A stretch of DNA of 42,994 bases from Akkermansia muciniphila (GTDB lineage Bacteria; Verrucomicrobiota; Verrucomicrobiia; Verrucomicrobiales; DEV007). The notes beneath the pieces were generated by a model that was not told the DNA's origin, made no database searches, and saw only the letters and a list, made by a program, of their open reading frames with translations. The stretch lies in NCBI GenBank assembly GCA_945883495.1, contig CAMCXS010000052.1:1-42994 (forward strand), written 5' to 3'. The position numbers were made by a program, and so were the translations under genes. Shown piece after piece: positions 1 to 42,994 of the stretch (the stretch's first letter is position 1; every line of letters starts with the position of its first letter).

Positions 1-911
1 TTTCACTCCCATCAAATGGATTTGATGGAGATCGATACAAAGTGAACGACATAAATCCATCGCAGGTCGAGAGATCAAACCTGACACGCGAAGCGACCCT
101 GAACGTCTGAGTATGGGGGAAGACATCTTGCATCGGTATTTATTCGCGAACAGTATAATTCACCCTCCGGTTGCCATTAACATGTTATTGGCAACACTGT
201 GGAATTTGGGGGTGTTACCCCGCCCATTCGAGGGTGGGGGTGAGGAGGGATCATCGGAGGTGTTTGCAAGCAGGATGTACCCGGGGACGGGAGCTTGGCA
301 AGGGCTTTTGCCCATTGCTCCTGACATTCGTGACTGGGTGATTCGTGGGTTTGCGGTCCAGGTCACCAGCCCAATTGGCGAGAGACGGGCATCAGCTTGA
401 CCTTGCCCGGTGCTTCGGCTTGAAGTCTGCTGCGGACAGGCCGACTCCATCGGCATCAGCATCGGCCAAGGGCTTCATCTTGCATAGGATTGGGCCTCGG
501 AGGCGCAGGCTGCTCGCATCTTCCCGCCTGTGCGTCCCGGTCCCGCCGGGTTAGTCGGGGGGCGGCAACGGTGTTTCGATTACGATTACGATTACGAGCA
601 CCGCTTCGCTGAGCACGAGAGAAGAAACGAAGGGGCGCCAGAATCGAAAGAGAATCCGATGGGATGAGACGAAGTTGATTTTCAATCGGTGCTCGATCTC
701 GTGCTCGATAGCGACAGCAGGGTTCACAAAGGCCAGGAGGTGCCGGGGAAGGGGCTGCATCCGTTTCCTCCTGGTCGAATGGGGAGTGTTTTGCTCGTCG
801 ATCGTTCGGGCGGAGCCAGGGGTTTGAGATCGGAAACCGCGGCAGTTTCCGGCGCTCCATTTTTCGCCGCGGCCCATCGTGGGAGGATTTGGGGAAGCCC
901 GGCTTGGCTTT
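1..911. other. Stretch without a convincing gene
   Basis: No reading frame here has a recognisable domain or a good start. Visible structure includes a perfect 8-bp inverted repeat at 9-16/21-28 (CCATCAAA/TTTGATGG, 4-base loop) and three copies of CGATTA in tandem at 577-594. There are also two inverted-repeat pairs at 595-603/687-695 and 611-620/697-706. One frame across 575-665 reads FDYDYDYEHRFAEHE, which resembles the low-complexity tails of some four-helix-bundle (S23-type) proteins, but no body of such a gene is present. It may hold a decayed gene end or leader of the array that follows. Confidence 0.5.
577..597. repeat. CGATTA hexanucleotide microsatellite
   Basis: Three perfect head-to-tail copies of CGATTA followed by CGA. 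It is immediately followed by the left arms of two inverted-repeat pairs (CGAGCACCG at 595-603 with 687-695; GAGCACGAGA at 611-620 with 697-706). The two pairs interleave rather than nest. Confidence 0.7.
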
Positions 912-1139
912 AGCGGAAACGAGCCGGTTTTGCTGATGGAAAAAATCGCTTTAGCAAAAACGAGGCGTTTTTGCTGATGGAAAAAATGGCATTCGCAGAA
1001 ACGAGGCGTTTTTACTGATGGGAAAAATGGCTTTCGCAGAAACGAGGCGTTTTTACTGATGGGAAAAATGGCATTCGCAGAAACGAGGCGTTTTTGCTGA
1101 TGGGAAAAATGGCATTCGCAGAAACGAGGCGTTTTTGCA
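912..1139. repeat. Tandem array 1: six hairpins with exact 41-bp period
   Basis: The motif ACGAG recurs with its C at 920, 961, 1002, 1043, 1084 and 1125, exactly 41 bp apart each time. Each unit holds an inverted repeat around a 3-base loop. The second copy (953-962/966-975) is a perfect 10-bp stem, AGCAAAAACG/CGTTTTTGCT, with loop AGG; the others keep 7-9 pairs with G-T wobbles. The part between hairpins (TGATGG, AAAAAT, GGCATTCGC) is also conserved, so this is not a CRISPR array. The first unit is the most diverged. A separate perfect inverted repeat, TGCAATT/AATTGCA (1136-1142/1148-1154), closes the array. The DUF6261-like gene starts 180 bp further on. Confidence 0.95.
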
Positions 1140-1319
1140 ATTTCCACAATTGCATTCTCACGGCCGGGAGGAGTTTGCTGGTGGCCAAATCCGTTCGGTG
1201 AAAAATCTCCTTGAAACCAGTTGCATTGGTGTGATTTCGCGGAATTGATAATCAGGAATTCCAAAAGAATTATCCGCCACGCCGAACGTATCCATCGTGT
1301 TTGCCACCCAACCTGCCCT

Positions 1320-2336
1320 ATGATCACCATCGACTTTGCTTCCTTCCTCCCGCCGCGGCCTGCGCGCGGCGTCACGACGGCTCAGTTTGTGGATGCCGGG
1401 GACCGCATCGCCGCCGTGCTGCTCGATCCCAAAGATGGCTTGCCCTCCCATGAGACGGGGCTGCGGGAGATGGTGACAGACGTGGAGGCGGGCATTCGGC
1501 ACTTGGATACGCGCTTGGGAGCCGTGCGCTCCAGCGCGTTCACGGTCCAGAAGAAGGTGGCCCATGAGAATCGTTTAAAGTGCTTTGCCGCTCTGCGTGG
1601 CGGGGCCAACGGGATCGTGACCGATCCGGATCCGCAAACGGCGGCGGCAAAGCGGGCGGCGGCCGCGGTGGTGCTGGAGCCCGTGGCCCGGCTCGGTGCG
1701 GCGCTTCGGGACAAGACCCGGGCGGAAGCAAGCACGGCGCTGCGGCTGGTTTTTAAGGAGTGTGACAAGCCGGAAATCCAGTCGGCGCTTCAGGAGACGG
1801 AGTTGTCGCGATTCTATGGGCTGCTTAAGGCTGCTCACCAAGAGTATATGCAAGTCCTGCGCGAAGAAGGACAGCAGGGGGCGGATGGAGAGTCCGCCGA
1901 GGATACCGAGTCCGATGCCAAATCCCCGGGGAATGAGCGGCAGGAAACGGCGAAATCGAAGCCTGGGAATGCCAATGAGGCTGCGCAGGCACCTGCGGCG
2001 GATGGAACGACCACGCAGCGGCAGTTGAAGGATGGCATCGTGGAGCTATTGGACGTGATCTTTCATGACATGACCTACCACGCGGCGAAAGGGCGGGAGC
2101 CATATCGCCACCTGCTGGCGCGTTGCCGGGACATCGTTCTGGAAATCAATAGCCACGCCAAGCTGCGGGTGACCCGGGCCAAAACAGCGGCGGCGAAAAA
2201 GGCTGCCGCGACCGGCGGCCATGCCCGGACGGAACGGGCTGGCGAGGCCCAAGCGGCCGCGCCGGAAAAGCTGGAGCGCGGAAACAGCCCGGGCGTTCCG
2301 CAGGTATCGTCGAACGGTGCGGGATTGTCCTCTTGA
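1320..2336 (+). CDS. DUF6261-like protein, copy 1, with basic Ala/Lys tail
   Basis: 338 residues from the ATG at 1320; the frame is open upstream to about 1221 but no ribosome-binding site favours either start. Sequence shows a helical N-terminal part rich in charged heptads with ENRLKCFAALRGG near residue 87, an acidic low-complexity insert (about 180-235), then a second helical part. The tail is lysine/alanine rich (AKTAAAKKAAA) and looks like nucleic-acid-binding tails. The pattern of an N-terminal helical block, a conserved D/E-N-R-x-x-F-x-x-L segment and a C-terminal LK-x-x-I-x-x-LL segment matches the second gene at 35194 and, from memory, the uncharacterised DUF6261 family. Its function is unknown. 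It lies next to 41-bp array 1. Confidence 0.75.
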   Translation: MITIDFASFLPPRPARGVTTAQFVDAGDRIAAVLLDPKDGLPSHETGLREMVTDVEAGIRHLDTRLGAVRSSAFTVQKKVAHENRLKCFAALRGGANGIVTDPDPQTAAAKRAAAAVVLEPVARLGAALRDKTRAEASTALRLVFKECDKPEIQSALQETELSRFYGLLKAAHQEYMQVLREEGQQGADGESAEDTESDAKSPGNERQETAKSKPGNANEAAQAPAADGTTTQRQLKDGIVELLDVIFHDMTYHAAKGREPYRHLLARCRDIVLEINSHAKLRVTRAKTAAAKKAAATGGHARTERAGEAQAAAPEKLERGNSPGVPQVSSNGAGLSS

Positions 2337-2352
2337 TCGGCCACGCCGCAAG

Positions 2353-2376
2353 CGGCGCGGCTACGGTGCCGCGCCG
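2353..2376. terminator. Hairpin between convergent genes
   Basis: A 9-bp GC-rich stem (2353-2361 with 2368-2376, loop TACGGT) lies between the stop of the DUF6261-like gene and the stop of the facing membrane-protein gene. There is no T-tract, so it may be a bidirectional or Rho-assisted terminator. A smaller stem GCCGC/GCGGC overlaps its left side. Confidence 0.4.
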
Positions 2377-2390
2377 GGCCGGTCGCCAAC

Positions 2391-2954
2391 TCAGCTCTTG
2401 ACGGCCGGCACGGCTTTCTTTAGCCGGATGATCGTTACGCAAGCTACGATCAGGCCGATGGCTCCGCCTAGGTAGCTGCCATTGTGGATGTAACCCGTTT
2501 GGACGAAGGCAGGCACGTCGCGGATGCCGAGTAGGTCCGCGTAGCTATCCCAATCCGCGTTCCTGGCCGCCGGGCGCGAGCCAAGCGCGGCACCGGCTAT
2601 CGCCGCCAGGGCGCTACCGGCGAAGGTGATGGCAAAGCCCCAGAGCGTGATACGCCAAGCGTCGGTTGCAGGCCAAGCAGGGACAGTCAACCTGGCGAGA
2701 AACCAGGCCGAGAAAACACCTACCCACCATGAGGCAAGCCATCCGATCACGCTGGCGAAGACTCGCGGAGGAAAGCCGCAGTCCGCCCATGCGAACTGTT
2801 CAAACTTCATGTGGGTGAAATATTCGGGCGAGATCGAATAGGTGATTTGGTCGTGAATCACTCCGTAGCTGCCTGCGATCACCCCGCCGAGTCCTGCCAT
2901 TTTTAGCATGCGCGGAAGCAGGCGCAGGTCGAAATCCGGATACAGCAGATTCAC
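2391..2954 (-). CDS. Four-helix membrane protein of unknown function
   Basis: 187 residues. Hydrophobic segments lie at about residues 18-33, 65-88, 103-125 and 160-178, so it is an inner-membrane protein. The stretch HDQITYSISPEYFTHMKF (34-51) looks like the signature of a conserved uncharacterised family that I recall from Verrucomicrobia and Planctomycetes; I cannot name the family. Start is the ATG at 2954. It converges on the DUF6261-like gene and has no obvious partner; the next gene on the same strand is CsbD, 55 bp upstream. Confidence 0.7.
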   Translation of the reverse strand: MNLLYPDFDLRLLPRMLKMAGLGGVIAGSYGVIHDQITYSISPEYFTHMKFEQFAWADCGFPPRVFASVIGWLASWWVGVFSAWFLARLTVPAWPATDAWRITLWGFAITFAGSALAAIAGAALGSRPAARNADWDSYADLLGIRDVPAFVQTGYIHNGSYLGGAIGLIVACVTIIRLKKAVPAVKS

Positions 2955-3009
2955 CCATGCAGGCTATCTGATAGCCCACCTATGTGCATACAAATAAGCA
3001 GGGGTTGCG

Positions 3010-3195
3010 TCAGTTTTTCCGGAGAAATTCCTGAATCTTCTCCCTGCTTTCTCCGGTGCGGCGCTGAATTCGGCCCACGAGTTCTTCTTCTTTCCCTTCC
3101 TCGAACAGGAGGTCGTCTTCGGTGAGCTGCGCCCAGCGCTGTTTGAGGGCGCCGCGGATGCTGTTCCAATTCCCTTTGATCGTCAGTTTGTTCAT
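3010..3195 (-). CDS. CsbD-family stress protein
   Basis: 61 residues from the ATG at 3195, which has an AGGGAA ribosome-binding site 5 bases upstream. The protein begins MNKLTIKGNWN and continues with IRGALKQRWAQLTEDDL, the hallmark pattern of CsbD (small cytosolic proteins induced in general stress responses, YjbJ in E. coli). The longer open frame upstream to 3408 is not believed. It is divergent from the DUF883 gene at 3407, sharing a 211-bp control region, and this neighbourhood (CsbD, DUF883, YciF, DUF1328, Ku) is typical of stress clusters. Confidence 0.9.
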   Translation of the reverse strand: MNKLTIKGNWNSIRGALKQRWAQLTEDDLLFEEGKEEELVGRIQRRTGESREKIQEFLRKN

Positions 3196-3406
3196 AGCGT
3201 TCCCTGCTGACGGAGCAACGCCTGTGCCAACAACCCACGCCGAGTGGGTGGGGCGGGCGGCTCGTGCAGGTTGCGCGGATGTGGAGGCGCCAGTGTGCGG
3301 AATGCAGTGACGGTGCGGGCCACGGAGAGGTGGCGAGCGGAGGCGGCGCGGTGGCACATGCATTGCTTGAGAGAGGTCGTCAACATCATCAGCGACATCA
3401 TTGAAC

Positions 3407-3676
3407 ATGGATCCACAACCGTTTCAGCCAGAGGTACAGAGTAGTCTTGAAGCCGCCAAGGTCCATGCCCGGGAGGCAGCGGACGAATTGCGCCAGGCCG
3501 CCGAGCAGAAGATCGTGGCCTTGCGTCAGGTGGCTGGGGCCCGGGCTCGGCATTTGCGCAACACGGCCGAGGATTCCATCTCCACGATGGAGAGTTATGT
3601 CCGGACCCATCCATCGAAATCGGTGCTGGTCTCTCTCGGGGTAGGCATCTTCCTGGGGGCGTTGTGGCAGCGCTGA
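3407..3676 (+). CDS. DUF883-type membrane-anchored small protein (ElaB/YqjD-like), copy 1
   Basis: 89 residues. An amphipathic, alanine/charge-rich helix occupies residues 10-55, followed by the family pattern YVRTHPSKSVLVSLGVGIFLG with a single C-terminal membrane anchor. Proteins of this type (ElaB, YqjD) sit in the inner membrane and have been linked to ribosome association in stationary phase. The in-frame TTG two codons upstream is possible but ATG is preferred. The next gene encodes a twin of the same length. Confidence 0.85.
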   Translation: MDPQPFQPEVQSSLEAAKVHAREAADELRQAAEQKIVALRQVAGARARHLRNTAEDSISTMESYVRTHPSKSVLVSLGVGIFLGALWQR

Positions 3677-3867
3677 GCCGCCGAATCATGGCAGACCGGG
3701 GCACGGAAAGGCGATTGGCGCGAATGCCATTCACTGAGGCTCTGGCTGAGGTCGTGCTGGGGCTGCTGAGAGTCTACTTTTTGGAGATATCTAGACGGCT
3801 GGCTTCCCGGGTCATCGAGCGGGGAGTTCAGACGATGTTTCGAACCGAACAAGACGAAGAGAAAGAC

Positions 3868-4137
3868 ATGAGTGCAATCATCAATCGCGAAGACATTTCT
3901 AAGAGCGTGGCCGGGATCGGTCAAAATAGCCGGATGGCGGCATTGAAGGTGCGGCAAGCGTTTCGAAGCGCCGTCAAGGATATCAGGAAGTCGGCCGGGG
4001 CGCACTCTCATGAATTCAGCACCGCGACCAAAGGGTCGGTCGAGAACGTAGAACGTTATGTAAGAAAGAACCCCCTCAGGGCTCTGTTGATCTCGCTTGG
4101 CGTGGGACTTTGTGTTGGCGCGTTTGTGCGCAAGTAG
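3868..4137 (+). CDS. DUF883-type membrane-anchored small protein, copy 2
   Basis: From the ATG at 3868 the protein is 89 residues, the same length as its neighbour. It ends in the matching anchor pattern YVRKNPLRALLISLGVGL. The frame stays open upstream to 3664 (157 residues), through a moderately protein-like stretch (EALAEVVLGLLRVYFLEISRRL); the gene could therefore be an N-terminal fusion starting at 3664, 3688 or 3724. No start has a strong ribosome-binding site. I prefer 3868 because of the exact length match with copy 1. The stop lies 3 bases from the stop of the facing gene. Confidence 0.65.
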   Translation: MSAIINREDISKSVAGIGQNSRMAALKVRQAFRSAVKDIRKSAGAHSHEFSTATKGSVENVERYVRKNPLRALLISLGVGLCVGAFVRK

Positions 4138-4140
4138 CGG

Positions 4141-5211
4141 CTATGTATTAAGAATTAGCAAGAGAGGCCCCAGCGTAAACCAAAGGATATGGGTCAGGGC
4201 CGCAAAGAGCAGTAGATCCATTCTCCGGCAGTTACCCCCGGTGACGGCGAAATGCCCAAGTCCACCCAACAGCATCACGGTGTGGAGTGCGGCTGGGAGC
4301 AGAATGGGGGCGGCGGCCAACAGGCGTCTCGCGGCTTGCTGGAGTTGGGCCGGGAAGAGTTCTCGATTCACCAAGACACGTGATCCCCCGGTGAACGGGC
4401 CGGCATTGAGATTGCGCTGATCCGTCGTGAGATCATGGACTTCGTTGAGAAACACGGAGGCGATGGCGATGAAGCCAAGCGCCAGGAAACCAGCGAAGAG
4501 AGTCGGCCAAGCCGGGCTGGCTCCTGAAAACTGGATGGCGGCGGCCACTCCTAAGCCGTAGCTGCAGATGGTCATTCCTTGAAACGGCAAGCGCATGGCT
4601 CGGACCCACGGCAACGTCTTGCTCTTCGGTTTGCTTGCATCGCGCTCACCGAGTTGGCCAAGGCGTCGCAGGACCTCATGGCGTTGCGGGCCACTGAGAT
4701 GCTTCACGCGGCAGACGCGCTCCGTCCGCACCGGTTTGATTCCGCAGAAACCCAAGATGCCTCGGGATATCGCCAGTTCTCCCGGTCGGCCATAGATCCA
4801 TCGGTAGATCCAGTCTGGGGTGTCCATGGTGGTGATAAGGCGCGCCGATCTCTGGGCAAGGAGCGGGCGATATCCCGACGGAGATCTCTCGTCTACATAA
4901 AAGGCGTAGCCTGGGACGAGAGCCCGGTCGAAAAAGCCTTTCAATAAAGCAGGCATCGTCACCCACCAAGTAGGGAATACAAATACCAGATGATCCGCCC
5001 ACGAGAAGAGACGCTGGGCTTCACGGAGGGCTGGTTCCAGAGGTTGATCCCGTGGTGATGACTCGTGAAGAATGGGGTCAAACTCAAATCCGTCGATCCA
5101 AAACAGTTTCACCTCGGCTCCCGCTGAGGCTGCTCCATCTTGGTAGGCATCGGCCAAGGCGCGGCAGAAGGAGTCCTCGCGTGGGTGGGCTAGGAATATA
5201 GCAATTCTCAT
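4141..5211 (-). CDS. NAD(P)H:quinone oxidoreductase domain fused to half of a UbiA-like prenyltransferase
   Basis: 356 residues. Residues 1-175 are a flavodoxin-fold NAD(P)H dehydrogenase (quinone) domain: IAIFLAHP at the N terminus, then FVFPTWWVTMPALLKGFFDR (78-96), the flavin-site signature of the KefF/YwrO/NQO family. Residues 200-356 resemble the N-terminal half of UbiA/MenA prenyltransferases, with NEVHD (256-260) in place of NDxxD, followed by PFTGGSRVL (272-280). The second aspartate motif and the last helices are absent, because the frame ends 3 bases from the stop of the DUF883 gene. The quinone theme is shared by both parts, but prenyl transfer is doubtful. Confidence 0.8.
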   Translation of the reverse strand: MRIAIFLAHPREDSFCRALADAYQDGAASAGAEVKLFWIDGFEFDPILHESSPRDQPLEPALREAQRLFSWADHLVFVFPTWWVTMPALLKGFFDRALVPGYAFYVDERSPSGYRPLLAQRSARLITTMDTPDWIYRWIYGRPGELAISRGILGFCGIKPVRTERVCRVKHLSGPQRHEVLRRLGQLGERDASKPKSKTLPWVRAMRLPFQGMTICSYGLGVAAAIQFSGASPAWPTLFAGFLALGFIAIASVFLNEVHDLTTDQRNLNAGPFTGGSRVLVNRELFPAQLQQAARRLLAAAPILLPAALHTVMLLGGLGHFAVTGGNCRRMDLLLFAALTHILWFTLGPLLLILNT

Positions 5212-5365
5212 CCGGAGTGAACCAGACTAGACGGCCGAGGTTTCGCCACCAGGGGTTTCCCGTAGATAGGGATCAGGGAGTGGCGGGGCGTGCAGAACGC
5301 AGTCTCCTCTTTCCGGCGCTACGGGCAAAGGTGAGGGCACGAATGCTGCTATCCAATGAAGTGGA

Positions 5366-6289
5366 ATGAGCAGCCAACGCAACGGCGGAGCGGTTCTCTT
5401 GATCAATGAGAACGCTGGGGGCGTGGCCCGTGCCGCCAAAGAGGAATGGGCCGCTCAAGTGGCCGATCGGCTCGACTCTGCTGGCTGGAAGGTGAACGTA
5501 TGCAGCGTCGCTGCGTCCGGTATCCATCAAGAGCTGCATCGTGCCGTGGCGGCTGCGCCAGAAGCCTTGATCGTTGGGGGAGGGGACGGGACAATCCTCT
5601 CCGCGGTGTCCGCGATTGGGGAAAGAGGCATCCCTTTGGGAATCATCCCGATGGGCACGTTTAACTCTCTGGCCCGTGATCTGCACATTCCTCCGCAATG
5701 GGAGGGCGCCGTGGATGTCATCGCGCAGCGGCAGATCCGGGTAATCGATGTCGCCATGGTGAACAATCGACCGTTCATGTCTCTCTGTGTCATTGGGTTT
5801 CTGGCGACGCCCGAGTGTTCCGAGGGAGAGGGTCGGCCTTGGTGGTGGAAAGCGATGCGGAATCTGCGCTTGGCGGTGTCTGGCTATGCTCGCTATCCAG
5901 CGATGCATTTGCGGGTGGAAACGGAGACGACCACAGGCTTCCTCAAGACACGTCTAGTGGCCGTAGCAAACAATTCGTTCCAGGATGAATCTGGTCTAAA
6001 GGTGCCGCTGCGTCAGGAGGTGGATTCTGGCCGATTGACGATCTATTTATCCAAGCACTCTTCCCAGCTCGAAGTGATGAGAGCGGGACTGGCATTTCTG
6101 ATGGGGCGGCTGAGCGATGATCCCAACTTGACGATTCTGAGCGCAAGATCGGCGGCGATCTCGGCGCGTTGGCGAAGACATCTGGCGATCACTTTAGACG
6201 GCGAGGTGGTCAGAGAAGCCATGCCTTTACGGTTCCGGATGCACCCGAAGCAACTGCGGGTCTTCTCGGGAGGGACCCAACAAATCTAG
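5366..6289 (+). CDS. Diacylglycerol/lipid kinase family protein
   Basis: 307 residues. The nucleotide-binding motif GGGDGT is at 71-76 and GTFNSLARDL at 97-106, both diagnostic of the DagK/YegS lipid kinase fold. The C-terminal beta domain ends with ITLDGE, as usual for the family. It probably phosphorylates diacylglycerol or a related lipid at the inner membrane; the substrate cannot be read from sequence. The metallophosphoesterase follows after 3 bases and Ku then overlaps that gene, so the four genes from here to LigD appear to form one transcript. Confidence 0.88.
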   Translation: MSSQRNGGAVLLINENAGGVARAAKEEWAAQVADRLDSAGWKVNVCSVAASGIHQELHRAVAAAPEALIVGGGDGTILSAVSAIGERGIPLGIIPMGTFNSLARDLHIPPQWEGAVDVIAQRQIRVIDVAMVNNRPFMSLCVIGFLATPECSEGEGRPWWWKAMRNLRLAVSGYARYPAMHLRVETETTTGFLKTRLVAVANNSFQDESGLKVPLRQEVDSGRLTIYLSKHSSQLEVMRAGLAFLMGRLSDDPNLTILSARSAAISARWRRHLAITLDGEVVREAMPLRFRMHPKQLRVFSGGTQQI

Positions 6290-6292
6290 CTG

Positions 6293-7132
6293 GTGACGAC
6301 ATTCGCCCATCTTTCGGATCTGCATTTTGGGAGGCTGCACGGAGAGGCGGCGGATGCTCTGCTTGGCGATCTTTGGACAAAGAATCCCGATCTCATTGTC
6401 GTCAGTGGCGATCTGACGCAGACGGCTGGAGGGCGGGAGTTTGAAGCTGCGCGGGAGTATTTGAGGCAGATGCCCAAGCATCCCGTGGTGGTGCCTGGAA
6501 ATCACGATCTGCCGGCGTGGAATCTGGTGGAGCGCTTTACGGCGCCAACCTGGAGATTTCGCAGATATATTGAGCCGGAGCGCTTTCCGTTGCAGGAGAC
6601 GGAGGACGTTGTCGTGCTGGGAATCAATTCGACTAGGCCGCACGGATGGTATTGGGACTGGGGGCGAGGGAGAATCAATCTGACCCAGATCGGCCATATT
6701 CGGAGAGTGTTCGCGCGTCGTCTCGAGAGCAAGCTCTGCGTTGTGGCAGCCCATCACCCCTTCCTGCGTCCTCCCCAGGAAAAGCGTCATCTAGTCCATG
6801 GCCCGCGCGATTTGATGCGCCTGCTGGCGGACTGCGGCGTGGACTTGCTGCTCGCGGGACATTTCCACAAGGTGCACACGGAGTTGGCGGCGACTCGGCA
6901 CCCCAGTACCCCGCGGATTGTGGTGGCTCAGGCTTCGACCTCTACCTCGTATCGCTTCCGGGCGGAGCCAAATGCTTACAATTGGTTCGAGTATGACCGT
7001 GGGCGGCTGCACGTGGTCGTGCATACATGGCAAGATGGTCAGTTTGCCGCTGCCTCGGAGAAGACTTACGTCAATTGGCATGGGCACTGGGAGCACGAAA
7101 CCCCTAAAGCGCGGGAAACCCATGGCACGTAG
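6293..7132 (+). CDS. Calcineurin-like metallophosphoesterase
   Basis: 279 residues with a GTG start 3 bases after the kinase stop; GGGAGGG about 14 bases upstream may serve as ribosome-binding site. All metal-binding motifs are visible: HLSDLHFG (6-13), SGDLT (38-42), GNHD (69-72), AHHPF (153-157) and GHFHKVH (189-195). The protein is cytosolic (no signal peptide). Its substrate is unknown; position before Ku and LigD suggests a nucleic-acid end-processing or nucleotide role, but pairing with a lipid kinase would equally fit a lipid phosphatase. Confidence 0.88.
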   Translation: MTTFAHLSDLHFGRLHGEAADALLGDLWTKNPDLIVVSGDLTQTAGGREFEAAREYLRQMPKHPVVVPGNHDLPAWNLVERFTAPTWRFRRYIEPERFPLQETEDVVVLGINSTRPHGWYWDWGRGRINLTQIGHIRRVFARRLESKLCVVAAHHPFLRPPQEKRHLVHGPRDLMRLLADCGVDLLLAGHFHKVHTELAATRHPSTPRIVVAQASTSTSYRFRAEPNAYNWFEYDRGRLHVVVHTWQDGQFAAASEKTYVNWHGHWEHETPKARETHGT

Positions 7133-7997
7133 TATCTGGAAAGGATCGATCAGTTTCGGACTGGTAAATATTCCGGTGGAACTTCATTCCGGAGAAATCC
7201 GGGAAGAGATCGGGCTGCATCTTTTGGATCAGCGGGATCACAATCGAATTCGCTACCATCGAGTAAATCAGGAGACTGGCGAATCCGTGCCATGGGATTC
7301 GATCGTACGTGGCTACGAGTATGAAAGCGGCAAATATGTCATTCTCTCGGATGAGGAGCTTGCCGAAGTGAAAGCAGAAGTCACGAAGACGGTTGAGATT
7401 GAGGACTTCGTGGATATTCAAGAGGTTGAGCCGGTCTACTTTGATAAGCCATATTACCTCGTGCCGCAGAAGCAGCCGCGCAGTTCCTTCAAGAGCTATG
7501 CCTTACTGCGGGAAACGCTCCGGCGCACTGGCAAAGCCGGGATTGCGCGAGTGGTCATTCGCAGCCGGGAGTATCTTTGTGCGGTCATGGTCCGCAAACG
7601 CATGATGATTCTGAATCTGCTTCGCTTTGCCGCCGAGCTCCGGCCGGATGCGGAGTATGAGCTTCCGGCGGACGATTTGGAAGCGCTGAGGGTGTCACCC
7701 CGGGAGGTCCAAATGGCGATGCAGTTGGTTGAGGCAATGTCCAGTTCCTGGGAGCCCGAGCGGTATCAAGATACCTACCGGGAGGCGTTGCTGGCGTGGA
7801 TTGATGAGAAAATTGAAAAACAACAGTTTGAAGCGGCTCCAGGGAAGACCGCCGCCACCGCGAAGAAAGCCGAGCCGAAGGTGGTCGATCTGATGGAGTA
7901 TCTGAAGCGGAGCGTCGAGGAGGCCACCAAAGAGCGCAAAGGCGGGGATACAGAGAAGATTGCGAAGTCGCGTGGAGGACGGCGCAAGACCGGATAA
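7122..7997 (+). CDS. ku: Ku protein, NHEJ DNA-end binding
   Basis: 291 residues, start ATG at 7122, overlapping the upstream gene by 11 bases. The N terminus ARSIWKGSISFGLVNIPVEL and later YLVPQKQ are diagnostic of bacterial Ku. Ku homodimers bind broken DNA ends and recruit LigD. The core occupies about residues 1-250; the C-terminal tail (from about 245) is lysine/alanine rich, as in other bacterial Ku proteins that use it for DNA binding and LigD recruitment. LigD follows directly. Confidence 0.96.
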   Translation: MARSIWKGSISFGLVNIPVELHSGEIREEIGLHLLDQRDHNRIRYHRVNQETGESVPWDSIVRGYEYESGKYVILSDEELAEVKAEVTKTVEIEDFVDIQEVEPVYFDKPYYLVPQKQPRSSFKSYALLRETLRRTGKAGIARVVIRSREYLCAVMVRKRMMILNLLRFAAELRPDAEYELPADDLEALRVSPREVQMAMQLVEAMSSSWEPERYQDTYREALLAWIDEKIEKQQFEAAPGKTAATAKKAEPKVVDLMEYLKRSVEEATKERKGGDTEKIAKSRGGRRKTG

Positions 7998-8004
7998 GCA
8001 GGCG

Positions 8005-9936
8005 ATGCCACTTGAAGATTACCGGCGAAAACGCGACTTCGGCAGAACATCGGAGGCGAATCATTGGCTCTTGATCAAGCATGGCTCGCCGGAAGAGCTG
8101 AAGGTTGCGTTGGCGACTCCTGCCGAGAATCCGCCCGCTGGCGACGAGTGGTTGCACGAGATCAAGTACGATGGATATCGCCTGCTCGCCAGGAAGACCG
8201 GGGCGGCCGTTTGGCTCTTGAGTCGCAATGGCAAGGACTGGACGGACCGTTTCGCCATGATTGCCGAGGATCTGCATCACTTGCCGGGTGATATTGTTTT
8301 GGATGGGGAAATCGTGGTGCTTGACCCGGAAGGACGAAGTTCGTTTCAACTGCTGCAACGAAGATTGCAAGGCAATCCGACCGGGCCGCTTGTCTATTAT
8401 GTCTTTGATTTGCTCTTTTGCGATGCGGTGGATATGAGGGAGATTGAGTTGATCGCACGCAAGAGACAGCTAGCGGACATAATTGGATCATTGCCGGCAG
8501 AGTGTTCGATTCGATTCAGTGATCATCAACGCGGCCAGGGATCACTGTTTTTTGAATGCGTATGCAAAGCAGGTCTTGAAGGAGTGATCAGCAAGCGAGT
8601 CACAAGCAAATATTCTGGGCGGCGCACCCGGGATTGGCTCAAGGTTAAGTGCTCGAGGAGGCAGGAGTTTGTGATTGGAGGCTTCACCCGCCCAGAGGGC
8701 GGGCGGTTCGGTTTTGGCGCGATTCTGCTGGGCTATTACACTCCGGATGGAGAGCTTTGCTACGCGGGGCGCGCGGGAAGTGGCTTCAGCGAGAAGCAGC
8801 TCAAAACGATGTGGCTTGCGATGAGCGAATTAGCCCGGAAAACATCGCCGTTTGTGAATCCTCCCTCATCGCTGAAATTCAAGGGGGTAACTTGGACTGA
8901 ACCCCGGATGGTGGCGGAAATTTCCTTCACGGAGTGGACCGAGGACGGTGTCCTCCGGCATCCGGTATTTCAGGGACTTCGCGATGACAAGGTGGCCGCT
9001 GAGGTACGCCTGGAGGTAAACCAAACAACACGAACTGGTACTATGCAGGTTTCAGGAATTGAAATCACGCACCCGGAGCGACCGGTGTTTCCCGATGCGG
9101 GGATCTCCAAAGGTCAGATCGCCGAATATTACGGCAAAGTGGCGGCGATGATGCTGCCGTATCTTGAAGCTAGGCCGCTTTCGGTAGTTCGCTGTCCCGA
9201 AGGTAGCCACAAAAAATGCTTTTTTCAGAAGCATTTGGCTGCGGGAATGTCACCCCAGATTGGGACGATCTCAATCGAGGAGACGGCTGGTGAGTCGAGC
9301 GAATACCTGGCGGTCCAGAATGCAGAAGGGTTGGTAGCCCTGGCTCAGTTTGGGGTGATTGAGATTCATCCCTGGCTCTCGCGCCGGGACCGGCTCGATC
9401 AACCCGATATGCTGGTTTTTGACCTGGATCCTGGGGAAGGCGTGCCGTGGGAAGAAGTGCTTGGGGCGGCGCTGCTGTTGCGTCATATTCTTCAGGCAAC
9501 CGGTCTGGAATCCTTTGCGAAACGCACGGGAGGCAAAGGGCTGCACTTGGTGGTGCCGATCCGGCGGGGGCCGGATTTCAGCGAAGCGCGAGCGTTCGCC
9601 AGAGCGATCGCCGAGAAGCTGCGCCAAGAAAACCCGGAGAAACTGCTGACGAGTGCGAGCAAGGCCAAGCGGGCGAACAAGATTTATATCGACTATCTTC
9701 GAAACGGCCGGGGGGCGACGGCGGTGGCGCCATATTCTCTGAGGGCCCGCTCCGGTGCGCCAGTCGCGACGCCAGTCGATTGGGACAGCTTAATCTCCAA
9801 CCGAGCAGCAGAAGCCACCTCAATGGAATCCATGCTCACCTGGCTGGCGGAGCATGGGAAGGATCCCTGGAGTGGCTACTTTCAGGTGCGACAGTCGATC
9901 CCGAAGTCCGCGCTGAAAGAGCTTAGGGTGAAGTAG
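8005..9936 (+). CDS. ligD: LigD: ATP-dependent ligase plus polymerase domains, with collapsed phosphoesterase remnant
   Basis: 643 residues from the ATG at 8005, 7 bases after the Ku stop; a TTG at 7960 would add 15 residues. Residues 30-340 form the ligase domain with the adenylated lysine in EIKYDGYR (Lys54). Residues 350-640 form the primase/polymerase domain (ITHPERPVFP, then VFDLDPGEG with the two metal-binding aspartates). The usual 3'-phosphoesterase core is missing, yet its opening (YRRKRDFGRTSEA, residues 6-18) and closing (HWLLIKH, 20-26) sequences remain side by side. This implies an internal deletion of roughly 130 residues. Domain order matches the PE-LIG-POL arrangement of Pseudomonas. 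Confidence 0.95.
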   Translation: MPLEDYRRKRDFGRTSEANHWLLIKHGSPEELKVALATPAENPPAGDEWLHEIKYDGYRLLARKTGAAVWLLSRNGKDWTDRFAMIAEDLHHLPGDIVLDGEIVVLDPEGRSSFQLLQRRLQGNPTGPLVYYVFDLLFCDAVDMREIELIARKRQLADIIGSLPAECSIRFSDHQRGQGSLFFECVCKAGLEGVISKRVTSKYSGRRTRDWLKVKCSRRQEFVIGGFTRPEGGRFGFGAILLGYYTPDGELCYAGRAGSGFSEKQLKTMWLAMSELARKTSPFVNPPSSLKFKGVTWTEPRMVAEISFTEWTEDGVLRHPVFQGLRDDKVAAEVRLEVNQTTRTGTMQVSGIEITHPERPVFPDAGISKGQIAEYYGKVAAMMLPYLEARPLSVVRCPEGSHKKCFFQKHLAAGMSPQIGTISIEETAGESSEYLAVQNAEGLVALAQFGVIEIHPWLSRRDRLDQPDMLVFDLDPGEGVPWEEVLGAALLLRHILQATGLESFAKRTGGKGLHLVVPIRRGPDFSEARAFARAIAEKLRQENPEKLLTSASKAKRANKIYIDYLRNGRGATAVAPYSLRARSGAPVATPVDWDSLISNRAAEATSMESMLTWLAEHGKDPWSGYFQVRQSIPKSALKELRVK

Positions 9937-9981
9937 CGGACGGCGGGTTGGCATAGCCCGTGCTCCCTAGATAGTTCGACT

Positions 9982-10491
9982 ATGAAACTAAAAACCCTAC
10001 AGGACCTGTTTGTCCACGAAGTACAAGATCTGCATAGCGCGGAAACGCAGTTGTTGAAGGCGTTGCCCAAAATGGCGAAGGCGGCGAATCACGAACAGCT
10101 TCGGGCTGGCTTTGAGGAGCACTTGGAGCAAACCAAGCAACACGTGGTGCGGCTGGAAAAGATCGCCGAGATGTGCGGTAAGAAGGCGACCGGACATCGA
10201 TGCAAAGCGATGGAAGGGCTGATTTTAGAAGGCAGCGAAATGATCGGAGAAGATGCCGAGGAGCACGTTCGGGACGCTGGGCTCATTGGTGCCGCGCAGC
10301 GGGTGGAGCACTACGAGATCGCCGGCTATGGAACGGCCCGGGCTTTGGCCGAATCCCTTGGATACGAGGACGCCGTTGATCTCTTAACGGAGACGCTCGA
10401 AGAGGAGAAAGCAACCGACCGGAAGCTGACGGAGCTTGCCGAGAGCGCGATTAATGCAGAAGCGGCGGAAATCTCTCCGGACGGGAACTGA
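9982..10491 (+). CDS. YciF-like ferritin-fold stress protein (DUF892)
   Basis: 169 residues, almost all helical. LQDLFVHEVQDLHSAETQLL at the start and ELAESAINAEAA at the end are typical of the YciE/YciF (DUF892) family. These cytosolic ferritin-like four-helix bundles carry a di-metal site and are induced by general stress. Conserved Glu/His residues (E13, H18, E21, E69, H109) could bind metal. It lies 45 bases after LigD, in the stress cluster, and is followed by a strong terminator. Confidence 0.9.
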   Translation: MKLKTLQDLFVHEVQDLHSAETQLLKALPKMAKAANHEQLRAGFEEHLEQTKQHVVRLEKIAEMCGKKATGHRCKAMEGLILEGSEMIGEDAEEHVRDAGLIGAAQRVEHYEIAGYGTARALAESLGYEDAVDLLTETLEEEKATDRKLTELAESAINAEAAEISPDGN

Positions 10492-10506
10492 ACATTGCTG
10501 GCTAAC

Positions 10507-10542
10507 AAGAGGGCATCCCAGAATGGGGTGCCCTCTTTCTTT
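10507..10542 (+). terminator. Rho-independent terminator
   Basis: Stem of 13 positions (10507-10519 with 10525-10537, one T-G wobble) around the loop AGAAT, followed by TCTTTG. It lies directly after the YciF-like gene and can also serve the facing DUF1328 gene. Confidence 0.85.
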
Positions 10543-10545
10543 GTT

Positions 10546-10713
10546 TCAGGCTCGCGGCTTGCTGCCGCGAAGCAAGGAAACCACGAACAACGCCAGGAAA
10601 AGCAGGAACAGAGTTTCGGCGATCGTCGCTGCGGTTCCGCCAACGATCCCTCCGAATCCGAGGAATCCGGCGATGATGGCGATCAGAAAGAAGAAAAGGG
10701 CGTAGGCAATCAT
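10546..10713 (-). CDS. DUF1328 (YtjA-like) small membrane protein
   Basis: 55 residues from the ATG at 10713, preceded by GGAG. Two hydrophobic segments (about 4-24 and 29-49) surround the family motif [11 protein letters not shown]. Small proteins of this type are widespread in stress clusters; their function is unknown. The longer open frame upstream is rejected. It lies 4 bases after the HtrA stop on the same strand, so may be co-transcribed. Confidence 0.88.
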
Positions 10714-10717
10714 GGCG

Positions 10718-12199
10718 TTACTCCGGCCGAAGTGAGGTGAAGAGATAGCCCTGTCCGGGGTTCCAGACGCGCAAGAGCAGGGCGTTTTCCGCTTGATGGA
10801 CGGCGCGCCAGCGAGCCTGGACGGCTTTGGCAACGGTATCCACTGGCAGGCCACCGACTTCGCAGATGATCATCCCAGGCCGGAGACGGCTGTGGAGAGT
10901 CGCCGCAGGATCGACCTGGCTTATTAACACGCCTTGCACGGAAGGCGGGATGCTATGTTCCTGGCGCTTGGTGGCGGAGAGTTCTTCAATGAGGATACCG
11001 TTGAGGAAAGCTTGCTGGGGGACATGGGGAACCCCCAGCCGATCACGAGCCGCCGCGGCCGCAGGCGGCGCGGTCGTGGGGATCAGAGTCGCTTCAAGCT
11101 GATGCGGCTGGCCCATCCGGGAGACGCTGATTCGAACCTTGGTGTGCGGTTCTAATTCATTCATCGCCATGCGGAAGCGCACCGGATTGGCAATGCCAAT
11201 ATCGTTCACTGCAATGATCACGTCTCCAGGCTTCATGCCGGACTGAGAGGCAGGAGAATTCTCCATGACATCGTTGACCAGCGCGCCACGCGGCTCGGTG
11301 CGGAAGAGATTCGCCAGTTCGGCGGTCACCTCCGAAACGGTTACTCCTAGATAGCCACGTTCCACCGTGCCGTTCTGCCCCAGTTTTTGCGCGATCTTCA
11401 AGGCGAGATTGCCATTGATGGCGAACCCAATGCCAACGTTGCCTCCATTTTGGGAAAAAATTGCGGTGTTGATTCCGATGACTTCCCCGTTGCTGTTGAC
11501 CAGTGCGCCGCCGGAGTTGCCTGGATTGATGGGAGCATCGGTTTGGATGTAGTTTTCGAAACCAGCGATATCGATGTCGTCCCGTGCAGTGGCGCTGACG
11601 ATGCCGGAGGTGACGGTCTGGCTTAGACCGAATGCGTTGCCAATGGCCAGGACCACGTCCCCGGGCTTCATCAGGTCGCTGTTCCCGAATTTGGCCGCGA
11701 TTGTGCCGGTGCGATCTATTTTGATGACGGCCAAATCGGTGGCGGGATCGCGGCCGATGACCTGGGCTTCGAGGCGTTCCGTGGATCCGGGCAGGACGAC
11801 CCAGATCCACTGCGCCTCGGCGACGACGTGACTGTTCGTGAGGATATGGCCATTTTCGGTGAGAATTACGCCGGACCCGACTGCGGTCAACGAAGGCGAC
11901 GAGTCGGTTTCTCCTGCACTTGCCGGAGCATGGGGCGCATGTTGTGGGGGCTGTTGGGTCTGGGGCTGGGACTCGGCGGGGGCAGAAGCGGGGGCAGAAG
12001 CGGGGGCAGAAGGACGAGCGGCCCAGCTCAGGATGCTGACGACGCTGGGCCTTACGCCCTCGACGATGTCAGCGTATCCCGACATGCTTCCGTGCCGTTG
12101 CGGGGCGGCGGAGCCTCGACGCACTTCAATGGGATCGGCGGTAGCCAGGTGGGGCGCGAAGATGAGAAGCAGCGGCAAGAGAGGTCGAAGTGATTCCAT
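10718..12199 (-). CDS. HtrA/DegP-like periplasmic serine protease with two PDZ domains
   Basis: 493 residues from the ATG at 12199. A signal peptide covers residues 1-21. The protease triad is His124 (TNSHVVAE), Asp155 (ATDLAVIK) and Ser229 (GNSGGALV). PDZ domains follow at about 285-370 and 395-490. Between signal peptide and protease lies an Ala/Pro/Ser/Gln-rich linker (62-100), part of it encoded by three tandem 12-base repeats. It probably degrades or refolds damaged periplasmic proteins. An open frame extends upstream through the 11-G tract to 12232, so the start is uncertain. Confidence 0.9.
11973..12010. repeat. Three 12-bp direct repeats inside the HtrA linker
   Basis: The unit GGGGGCAGAAGC is repeated three times and encodes part of the SAPASAPAS linker. 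Copy-number change would lengthen or shorten the linker by four residues without a frameshift. Confidence 0.75.
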
Positions 12200-12214
12200 A
12201 AAGCGGACGGCAAA

Positions 12215-12225
12215 GGGGGGGGGGG
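12215..12225. repeat. Run of 11 G residues in the htrA leader
   Basis: An uninterrupted G11 tract lies 16-26 bases upstream of the HtrA ATG at 12199. Tracts of this length are prone to slippage. Depending on which start is used, the tract lies in the leader or in the first codons of the protein. Confidence 0.9.
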
Positions 12226-12471
12226 ACGTCAAGCATGCGAAGAGGGAGTCGCCACTCAGCGGCTCCGTTCACTTGCGGCTGGACTAACCAGCTCCACCGC
12301 TCGACTGAGCGGATTCCGTGCCGGAGGGCCAGTAGAACCGCAAGCGGCTGGGCATCAGCTGGTTGCCTGGGGCAATCTTGGACGGGGGCACGGTGCAGCG
12401 GCTTGCGAGATGCAATGCCAAGAGAGGCGCAGGGCGATAAAAAGCGGGCGTCGAGGTTGGCCCGAGGAGCA

Positions 12472-12544
12472 TGGAGCATAGCGGGTTCGAACCGCTGACC
12501 TTCTCATTGCGAACGAGACGCTCTACCGACTGAGCTAATGCCCC
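12472..12544 (-). tRNA. tRNA-Ala (anticodon CGC)
   Basis: 73 nucleotides without encoded CCA. The acceptor stem pairs GGGGCAT with ATGCTCC and includes the G3-U70 wobble that identifies alanine tRNAs. The D arm is GCTC/GAGC, the anticodon loop TTCGCAA with anticodon CGC (reads GCG), and the T arm AGCGG-TTCGAAC-CCGCT. Confidence 0.95.
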
Positions 12545-12668
12545 TTTTCTGGCGTGCCAGACTGCTGTTGAGGCAGGGTGTGATCATAGACGCAAAAGGT
12601 CCGGGGGCCAAGCACTTTTCTGCGATTGCGGGCGTTGGGAAAAATTGGGGAGATCCGGCAGGAAAGTT

Positions 12669-12697
12669 TTGACGTTGGGCGGAATCTCGAATCTAAT
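12669..12697 (+). promoter_or_regulatory. Sigma70-type promoter for the yellow/MRJP-like gene
   Basis: TTGACG (12669-12674) and TCTAAT (12692-12697) separated by 17 bases. This would start transcription near 12704, about 33 bases before the ATG at 12737. Not tested. Confidence 0.5.
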
Positions 12698-12736
12698 GGC
12701 TAATGGGAAAGTGAGGGGGCTTTCCGAGGGGCACGA

Positions 12737-13975
12737 ATGGACACAGCGCGAGGACTTCAGATGTGGCGACAGGGGCTGGAGGACCGCCCGGGATGTGCCC
12801 GCATGAAGGCTGATTTTCTGCTGGCGTTTCTGATTCTAGTGGCTGGATTGAGCTTTCCGCCGGGCTTGCGCGCTGGGGATGTGAGCCTGGACGTGGCGGC
12901 GGAGTTGCGGCACGGGCCGAGCGGACTGGCGGTGGCGCCAGACAATACGTTGATCGTCGGCCTGCATCAGTATTTCAAGACCCGGGAGCGAGTCATCCGG
13001 GTGGATCGGCAGGGCGAATGGAGTGCTTTCCCTTCCGAGGAGGTGGCTGCTCAGGAAGTGGCGGAGGGCGCGGAGGTGTTGGACTCCGTGATGGGGGTTC
13101 ACGGCGGCGACCGGGGCATCGTGTGGATGCTCGACAATGGCCGGAGGGGAGAGCAGATACCCAAGGTCGTTGGCTGGCACTTCAGCGACCGCAAGCTTCA
13201 TCGGGTGTTCCACCTGCCCGAGCCCTCGACCATCGCGACGTCGTTTGTGGCTGATTTCGCCGTGGATCCGGGTGAAACGCATGCCTATATCGCGGACCCC
13301 GCGTCGGGAGTTGATGCCGCGTTGATTGTTCTGAACTTGCGGACCGGCGTCTCGCGGAGGCTGCTTCAAGGCCACTTGAGCGTTGTTCCGCAGGAGATTC
13401 CGCTGGTGGTGAGCGGGCGCAAGTTGCATGCGGAATGCCAAGATGGATCCCAGGCGGAGCCACTGGCCGGGGTGAACCCGATCGCGCTGGATAAAAAAGC
13501 TAAGTACCTTTACTACGGCCCACTCAAAGGGCAGAAGCTTTACCGGATCGCCACTTCGGCGCTGAATGATGCATCTTTAGGCGGCGAGGCACTTGCAGCG
13601 GCCGTGGAGGAGTATTCGGCAAAGCCGATTTGCGATTCGATCGCGATCGATACAAGGGACAACATTTACGTCGGTGATCTGACGACCAACGCGATCCAGG
13701 TGATTCTTCCAAAGGATCGCCGAATGATTGAGTACGTTGCGGACCCGAAGATGGCTTGGCCAGACGGACTGACATTTGGCGGCGATGGGCGGCTTTACTT
13801 CTACTGCAGCCAGTTGAACCGGTGTTCCTGGTTTAGTGTTGGGCAGGACGAGACGAAAGCGCCGTTTCTGGTTTACCGGGTCAAGCCGCTTTTCCAGCCG
13901 ATGATTGCCAATCCGCTGCCGGATCACAATCCATTGACGGAGATTCGCAAATTAGGCGAACGCCTCAAACCTTGA
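12737..13975 (+). CDS. Secreted yellow/major-royal-jelly-like beta-propeller protein
   Basis: 412 residues from the ATG at 12737, which has a GAGGGG ribosome-binding site. The ATG at 12803 gives a more conventional signal peptide (KADFLLAFLILVAGLSF) but lacks such a site. The mature part resembles MRJP/yellow proteins of the SMP-30-type propeller fold: GPSGLAVAPDNTLIVGLHQY near the start, WMLDNGRRG, then CDSIAIDTRDNIYVGD and WPDGLTFGGDGRLYF near the end. Exported, enzymatic role unknown; members elsewhere act on lactones or bind small amines. Confidence 0.82.
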   Translation: MDTARGLQMWRQGLEDRPGCARMKADFLLAFLILVAGLSFPPGLRAGDVSLDVAAELRHGPSGLAVAPDNTLIVGLHQYFKTRERVIRVDRQGEWSAFPSEEVAAQEVAEGAEVLDSVMGVHGGDRGIVWMLDNGRRGEQIPKVVGWHFSDRKLHRVFHLPEPSTIATSFVADFAVDPGETHAYIADPASGVDAALIVLNLRTGVSRRLLQGHLSVVPQEIPLVVSGRKLHAECQDGSQAEPLAGVNPIALDKKAKYLYYGPLKGQKLYRIATSALNDASLGGEALAAAVEEYSAKPICDSIAIDTRDNIYVGDLTTNAIQVILPKDRRMIEYVADPKMAWPDGLTFGGDGRLYFYCSQLNRCSWFSVGQDETKAPFLVYRVKPLFQPMIANPLPDHNPLTEIRKLGERLKP

Positions 13976-14053
13976 TTGATTTGCTCCGCCGTCATTTTTT
14001 CAGTTGAGGAGCGGGCGATCCGGATTAGGATTCCCGTCCTGCGCAGGCTGTAA

Positions 14054-14135
14054 GCTCTCGTGGCGGAATCGGTAGACGCGCTAGATTCAGGATCTAGTGG
14101 GGAGACCCGTGGAGGTTCGAATCCTCTCGAGAGCA
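14054..14135 (+). tRNA. tRNA-Leu (anticodon CAG)
   Basis: 82 nucleotides without encoded CCA, class II with an extended variable arm (about GTGGGGAGACCCGT). The acceptor stem is GCTCTCG/CGAGAGC. The anticodon stem CTAGA/TCTAG encloses TTCAGGA, giving anticodon CAG (reads CUG), and the T arm is GGAGG-TTCGAAT-CCTCT. Confidence 0.95.
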
Positions 14136-14196
14136 TTTCGCAAGGCTTGTCAGATGTGACTCCGTGGGCCGGGAATGGGGCGTAAGAGAGGTTGTC

Positions 14197-14907
14197 ATGT
14201 CCCAAGACCAAGACCCGGTTTTCGTAAAGGAGGCTTTCTCATCGATCGCGCCCCGTTACTCTCTGACGAACCACATTCTCAGCCTAGGGATTGATGTCCT
14301 GTGGCGTCGCCGGGTGGCCGGTTTGGTAGCGGCGGAGAGGCCGCGAGCGATCCTGGACGTTGCTGCGGGAACGGGTGATCTTTCGCTTGAGCTGCAACGC
14401 CGTTGTCCGGAAGCGGAGGTGACGGCGAGTGATTTCTGTCCTGAGATGCTGGAACTGGCCCGGCGTCAGGGGGTGCGGAAGACGTTGGAGGCAGATGCCT
14501 TGAATCTCCCATTCCCGGACGAGAGTTTTGACGTGGTGACGGTGGCCTATGGCCTGCGCAACATGTCCTCCTGGGAAGGCGCGGCCCGGGAGATGCGACG
14601 CGTTTTGCGACCGGAAGGAACTCTGGTGATCCTGGACTTCTCCCTACCGGTGGGCTGGCTCAGGGGGCCGTATCGTTGGTATTTGCACCGGATTTTGCCG
14701 AGGGTCGCTGGTGTGCTCACGGGGAATCGGGCGGCTTACGAGTATTTAGGAGACTCGATCGAACGGTTTCCCGCCGGTGCCGCGATGAAGGAACTGCTGC
14801 GCTCGGCCGGATTTGGGGAGACGGCGTGGCATCCATTGAGCGGGGGAATCTCCGCGATATACGTCAGCCGGGCCACGGGGATCGCCAGGAATGCGACATT
14901 TGCTTGA
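14197..14907 (+). CDS. Demethylmenaquinone/ubiquinone C-methyltransferase (MenG/UbiE type)
   Basis: 236 residues from the ATG at 14197 with AGAGAGG upstream. The opening (FVKEAFSSIAPRYSLTNHIL) and SAM-binding motif DVAAGTGDLS (54-63) match the UbiE/MenG family, as do YGLRNM and SGGISAIY near the end. It would methylate demethylmenaquinol to menaquinol. Whether it works on ubiquinone too is not shown; menaquinone is the more likely quinone. The YHS lipoprotein follows after 31 bases. Confidence 0.92.
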   Translation: MSQDQDPVFVKEAFSSIAPRYSLTNHILSLGIDVLWRRRVAGLVAAERPRAILDVAAGTGDLSLELQRRCPEAEVTASDFCPEMLELARRQGVRKTLEADALNLPFPDESFDVVTVAYGLRNMSSWEGAAREMRRVLRPEGTLVILDFSLPVGWLRGPYRWYLHRILPRVAGVLTGNRAAYEYLGDSIERFPAGAAMKELLRSAGFGETAWHPLSGGISAIYVSRATGIARNATFA

Positions 14908-14938
14908 TTCGAGAGCGGATCGGGGTTTGGATCGGGGG

Positions 14939-15223
14939 ATGAATTCTGTCTCCTGGGGATTGGTGTTGTGCGCTGCTGGCGTTCTGGTGCTGACTGGCTG
15001 CGAGGAGAAGAAAGCGGCGGCGACTCCCGCGGCAGCATTGGACGATTACCCGTTGAAGGTTTGCGTCGTGAGCGGCGAGCCTTTGGGAAGCATGGGAGAG
15101 CCGGCGGCAATCACGTATGAAGGGACGAAGGTGAAGTTTTGCTGTGGCGGCTGCGAGGATGATTTTCGCAAGGATCCCGCAACCTACTTGGCGAAGTTAA
15201 CCTCGACTTCTGCGAAGCCCTGA
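14939..15223 (+). CDS. YHS-domain lipoprotein
   Basis: 94 residues; a lipobox LTGC (Cys21) follows a 20-residue signal sequence. The mature part matches YHS/TRASH metal-binding domains: CVVSGEPL (42-49), Y-x-G-x-x-V-x-FCCGGC (60-72) and F-R-K-D-P-A-T-Y-L (76-84). Cys42, Cys68, Cys69 and Cys72 could bind a metal such as copper or iron. The start ATG (14939) is preceded by GGGGG. The MarC gene starts one base after its stop. Confidence 0.85.
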   Translation: MNSVSWGLVLCAAGVLVLTGCEEKKAAATPAAALDDYPLKVCVVSGEPLGSMGEPAAITYEGTKVKFCCGGCEDDFRKDPATYLAKLTSTSAKP

Positions 15224-15224
15224 G

Positions 15225-15884
15225 ATGGGGCAGCCCATGGATTCGTGGGCCTTTGCGTTGCTCGCCTTCAGTTCGCTGTTGGCGATTGTGGATCCTATCG
15301 GCCTCGTGCCGTGGTTTTTGGCGATCACGCCGGATGACACGCCTCAGGTGCGAGAGCGGATGGCGCGGATCGCTTGTCTGGTGGCGGCGGTGATCCTGAT
15401 GTTGTTCGCGGCGGCGGGGATGTGGATTTTCAAGCTTTTGGGCCTGACGCTGCCCGCCTTCCAGATCGCTGGCAGCATTTTGTTGATGCTGATCGGCTTG
15501 GATATGTTGAAAGCCAAGCACTCGCCGGTTCAAGGGACGGCGGAAGACGCGCGTGCCGGTTCCGCGAAGGACGATGTGGCCATCACGCCGCTGGCGGTGC
15601 CGATGCTGGCGGGGCCCGGAGCCTTGTCGAATACGCTGATTCTGGTCAATCAAGCGACCGGGCCGCTGAGTTGGGGGATCCTGTATTTGAGCATCGCGGC
15701 GGTGTGCGCGATCTCCTATGTGACGTTGCGCTTGGCGGCTCGCGGCGCGGCGTGGATCGGGCCGATCGTGATGCGGGTGCTGACCCGGCTGATGGGACTG
15801 CTGGTGACGGCGATCGCGGTGCAGTTCACGATCAACGCGCTGGTCCAGTTGGGGGCGTTACCGGCTCCTCCCCCTCTTCCTTGA
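15225..15884 (+). CDS. MarC-family integral membrane protein
   Basis: 219 residues with six hydrophobic segments. The conserved IVDPIGLVPWFLAITPDDT (21-40) and PLAVPMLAGPGALSNTLIL identify the MarC/UPF0056 family, transporter-like proteins of unclear substrate. The stop overlaps the end of the opposite MscS gene by 53 bases. Confidence 0.9.
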   Translation: MGQPMDSWAFALLAFSSLLAIVDPIGLVPWFLAITPDDTPQVRERMARIACLVAAVILMLFAAAGMWIFKLLGLTLPAFQIAGSILLMLIGLDMLKAKHSPVQGTAEDARAGSAKDDVAITPLAVPMLAGPGALSNTLILVNQATGPLSWGILYLSIAAVCAISYVTLRLAARGAAWIGPIVMRVLTRLMGLLVTAIAVQFTINALVQLGALPAPPPLP

Positions 15885-16710
15885 CCGGGGCGCCGCTGTC
15901 CGGGCGGTTCATGATGACGCGGCGCGGGTAGGCGATTTCGATGCCGTCTTTGTCGAAACGGGCTTTGAGGTCCCGGAGGATGGAGTTGCGCATCTCGATG
16001 AAGTCATCTTTTTCGTGCCAGACACCGAGCAGGAACTTCAACTGGGAATCGCCGAAGCCGGTCAGGGCGACAAGAGGCTCGGGTTCCACGAGGACGTGGG
16101 GATTCTCGTCGGCCACTTCCCGGAGCACGTTCATCACGCGATCGACGTCTTGCTCGTAGGAGAGGCCGAGTTGGATATCGTAGCGGCGGATCGGGTGGCG
16201 AGTGACGTTGATGAGCATGCCCTTGACTAGAGTCTCGTTGGGGATGCGGATGGTGATGTTGTCGAAGGTGCGGAGGGTGAGCGAAAGAAGGTCGATTGAC
16301 TCGACGAAGCCGGTGTGTTCGCCGAGGCGGATGACGTCGCCAACCTCAAAAGGCTTCTCGAAGACGAGGAAGATTCCGCTGATGATGTTGGATAGGCTGG
16401 TTTGGGCGGCGAATCCGATGGCGATGCCCGCGATTCCGGCAGCTCCGAGTAGGGTGGTGAGCTGAAAGCCAAACTCCTTTAGGATCATGATGACGACCAC
16501 AATCGAGAGGGTGTAGTCGACCGTTTTGCGGATGATTAGACGGGACTGAGGGGAGAGACGGCTGCTCAGCGGCCGGATCAAGAGCTGACTGAGGACGAAC
16601 GCGAGAAAGAAGCCGAGCGCGAGGATGACGACGCTGCGGGCGATGGGATTGGCGTAGGGCTGGAAAGTGGCGAGAGGCTCTGGCAGCGTGATCATGAAGT
16701 CTTCGGCCAT
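15832..16710 (-). CDS. MscS-type mechanosensitive channel
   Basis: 292 residues from the ATG at 16710. Transmembrane segments lie at about 25-45 and 62-82; a pore-lining helix follows with GAAGIAGIAIGFAAQTSLSN, then the MscS beta domain (FEVGDVIRLGEHTGFVESI, and IRIPNETLV). The C-terminal alpha/beta domain ends with IEIAYPRRV. It would release solutes during osmotic downshift. The upstream gene 17 bases away is probably co-transcribed. The 53-base overlap with marC on the other strand is antiparallel. Confidence 0.92.
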   Translation of the reverse strand: MAEDFMITLPEPLATFQPYANPIARSVVILALGFFLAFVLSQLLIRPLSSRLSPQSRLIIRKTVDYTLSIVVVIMILKEFGFQLTTLLGAAGIAGIAIGFAAQTSLSNIISGIFLVFEKPFEVGDVIRLGEHTGFVESIDLLSLTLRTFDNITIRIPNETLVKGMLINVTRHPIRRYDIQLGLSYEQDVDRVMNVLREVADENPHVLVEPEPLVALTGFGDSQLKFLLGVWHEKDDFIEMRNSILRDLKARFDKDGIEIAYPRRVIMNRPDSGAPVKEEGEEPVTPPTGPAR

Positions 16711-16727
16711 AAGTGACGGGGGACGAT

Positions 16728-17531
16728 TCAGCGAAGATCGGCGAGGTGACGGAGATTTCCGAAGGTGCGCAGGAGCAAATTGTTTGAGGGGGCACGTTCG
16801 CGAGGCGGAATGATGAGGAGCGCGTCTCGCTCTTCGCCTGGAGCTCCCTTGCTGAAGGTGACTTGGCTGAGCTGCTGAGATGTGGACTTTACGATCGACG
16901 ATGTATTCGTCCAGAGGTAGGTTTTCCCTTGATAGATTCCGAGATGTTGAACGCGCAGGCAGATCCGTTCGAAGGGAAGGGACGTGTTGGAGCGATTGCG
17001 GATCTTCACCGGGCAAATCGCCCGAAAGAGATAGGGGGGCAGTTCTTCCTGGTTGCGCACAGCCCGTGTCAGAGTGGCGTAGCATGGCTCTCCCTGTTGA
17101 GGCGTTCCAAACCAAGTCCGCGAAAGAGACCGGGTGGGAATGCTGGTCAAGTCAATCGCGGATTCCGGGGGGCCGACTTTGAGGCGCACGCTCAAGGGGA
17201 TGCCGCAATAGAACCGGGCATGGGTGCCGGCGGGAATTTCGATTCGGGACACTGGTTTCGAAACAATGGGCCGGTCGGGCAGCTCAGGCACCAGGGTGAG
17301 GCGGTCGTCGGCGTGAGCGGTATCGACTGAAAAGCGGTTCACGACCATGCCAACGGGCAGCTCCGCTTCCTGGGCCAGGGTCCATCGAGCATCGTAAAGG
17401 TCATCGGTGGCGCTGAGATGCGCGATCTGCCACTCGCCCGGAAGATGGCGCACCCAAAGATCGAGGGGGCCGATCTCCCAGTGCCGGGTTGTTCCTGGAG
17501 GAATTTGGTAGGTTTGCCAGAAGGGGAGCAT
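16728..17531 (-). CDS. Uncharacterised protein paired with MscS (possibly DUF432-like)
   Basis: 267 residues without signal peptide or membrane segment, mostly beta-strand in appearance. The N terminus has WEIGPLDLWVRHLPGEW, and the middle PDRPIVSKPVSRIEIPAG. The order, and its position directly before an mscS gene, recall the DUF432 family, which I know as an mscS neighbour; that assignment is from memory and not certain. No function is proposed beyond a possible role with the channel. Confidence 0.6.
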   Translation of the reverse strand: MLPFWQTYQIPPGTTRHWEIGPLDLWVRHLPGEWQIAHLSATDDLYDARWTLAQEAELPVGMVVNRFSVDTAHADDRLTLVPELPDRPIVSKPVSRIEIPAGTHARFYCGIPLSVRLKVGPPESAIDLTSIPTRSLSRTWFGTPQQGEPCYATLTRAVRNQEELPPYLFRAICPVKIRNRSNTSLPFERICLRVQHLGIYQGKTYLWTNTSSIVKSTSQQLSQVTFSKGAPGEERDALLIIPPRERAPSNNLLLRTFGNLRHLADLR

Positions 17532-17629
17532 GATGACGGAGCGGAACGTGTGCCGAGCGGGGGCGCTTTTCCAGTGAAACCCTGCGCGAAGGCTTTCCGG
17601 AGCTCAGGTTTCGTGGTTGAGTGCGCGGC

Positions 17630-18103
17630 ATGTCTTCAGGTCCTGCCCACCGATTTCTCTACCGCCGCCGCATTGAGTTCGCGGAGACCGACATGGCGGG
17701 GATTGTTCACTTCGCGAACTTTTTCCGGTTCATGGAGGAGGCCGAGCATGCGTTTTACCGGAGCCTTGGCTTTACGGTGCACGACTTCCGGCCGGCTCCG
17801 GGCGAACCGCGCATTGGCTGGCCACGGGTTCATGCGGAAGCGGACTTCCGGTTGCCGCTTGAATTTGAAGAAGAGGTGGAGATTGAAGTGCTCGTGGAAG
17901 AGGTCCGGAACAAGTCGATTCGCTACGTCTTCCGATTTTGGAAGGGGCCGGAAACCCAGCGACGGCTGGCGGCGACAGGCCGGTTCAGCGTGGTCTGCGT
18001 GAGGTTTATCGAAGAGGAGGCTCGGATGGAATCGATCGCGGTGCCAGGGTGGATTCGAGCAAGGCTGGAGGCAGCGCCGATGGCGTTGCTGGAGGGACCT
18101 TAG
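17630..18103 (+). CDS. Hot-dog-fold acyl-CoA thioesterase
   Basis: 157 residues from the ATG at 17630; a GTG at 17621 would add three. The motif EFAETDMAGIVHFANFFRF carries the catalytic aspartate of the 4-hydroxybenzoyl-CoA thioesterase family. The remaining pattern (ADFRLPLEFEEEVEIEV) fits the hot-dog fold. With a menaquinone methyltransferase nearby, cleavage of dihydroxynaphthoyl-CoA in menaquinone synthesis is one possibility, but the substrate cannot be read from sequence. Confidence 0.82.
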   Translation: MSSGPAHRFLYRRRIEFAETDMAGIVHFANFFRFMEEAEHAFYRSLGFTVHDFRPAPGEPRIGWPRVHAEADFRLPLEFEEEVEIEVLVEEVRNKSIRYVFRFWKGPETQRRLAATGRFSVVCVRFIEEEARMESIAVPGWIRARLEAAPMALLEGP

Positions 18104-18120
18104 CAGTTTGGCGGGCTAGA

Positions 18121-18167
18121 TATTCGAATAGTATTGAATATTCTGGATTTTGTTCTATTCTTTACAA
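18121..18167 (+). promoter_or_regulatory. AT-rich control region of the hybrid kinase
   Basis: An AT-rich island in a GC-rich genome. It holds the palindromes TATTCGAATA (18121-18130) and GAATATTC (18136-18143), plus a possible promoter TTGAAT (18134-18139), 16 bases, TATTCT (18156-18161). Transcription would start close to 18168. Confidence 0.4.
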
Positions 18168-18194
18168 ATGTCCTCAACGCTGGGGCGTTTTCCG

Positions 18195-20621
18195 ATGAGT
18201 TTATTTACTTCAATTTCCCTGCGGCAGCTGAGTTTTACGAGTTTGGTTGTGCTTTCGGCTGGCCTGATTATGGCTGCTATGTTGTACACCTACGGCAAAC
18301 GAGACCGGGAGATCCAGCAGGAGCGCGCGATCTCGGAAACGACGTTCCGGATGAGCCAAGCACTGCGCGGCCGCGACTTGGGTCGGCACGAGTCCATCTC
18401 CGAGGCCATGAACTCGATCTGTTCGGACCAAAACGAATACGCCGTCTTCGCCCGGGAGTCGCAAGGCCAAGGCTGGCGGATGGTGTATGCCAACGCGGTT
18501 GACAAGGTGGATATGGCTATCGACCTGGAGACAAGTTCAGCGCTGAGCAATGCCAAGGAAGGGAGGACGGCGATGAGCGTGCGCGAAGAATTTGAGCCGT
18601 CGGATCTGACAAAGAAACGAAGTGACGAAGAGGCGGATCCATCTCGAATGCGCCGAGTCACGGTAGCGGCGCCGATTTTCTCATTGGAACCGGATGCAAA
18701 AGGGAGTGTGGCTCAGGTGGGAGTGGTCGCGCTCCGGGAAGACTTTCCGTCGCACTCCACCAATTTGGGGCGGTATGCGACGCAGGTGGGCCTGGGGTTG
18801 ATCTTGGCGTTGTTGATGGCGGTTTCAGCCGGCTGGCTCTTTATCCGGGGCATGTCCCGGGACATTCAGGCATTGGTTCAGGGGATTGATCAGGTTTCCC
18901 AGGGGCGTTACGAGTATCGCATCAAAGTGACCCGGAAGGATGAGATCGGACGAGCGCAGACGGGATTCAATCTGCTGGCCCAGTATTTGGAGCGCGCCCG
19001 GGCAAAGGATAACGAGGCGATGCGGGAGCTGCTGACGGCGAAGAAAGAATCCGAAGCGGCCATGCTCGCGAAATCAGATTTCCTGGCAAACATGAGCCAC
19101 GAAATCCGCACGCCGATGAATGGGATCATCGGAACCACCAGTTTGGTGCTGGAGACGCCGTTGAGCACCCAACAGCGAGACATGCTCAAGATCATCCGGG
19201 CCAGTGGACAATCTTTGCTGCATATCATCAACGACGTCCTCGACTACTCGAAGCTGGACACGGCCAAGATGGTGCTAGACGAGACCCCAGCCGACCTTCG
19301 CAAACTGTTTGATGAGGTGGGCGAGATGTTTGCTCCCACGATGGCGGAGCGGAATCTGGAATTGGTGCTCCGTGTGGACCGGAGTATCCCGGTTGCGATC
19401 TACGTAGACCGGGAGCGCCTGAAACAGATTTTGGTGAACTTGGTAGGCAACGCCGCAAAGTTCACGGAGAAAGGGGAGATCCAGGTCCGGGCGGAAGCGG
19501 TCGCCTTCAGCGGCAACCTCACGCAGCGGATTCGCATTGAAATAGAGGACACTGGGATTGGGATTCCGGAGAACAAGCTCGAGACGATTTTCGAGGCGTT
19601 CCAGCAGGCGGATGTGACCACGACTCGCAAATACGGTGGTTCGGGATTAGGATTGGCAATCGGCCGCAAGCTCAGTGCCTTGATGAATGGGCATCTCGGC
19701 GTGCGCAGCCAAGTCGGAGTGGGATCCGTGTTTCATCTAGAGTTTCCCTACCGGACGGTGCCCGAGCACTCGGAGATCCCCAATAAGAACCGGCTACTCG
19801 CGGAGCTGAAGCAGCGCCGGATCGCGGTGATTGCCAAAGGTTCGTCGGCACAGCTGATGAGCGGTTACTTGCGGGAGTGGGGGGCGTTGGCGACGTGCGT
19901 GCCTGGATTGGACGTGACGGCGTTGCAGCAACTTGCTGGAACTGAGCCAGAAGCCATCGTGGTGGAGTCGAACGTGGCGCCGGTCGATCAACTGCAAGCG
20001 TTTCTGCGGAGGCTGCTTGAGGCGAAATTTCCGACTGTGGTGGTGAGCCGCGTTGGCGAGTCTGTGGATTGGCTGGGGGCGCAGACGGATTTGCTGCAAT
20101 GGGTGACCAAGCCGGTCAAGGAATTGGATTTAATTCACCGGTGCGCTGACGCCGTTAGCGGCCGCGCACCCGCGTTGAGTCATGAGGACGGGATTGTGTC
20201 CACGCAACATGGGGGAACATTTGCCTCCCAGTTTCCGGGAAAAGTGCTGCTCGTGGAAGATCAGCCGATGAATCAGAAGATCGTCTCCATGATGCTGCAG
20301 AAGCTGGGCTATGAAGTCGAAATCGCTGACAACGGACGTGAGGCGGTCGATCTGGTGAACGGTGGAGGTGCCTTTGACCTGGTGCTGATGGATCTGCAAA
20401 TGCCGGTGATGGGTGGGGTGGAGGCCTCAAAGGAAATCCGTCGGAACTTCCTGCTCCCGAAGCAGCCTGTGATTGTGGCCCTGACCGGGCATGCCCTGAC
20501 GGGCGTCCGCGAGGAGTGCCGCAAGGCGGGGATGGACCGGTTCATGACGAAGCCGGTCTCTTTGGACGACTTAAGACGCTGCATTAAGGATTCTCTGGGA
20601 ACCCGAAAAGTAGCAGCTTGA
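18195..20621 (+). CDS. Hybrid sensor histidine kinase with pseudo-receiver and receiver
   Basis: 808 residues from the ATG at 18195; ATG codons at 18150 and 18168 are alternatives. Two membrane segments (about 12-32 and 200-222) enclose a periplasmic sensor domain with no recognised fold. A HAMP domain follows. The kinase core has the phosphorylated histidine in [10 protein letters not shown] (His302), NLVGNAAKF (N box), and DTGIGIPE and GSGLGLAI (G boxes). After that comes a degenerate receiver-like domain (about 530-650) whose aspartate is replaced (VVESNVAP), and a full receiver with Asp733 in [11 protein letters not shown]. The partner regulator and signal are unknown. Confidence 0.93.
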
Positions 20622-21092
20622 TCAGCGAATCAGGCCTTTGGCGTCGTTGAGCTTGGCCCCGGTCACGCAGATGTGAGTCTGAGTGGAGCCAGTAAGATCG
20701 GCCGCTGCGAGATCCGCGTTCTCGAAGTTGGCGCGGTAAAGATTGGCTTCCCGTAGCGTGGCTCCCGAGAGGTCGGCGCCGGTGAGATCACATTCGGTCA
20801 GATTCACTTTGTCGAGATTGACTCCACCGAGATCCGCCGCGCGCAAATCGCCCCGGGTGAAGTTCGTGCCGATGAATCGTGCCCCGCTGCAATCCACCTG
20901 GATCATGGACGTCCGGCTGAGGTCCGCGCCGCTAAAGTTCGTGCCGATGAAGCGGGCCCGGTCCATCCGAGCGCCCGGATAGCTGGTGTTGGACAGGTCC
21001 TGTCCCGTCTTGTCGAGCTGTTTGCCACGAAGGCCTTTAGAATCAAGCCAAAGCGCGTGTTGCGCCAACTCGTCGGGGGTAATGTTCGCCAT
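20622..21092 (-). CDS. Pentapeptide-repeat protein
   Basis: 156 residues with about 18 pentapeptide repeats of the A(D/N)LXX type from residue 30 on (for example GTNFSGADLS, GADLSGATLREANL), which should fold into a right-handed beta-helix. Cytosolic, no signal. Its stop abuts the stop of the hybrid kinase. It follows the Hsp70/actin-like gene by 42 bases on the same strand and may be the last gene of that operon. Confidence 0.9.
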   Translation of the reverse strand: MANITPDELAQHALWLDSKGLRGKQLDKTGQDLSNTSYPGARMDRARFIGTNFSGADLSRTSMIQVDCSGARFIGTNFTRGDLRAADLGGVNLDKVNLTECDLTGADLSGATLREANLYRANFENADLAAADLTGSTQTHICVTGAKLNDAKGLIR

Positions 21093-21134
21093 TTGGGAGG
21101 GATTTTGCGGGTTCGGCAGTGAATTTGCAACCGT

Positions 21135-22466
21135 TCAATTCAACCCCTCGAAGTAGACGCTGGCACCGCCCAAAGCCGTCGCGCCACGGACCAGAGTGGC
21201 GTTGAGCCGAGCATGACGGCCATCGAGGTCCGTTTCCAGGCGGCTGACGGGCCGATAGACGCGTTGCAACTCAAAGTTATCTAGCTTAGCGACCAGGGCG
21301 TCCCGGACCGCCGGGACGTTGAACCCTCCGCCTGTGACCAAGAGTTGATCGACACGCTCAAACTGGTGCATGTCCAAAAAGCGCTCGGCGCTCAGGGCCA
21401 CTTCTTCGGCGAAGCCATCGACGGCTTCCTTGACCGACTCGATCTCCGCTCCTTCCGCGATGCGGACGCCGCCCGCCCGGAAGGGACGCAAGGTGGCGTA
21501 GAAAAGGCGGTGGAAGTTTTCAATCCGCGGATCGCTGGCGCTGGCCATGTCGTCGAAGGCGAACTGCTGCTCCTCGGGCAAGGCGGCTCGTACTCGGCGA
21601 TCAAGGTCCGCGATGCCCATTGGCTCGGAGTAGTGCGCATAACAGCCGCGACGGCTACTGGCGGCGGCTTCAAAGGCTTGGTCGGGCCGAGCCAGGTCGA
21701 ACCCCAGCATCGCGAAGTCCGTAGTGTAACCGCCCAGGTCCGCAACGAAAACCCAGTGCGTTCGCTCCATGTCGTATTGACCGGAGAAACGCGCGTACTG
21801 GCGGGTGGCTTCGAAGAATTCGGAATCGCCAAACATTTCCGGGTAGAACGGAAAAGCTTCGCCACCGCTGATGGTGGGATCCGGAGTCCAGATGGCGTTG
21901 CGGCCCTCCGAGAAGATTCCGATGGAGTTAGCAACCGGCTCGGCGACGGCGGGGCGGACGGCGGTGGGATTCCAGCCTGTTTGGCCCAGAAGCTCGACCA
22001 AGGCGGCAGCGGCGGTGGTTTGCGCACCGAAGCTGGGCAGAGTGATCCGGACCGGCATGGTGGAGACGCCGGGAAGTCCGCTGGCGCGGCAGTAGCCATC
22101 AACGAAATCGCGCAGCCAACGGAAGTAACCGTGCCCGATGTGTTGAACGGGAGTGCCGTCTGAGGTGGAGCCAGGTCCGCCGTTGGCGAAGAAGAGAGGC
22201 TTCCAATTCCGGTAAACGCGGACTTCGCCCAAGGTCGAAGCTTTGGCGACCACGTCGTTTCCGTAGCACCAAACCTCTTTGCCCATTTCCATCCCGCGAG
22301 CCGCTAGGGTGGGAATGCAGAAGTTGTGCTCGTCCATTTTGAGCCACTCATCCTGAAGCAAACCGGTGAGCGAGCAGGCGCGGCCATCCGGGTCGAGCGG
22401 TGCCTGATTGCGAATGCCCACCTTGGTGAACGAATTTCCGAAATCGATGCTGATTTGGTAGTTCAT
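21135..22466 (-). CDS. Hsp70/actin-superfamily (ASKHA) ATPase-like protein
   Basis: 443 residues from the ATG at 22466. The ATPase signatures are in order: phosphate-1 SIDFGNSFTKVG (6-17), connect-1 RPAVAEPVANSIG (171-183), phosphate-2 VADLGGYTTDFA (241-252) and adenosine loop LLVTGGGFNVP (375-385). The protein lacks a separate substrate-binding domain, so it is not a true DnaK. It resembles the Hsp70-like, ParM-like or MreB-like relatives of unknown function. The two genes before it on this strand encode a winged-helix protein and a helical protein, and the pentapeptide protein follows, so all four may act together. Confidence 0.82.
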   Translation of the reverse strand: MNYQISIDFGNSFTKVGIRNQAPLDPDGRACSLTGLLQDEWLKMDEHNFCIPTLAARGMEMGKEVWCYGNDVVAKASTLGEVRVYRNWKPLFFANGGPGSTSDGTPVQHIGHGYFRWLRDFVDGYCRASGLPGVSTMPVRITLPSFGAQTTAAAALVELLGQTGWNPTAVRPAVAEPVANSIGIFSEGRNAIWTPDPTISGGEAFPFYPEMFGDSEFFEATRQYARFSGQYDMERTHWVFVADLGGYTTDFAMLGFDLARPDQAFEAAASSRRGCYAHYSEPMGIADLDRRVRAALPEEQQFAFDDMASASDPRIENFHRLFYATLRPFRAGGVRIAEGAEIESVKEAVDGFAEEVALSAERFLDMHQFERVDQLLVTGGGFNVPAVRDALVAKLDNFELQRVYRPVSRLETDLDGRHARLNATLVRGATALGGASVYFEGLN

Positions 22467-22492
22467 TGAAAAAATTGGGAAGAGGTTCAGGT

Positions 22493-23389
22493 TCAGGAAA
22501 CGGGCTCGACACAGGCTTTGGCGACGAGGTGCTGACCACGGGCGTTGCGCAGTTGCCAACCTTGCTGCGTGACTCGCACCTTTTGACCGGGATTGAGCTG
22601 ACCGGAGCAGTGTTGCAGACGGCCATCGAAGTCGATCACCGCTCCCGGCTTGCCGACCGGGTCGAGACCTAAGCTGAAGAGTGTGTCTTCGAGAATCCCG
22701 CGAGCCTCCAGAGACTGGCTGTCTTGCCAAGCGAAGACGAGGAGTTCCGCGGCATCGCGTTGGAAGTCGAGATCATCTTCGTCTCGCGCGGGGAGGAGCT
22801 GACGGCGCACGTCTGAAGCCTGCGTTGCCGGGGGCGCTTGGATTTGCACACCGCAGATGGCGCGGAGGATATCCGCATCGGCGTAACCGGCTTCCGTGAG
22901 GGCTGCCTGCGCTTTTTTGTATTCGGCCCGGGCGCGGTCGATGTAGTCCTCCAGCCTAGGTGGTTTGCAACTGAGCCGGTGAGAACGTTGATTGCCAAGC
23001 ACCGGAAGGATGTGAATCCCAGGGCTCTCCTTGAGTTCCTCAAAGATTTGTTCGCGCCAAGCCTCGGTGGCGCCTGTGTCGAGCTCTCCGAGCGCCCGGA
23101 CGAGTTCGCTTTTGGTCCGGGGCTTTTCCTGGATGAGCGCGCGTGCGGTGTCCAGGTGCAACTGCTTCTCGTCCTTGTGCCAGAAGCGGTCTCCGGCGCA
23201 AGGGAAGACCGCTCCGGCAATGACCGCGCGATTCAAGAGGGAACGAAGGAGGTCTTCGGAGGCTTCCGGACCGTCGTAGGCCGTCCGCAACTGGCGAAAG
23301 GTGAGGGGACGAGGCGCCGCTTCCAATGCGGAAACGAGTCCCCGGCGGATTTTGGCTTCGGTGGAGCTGAGTGGACGGTCTACGGTCAT
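22493..23389 (-). CDS. Winged-helix protein with GrpE-like C terminus, partner of the ATPase
   Basis: 298 residues from the ATG at 23389. Residues 8-70 and 75-140 look like two winged-helix domains (patterns PLTFRQLRTAY and RTKSELVRALGEL). A helical segment follows at 146-205. The last 50 residues (NPGQKVRVTQQGWQL, then LVAKACVEPV) resemble the head domain of GrpE nucleotide-exchange factors; this is a weak, visual similarity. It is 26 bases upstream of the ATPase gene. A strong hairpin lies directly before its start. Confidence 0.7.
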   Translation of the reverse strand: MTVDRPLSSTEAKIRRGLVSALEAAPRPLTFRQLRTAYDGPEASEDLLRSLLNRAVIAGAVFPCAGDRFWHKDEKQLHLDTARALIQEKPRTKSELVRALGELDTGATEAWREQIFEELKESPGIHILPVLGNQRSHRLSCKPPRLEDYIDRARAEYKKAQAALTEAGYADADILRAICGVQIQAPPATQASDVRRQLLPARDEDDLDFQRDAAELLVFAWQDSQSLEARGILEDTLFSLGLDPVGKPGAVIDFDGRLQHCSGQLNPGQKVRVTQQGWQLRNARGQHLVAKACVEPVS

Positions 23390-23392
23390 TCA

Positions 23393-23443
23393 GGAGAATG
23401 TTAGGGTATCTTGATCTTCTGCGAGATCAAGATAATTCTCCTG
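23393..23443 (-). promoter_or_regulatory. Large hairpin before the winged-helix gene
   Basis: Perfect inner stem ATCTTGATCT/AGATCAAGAT (23409-23418 with 23425-23434, 6-base loop) and a perfect 8-bp outer stem AGGAGAAT/ATTCTCCT (23393-23400 with 23436-23443), with an 8-base bulge on one side. On the minus strand the SD-like AGGAG of the 5' arm pairs with the sequence just before the ATG. It has no T-tract; it may be a leader regulator or an operator. Confidence 0.75.
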
Positions 23444-23459
23444 GGGCCAGTTTGACCGC

Positions 23460-24146
23460 TTAGGCGCCGAGCCAGAGGAACTCGCGGGCCATCCGGTTCA
23501 AGGCCATGCGGGTGCGGGTGAATTCATGGCAAAGCAGGTCGTAAACCTCCGCCAAGGCGAATTCGTTGGCCAATGGATGGTTTCGCGCCGAGCGGAAAGA
23601 ATCGCGGGCGACGCCTTCATAATAACGAACTCCGGGGGCGCCGCGCCGTTCTTCCCGATGCTCGAGAAAACGCGGGAAAAGGCCGGTTAAAACCATGAAT
23701 TGATTCCCGCAGCGGACGTGAAGATAGAACTTATCGTAGGTGTTGGCGACGTTGAGTTCTTCGATGAAGTCGATGTGATATGGCGCTTCGCTGAGAGGTT
23801 CTCCGCGTTTTGGCTTGAGTGGGCCTTCCCCGGAGGCGAAATCCGCTAAGGTGGCGGAGACATAATCGCAAAGCCCGGCATGACCGAGGCCGGACTCCCG
23901 GAGGACGTGACGGAGTAGCACGTAAAAATAGAGCTGCGGCGTGATCGTAACGGGCGACTCCATGCCGATGATGGCCTGGAGGAGCTTGGGATGGTCGAGG
24001 AGGCAGTCTAGGGACTCGGGATCTGAGGCGAGTTGCATCAGGCATTCGGTTCCCTGCGCGGCTCCGTTGGATAGAGCTTTGGCAATGAACTCGAAGTCTC
24101 GTGGTTCAAGACGGCGCTTGCAGCTGGTTGGAACGGTGCGTATCAC
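23460..24146 (-). CDS. Helical protein of unknown function, first gene of the ATPase operon
   Basis: 228 residues if the GTG at 24146 is used; the frame is open to 24317, so the start is uncertain. Content is almost entirely helical, with a conserved-looking core YHIDFIEELNVANTYDKFYL and a C-terminal segment HEFTRTRMALNRMAREFLWL. No signal peptide or recognised domain. It is upstream of the winged-helix and ATPase genes on the same strand, separated by 70 bases that hold the hairpin. Function not known to me. Confidence 0.7.
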   Translation of the reverse strand: MIRTVPTSCKRRLEPRDFEFIAKALSNGAAQGTECLMQLASDPESLDCLLDHPKLLQAIIGMESPVTITPQLYFYVLLRHVLRESGLGHAGLCDYVSATLADFASGEGPLKPKRGEPLSEAPYHIDFIEELNVANTYDKFYLHVRCGNQFMVLTGLFPRFLEHREERRGAPGVRYYEGVARDSFRSARNHPLANEFALAEVYDLLCHEFTRTRMALNRMAREFLWLGA

Positions 24147-24315
24147 TCTGGATGCAGTTGTCGATTGGACGGAGTCGCTCTCGCACGGATTCAGCCAGAC
24201 AGAACTCGTTGGAGCGAACTCTGGACCTTGGCGATAGCACGGTCCGTGCCAGCCTGACCAGAGTTGAAATTGCCGAGGAAAAGGGCTCCGCGCCCCGGAA
24301 ACAGACCGGCTCCGC

Positions 24316-26127
24316 ATGGTGATCTCCGCACGCCTTCTTATTTTCGTTCTCGTCCTGGCGGGATGGACGGCGGACCTGGCGGCTCAAGCCCCTTCCGTCC
24401 CGGCGCGGCTTTCCCTGGAAATGCTCTCCGGGGGCGCTCGGCTGCGGCTCGATGCCGACGACTTTTGCGTGGTGGCGGACCCCAGCCAGGAAGGCGCCCG
24501 CAACCTGCTGCCCAAACGATTCCGGGTCACGATCACAGGGGAAAATCGGGCCAGTTACACGGTCTCGGGGGAGAGTGAAGCCCCGGATGGTTGGCTTTCC
24601 CGGCACGAAATCGCGTTGTGCTTCGATGAGCAAATCGAGGGCCAGCTCGTGGCTCCGGTTGAACCCGATGGCGGGGATGTGCTTCGCTCCGCCCCGGTCC
24701 GGGTGGCGGTGGGTCCAGGGGACGAGCCGCTCATCGAGGTGTTCGCGACGTCTCCGCCGGCGGATCCAGCATGGCGAATCACGAGGCGGGGGAAATCGGT
24801 GCGCACGGAGGCGGCGCAAACCCGGACGTTGCAGGAAGGCCGTTGGCTGGAGAAGCCGCCCACGAGCCAAAAAAACGTGCTCACGCCTCGCTACCACATC
24901 GTCCTCGGGAGCGGAATCGAGGGCAGCGCGCCGCGGCACGGGCGGCTTGATGGACCACGGTTCGTGTTTGAGGACGAAGATTTGCGGGTGCCTCGGGCGA
25001 TGACGCCGAACCGGCTGCTGGCGGGAGGCGAAATCGGCGCCACCTCCGTCAGCGATGACTTGCCCGGCCTTGAAGGCGGCTTTGGGAACACGTCGGTGAC
25101 GATCCGCTGGGAACTCAGCGTCGGCAAAGCTCCGGACGTGGGTTGGTTTGAATCGGTGGCCCAAGGGAAGGGCTCGGCTTGGCCGGGATTCGGCTCGGAA
25201 TCGCTCTTCGTGATCAAATTGACCCAGCCGGAGATGGTGGAATCGGTCGAATTTGGCTTGGAGGAGGTCTCCCGTCATCCCGGCATCGCGTTGAACGGTG
25301 GAGCGGCCTTGGTGCTTCGGCCCGAGGGCTGGCGGGATCAGGTTCGAGCCCGGCCGGTTTCCTACCGCGAGGAGGACTTGGTGCTGACCTGGGAGCGGGC
25401 GGAAGCGGTGCCACCGGCCTCGCCAGAAGATTCCGGGCCGGATCTTTTGTTGGGGGCGGACGGCGCGTCCGCGTTGGGACCGATTTCCCTGGCGCCGGTG
25501 AAAGACGAGATGCCGATCCGCGTTCGTGTGGCAGACTGGGGAGCCAAAGGGAAACTGACCGTCCGGGTTAAAGTGGAGGGGATTTGGGAGAATCTGCCCC
25601 CACGCGGGCCGGGGGCGTCCGGCGGCTGGATGCAGATTCCCGCCGGGGCCGACGCCGATGGCGTTCCGCTTGATTTTGAAAAAGGCGAGGGAGCGGACGA
25701 TGCGGATGGCGACGGGTTGACCTGGGCGCAAGAGTACCGTGGAGTGATCGTGGCGGGGCAGCACCGGAGGCTTTCTCCGCTCCGGCGGGAGGTATTCCTG
25801 GTGGACCCGGGCGGTTGCCTGGGGGAGGAAGAGCGGATTGCGCTGGCTCGCCGGCTTTCGCCGTGGAATGTCGATTTGCTGTTTTTGGAGCCGGGTGAAA
25901 GCGCGATGGAATGCGTGCGGGTGATCGTGCTGGAAGATTTGCGTGAGCATTTTCTGCCAGCGTTGCTGCGGCTGGAAGATGGAGCGGCGCAACGGAAAGC
26001 GTTTCGAGCCATCCGGCCCCGGCCCGAATGCGGCGCCTTGTTCATCGATGGCAGAGTGGATCCAGTGTTGCTGGCCGGTGATTTGGCCCTGGTCCTGGGA
26101 CTGAGCGATTTTGGCCCTGAACCATGA
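24316..26127 (+). CDS. Large secreted protein of unknown function
   Basis: 603 residues with a signal peptide (about 1-24, ending AAQA). The rest is rich in beta strands, without a domain I can name. A calcium-binding-like stretch DADGDGLTWAQEY lies near residue 465-477, similar to thrombospondin type 3 or EF-hand repeats. The last codon overlaps the ATG of the next gene (ATGA), so the two are translationally coupled and probably act together at the cell envelope. Confidence 0.75.
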   Translation: MVISARLLIFVLVLAGWTADLAAQAPSVPARLSLEMLSGGARLRLDADDFCVVADPSQEGARNLLPKRFRVTITGENRASYTVSGESEAPDGWLSRHEIALCFDEQIEGQLVAPVEPDGGDVLRSAPVRVAVGPGDEPLIEVFATSPPADPAWRITRRGKSVRTEAAQTRTLQEGRWLEKPPTSQKNVLTPRYHIVLGSGIEGSAPRHGRLDGPRFVFEDEDLRVPRAMTPNRLLAGGEIGATSVSDDLPGLEGGFGNTSVTIRWELSVGKAPDVGWFESVAQGKGSAWPGFGSESLFVIKLTQPEMVESVEFGLEEVSRHPGIALNGGAALVLRPEGWRDQVRARPVSYREEDLVLTWERAEAVPPASPEDSGPDLLLGADGASALGPISLAPVKDEMPIRVRVADWGAKGKLTVRVKVEGIWENLPPRGPGASGGWMQIPAGADADGVPLDFEKGEGADDADGDGLTWAQEYRGVIVAGQHRRLSPLRREVFLVDPGGCLGEEERIALARRLSPWNVDLLFLEPGESAMECVRVIVLEDLREHFLPALLRLEDGAAQRKAFRAIRPRPECGALFIDGRVDPVLLAGDLALVLGLSDFGPEP

Positions 26128-26831
26128 TCATGCGGAGGACACAACTACTGGTGGTTTGCCTGGTGCTCGCCGGATGCGATCGGCTGGCGTTCGATCCGTT
26201 GCACGGCCGGTTGCAGGCGAGTTGGACGGTGAATCAGCTTCCGGAGTGCGAGGTGCCCAAGGGGGTGCCGGTGCTTGCGAAAGTGCAGATTCGCAACATC
26301 TACCGCTGGCGGGTTCGCGTTCCGAAGCAAGCGGCGCCGTCGATCCCCGGGGCGGCGGCAGTGACTTGGAAGCTGCTCCGCCCGTTGCCGCCCACGATCG
26401 CGGCCGGCGCGGAGATTGAAGGCTGGTGGCTGCTGGAGGGAGATTTGCCCGCTGGCCGTTACGAGGTGAATTTTGCGGATTCGGAGTCGATCGCTGGCTC
26501 TGGCGGAGTGGTGATGATCCGCGATGAGCCGGTTCCCGCCCCGTTGCTCTTGGAGCAGCGCGCGATGGTGGCGAAATTGAGCGGGACGGCGGGGGAGTTG
26601 GCGGCCGAGTTGCTACGTCAGTCCGAAGCAGAGATGCTGCCGTCCACGAGGTTGGTGATAGCGGACCTGCTGCACGAAGCGGGGCAGACGGGGGCCGCTG
26701 CGGTTCAGCTCGAAGCGTTTGCGGAACGGATCTACGGCGCGGAGGCACTTCCAAACTGGCTGCAATCGAGAATGAAGAGTGTCTCCCCCTCTCCAGATCC
26801 CAATCGTGACCACCCGCCAAACCCCAGGTAA
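26124..26831 (+). CDS. Lipoprotein of unknown function, coupled to the upstream gene
   Basis: 235 residues. Signal sequence with lipobox VLAGC (Cys19 if M1 is used). After the lipid anchor come beta-rich residues and then a helical C-terminal part (about 145-215). The start overlaps the upstream stop by 4 bases. No recognised domain. Confidence 0.72.
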   Translation: MIMRRTQLLVVCLVLAGCDRLAFDPLHGRLQASWTVNQLPECEVPKGVPVLAKVQIRNIYRWRVRVPKQAAPSIPGAAAVTWKLLRPLPPTIAAGAEIEGWWLLEGDLPAGRYEVNFADSESIAGSGGVVMIRDEPVPAPLLLEQRAMVAKLSGTAGELAAELLRQSEAEMLPSTRLVIADLLHEAGQTGAAAVQLEAFAERIYGAEALPNWLQSRMKSVSPSPDPNRDHPPNPR

Positions 26832-27031
26832 GCTGAGCCTACGGAGAGTCCATTCGCCGGCATGGATCCCTGGCGGGAGCGCAATGGGGGCGCGGTTCTC
26901 CACCGCTTGATCCAGTATTCTTGCGATGTGCTCCGCTTGGGTTGCTGCTTTTTTGAACGCCGCGCGTCGCGTGTGAGCCCGACCGAAGTTCGGTTCGCTT
27001 GACGACCTGCCGTGAGGCGGTTTCATGAGCC

Positions 27032-27634
27032 ATGCACCCACTCTCTCCCCGCGATGTCGTTTTTGATATCGGCAACGTCCTGTTGTTTTTCGACTTTCAG
27101 ATCTTCGCCGGAAAGATCGCCGAGCATAGCCAGTTTCCGGCTGCTGAAGTGATGGCACGGCTGGAATCCCAGATGTGGGAGTTGGAGGCACGGGGGATGC
27201 CAGCGCCGGAATTCTTCCAGTATGCAGCGCAACGGATCGGCTACGTGGGAAGTCCCGAAGATTTTGTCCTGGCGTGGCAGGAGATCTTTGAGCCCAACGA
27301 GCCAGTCATCGAGTTCGCGACCCAACTCAAAGCGGCTGGGCATCGCCTTTTCTTGCTCTCGAATACGAATCCTTGGCACGCCGAGTATTTTTTGGCCAAA
27401 TACCCGGTCTTTGAACTCTTCGATGCCCATGTCTTCAGTCACGAGGAGAAGTGCGCAAAGCCGGAGCCGCGGATTTATGAAATCGCTACGGAGCGTTTTG
27501 GGGTTGAGCCAGCCGAGACGCTCTACATCGACGACCGCCTCGAAAACGTGGAAGCTGGACGAGCCGCCGGTTATCGAACGTTCCACTACCTGAATCAGGA
27601 CGTCCAGGAACTCTGGGACGCCGTCAACGGCTGA
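27032..27634 (+). CDS. HAD-superfamily phosphatase (YihX-like)
   Basis: 200 residues. The four HAD motifs are visible: VFDIGNVL with the nucleophile Asp12, LLSNTN (108-113), Lys143 in CAKPEP and YIDDRLEN (165-172) with the metal-binding aspartates. The alpha-helical cap (20-90) matches haloacid-dehalogenase-like subfamily I, as in glucose-1-phosphatase YihX. Cytosolic. Its stop overlaps the stop of the facing peptidase by 11 bases. Substrate not known. Confidence 0.88.
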   Translation: MHPLSPRDVVFDIGNVLLFFDFQIFAGKIAEHSQFPAAEVMARLESQMWELEARGMPAPEFFQYAAQRIGYVGSPEDFVLAWQEIFEPNEPVIEFATQLKAAGHRLFLLSNTNPWHAEYFLAKYPVFELFDAHVFSHEEKCAKPEPRIYEIATERFGVEPAETLYIDDRLENVEAGRAAGYRTFHYLNQDVQELWDAVNG

Positions 27635-28247
27635 AAACTTGCGTCAGGCGCGGGCTGGCGGCGATCGCGGCGGGCGTGATCAATTTCTGATCCGCAGGCG
27701 GTTTGCCGCCCCAGCGTTGCTTGGCGATGCGCATCGCTTCCGGTGAGCTGAGGTCCAAACTGCCGAAGGCTTCCATTTCGCCCAACTCAATGCCGAGGGC
27801 ACGTTGATACACTTTCCAGACCAATTCGGAACAGTAGATGTTCTGATCCGACCACTCGAAGAGGTGATCGTAGGGGCGCCCCATGTAGCGTTGGCCGGCG
27901 ACCCGCAGCGCGGCGATGGCTTCCGGCGTGAGCACCGTGTCCGCGTTTTCCAATCGTTTGGCCCAAACTGCTCCGCCTTTGCCGCGCTCGATCCATTCGT
28001 TCATCGGCGTGAGGCGCACGGGGCCGACGGCTTCGAGGACCAACGGTTTGCCGTTGCGGATTTGGACGATGCCACAATGGGTATAGGGACTTTTGGTCAC
28101 CAGCTGAATGGCCAGTGATTGAGAGGAGAGCGAAGTCTGGAACAAAATATCGCCTTCCTTGGGCACGTATTTCGTCTGGGCCCAAGCGGGGACGAGGGCG
28201 ATGGCGACGAGAAGGGCGCTGAGGCGACAAAGGGCGGGCATGGGCAT
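27624..28247 (-). CDS. YiiX/YaeF-type papain-like peptidase/amidase, exported
   Basis: 207 residues from the ATG at 28247 (28241 is the alternative). The signal peptide is about 1-24. The permuted NlpC/P60-like fold (family C92) is shown by GDILFQTS (32-39), THCGIVQI with His57, and IYCSELVWKVY with Cys139. Such enzymes cleave amide bonds, often in peptidoglycan-related or lipid-linked substrates. Exported to the periplasm. The upstream frame to 28427 is rejected because it has no good start. Confidence 0.85.
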   Translation of the reverse strand: MPMPALCRLSALLVAIALVPAWAQTKYVPKEGDILFQTSLSSQSLAIQLVTKSPYTHCGIVQIRNGKPLVLEAVGPVRLTPMNEWIERGKGGAVWAKRLENADTVLTPEAIAALRVAGQRYMGRPYDHLFEWSDQNIYCSELVWKVYQRALGIELGEMEAFGSLDLSSPEAMRIAKQRWGGKPPADQKLITPAAIAASPRLTQVFSR

Positions 28248-28474
28248 TCGAGGTGCTGGGAGGGAAAACTTGCGAGACGTAGGCAAGTTAGTAGTGGCCT
28301 GGATTCCAACGGTGGTCAACCGGGAGTGGAGGAGGGATGGGATTGACTTCTGAATATTCGATTTAATTGCGATTTTTAATGTGGCTGTTATTGAAATTAA
28401 GTGGAGTCGTGGCCCGCTTGTCGCCATTCGCGAAGGAAATCAAGAAGGCGGGTATCAAATTTTATAAACTTCCA

Positions 28475-28503
28475 TTGATTGGAATTTTTGCCCGGCGTAT
28501 AAT
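28475..28503 (+). promoter_or_regulatory. Sigma70 promoter of the LysM gene
   Basis: TTGATT (28475-28480), a 17-base spacer and a perfect TATAAT (28498-28503). The expected start, about 7 bases downstream near 28510, is next to the ATG at 28512. This suggests a leaderless or nearly leaderless mRNA. An AT-rich stretch upstream (28340-28470) could act as an UP element. Confidence 0.75.
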
Positions 28504-28511
28504 ACGGCATC

Positions 28512-29372
28512 ATGAATGTTCGCCACGCCATGATTTTCTCGGTGATCCTAGGGATCACTCCGTCCCTGCGGGGGCAAGTGGATACTTCCGAGCAGTTCGT
28601 CAAAGCTGCGCTGGAGCGCATCGCTCAATTGGAGCGCCGTCTTGAACTTCTAGAGGGCGTACGGCCGGGGGCCGACTCGATCACTCCGGTAGCGGGGTTG
28701 CCTTCGTCTTCGGGGATGCACGTGGTCCAGGAAGGGGAGACCCTGCTTGGGATCGCGCGTCAGAATCATGTCTCCGTGGTCGAGTTGGAGAAAGCCAACC
28801 GGCTGCTTCCCGGAGCGACGATTCGTCAAGGGGACCAGTTGCTTATTCCTAAGGGAGCGGGGGCGCAGCCGCCTCCGGAGACACCGGTGCCGCCCGCGCC
28901 GACGCATTCCAACGCGGACGTGCCGATCGCGGCAAAGGCTCCGGATTGGGACGCTACCCATATTATCCGCGAAGGGGATACGCTATCCTCCATCGCCCGG
29001 ACCTACGGAACCACCGCGACGGAGTTGGTTCGCCGCAACGGCATCCAGGATGCCAATCTCATCCGGGCTGGGCAGCAACTCCGGGTGCCGGACGGAGTGA
29101 GGCCGGCACAGAGCACGGCGATGACGCCGCCCACCTCTAATCCTCCAGGCCCCAGCCCGAGTGGGCCCCAAGAAGAAGAGACCTACCATTATTATGACGT
29201 CATGGACGGCGACACGCTGGTTTCGGTGGCGGCAACGTTCTACAGTACTCCCGATGAAATTGCCCGCCTCAACAACATCGGCCCCGGAGCGGAGTTGCGA
29301 GTGGGGCAACAGCTGGTGGTTCCGACCCGGCGTTACTTTGCGGAGAAAAAACGCCAAAACGGAATGAGTTAA
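28512..29372 (+). CDS. Secreted triple-LysM protein
   Basis: 286 residues. Signal peptide (about 1-21), a coiled-coil-like helix at 25-50, then LysM domains at about 69-113, 149-193 and 227-271. Each shows the pattern V/I-x-x-G-D/E-T-L and ends with a V/I-P motif. The linkers are proline-rich. LysM domains bind peptidoglycan or chitin-like glycans, so it is probably attached to the cell wall; no catalytic domain is present. Expression is likely from the strong promoter just upstream. Confidence 0.9.
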   Translation: MNVRHAMIFSVILGITPSLRGQVDTSEQFVKAALERIAQLERRLELLEGVRPGADSITPVAGLPSSSGMHVVQEGETLLGIARQNHVSVVELEKANRLLPGATIRQGDQLLIPKGAGAQPPPETPVPPAPTHSNADVPIAAKAPDWDATHIIREGDTLSSIARTYGTTATELVRRNGIQDANLIRAGQQLRVPDGVRPAQSTAMTPPTSNPPGPSPSGPQEEETYHYYDVMDGDTLVSVAATFYSTPDEIARLNNIGPGAELRVGQQLVVPTRRYFAEKKRQNGMS

Positions 29373-29453
29373 TGAGCTCAAAGCAGCCTGAACGCCGTCT
29401 AAATCGTAGCTCCGCGGATTGAAAGCTGGGCAAATGCGATTAGACGGAGGAAC

Positions 29454-30659
29454 GTGGGGGATGTAAAAAGTCAGGACGCCTTAGTGATTGGCGGCGGGCT
29501 CATTGGGCTCTCCACGGCGTATCAGCTGCTGAAAACGCTTCCGCATCTCAAGGTGACGGTGCTGGAGCGGGAAGCTCGCTTGGCCCGGGTGCAAAGCGGA
29601 CGATTGCCGGGCGTGCTAGATTCCGGGGCTGGAGGCGGCACGGGGCTGCTCGGTGCCAGTTTTTGCCGTGAAGGCCGCCTTGCTTTGGAACGTTTTTGTG
29701 ACGAGGAGGAGGTGCCTTGGCGCCGTTGCGGCCAAGTTTTCGTTGCTACCGGTGAGGAAGAGCAGTGGCTCCGGCAGTGGCAGCAACGGGCCGAAGTCGC
29801 CGGCGTGGCCTGCGAGTGGTGGAGTGCCGAGCGCTTGCGAGAGCAGATGCCGAAGCTCAGCGGAGCGTCCGCGCTTTCCCTGCCGGAGACCGGCATGGTC
29901 GATTACGAGCAAGTTTGCGCCAAGCTAGCTCACCGGATTCATGAATTGGGGGGAGAATTTGTTGGGAATACGGAAGTTCACACGTTGACGGCTGTTTCCG
30001 AAGGTGTTCGCGTGGAGAGCAGCCAGGGCTCCTTTGAGGGCAAGGTGCTTTTCAATTGCGCGGGATTGCAAGCGGATGAACTGGCCCGCCGGGCTGGCGC
30101 GGCACCGGATTTCTGGCTGGTGCCGTTCCGGGCCTCGTTTCTGGAGCTCGATGCTGAGGGGCGGCGCTGGATTGACCGCGTGATCTACCGCGTGCCGCGG
30201 CCGGGGGCCTTGTTTGGAGCGGTGCGTCTGATCCCAGCGCCGAACGGACGGGTGGAGTGCGGTCCCTCAGTGACTCCGGCGGTATCAAGGGATCTCCGCG
30301 CCGGTTGGATTCGGGCCTGGAAGGACTTGGCGGCACAAATCCGTTATCCGGGATTTGTGCCGATGCTGAGCCGGGATTGGCCGTCCGCGCTGCGGGAAGG
30401 TTGGCGCCGTTGCCGTGGTGGCAATTTGATCGATGAAGTTCGTGAGGTTGTTCCTGAATTAGAAGCTTGGCACTTCGATGCCGCGCCCCCCGGCTTGTTC
30501 GCTCGAGGTCTGAAGTTGGATGGTACATTCGAGCACGAATTGCGGATCATTCGGGACGGACGGATGCAGCACGTCTGTTTTGTCCCCGAATCCGGCGGCG
30601 CGGCCGCACTGCAAATTGGCCGGACGCTCGTGGGGCAAGCGATCAGCTACTTGTTGTAA
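29454..30659 (+). CDS. FAD-dependent oxidoreductase of the DAO / L-2-hydroxyglutarate oxidase type
   Basis: 401 residues with a GTG start after a close GGAGG. The Rossmann FAD motif VIGGGLIGLSTAYQLL (11-26) and the dinucleotide-site segment FNCAGLQADELARRAG near 200 identify the D-amino-acid-oxidase superfamily. The overall layout resembles L-2-hydroxyglutarate oxidase (LhgO), but the usual H-S-G-V-I-H-A-G segment is changed to LPGVLDSGAGGGTGLLGASF. The substrate may therefore differ. No signal or membrane segment. Confidence 0.78.
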   Translation: MGDVKSQDALVIGGGLIGLSTAYQLLKTLPHLKVTVLEREARLARVQSGRLPGVLDSGAGGGTGLLGASFCREGRLALERFCDEEEVPWRRCGQVFVATGEEEQWLRQWQQRAEVAGVACEWWSAERLREQMPKLSGASALSLPETGMVDYEQVCAKLAHRIHELGGEFVGNTEVHTLTAVSEGVRVESSQGSFEGKVLFNCAGLQADELARRAGAAPDFWLVPFRASFLELDAEGRRWIDRVIYRVPRPGALFGAVRLIPAPNGRVECGPSVTPAVSRDLRAGWIRAWKDLAAQIRYPGFVPMLSRDWPSALREGWRRCRGGNLIDEVREVVPELEAWHFDAAPPGLFARGLKLDGTFEHELRIIRDGRMQHVCFVPESGGAAALQIGRTLVGQAISYLL

Positions 30660-30756
30660 AACCTGGCATTGATTGGATTGCGCTTCCCAAAGGGAACGAT
30701 ATCGACGAATACTCCAGAACGCTCCCCCGTCCCAACCCGCAGAATTCCACGCCACG

Positions 30757-31077
30757 ATGAAAACACCCTTACCGCGACTTTTGCTTGTTTTGAGCTGTGC
30801 GTTCCTTTCTTTCGGCTCACCCGCATATGCCGAAGAAACGTGGTACCCAGGTGAAGCGGAGTGCCTCGGAGTGATCGACGGACGGCCGCGAGTCATTTTG
30901 ACCACGGAAGATGGCAAGAAGTTGGCTCTGGAGCTCCGTGGCGCCGCCGAGTCGCTCATGAGCAAGGTCTTGCCCGAAGGGAAAATCGCTAAACTGAAGG
31001 TCAAGGGCGAGTTGAAAAACCGAACTTTGATTGTCAGCGGCTACGAGATGCTGCCGGAAGAACAACCCTCGAATTGA
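30757..31077 (+). CDS. Small exported protein of unknown function
   Basis: 106 residues from the ATG at 30757; the open frame upstream to 30673 is not believed. Signal peptide about 1-25 (ending AYAEE). The mature part is about 80 residues, with beta-strands around ECLGVIDGRPRVILTTEDGKK. No recognised family. The next gene, a lipoprotein, begins 44 bases downstream. Confidence 0.7.
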   Translation: MKTPLPRLLLVLSCAFLSFGSPAYAEETWYPGEAECLGVIDGRPRVILTTEDGKKLALELRGAAESLMSKVLPEGKIAKLKVKGELKNRTLIVSGYEMLPEEQPSN

Positions 31078-31121
31078 CGAATTCATCTTCGGTGGAAAGG
31101 TGGCCGGGATCCTCGCGTAAC

Positions 31122-31499
31122 ATGAAACCATTTTTCACCCTCCTTGGTGCGGCCATCCTCCTATCCTCATTCGGCTGCGCCGTGATGCCGGTCTACCCGG
31201 AGATGACAGGAGTGAGTTTCCATCACGGTGAACTCGCAGCCCGGTTCGCTGGCAGTCTCTTTGAGGTGGCGGAAGGGGTCCGCAAAGCCAGCCATCGTCT
31301 GCAGCTCGCTCCCGTGCGGGAGAGCAGTGATCCGGTGCAGGCCCGCATGGTCACTTATGATCCACACGGCACCCGGGTAGTCATCCGGCTCATCCCGGTG
31401 ACGGATCAAATGACCGAAATCCGCATCCAAGCGGACGTGCTCGGCGATGAAGGATATTCCCGCCGAATTCTGAAGGAAGTTCAGAAGCACGTCCCCTGA
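31122..31499 (+). CDS. DUF3568-like lipoprotein
   Basis: 125 residues from the ATG at 31122. Lipobox SSFGC (Cys20). The mature part is a small alpha-beta domain (HHGELAARFAGSLFEVAEGV, then VVIRLIPVTDQMTEIRIQ), similar to the DUF3568 lipoprotein family from memory. The stop faces the stop of ilvN across 13 bases. Confidence 0.75.
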   Translation: MKPFFTLLGAAILLSSFGCAVMPVYPEMTGVSFHHGELAARFAGSLFEVAEGVRKASHRLQLAPVRESSDPVQARMVTYDPHGTRVVIRLIPVTDQMTEIRIQADVLGDEGYSRRILKEVQKHVP

Positions 31500-31512
31500 A
31501 CGAACGCGGCAA

Positions 31513-32067
31513 TCAGGTCGCTTCTTCGCCCCGCGCCATCACCACCTTGCCGGTGCGAACCGTTTCGATGATTTCGTAAGCGGCGAGCAGGCGGATTGCC
31601 GCGTCGACCTTTTCGGTATCGCCGGTGATCATGACGATCATCGAGGACTCGGTGAGATCGATGGTTTTGCCGCCAAAGTGTTCGATGACTTGAAGCACCT
31701 CCGTACGGCGGGCGGCTCCGGTGAGGAGCTTGACGAGGACCATCTCCTTGACCACGGAATCGCTCTCCGTGTGTTCGTGGCAATGGATCACATCGACCAG
31801 CTTGTTCACTTGCTTGATGATTTGGTCGAGAATCTTCGGGTCACCGCTCACCCCGATGGTCATCCGGGAGAAACGCTCGTTCCGGCCGCGTGAGACGACG
31901 AGGGAATCGATGTTGTAGCCGCGGCGGGAGAAGAGCAGGGCGATCCGGGCGAGCACGCCAGGCTGGTTGTTCACATAAACGCTCAGCGTGTGCAGGCCGA
32001 GGATGTCGGCCTGGGGCGGCAGTTTCGTGTCCGTGGTGATGATCTCGCGTGAGTTGGAAGCGGGCAT
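31513..32067 (-). CDS. ilvN: Acetolactate synthase regulatory (small) subunit
   Basis: 184 residues. The ACT domain pattern HTLSVYVNNQPGVLARIALL (25-44) and the second domain (VLQVIEHFGGKTIDLTESSM) are those of IlvN/IlvH. It binds valine and controls the large subunit, catalysing the first shared step of branched-chain amino acid synthesis. It is downstream of ilvB by 51 bases and probably co-transcribed. Confidence 0.95.
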   Translation of the reverse strand: MPASNSREIITTDTKLPPQADILGLHTLSVYVNNQPGVLARIALLFSRRGYNIDSLVVSRGRNERFSRMTIGVSGDPKILDQIIKQVNKLVDVIHCHEHTESDSVVKEMVLVKLLTGAARRTEVLQVIEHFGGKTIDLTESSMIVMITGDTEKVDAAIRLLAAYEIIETVRTGKVVMARGEEAT

Positions 32068-32074
32068 TTTAGGA

Positions 32075-32095
32075 AATTCGGAATTCGGAATTCGG
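32075..32095. repeat. Three tandem AATTCGG heptamers between ilvB and ilvN
   Basis: Perfect AATTCGG repeated three times. Similar GAATTCGG strings are common intergenic filler in related genomes, from memory. No regulatory role is visible. Confidence 0.85.
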
Positions 32096-32118
32096 AGTGC
32101 GGAACGGTGGCCCCAGGA

Positions 32119-33852
32119 TCACGTGGAACCGATGGGCTTCTCCATCTTCTCCTTGGGCGGCTCAATGAGCATGTCTTCCAAGGCGGCACCGGCCGGGATC
32201 ATGGGGAAGACGTTTTCCGTCTTAATGCACTCGGCGTTGATCACGGTTGGGCCGGTGCGGTTTTCCAAGGCGCGTTCCAACACCTTGCGGACGTCCGCTG
32301 GGCGTTTCACAGTGAGACCGAGCGCGCCATAGGCTTCGGCGATCTTCGCGAAGTCGGGGTTCCCTTCCAAATCGACGCCGCTCTCCCGGTTGTCGAAGAA
32401 GAGTTCCTGCCACTGGCGCACCATACCGAGGTAATGGTTGTTGAGCACCAGCACGATCACCGGCAGCTTGTTGATCACGGCGGTGGCCAGTTCGCACATC
32501 GTCATCTGGTAGCCGCCGTCGCCGACGATGGCCACGACCACGGCATCGGGATGAGCGCACTGGGCGCCGATGGCCGCGGGGAATCCAAATCCCATGGTGC
32601 CCGCACCGCCGGAGCTGATCCACTTCCACGGTTCGTCGTTCTTGTAGAATTGCGCGGCCCACATCTGGTGCTGGCCCACGTCCGTGGTGATGATGGCCTT
32701 GCCTTCAGTCACTTCGAAGAGCTCATCGATGACCTGCTGCATGCGCAATCCGCCCTGCTTCTTGTAGCTCAGCGGGAATTTGCGTTTGTAGCCTTCCAAG
32801 TGATCCAGCCACGGCGCCGAGGGAAGCGGCTTCAGGTGCGGGATCAGGGCGCGCATCGCAGTCTTGGCGTCGCCGCAAATCTTCGCGTCCACCTGGATCA
32901 TCTTGTTGAACTCGGAGGCGTCGATATCGATGTGCACGATCTTCGCGTTGCGGCCGAAGCGCTCCGCTTTGCCGATGATCCGGTCATCGAACCGGGAACC
33001 GACGTTGAGGATCAAGTCGCACTCGACCATCGCCTTGTTGGCGTAGGCGGTGCCGTGCATCCCCAGCATGCCGAGCGACAGCGCGTGCGTCTCAGGGAAC
33101 ACGCCTTTGCCGAGCAAGGTCGAAGTCACCGGAGCGTTGAGGCGGGTCGCCATTTCCATGAGCTCAGGCTCGGCGCGGGAAATCATGACGCCGTGGCCGG
33201 CCAGAATCACCGGACGTTCCGCCGCGTTGATGAGGGCGGCAGCGGCCTTCACGTCCGCGTCGTCGATGTCGTAAGCCTCATCGATCGTGTAGCCCGGAAG
33301 ATCGATCTCCGCGTCGAGATCACCGGTGAACGGGCTTTGACTGATGTTTTTCGGGATATCGATGAGCACCGGTCCGGGGCGGCCCGTGGTGGCGATGTGG
33401 AAGGCTTCGCGAGCGATGCGCGGGAGGTCATTGGTGTTGCGCACCAGGTAATTGTGCTTCACCACCGGCATGGTGATGCCGAAGATGTCGGCCTCTTGGA
33501 AGGCGTCTTTGCCGAGCATCCAGGTGACTTGCTGGCCGGTGAGAATGATCATCGGCACCGAGTCCATCTGCGCCGTCATGATGCCGGTGAGGGTGTTGCC
33601 GGCGCCCGGACCGCTGGTCACGAGAACCACAGCGGGCTTGCCGGTAGCCCGTGCGTAACCGTCCGCCATGTGAGTGGCCCCTTGTTCGTGACGGACCAGG
33701 ATGAACTTCATCTTGGATTTGACCGTCTCCAAGGCATCGAAGATCGGCAGGGCCGCCCCGCCGGAGTATCCGAAGATGTACTCGATGCCCAATTGATCGA
33801 GAGTTTTGATAAGCGCCTGGGCGCCATCCATGGGCTCGTTTTGCGTAAACAT
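32119..33852 (-). CDS. ilvB: Acetolactate synthase large (catalytic) subunit
   Basis: 577 residues from the ATG at 33852; the ATG seven codons in is an alternative. Family motifs: catalytic glutamate in VRHEQGATHMADGYAR, and the ThDP motif GDGGYQMTMCEL to VLNN near 440-470. It condenses pyruvate to acetolactate (or with 2-ketobutyrate) using ThDP and FAD. Operon with ilvN. The 285-base upstream region (33853-34137) is AT-rich; it holds a 2.5-copy GACCTGGTT repeat on the minus strand, but no convincing attenuator. Confidence 0.96.
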   Translation of the reverse strand: MFTQNEPMDGAQALIKTLDQLGIEYIFGYSGGAALPIFDALETVKSKMKFILVRHEQGATHMADGYARATGKPAVVLVTSGPGAGNTLTGIMTAQMDSVPMIILTGQQVTWMLGKDAFQEADIFGITMPVVKHNYLVRNTNDLPRIAREAFHIATTGRPGPVLIDIPKNISQSPFTGDLDAEIDLPGYTIDEAYDIDDADVKAAAALINAAERPVILAGHGVMISRAEPELMEMATRLNAPVTSTLLGKGVFPETHALSLGMLGMHGTAYANKAMVECDLILNVGSRFDDRIIGKAERFGRNAKIVHIDIDASEFNKMIQVDAKICGDAKTAMRALIPHLKPLPSAPWLDHLEGYKRKFPLSYKKQGGLRMQQVIDELFEVTEGKAIITTDVGQHQMWAAQFYKNDEPWKWISSGGAGTMGFGFPAAIGAQCAHPDAVVVAIVGDGGYQMTMCELATAVINKLPVIVLVLNNHYLGMVRQWQELFFDNRESGVDLEGNPDFAKIAEAYGALGLTVKRPADVRKVLERALENRTGPTVINAECIKTENVFPMIPAGAALEDMLIEPPKEKMEKPIGST

Positions 33853-34137
33853 GGCAGGAATGACCCTAAAAAGCCGCGCTTGAGGTCATCTTGCAATCAA
33901 AAACTCCCATTTTTTCACCAAAACCACCGCATCAACCAGGTCAACCAGGTCAAAAACCACTCAAATCCGCCCAAAAATCACCGCCGATCTCCTCTGTGCT
34001 TTCCAAAAACACCCAATTTTCCCCAAATCACGATTTCCGCACGCCAAGGTTGCACTTGCCGCGCTTTCATTAAGAATGCTTTCCCATCTATCTTTCCAAA
34101 TTGGGGCTCCCGTCAGGCGCCCTTTTCAGTGTCACCC
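33853..34137. other. AT-richer region between ilvB and the YycJ-like gene
   Basis: Divergent control region of 285 bases. The only repeat seen is GACCTGGTT in tandem on the minus strand (near 33935-33955). A 29-codon open frame on the minus strand has several Val and Ile codons, but it is not clustered enough to call a leader peptide. No riboswitch or T-box was recognised. Confidence 0.4.
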
Positions 34138-35073
34138 ATGGAATTTTGCATTCTCGCCAGTGGCAGTGCCGGAAACAGCGCCGTCGTCCGCAGCGGCGAT
34201 ACCGCCCTGCTCATCGATGCCGGACTCAGCGCCAAACAGCTGGTGCGTCGCCTGGAAGTTCGCGGGATTGATCCCGATTCGCTCAGGGGGATCGTGCTGA
34301 CCCACGAACACGGGGATCATACCGCCGGGCTCGATGTCTTTCTGCGCAAACGGGAGATTCCCGTCTTTTGCGAGATCCGCACCCGGGCCGTGCTCGCGGA
34401 TTCCATCAAGAGCGCCGTTCGCTGGAACCTCTTTGAGAATGGCGACCGTTTTCAAATCGGCGACATCGAGGTCAACAGCTTCTCCATCCCGCACGATGCC
34501 GTGGAGCCGCTCGGGTTCGTCTTTTCCGCGCCCAATGGCACCCGGTTCGGCCTCGTCAGCGATATCGGCAAGCCGACCAACCTGGTGCGCCACAACTTGA
34601 GTGGGGTCGATAGCGTCTTCGTGGAGGCGAATTACGACGATTTGCTCCTCCAAAACGACACCAAACGTCCTTGGGCCACCAAACAACGGATCTCGGGAGA
34701 TCACGGGCACCTTTCCAATGCCCAGGCGGCTTCCCTCATCGCGGACATCGCCCGGGAAAACCTGCACCGGGTCGTCCTCGGCCACCTGAGCCGGGATTGC
34801 AATCAACCCGAAGTCGCCATTCGCACCGTCCGGGAAGCCTTGCGTCAGCTCGGCCGGCCGGATGTGATCGTGGAATGCGCTGGGCAAGAGGAGCCCTTGC
34901 CGTTTTACCCAGTCCGGAGGCCATCGTTCGCGGAGGAAGAAGAGGAGGACGATTTCTTGGCGCCCGTCGCCCCGATTCGCCAAACGACAGGGGTCGCCGC
35001 CCCGGAACCGCGGGTGGATTGGGCGCCGCTTCCGGCGTGGCGGGCGCAGCAGGCTTCCTTGTTTGACGTCTAA
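34138..35073 (+). CDS. Metallo-beta-lactamase-fold protein (YycJ/WalJ type)
   Basis: 311 residues from the ATG at 34138. The zinc motif THEHGDH (55-61), SGSAGNSAVV (8-17) near the N terminus, and SGDHGHLSN and GHLSRDCN later identify the YycJ family; these are predicted 5'-3' exonuclease or phosphodiesterase-like proteins. The final 55 residues are acidic and proline rich with a DUDF-like tail SLFDV. No signal peptide. The open frame that extends upstream to 32107 is antisense to ilvB and is not part of the gene. Confidence 0.85.
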   Translation: MEFCILASGSAGNSAVVRSGDTALLIDAGLSAKQLVRRLEVRGIDPDSLRGIVLTHEHGDHTAGLDVFLRKREIPVFCEIRTRAVLADSIKSAVRWNLFENGDRFQIGDIEVNSFSIPHDAVEPLGFVFSAPNGTRFGLVSDIGKPTNLVRHNLSGVDSVFVEANYDDLLLQNDTKRPWATKQRISGDHGHLSNAQAASLIADIARENLHRVVLGHLSRDCNQPEVAIRTVREALRQLGRPDVIVECAGQEEPLPFYPVRRPSFAEEEEEDDFLAPVAPIRQTTGVAAPEPRVDWAPLPAWRAQQASLFDV

Positions 35074-35103
35074 GCCGGAGCTGGGGACTGGCTTCCGTCC
35101 CGC

Positions 35104-35119
35104 GTGACGGATTTGTCAC
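35104..35119. repeat. Partial copy of the array-2 unit upstream of the DUF6261-like gene
   Basis: GTGACGGATTTG (35104-35115) matches the start of the array-2 unit, GTGACGAATTTG, at 11 of 12 positions, and lies 75-90 bases before the ATG of gene 2. It is also a 5-bp inverted repeat (GTGAC/GTCAC, 35104-35108 with 35115-35119). Confidence 0.7.
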
Positions 35120-35156
35120 CAAAAGCGCTGTGCCTTGTTTTGGGATCGATGTGAGG

Positions 35157-35179
35157 GAATGGGCGAACCAAGCCCATTC
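35157..35179 (+). promoter_or_regulatory. Hairpin just before the second DUF6261-like gene
   Basis: Perfect 8-bp stem GAATGGGC/GCCCATTC with 7-base loop (35157-35164 with 35172-35179), ending 14 bases before the ATG at 35194. It would lie in the leader of the mRNA and could influence translation. Confidence 0.6.
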
Positions 35180-35193
35180 TTCCGATCACAATC

Positions 35194-35937
35194 ATGGAAA
35201 CACTGCACACGACTTTTCTGACTACTGATGAACTGGTGGCCGCCTCGGATCAATTGTTGCCGGTCCTGCGAGAAACGCTGGTGGGGAATCCGCTGCTCCT
35301 CGCCGTGGCGGCGGAGGCGGCGGCCGATGTGAACGCCATTAACTTGGCCGCCACCCGGGAACAGGGGAACAAGCTGACCGATCCCATCAAAGCGGCCGAC
35401 GGCGCGAGGGACAATGCGTTCCGCACCCTGCGCGATTTCGCCAACGTCTGGGCGCACAACGAGACCGCCGCGGAAGCGAACCGGACCGCCGGGAATCGCC
35501 TGAGCGCCATTTTCAGCAAGCACGGGAATTCCCTGCACCGGCTGGGCTACAACAAGCAGAGCGGCGCCCTGGAAGGCTTGTTTGCCGATCTGGCCTCCGC
35601 GCAGTCCCAAGCGGACTTGAAACAGCTCAACTTGAACAGCTTCCATGCGGAACTGATCGCCGCGCAAGACGCGTTTGAAGCCGTTTGGGCCCAACGTTCG
35701 AATCCCTCCACGCAGGACACCCTGCCGTTGCTTGGGGAGCACGTCACTCCGTTGAAACGGCGACTCAGCTTCCTTTTGGAAGCGGTGGAGCAGTGGCAGC
35801 GCTTGGGGTTGCCCGAGACCACCGAGCCGTCGGTGACCAAGCTGAACGTCATCATCACGGATCTCATGACGCCGGTGCTGGCCCGGCAGACTCGCGAAGA
35901 AAACCTAGCCGCCAAGGAAGCCGCTCCCAAAAGCTGA
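35194..35937 (+). CDS. DUF6261-like protein, copy 2
   Basis: 247 residues, all helical, no signal peptide. Features that match the DUF6261 family as I remember it: GARDNAFRTLRDFANVWAH (70-88), an HGNSLHRLGYNKQSGALEGL-like block (110-129), and a C-terminal LKRRLSFLLEAVEQWQRLGL segment (188-207). Copy 1 at 1320 has corresponding segments, but with an acidic insert and a basic tail that this copy lacks. The 41-bp array 2 begins 25 bases after the stop. Function is unknown. No good ribosome-binding site is visible at the ATG. Confidence 0.78.
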   Translation: METLHTTFLTTDELVAASDQLLPVLRETLVGNPLLLAVAAEAAADVNAINLAATREQGNKLTDPIKAADGARDNAFRTLRDFANVWAHNETAAEANRTAGNRLSAIFSKHGNSLHRLGYNKQSGALEGLFADLASAQSQADLKQLNLNSFHAELIAAQDAFEAVWAQRSNPSTQDTLPLLGEHVTPLKRRLSFLLEAVEQWQRLGLPETTEPSVTKLNVIITDLMTPVLARQTREENLAAKEAAPKS

Positions 35938-35961
35938 GCCCACGGGCGGTCGGGTGCCGAT

Positions 35962-36293
35962 TCCACCGAATTGCCCCGCGCAAGCCGTTGGCGGCCAAAT
36001 CGGTGACGAATTTGGCTCGCGCAGTCCGTTGGGGGCCAAAACAGTGACGAATTTGGTCCGCGCAGACTGTTGGCGGTCAAAACAGTGACTGATTTGGCTC
36101 GCGCAGACTGTTGGCGGTCAAAACAGTGACGAATTTGGCTCGCGCAGACTGTTGGCGGTCAAAACAGTGACTGATTTGGCTCGCGCAGACTGTTGGGGGC
36201 CAAAACAGTGACTGATTTGGCTCGCGCAGACTGTTGGCGGTCAAAACAGTGACTGATTTGGCTCGCGCAGACTGTTTTGGACCGTTGGCGGCC
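35962..36293. repeat. Tandem array 2: exact 41-bp units with hairpins
   Basis: GTGAC starts units at 36003, 36044, 36085, 36126, 36167, 36208 and 36249, every 41 bp. Six units are complete; a diverged unit precedes (35962-36002) and a disrupted one follows (36249-36293). Two alternating versions exist: GTGACGAATTTGG and GTGACTGATTTGG. The unit continues CTCGCGCAG-ACTGTTGGCGGTC-AAAACA. A stem ACTGTT/AACAGT with a 9-base loop spans the end of one unit and the first two bases of the next. The terminal units have CCGTTGGCGGCCAA instead. The units are near identical, so this is not CRISPR. Confidence 0.95.
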
Positions 36294-36530
36294 AAGGATT
36301 CCAGGCCCAACGGGCCGAGACAAGAAAGCCCAGGGCGCAGGGAGCGTTTCGCGACCGCAGCCCTGGGAAATCCCACGACATCCGTCCCGCTCTGAAAGGT
36401 GCGGGAAAATCGGGACATCGGCCGGTTGTGTCGCGCTTCGAGCGCTCGAGGCCCGATGGGGCACGGATGAAATGGATGCGCACGGAGATGAAGATCGAGA
36501 TCACCGTGGACGGTCCTGCGTGCCTCCTTC

Positions 36531-36600
36531 CGTAGGTTGGGCATTCTTGCCCGACCGTGTAAGCCCCAATGAATCGGGCGGACAACATGTCCACCCTACG
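36531..36600. repeat. REP-like palindromic element, copy 1
   Basis: 70-bp core closed by CGTAGG/CCTACG. Inside are two hairpins, GGGCA-TTCT-TGCCC and GGACA-ACA-TGTCC. The second copy lies 211 bp to the right. Confidence 0.85.
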
Positions 36601-36741
36601 ACATCGAACCAAGTTCCAACGGAACTCAGGCATTCCTTGGATCGCCCAGCCGGAGGGCGGATCGCCCACGCCACTCCTCCTTAGGGCTGAAAGGCGCAGC
36701 AGGAGGAATGCAAATCACGATCGCTCCTGCGTGCCTCCGTC

Positions 36742-36811
36742 CGTAGGTTGGGCATTCTTGCCCGACCGTGTAAGTCCCAATCCTCCGTGCGGACAACATG
36801 TCCACCCTACG
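36742..36811. repeat. REP-like palindromic element, copy 2
   Basis: Same length and same hairpins as copy 1. Differences cluster in the middle (CCAATCCTCCGTG versus CCAATGAATCGGG). Flanks on both sides are also related to those of copy 1. Confidence 0.85.
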
Positions 36812-37006
36812 ACATCGAACCAAGTTTCGCCAAAGATCAGGACTTCCTTGTGGCGCGCAGCCGGAGCAAGGAAAGCATCTCCGCCAGATCGACCAAGCCT
36901 TCGCTCCCTCGCCTCGAAACCCGCCCGGTGTGCATTCCGGATCGGATTCTGGGCTCCTGGTTTGACGTTTAGGCCTGTTTTCGGGCAGTGTGACCGGCAT
37001 TGCCTC

Positions 37007-38851
37007 ATGAGCACGTTGGTCGCTGTGTTTGCCTGGTTCTTCGCTGGCGTGCTTTCCGCGCAAACCCCCATCTCGTTCCCTCGGGATGGCGGCGTCCTTG
37101 ACGTCCGCGAGTTTGGCGCCAAACCGGACGATGCCGTGGACGACACCGCCGCGATCCAAAAGGCTTTGGATGCGTTCCCCAACGGAAACCGCATCGTCTA
37201 TCTCCCTCCGGGCAAGTGGATCGTGACCGATACCCTTGTCTGGCCCAAAGGGGAGGGCGGGAATGGGGAAAAGCGTACCATTCTTCAGGGGGCCGGCATG
37301 ATGCTGACCAAAATCGTTCTTCCCGATGCCGCCCCTGGCTTTGCTGGTGACGCGCCAAAGTCCGTGATTTGGACCGGTAACAAGCCGGCGCAACGCTTTC
37401 GCAATGCGGTTCGCGACCTGACCATGGAGATTGGCGCGGGCAATCCGCGGGCGATTGCCTTGCAGTTCAATGCGAGCAACCAAGGCTGCATTCGCAACCT
37501 TATCCTCCGCGCGGCGCCTGACTCCGGCTGGATCGGGCTCGACATGGGCTTCACGGATGAGATCGGCCCACTCTTGGTGCGCCGTTTGTTGGTGGAAGGG
37601 TTCGAGACCGGGATCGTGACCAAATGGCCGGTGAACTCCAACACCTTTGAGCACATCATTCTGCGCGGCCAACGCAAGCTCGGCTGGCACAACTATCATC
37701 AGATGATTTTTGTGCGCAACCTGGCCAGCGACAACGCCGTCACCGCGCTCTATAACGAGAAGGATTCAAATGCGACGGTTACCCTCATCGATTCCAAGAT
37801 CACCGGGATGCGTGCGTCGGCGGAGACGCCTGGTGTGCTCAATGAACGGCATATGTATCTGCGGAATGTCCAGGTCAATGGCTACGAGCTCCCGATCGAT
37901 CACGCCGACAAAGGGCGCGACAAAGGCGATGTCACGAAAGCGGGCGTGATCGCGGAGGATACTTCCCATACCCACGTTTCTGGGCTGTTCCGCGACCTCA
38001 GTGATCACACCTTCGGATCGGCGGGGGCGGTGAAGCATCTGCCGGTCAAGGAAACACCCGAAGTTCCTTGGGGAGATCCGAGCAAGGAATGGGTCAATAT
38101 CGAACGCTTTGGCGCGGACGGGACAGGCAAAGAGGATGCCAGCAAGGCACTGCAGCGTGCCATCGACTCCGGGGCCGCCACGATTTATCTGCCGGCCGGG
38201 AAAGAGTTTTTCTTCGACAGCGAGGTCGTGATCCGGGGGCCGGTGCGGCGCATCATCGGGCTGGAGGGGAGATTCTTTACGGAAGGCAAAGCCGTGTGGC
38301 GCTTCGTCGATGGCGGACGCAACGACGGTCCCGGATTGATCATTGAACGAATGACGAACCGCAGTGGCGGCCAGATGATCCAGTTGCGCCATGAATCGAA
38401 GCGCCCACTCATCGTCAGTTCGGTGACGGGAGTGGATGTCGAGGGCCACGGCCCGGGGGATCTCTTCGTTGATGACCTCTGTGGCCAGCTGAACTTAAAC
38501 CAACCAGGCCAGAGCGCCTGGTGCCGCCAACTGAACATCGAGCACGAAGGCACCATGTGCCGCAACAACGGGGGCAAGCTCTGGATCTTAGGGATGAAGA
38601 CCGAAAAAATCGGCACCATCATCGAGACGGTGAACGGCGGAATCACGGATGCTTCCGGCATTTTCTTGTATTCCAACGCCGGTTGGAGAGAAGGACTGCC
38701 GGCCTTCCTGATCGAGAACAGCACCGCGATGCTTTGCGGTATCAATGAGCGGAACTACAACCGCCAGCCGGTCAGTCTCTGGGTCCGGGAAACCCAAGGC
38801 GGCGAGACGCGCGAGATGAAGGACTTGCCTTGGGTGTATCTCAGCAAGTGA
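37007..38851 (+). CDS. Secreted pectate-lyase-fold protein (Pectate_lyase_3 type)
   Basis: 614 residues from the ATG at 37007; the signal peptide is about 1-18 (ending SAQT). Two copies of the fold's opening pattern appear: VREFGAKPDDAVDDTAAIQK (33-52) and IERFGADGTGKEDASKALQ (near 365), each followed by a YLPPGKW- or YLPAGKE-type strand. This double beta-helix resembles GH55-type or rhamnogalacturonase-like carbohydrate-active proteins. The substrate is not clear; a polysaccharide is likely. Confidence 0.82.
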   Translation: MSTLVAVFAWFFAGVLSAQTPISFPRDGGVLDVREFGAKPDDAVDDTAAIQKALDAFPNGNRIVYLPPGKWIVTDTLVWPKGEGGNGEKRTILQGAGMMLTKIVLPDAAPGFAGDAPKSVIWTGNKPAQRFRNAVRDLTMEIGAGNPRAIALQFNASNQGCIRNLILRAAPDSGWIGLDMGFTDEIGPLLVRRLLVEGFETGIVTKWPVNSNTFEHIILRGQRKLGWHNYHQMIFVRNLASDNAVTALYNEKDSNATVTLIDSKITGMRASAETPGVLNERHMYLRNVQVNGYELPIDHADKGRDKGDVTKAGVIAEDTSHTHVSGLFRDLSDHTFGSAGAVKHLPVKETPEVPWGDPSKEWVNIERFGADGTGKEDASKALQRAIDSGAATIYLPAGKEFFFDSEVVIRGPVRRIIGLEGRFFTEGKAVWRFVDGGRNDGPGLIIERMTNRSGGQMIQLRHESKRPLIVSSVTGVDVEGHGPGDLFVDDLCGQLNLNQPGQSAWCRQLNIEHEGTMCRNNGGKLWILGMKTEKIGTIIETVNGGITDASGIFLYSNAGWREGLPAFLIENSTAMLCGINERNYNRQPVSLWVRETQGGETREMKDLPWVYLSK

Positions 38852-38854
38852 ACC

Positions 38855-39415
38855 TCAAATCACCGCGGGAAAGCCCAGGCAGCGCGCGGACTCAGGGAGA
38901 GGGCCGCTTGGGGAATGAAAGGTGATGCTGCCGTCTTCCCCGCAAAACCAGACTTCGACCGCTCCCGCTTCGAAATAGAGCTCTTTCTTCAAGTTCATCT
39001 CCGCCTCGCGGTTGCTCGGGGAGAGAACTTCGACGCAGATTTCCGGAGCAATCTCGAAGGCCTGCTGTCCCTCGACGAGGTGGAAACGGTCCTCGGAATA
39101 CCAGCCCACGTCCGCCGCCCGGACGCCGTCCATGGTCGATACCGGGCATTCCGGCAAGGCCATGCCGCCGAGTCTCCGAAGAAGCTCCAGCTGAATCTTC
39201 ATCGTCCGGTGGCTGTGACTTCCCGAGGGGAGCGGCATCATGAGGATGTTTCCAAACCCGTTGGTTTCCACGCGGCCGGGAAATTCGGCCAGCGACTCGT
39301 CGGCTAGTACTTCGGCCCAACGCGCCCGATTGAAAGCGAGTTGTTCTTCCCTGGGCGGGGTCTCGATGATCAGCTTCACGCCGGAGAGCCTAGCATCTCT
39401 CTGGGGCAACTTCAT
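38855..39415 (-). CDS. Uma2-family (DUF820) putative nuclease
   Basis: 186 residues from the ATG at 39415. The restriction-endonuclease-like core is shown by VRAADVGWYS, then PEICVEVLSPSNREAEM and KKELYFEAGAVEVWF. These give the D, E-x-K-like pattern of Uma2 proteins, which are abundant in cyanobacteria and PVC bacteria; their biological role is unknown. Its stop is 4 bases from the stop of the facing gene; its start is 37 bases from the divergent PVC heme-protein gene. Confidence 0.87.
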   Translation of the reverse strand: MKLPQRDARLSGVKLIIETPPREEQLAFNRARWAEVLADESLAEFPGRVETNGFGNILMMPLPSGSHSHRTMKIQLELLRRLGGMALPECPVSTMDGVRAADVGWYSEDRFHLVEGQQAFEIAPEICVEVLSPSNREAEMNLKKELYFEAGAVEVWFCGEDGSITFHSPSGPLPESARCLGFPAVI

Positions 39416-39452
39416 TGCCTATTTCCCTCGATGCGCGACGTGTAAGGCGATC

Positions 39453-42400
39453 ATGAGGATGGTTTTCGTTCTTCTGCTCTTGGCGGCCACCGCGTTTGCT
39501 GCACCGGATGCGAACCGGCTGGCCTATCTAGACGACCCTGCGCCGTTCTGGCCGGCGCCCTCCTCGCCGCGCCTGACCACACCGCAATGGATCGGCGAAC
39601 CGGGCGTCGAAGCCGCGATTATTCTGGCGATCGATGACATGCGCGACCCCGCCAAATATGAGGCCTTTCTCCGGCCCATCCTGGAGCGTCTCAAGCGGAT
39701 CGATGGCCGGGCGCCGGTCAGCATCATGACCAACGTGGTCGATCCGGCCGATCCCCAGTTGCAGACTTGGCTCGCGGAAGGCGTTTCCCTCGAGGTCCAC
39801 ACGCTGGCGCATCCGTGCCCGTGTCTGGGCAAGATGTCCCTGGAAGACGCGGCGGCCACCGTGCTGGGCGGGCTTGACTTGATGGCCAGCATCCCGAACA
39901 ACCGGCCGGTGGCTTATCGCATGCCGTGTTGCGATTCCATGAACTCGGCGAGCCCTCGATTCTTCGCGGAGATTTTGCCGCGGCGCAGCGAGAAGGGGAA
40001 TCAGCTGTTCATCGACTCCTCGGTCTTCACTTTACCGCCCGGAGAACGGTTTGCGAAGTATTTCCCCGCGGCGTTCCGGCCGCCGATGAAGAAGCCGCTC
40101 GGCGATTACGCGGGGTTCATCGAGGATTATCCGTTCCCGTATCAGATCGGCGATTCCTGCTTGGAGTTCCCCTGCATCGTCCCGAGCGATTGGGAGGCGT
40201 TCAACATCCTCGGCGCGGAATCGGCGACGATGTTGGAGGATTGGAAGGCGGCGCTCGACCGGATCGTGGAACAAAAGGGAGTCTTCACCGCCGTCTTCCA
40301 TCCGCACGGCTGGAGCAGCGCGGCGCAGTGGGTGGAGCTTATCGACTACGCGGAAAGGACCTACGGAAAGCGGATCCAGTTCCTCAACTTCCGGGAGGCG
40401 CATGACCGCATCGTGAAAGCGGTGCCGCCGGGGCAACGGCTTGTTGATTTGGATGGCGATGGCTCCTTCGAGGGCGTCGTGCCCAAAGGGAAATTCGGCA
40501 TCGTTCGGGATGGGGCGGTCTCGATGATCGCCACGAAAGCCGCTTGGACCTGGAAAAACGGAGCTTGGGAAGCTGATCACGCGCTGGCGCATGATGTGAC
40601 GCTGTTGCGCGACTTCGATCGGGACGGCGTTTGTGAGTTGTTGGCGGGCTCGGAGATTTTCGCCTGGAAAGGGGAACGCTGGGAGCCGGCGGACTTCGCG
40701 CTTCCGCCCGGCTGTACCCCGCTCGATGCCGGGGGACGCGACAACGGCTTGCGATTTGTCGATCTCAACGGGGACGGGTTTGACGATGTGATCCAGTCGA
40801 ACGACGCCGGTTACGTCATTGCGCTTTGGGCCGGTACGGTGAAGGCGAATCTGGGTTGGAAACGAGGCTGGCCCCATCTCGTCGCCCAAGGTCCGGTCGG
40901 CGAGAAGGCGCGGGTTTTGCCCTTCGTGAAGGAGGGGAAGAATCATGGCGCCTGGTTTCACTTCGGCTCCATCGTTTGGCAAAACGAAGACTACCCCGAC
41001 TCGGTGCGCCGCAGTTTCCGCGAGGTGATCGCCTTTGACGTGCCGCCGGAGAAATCGCCCGAGGAAGCGCTCGCCGCGTTGCGCCCGCGTCCGGGGTTTG
41101 TGGCGGAACTCGTGGCGGCCGAACCGTTGATCGATGCGCCGGTGGCCTTTGATTGGGATGCGCGTGGCCGGCTTTGGGTGGTGGAGATGCGGGATTATCC
41201 CCTCGGTTGTCCGGAGGGCGGTGCCGTCAAGATTCTCACGGACGTGGACGGCGATGGCCGCTACGATGAGGCGAAAACCGTCGCGACAGGCCTGCCCTTT
41301 CCTTCGGGAATTTTGCCATGGCGCGACGGGGCCCTGGTGGCGGCGTCGCCCGACATCCTCTTCGTGAACGAGCGCGGTGAAAAACGGGTGCTCTTCACCG
41401 GCTTCAAAGAAGGCAATCAGCAGCATCGCGTCAACGGCTTCGAGTGGGGCCTCGACGGTTGGGGTTACGGAGCCAATGGCGACAGCGGCGGCGTGATCAA
41501 CGGAGTGAACATCAGCGGCCGCGATTTCCGCTTCCGTCCAGAGAGCGGTGAGTTCGAGGCCGAGAGCGGCCAGACGCAATACGGCCGGCGGCGCGACGAC
41601 TGGGGGAACTGGTTTGGGAACAACAATCCGGTCTGGCTCTGGCACTACACGATCTCCGATGCCCACCTCCGCCGGAATCCGCGGCTCGCGGTAAAAACCA
41701 CCAAGCGCGTCTTGGCGAACTACGAAGACTCAACCCGAGTGTTTGCCGTCAGTGAGCTGCCGGTCCGTTTCAATCAGCCGCAGTCCGCCGGTCACGTGAC
41801 GAGCGGTTGCAGCCCGGCGCCGTATCGCGACGAGCTCTTTGGGCCGGAGTTTGCCACCAGCGTCTTCAGCTGCGAACCGGTTCACAACGTGGTGCATCGG
41901 GAAGTGCTCTCGCCGGATGGCGCCACGTTCACGAGTCGCCGCGCCGCCGATGAGCTGGGCCGGGAATTCCTCGCGAGCACGGATCCCTGGTTCCGGCCGG
42001 TGTTCGCGAAAACCGGTCCGGACGGCGCGCTTTACGTGGCGGATTTTCACCGGTTCGTGCTCGAACATCCGCAATGGATCGCGCCCGAGACCCAGGCGCG
42101 GATCGATCTCCGGATCGGGGAGGGGAAGGGGCGGCTTTTCCGAATCTACCCAAAAGGAGCCAAGCCGCGGTCCATCCCGGACTTGCAGGCAGCGGACCCG
42201 GCGGCCCTCGACAGCCCCAACGGTTGGCAGCGCGACACGGCGCAACGGCTGCTCGTCGAGGCCAAGCGGACCGAGGCGGCGCCGGTGATTCGCCAACTGG
42301 CGGTTGCGGCATCGAACCCCAAAGTTCGCGTCCAAGCCCTTGCGACCTTGGCCACGCTCGGGACGCTGGATCCGGACACCACGGCCGAAGCCTTGCGCGA

Positions 42401-42994
42401 TGCGGATCCACGGGTGCGTGTCCAGGCGTTGCGGGTGGCGCAGGATTGGGCCTCGATGCTGCCCCTGGCCGACGATCCCGAATTCCTCGTGCGCCACGAA
42501 CTGGCCTTGCGGCTCGGAGATTTCCGGGACGAGAGGGCTGCGGCCGTGTTGGAGGCTTTGGCGAATCGCGAAGGCGATCACCCGCAGATGCGATTGGCGA
42601 TTCTCTCTTCGGTGGCGCCGGAAAGTCCGCTGTTCGCGAAGCTGAACGATGCATCGAAGATCGCGATTCCGGCGATCGTTTTGCCCAAGCCCTCGACCGC
42701 CGATCGCGCCGCTGTCGTGGCTCGCTATGCTGAAGTGGCCACCCGCCAAGCTGATCCGGTCCGTGGCGCGGAGTTGTTCCGGGCTCAGTGCGCCGGTTGC
42801 CACCGTTTCCGAGGGGAGGGGATCGAGGCCGGGCCGGATTTGGGAATGGTGGCGGATAAACCGGTCGACTGGCTCCTCACCGCCATTCTCGATCCCAACG
42901 CCGCCGTGGAAGAGCGCTTCAAAACCTGGACGGTGAAGCTGAAAACCGGCGCGGAACTCCAAGGTATCCTGGCGGCGGAAACGGCGAACAACGT
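39453..42994 (+). CDS. PVC-type heme-binding protein with N-terminal polysaccharide deacetylase, cut by the window edge
   Basis: At least 1180 residues, open from ATG 39453 (or 39459) to the end of the window without a stop. Signal peptide about 1-19. Residues 50-330 are a polysaccharide-deacetylase (NodB-like) domain: AIDDMRD (59-65), HTLAHPCPC and YRMPCCDSMNS. FG-GAP-like repeats follow (DLDGDGSFEGV, DLNGDGFDDV). Then comes the PVC beta-propeller (FVAELVAAEPLIDAPVAFDW, VKILTDVDGDGRYDEAKTV), HEAT-like helices (about 920-1090) and a cytochrome-c motif CAGCH (1113-1117). The end of the heme domain is missing. It is probably periplasmic and acts on polysaccharide with electron transfer; the exact reaction is unknown. 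Confidence 0.9.
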   Translation, partial: MRMVFVLLLLAATAFAAPDANRLAYLDDPAPFWPAPSSPRLTTPQWIGEPGVEAAIILAIDDMRDPAKYEAFLRPILERLKRIDGRAPVSIMTNVVDPADPQLQTWLAEGVSLEVHTLAHPCPCLGKMSLEDAAATVLGGLDLMASIPNNRPVAYRMPCCDSMNSASPRFFAEILPRRSEKGNQLFIDSSVFTLPPGERFAKYFPAAFRPPMKKPLGDYAGFIEDYPFPYQIGDSCLEFPCIVPSDWEAFNILGAESATMLEDWKAALDRIVEQKGVFTAVFHPHGWSSAAQWVELIDYAERTYGKRIQFLNFREAHDRIVKAVPPGQRLVDLDGDGSFEGVVPKGKFGIVRDGAVSMIATKAAWTWKNGAWEADHALAHDVTLLRDFDRDGVCELLAGSEIFAWKGERWEPADFALPPGCTPLDAGGRDNGLRFVDLNGDGFDDVIQSNDAGYVIALWAGTVKANLGWKRGWPHLVAQGPVGEKARVLPFVKEGKNHGAWFHFGSIVWQNEDYPDSVRRSFREVIAFDVPPEKSPEEALAALRPRPGFVAELVAAEPLIDAPVAFDWDARGRLWVVEMRDYPLGCPEGGAVKILTDVDGDGRYDEAKTVATGLPFPSGILPWRDGALVAASPDILFVNERGEKRVLFTGFKEGNQQHRVNGFEWGLDGWGYGANGDSGGVINGVNISGRDFRFRPESGEFEAESGQTQYGRRRDDWGNWFGNNNPVWLWHYTISDAHLRRNPRLAVKTTKRVLANYEDSTRVFAVSELPVRFNQPQSAGHVTSGCSPAPYRDELFGPEFATSVFSCEPVHNVVHREVLSPDGATFTSRRAADELGREFLASTDPWFRPVFAKTGPDGALYVADFHRFVLEHPQWIAPETQARIDLRIGEGKGRLFRIYPKGAKPRSIPDLQAADPAALDSPNGWQRDTAQRLLVEAKRTEAAPVIRQLAVAASNPKVRVQALATLATLGTLDPDTTAEALRDADPRVRVQALRVAQDWASMLPLADDPEFLVRHELALRLGDFRDERAAAVLEALANREGDHPQMRLAILSSVAPESPLFAKLNDASKIAIPAIVLPKPSTADRAAVVARYAEVATRQADPVRGAELFRAQCAGCHRFRGEGIEAGPDLGMVADKPVDWLLTAILDPNAAVEERFKTWTVKLKTGAELQGILAAETANN

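What the first reader, a model, noticed from the sequence alone, without database searches (positions are those of the whole stretch)
35194..36293. DUF6261-like gene followed by a 41-bp tandem hairpin array: candidate undescribed two-part locus
Seen: gene 2 ends at 35937 and array 2 starts 25 bases later, with units exactly 41 bp apart. The other DUF6261-like gene in this window (1320-2336) also has an array with exactly 41-bp period, 180 bp upstream, although the repeat sequence is different. Two independent co-occurrences in 43 kb, with the same period, are unlikely by chance. Inference: the arrays and the proteins work together, for example as an RNA-hairpin/protein or an architectural DNA/protein system (41 bp is close to four helical turns). 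DUF6261 has no known function that I can name.
Basis: partly seen in the sequence, partly recalled or inferred. Interest (0 to 1): 0.9.

Follow-up and report, generated by a model that had tools for sequence, protein, structure and literature searches.

The report
DUF6261 genes with phased repeat arrays
Genes for a bacterial protein family of unknown function, DUF6261, mostly sit next to a short stretch of DNA repeated every 41-42 letters (four turns of the double helix), although the repeated letters differ from place to place, which points to an undescribed protein-plus-DNA-array system.

Summary
Both window arrays exist (905-1138, 35987-36276, period 41). Gene 2 is DUF6261 (PF19775, 72.9 bits); gene 1 is a divergent relative. 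Array sequences differ; what is kept is the period (mean step 41.57 bp, four turns of 10.4 bp) and inverted repeats with compensating changes. In two paralogue groups gene plus array is the shared unit in unrelated flanks; more distant pairs match over the gene only. Array 2 has five further copies in its genome, on contigs with no listed DUF6261 gene. No strand preference was found, which leans weakly to duplex DNA over RNA. Best reading: a DNA platform for its own DUF6261 protein and dispersed cognate arrays. Binding is inferred, not shown; the protein has no recognisable DNA-binding domain and is near-neutral. No description was found in the papers searched.

The parts
35194..35937 (+). Gene 2, DUF6261 protein, 247 aa, predicted all-helical
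   Evidence: PF19775 E 3.5e-20, 72.9 bits against cut-off 27; AlphaFold2 model pLDDT 94.6, pTM 0.68
35987..36276 (.). Array 2: 7.1 tandem units of 41 bp with internal inverted repeats, directly downstream of gene 2; degenerate partial units reach from about 35963 to about 36294
   Evidence: TRF score 461; inverted repeats above unit-shuffled controls; five further places in the genome at 82-91% identity
905..1138 (.). Array 1: 5.7 tandem units of 41 bp with internal inverted repeats, 181 bp upstream of gene 1
   Evidence: TRF score 370; inverted repeats above unit-shuffled controls; one further place in the genome at 74% over its full length
1320..2336 (+). Gene 1, divergent DUF6261-type protein, 338 aa
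   Evidence: 15.3 bits to PF19775, below cut-off; similar to other own-genome DUF6261 proteins, best E 3.9e-37

Best explanation
Each locus is a compact cassette: a gene for a small all-helical DUF6261 protein plus a tandem array of about 2-9 units of 41-42 bp. The array is a double-stranded DNA platform. Units carry imperfect inverted repeats and are set four helical turns apart, so that bound proteins lie on one face of the helix. The DUF6261 protein encoded beside it is the cognate binder and also binds related arrays elsewhere in the same genome, so each paralogue with its arrays is a private protein-address pair that organises or marks those sites. Shown: the association, the period, the inverted repeats with compensating changes, gene plus array as the unit shared by the closest paralogues, and dispersed copies of the four arrays searched. 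Inferred: that the protein binds the array, that DNA and not RNA is the active form, cognate pairing, and any physiological role.
For: Association 67 of 82 against 19 of 828; 55 of 82 against 17 of 828 by TRF; 33 of 46 further DUF6261 loci by TRF anywhere in the locus (one of them, L164, is an identical copy of a locus among the 82). Of 69 best-lag calls (scan 20-130 bp) beside DUF6261 genes 68 fall on 40-43, 81-86 or 122-128 bp. Unit steps 40:3, 41:139, 42:161, 43:11, mean 41.57 = 4 x 10.39 (arrays preselected for this period range). Inverted repeats 2.3 against 0.7 per 100 bp in unit-shuffled arrays; folding z median -3.9. Compensating changes between units: 333 of 494 cells paired against 253 +/- 8 in shuffles, highest of 500 shuffles 277. 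No strand preference: gene strand more stable in 45 of 90, G-T against A-C columns 54:38, p 0.12, per-array asymmetry 58 against 56.9 +/- 5 expected. Arrays lie upstream at most loci and downstream at some, as a linked site may. In C6/C22 the shared block is gene plus array, ending within 5 bp of the outer edges; in C30/C58 it ends at the outer array edge. In one pair of Parabacteroides species the array is 95-100% identical per 60-bp block against 88-98% in the coding region. Array 2 has five other places, array 1 one; a DUF6261-linked array of G588 has three.
Against: The protein has no recognisable DNA-binding domain and no clear fold match and is near-neutral: net charge -0.7 on average in the Bacteroidales set, +1.2 in the own genome, -7 for gene 2. 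No special 10.4-bp A/T periodicity inside arrays. The mismatch count leans slightly to G-T on the gene strand (54:38; 180:132 cells by another selection, with no such excess in three shuffled controls), as RNA would. The covariation test chose the best dyad on the same data and its shuffles ignore that units descend from one another, so it overstates. Fifteen of 82 genes showed no array by the sensitive test; the two same-genus loci L099 and L100, and L103, L110 and L116, show none. More distant own-genome paralogue pairs match over the gene and leader but not the array (six pairs), and in L122/L123 and L130/L134 genes 86-88% alike have arrays outside the matching stretch. Similar arrays exist without a DUF6261 gene nearby and beside another helical family. 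No expression or binding data exist here.
Confidence: 0.42

Rival explanations
1. Selfish or domesticated dispersal system that works like a REPtron: DUF6261 helps to copy or maintain dispersed arrays of inverted repeats, the cassette being the master copy.
For: Dispersed copies of all four arrays searched; patchy and often multi-copy distribution (5 of 387 genomes of the phylum draw, own genome included, and 26 of 247 of the Bacteroidales draw, with up to 14 matches listed per genome); gene plus array shared between the closest paralogues in unrelated flanks; no neighbour family at more than 5 loci and no fixed neighbour orientation; 11 of 21 own loci within 2 kb of a contig end (arithmetic).
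Against: No credible nuclease, HuH or recombinase domain in the DUF6261 proteins scanned; in the one species pair compared the array is conserved at least as well as the coding region. A RAYT-like gene is near only 3 of 80 DUF6261 regions (two with near-identical RAYT proteins) against a weak match in 1 of 29 other regions.
Confidence: 0.22
2. RNA-protein system: the array is transcribed into a chain of hairpins that the helical DUF6261 bundle binds.
For: Strong folding and compensating changes; slight excess of G-T over A-C mismatches on the gene strand; the centres of the dyads are at chance complementarity, as hairpin loops would be; part of the model overlays re-engineered ROP (1yo7, Z 8.0, rmsd 2.5 over 99 residues; that ROP binds RNA is recalled), though such Z values are common for helical bundles.
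Against: No strand preference in stability (45 of 90) and no per-array strand asymmetry. A hairpin RNA gives no reason for a period fixed at 41-42, whereas 4 x 10.4 does. No Rfam family at gathering score in the window arrays.
Confidence: 0.2
3. Autoregulatory operator: the array is a multi-site operator for the DUF6261 promoter only.
For: Most arrays lie within about 40-570 bp upstream of the start codon.
Against: Arrays lie downstream at window gene 2, C30, C58, L102, L106 and L108. The eight gene-free Bacteroidales arrays read by eye have no fixed relation to gene starts. An operator of up to nine units would be unusual.
Confidence: 0.12
4. Neutral satellite: tandem arrays expand by slippage and the neighbourhood of DUF6261 is accidental.
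For: Unit copy number varies between loci.
Against: Enrichment, fixed period over unlike sequences, compensating changes, conservation of array units in one species pair.
Confidence: 0.02

Closest known systems
PF19775 (DUF6261), Pfam family of unknown function
   Same: 19 of the 21 own-genome loci, gene 2 among them, score over the family cut-off.
   Different: The Pfam title gives no function, and no paper found describes an array.
REPtron (TnpA-REP/RAYT with cognate REP palindromes); PMC8266576, passages seen
   Same: A gene with cognate inverted repeats beside it and dispersed copies of the repeats in the genome.
   Different: TnpA-REP is a HuH protein acting on palindromes with a GTAG motif and is in most cases single-copy. 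Here no HuH domain is found, the repeats form tandem arrays with a 41-42-bp period, and several genomes hold many gene copies.
Phased multi-site nucleoprotein platforms such as plasmid iterons, parS-type centromeres and MatP-matS (recalled)
   Same: Several sites in helical register, a linked gene for the supposed binder, inverted repeats.
   Different: No recurrent neighbour that looks like a partition NTPase or replication initiator, arrays not shared between loci except sister paralogues and dispersed copies, many protein-array pairs per chromosome.
CRISPR and other repeat-spacer arrays (recalled)
   Same: Tandem array beside a protein gene, fixed unit length.
   Different: Units are alike over their whole length without spacers; no match to defence families in the six proteins scanned except weak Csm2 hits (best E 0.014) for L101.

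Membership tests
DUF6261 (PF19775) | Score over the Pfam cut-off of 27 bits | tested here: met
   Gene 2: 72.9 bits
DUF6261 (PF19775), gene 1 | Score over the Pfam cut-off of 27 bits | tested here: not met
   15.3 bits; still similar to members by sequence, best E 3.9e-37
REPtron / RAYT | HuH (Y1) transposase encoded by the linked gene | tested here: not met
   Only DUF6261 found in genes 1 and 2 at E up to 10
REPtron / RAYT | Inverted repeats beside the gene and related ones dispersed in the genome | tested here: met
   (three DUF6261-linked arrays searched, all three with further places)
REPtron / RAYT | GTAG-type motif at the foot of the repeat | not tested
   No systematic count was made
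CRISPR-like array | Repeats separated by unlike spacers | tested here: not met
   Units match over their whole length (91-92% matches, 0% indels)
Partition system (ParABS-like) | Linked partition NTPase | tested here: not met
   Three neighbour families recur at 3 or more loci among 305 neighbour ORFs, none looks like a partition NTPase by eye; families at fewer loci were not examined
Known DNA-binding fold | Structural match to a DNA-binding protein | tested here: inconclusive
   No Foldseek match at E 0.001 or better; VIA-align Z at most 9.2, helical bundles of many kinds
Double-stranded DNA platform | Unit spacing a whole number of helical turns | tested here: met
   Mean step 41.57 bp = 4 x 10.39; arrays there were preselected for this period range, the unselected lag scan is
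Double-stranded DNA platform | Protein binds the array | not testable with these tools
   Needs binding assays or ChIP-seq

The most novel reading that the evidence does not exclude
A new class of bacterial chromosome-addressing system: several to many parallel protein-array pairs per genome, each a DUF6261 protein with its private tandem array of dyads in four-turn register, that marks or bridges a handful of dispersed sites; the same array format is also used by at least one other helical protein family.
Probability: 0.35. Interest if true: 0.92.

Novelty: categorically new. Interest (0 to 1): 0.82.

Why it matters
It gives a protein family of unknown function, found here in Bacteroidales and in the window's phylum, a concrete and testable partner. 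It shows a non-coding element whose period and symmetry are kept while its sequence is free, which ordinary homology searches miss. If the proteins bind their arrays, these genomes carry many parallel DNA-address systems, with consequences for chromosome organisation, selfish DNA and synthetic tools.

Tried and rejected
Coding array: 41 is not a multiple of 3, and 41- and 42-bp steps are about equally common. One 42-bp array, L062:10631-11115, does lie in a coding repeat; it was in the tallies but left out. A 45-bp repeat at L179 also lies in a small repeat ORF.

Phased A-tract curvature: no special signal at 10.4 bp.

Known RNA families: only two tRNAs in the window at gathering score. Defence and phage families: nothing credible in six proteins scanned. 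Phage records: no match with one query protein. Plasmids: one match, a Parabacteroides record with housekeeping genes such as der, era and rpmF, so probably chromosomal. Viral contigs: none in two scans with single proteins, which find close relatives only.

Fold matches: Foldseek best E 0.02 and VIA-align Z up to 9.2, to helical bundles of many kinds; no function read from them. The second family (L088 type) shows no profile similarity to DUF6261 (probability 1.5%).

Bacteroidetes promoter motif near starts: 5 of 61 against 8 of 61 further upstream, uninformative. The distance between two dyad centres within a unit is not evidence of 21-bp phasing, because periodicity alone forces a second centre half a unit away; controls show the same peak.

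Errors and limits of mine: one search read minus-strand loci in the wrong frame; corrected. In some searches some starts are over-extended, so L056 counts as a miss although it has an array. L063 and L059 are cut by contig ends. L212's array lies 605-862 bp upstream, mostly outside the 700-bp limit, and was scored a miss.

Selection: of the Bacteroidales matches listed I fetched 60 regions (61 genes), chosen by me for spread and for room on the contig, not at random; all 61 are counted. In the 46 'other loci' I left out L132, L135 and L136 (same places as L130, L133, L134), L118-L120 (looked at singly; L126 and L127 are the same places as L120 and L119 and are counted) and loci equal to fetched regions; L164 was left in although identical to L144, the place of L198. 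Of 118 arrays 106 remained after removing repeats; 90 with a known gene strand were used, 63 of them passed the pairing cut, 73 of all arrays, 99, and 83 with two or more steps. In some searches I dropped very short matches (E 0.09 to 0.9), and weaker, overlapping or short pieces around the same places.

Controls missing: genomes without DUF6261 are represented by 8 of 20 requested stretches, 136 kb, with one 41-bp array that looks like a 10-bp microsatellite.

Full report
WHAT WAS CHECKED. Gene 2 is a DUF6261 protein (72.9 bits, cut-off 27). Gene 1 falls below the cut-off (15.3 bits) but is related to own-genome members, for example E 3.9e-37 to the one on contig C102.

ENRICHMENT. The window's genome has 21 DUF6261 loci, 19 over the family cut-off. 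TRF and lag scans show arrays of 41-42 bp, or a multiple, beside most of them, with different sequences. I then ran one rule on 82 genes (21 own, 61 Bacteroidales) and on 828 other genes of the same and other stretches. With TRF score at least 70 and period 40-43.3 or a multiple, 55 of 82 (13 of 21 own, 42 of 61 Bacteroidales) against 17 of 828; arrays of other periods between 25 and 60 were found at 1 of 82 against 2 of 828. With a lag scan from 20 to 130 bp, 67 of 82 (15 of 21, 52 of 61) against 19 of 828; 68 of 69 best lags beside DUF6261 genes fall on the 41-42 series, and no DUF6261 gene had only another lag, against 27 of 828 controls. A further 46 DUF6261 loci gave 33 by TRF anywhere within the locus (L164 among them duplicates a locus of the 82). 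The set covers other families of the window's phylum and Parabacteroides and other Bacteroidales, with G+C of 0.35 to 0.59 at the other-family phylum loci. Paralogues are not independent, so the p value of about 1e-68 overstates the evidence, but arrays resemble each other only between a few, mostly sister, loci (9 pairs among 72 arrays at E 1e-4).

DISTRIBUTION. DUF6261 is patchy and often multi-copy: 5 of 387 genomes of the phylum draw, the own genome among them, and 26 of 247 of the Bacteroidales draw have it, with up to 14 matches listed for one genome. Among 38 genomes drawn as relatives only the own and two same-genus ones have it at E 1e-5, and those two, with one copy each, show no array. 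Phage records gave no match and plasmids one, probably chromosomal.

ANATOMY OF THE ARRAY. Steps between units are 40 (3), 41 (139), 42 (161) and 43 (11), mean 41.57 bp, which is four turns of 10.39 bp (the arrays entering this count were chosen for a period near 41.6, so the unselected scan is the safer evidence). Units contain inverted repeats: 2.3 against 0.7 per 100 bp in arrays whose columns were shuffled, above the control in 87% of 106 arrays and at or under p 0.05 in 48%, and folding energies well below such controls (median z -3.9). Within arrays, paired positions that vary on both sides tend to keep pairing: 333 of 494 cells against 253 +/- 8 in shuffles, 44 of 87 columns with two or more pair types. 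The dyad was chosen as the best on the same data and shuffles ignore that units descend from one another, so this is overstated; still, selection or a repair process acting on the inverted repeats is the simplest reading.

DNA OR RNA. If one strand were read as RNA, that strand should fold better and tolerate G-U. The gene strand folds better in 45 of 90; G-T against A-C mismatch columns are 54:38 (p 0.12) with no asymmetry per array; another selection gave 180:132 cells, with no such excess in three shuffled controls. This is weak evidence against RNA, not proof, and the slight G-T lean points the other way. The four-turn spacing and the placement upstream at most loci but downstream at others lean to duplex DNA.

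THE CASSETTE. In the closest own-genome paralogues the homology is gene plus array in unrelated flanks. C6 and C22 match from 2 bp beyond the stop codon to 3-5 bp beyond the outer array end (84%). C30 and C58 match from the outer array end, through the gene, to about 20-90 bp upstream of it, depending on which start is used (82%). C39 matches C6 and C22 over the gene and most of the array (74-75%); C5/C99 are a longer, probably more recent pair (85%). Six more distant pairs (C102, C15, C5 and C99 among each other, and C17/C25) match at 65-72% over gene and leader but not over an array. Between P. distasonis and a related Parabacteroides the array is 95-100% identical per 60-bp block and the coding region 88-98% (one pair). 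Some pairs with genes 86-88% identical have arrays outside the matching stretch (L122/L123, L130/L134), so arrays can also turn over. Neighbouring genes do not recur at more than five loci and their orientation is not fixed (42 same, 32 divergent upstream; 37 and 37 downstream).

DISPERSED COPIES. Array 2 matches five further places in its genome at 82-91%, three of them at contig ends; none is on a contig with a DUF6261 locus, though a gene beyond a contig end cannot be excluded. Array 1 matches one further place at 74%. In genome G588 a DUF6261-linked array has three further places at 79-82% and a gene-free array has four at 77-82%. Whether these G588 places have a DUF6261 gene nearby was not settled, as only 14 of its matches are listed. 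In G611 a gene-free array and its flanks are 91% identical over 408 bp to a DUF6261-linked one.

OTHER PROTEIN FAMILY. In the own genome a second family of about 228 residues (L088 type), with no detected relation to DUF6261 and also predicted helical (pLDDT 81.5 from four sequences), has 42-bp arrays just downstream at C11, C7 and C18, a weaker 42-bp lag signal at a gene fragment on C11, and an 82-bp repeat upstream at C157. The array format is thus not tied to one protein family.

THE PROTEIN. The AlphaFold2 model of gene 2 has pLDDT 94.6 and pTM 0.68 and is all-helical. Nothing in the PDB or in viral models matches beyond general helical bundles. Charge is near neutral. Only R72 (numbering of gene 2) is nearly invariant among 79 members. 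No DNA-binding domain is recognised, so binding is inference.

MECHANISM AND STANDING. I commit to a nucleoprotein platform on duplex DNA with cognate dispersed arrays (0.42), with REPtron-like dispersal (0.22), RNA (0.20) and a simple operator (0.12) as rivals; these are not fully exclusive. What would decide is binding and ChIP-seq. Literature: one paper in the library mentions DUF6261, in a table of mutations (passage seen). Searches for 41/42-bp tandem or direct repeats gave ten papers, judged from the listing only. Combined searches with Porphyromonas, Bacteroidetes and P. distasonis gave none; a fourth gave nothing relevant in the eight papers listed of 73. The REPtron comparison rests on passages of PMC8266576. 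Most subscription papers and all preprints are outside that library.

Counts and selections were recounted against the calls; the gene-only paralogue pairs, the caveat, the inclusion of the coding array and the duplicate L164 were added.

Noticed in passing
L088:17743-18429 (-), arrays at L092:1226-1508, L093:1297-1472, L095:1192-1417: A second helical protein family, with no detected similarity to DUF6261, has 42-bp tandem arrays directly downstream of the gene.
   Followed up: partly
window 36302-36370; full copy L060:19788-19997: A REP-like palindromic element of about 210 bp, or part of it, is found in 7 of 20 own-genome stretches with a DUF6261 gene (the query's own stretch included) and in L071, against 2 of 20 random stretches; in the window it starts 26 bp after array 2.
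   Followed up: partly
L074:18170-18272, L082:9465-9713, L187:15868-16175, L189:384-611 and 6854-7110, L190:804-1202, L191:16154-16354, L193:2983-3160, L199:16567-16711, L202:15285-15535: Arrays of the same period in mostly intergenic DNA without a DUF6261 gene beside them.
   Followed up: partly
L200:9142-9369 and L202:15285-15535: The centres of the inverted repeats flip between A-rich and T-rich from unit to unit while the arms stay, as if the centres had been inverted (read by eye).
   Followed up: no
L218:8934-9548, L222:8846-9412, L070:17879-18604: RAYT-like genes lie directly downstream of DUF6261 in two genomes (near-identical proteins) and about 0.7 kb upstream in the own genome; the family name is recalled from sequence motifs, no family search was run on them.
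   Followed up: partly
L060:15754-15863 and 18521-18716: Two copies of the same array with flank, about 2.7 kb apart, with a Fic-domain gene between them.
   Followed up: no
own genome G000: 11 of 21 DUF6261 loci lie within 2 kb of a contig end, where about 3 would be expected by contig number (arithmetic), as if repeats near them broke the assembly.
   Followed up: no
window about 36515-36615 and 36725-36830: A stretch of roughly 90-100 bp occurs twice in the intergenic region after array 2 (read by eye).
   Followed up: no
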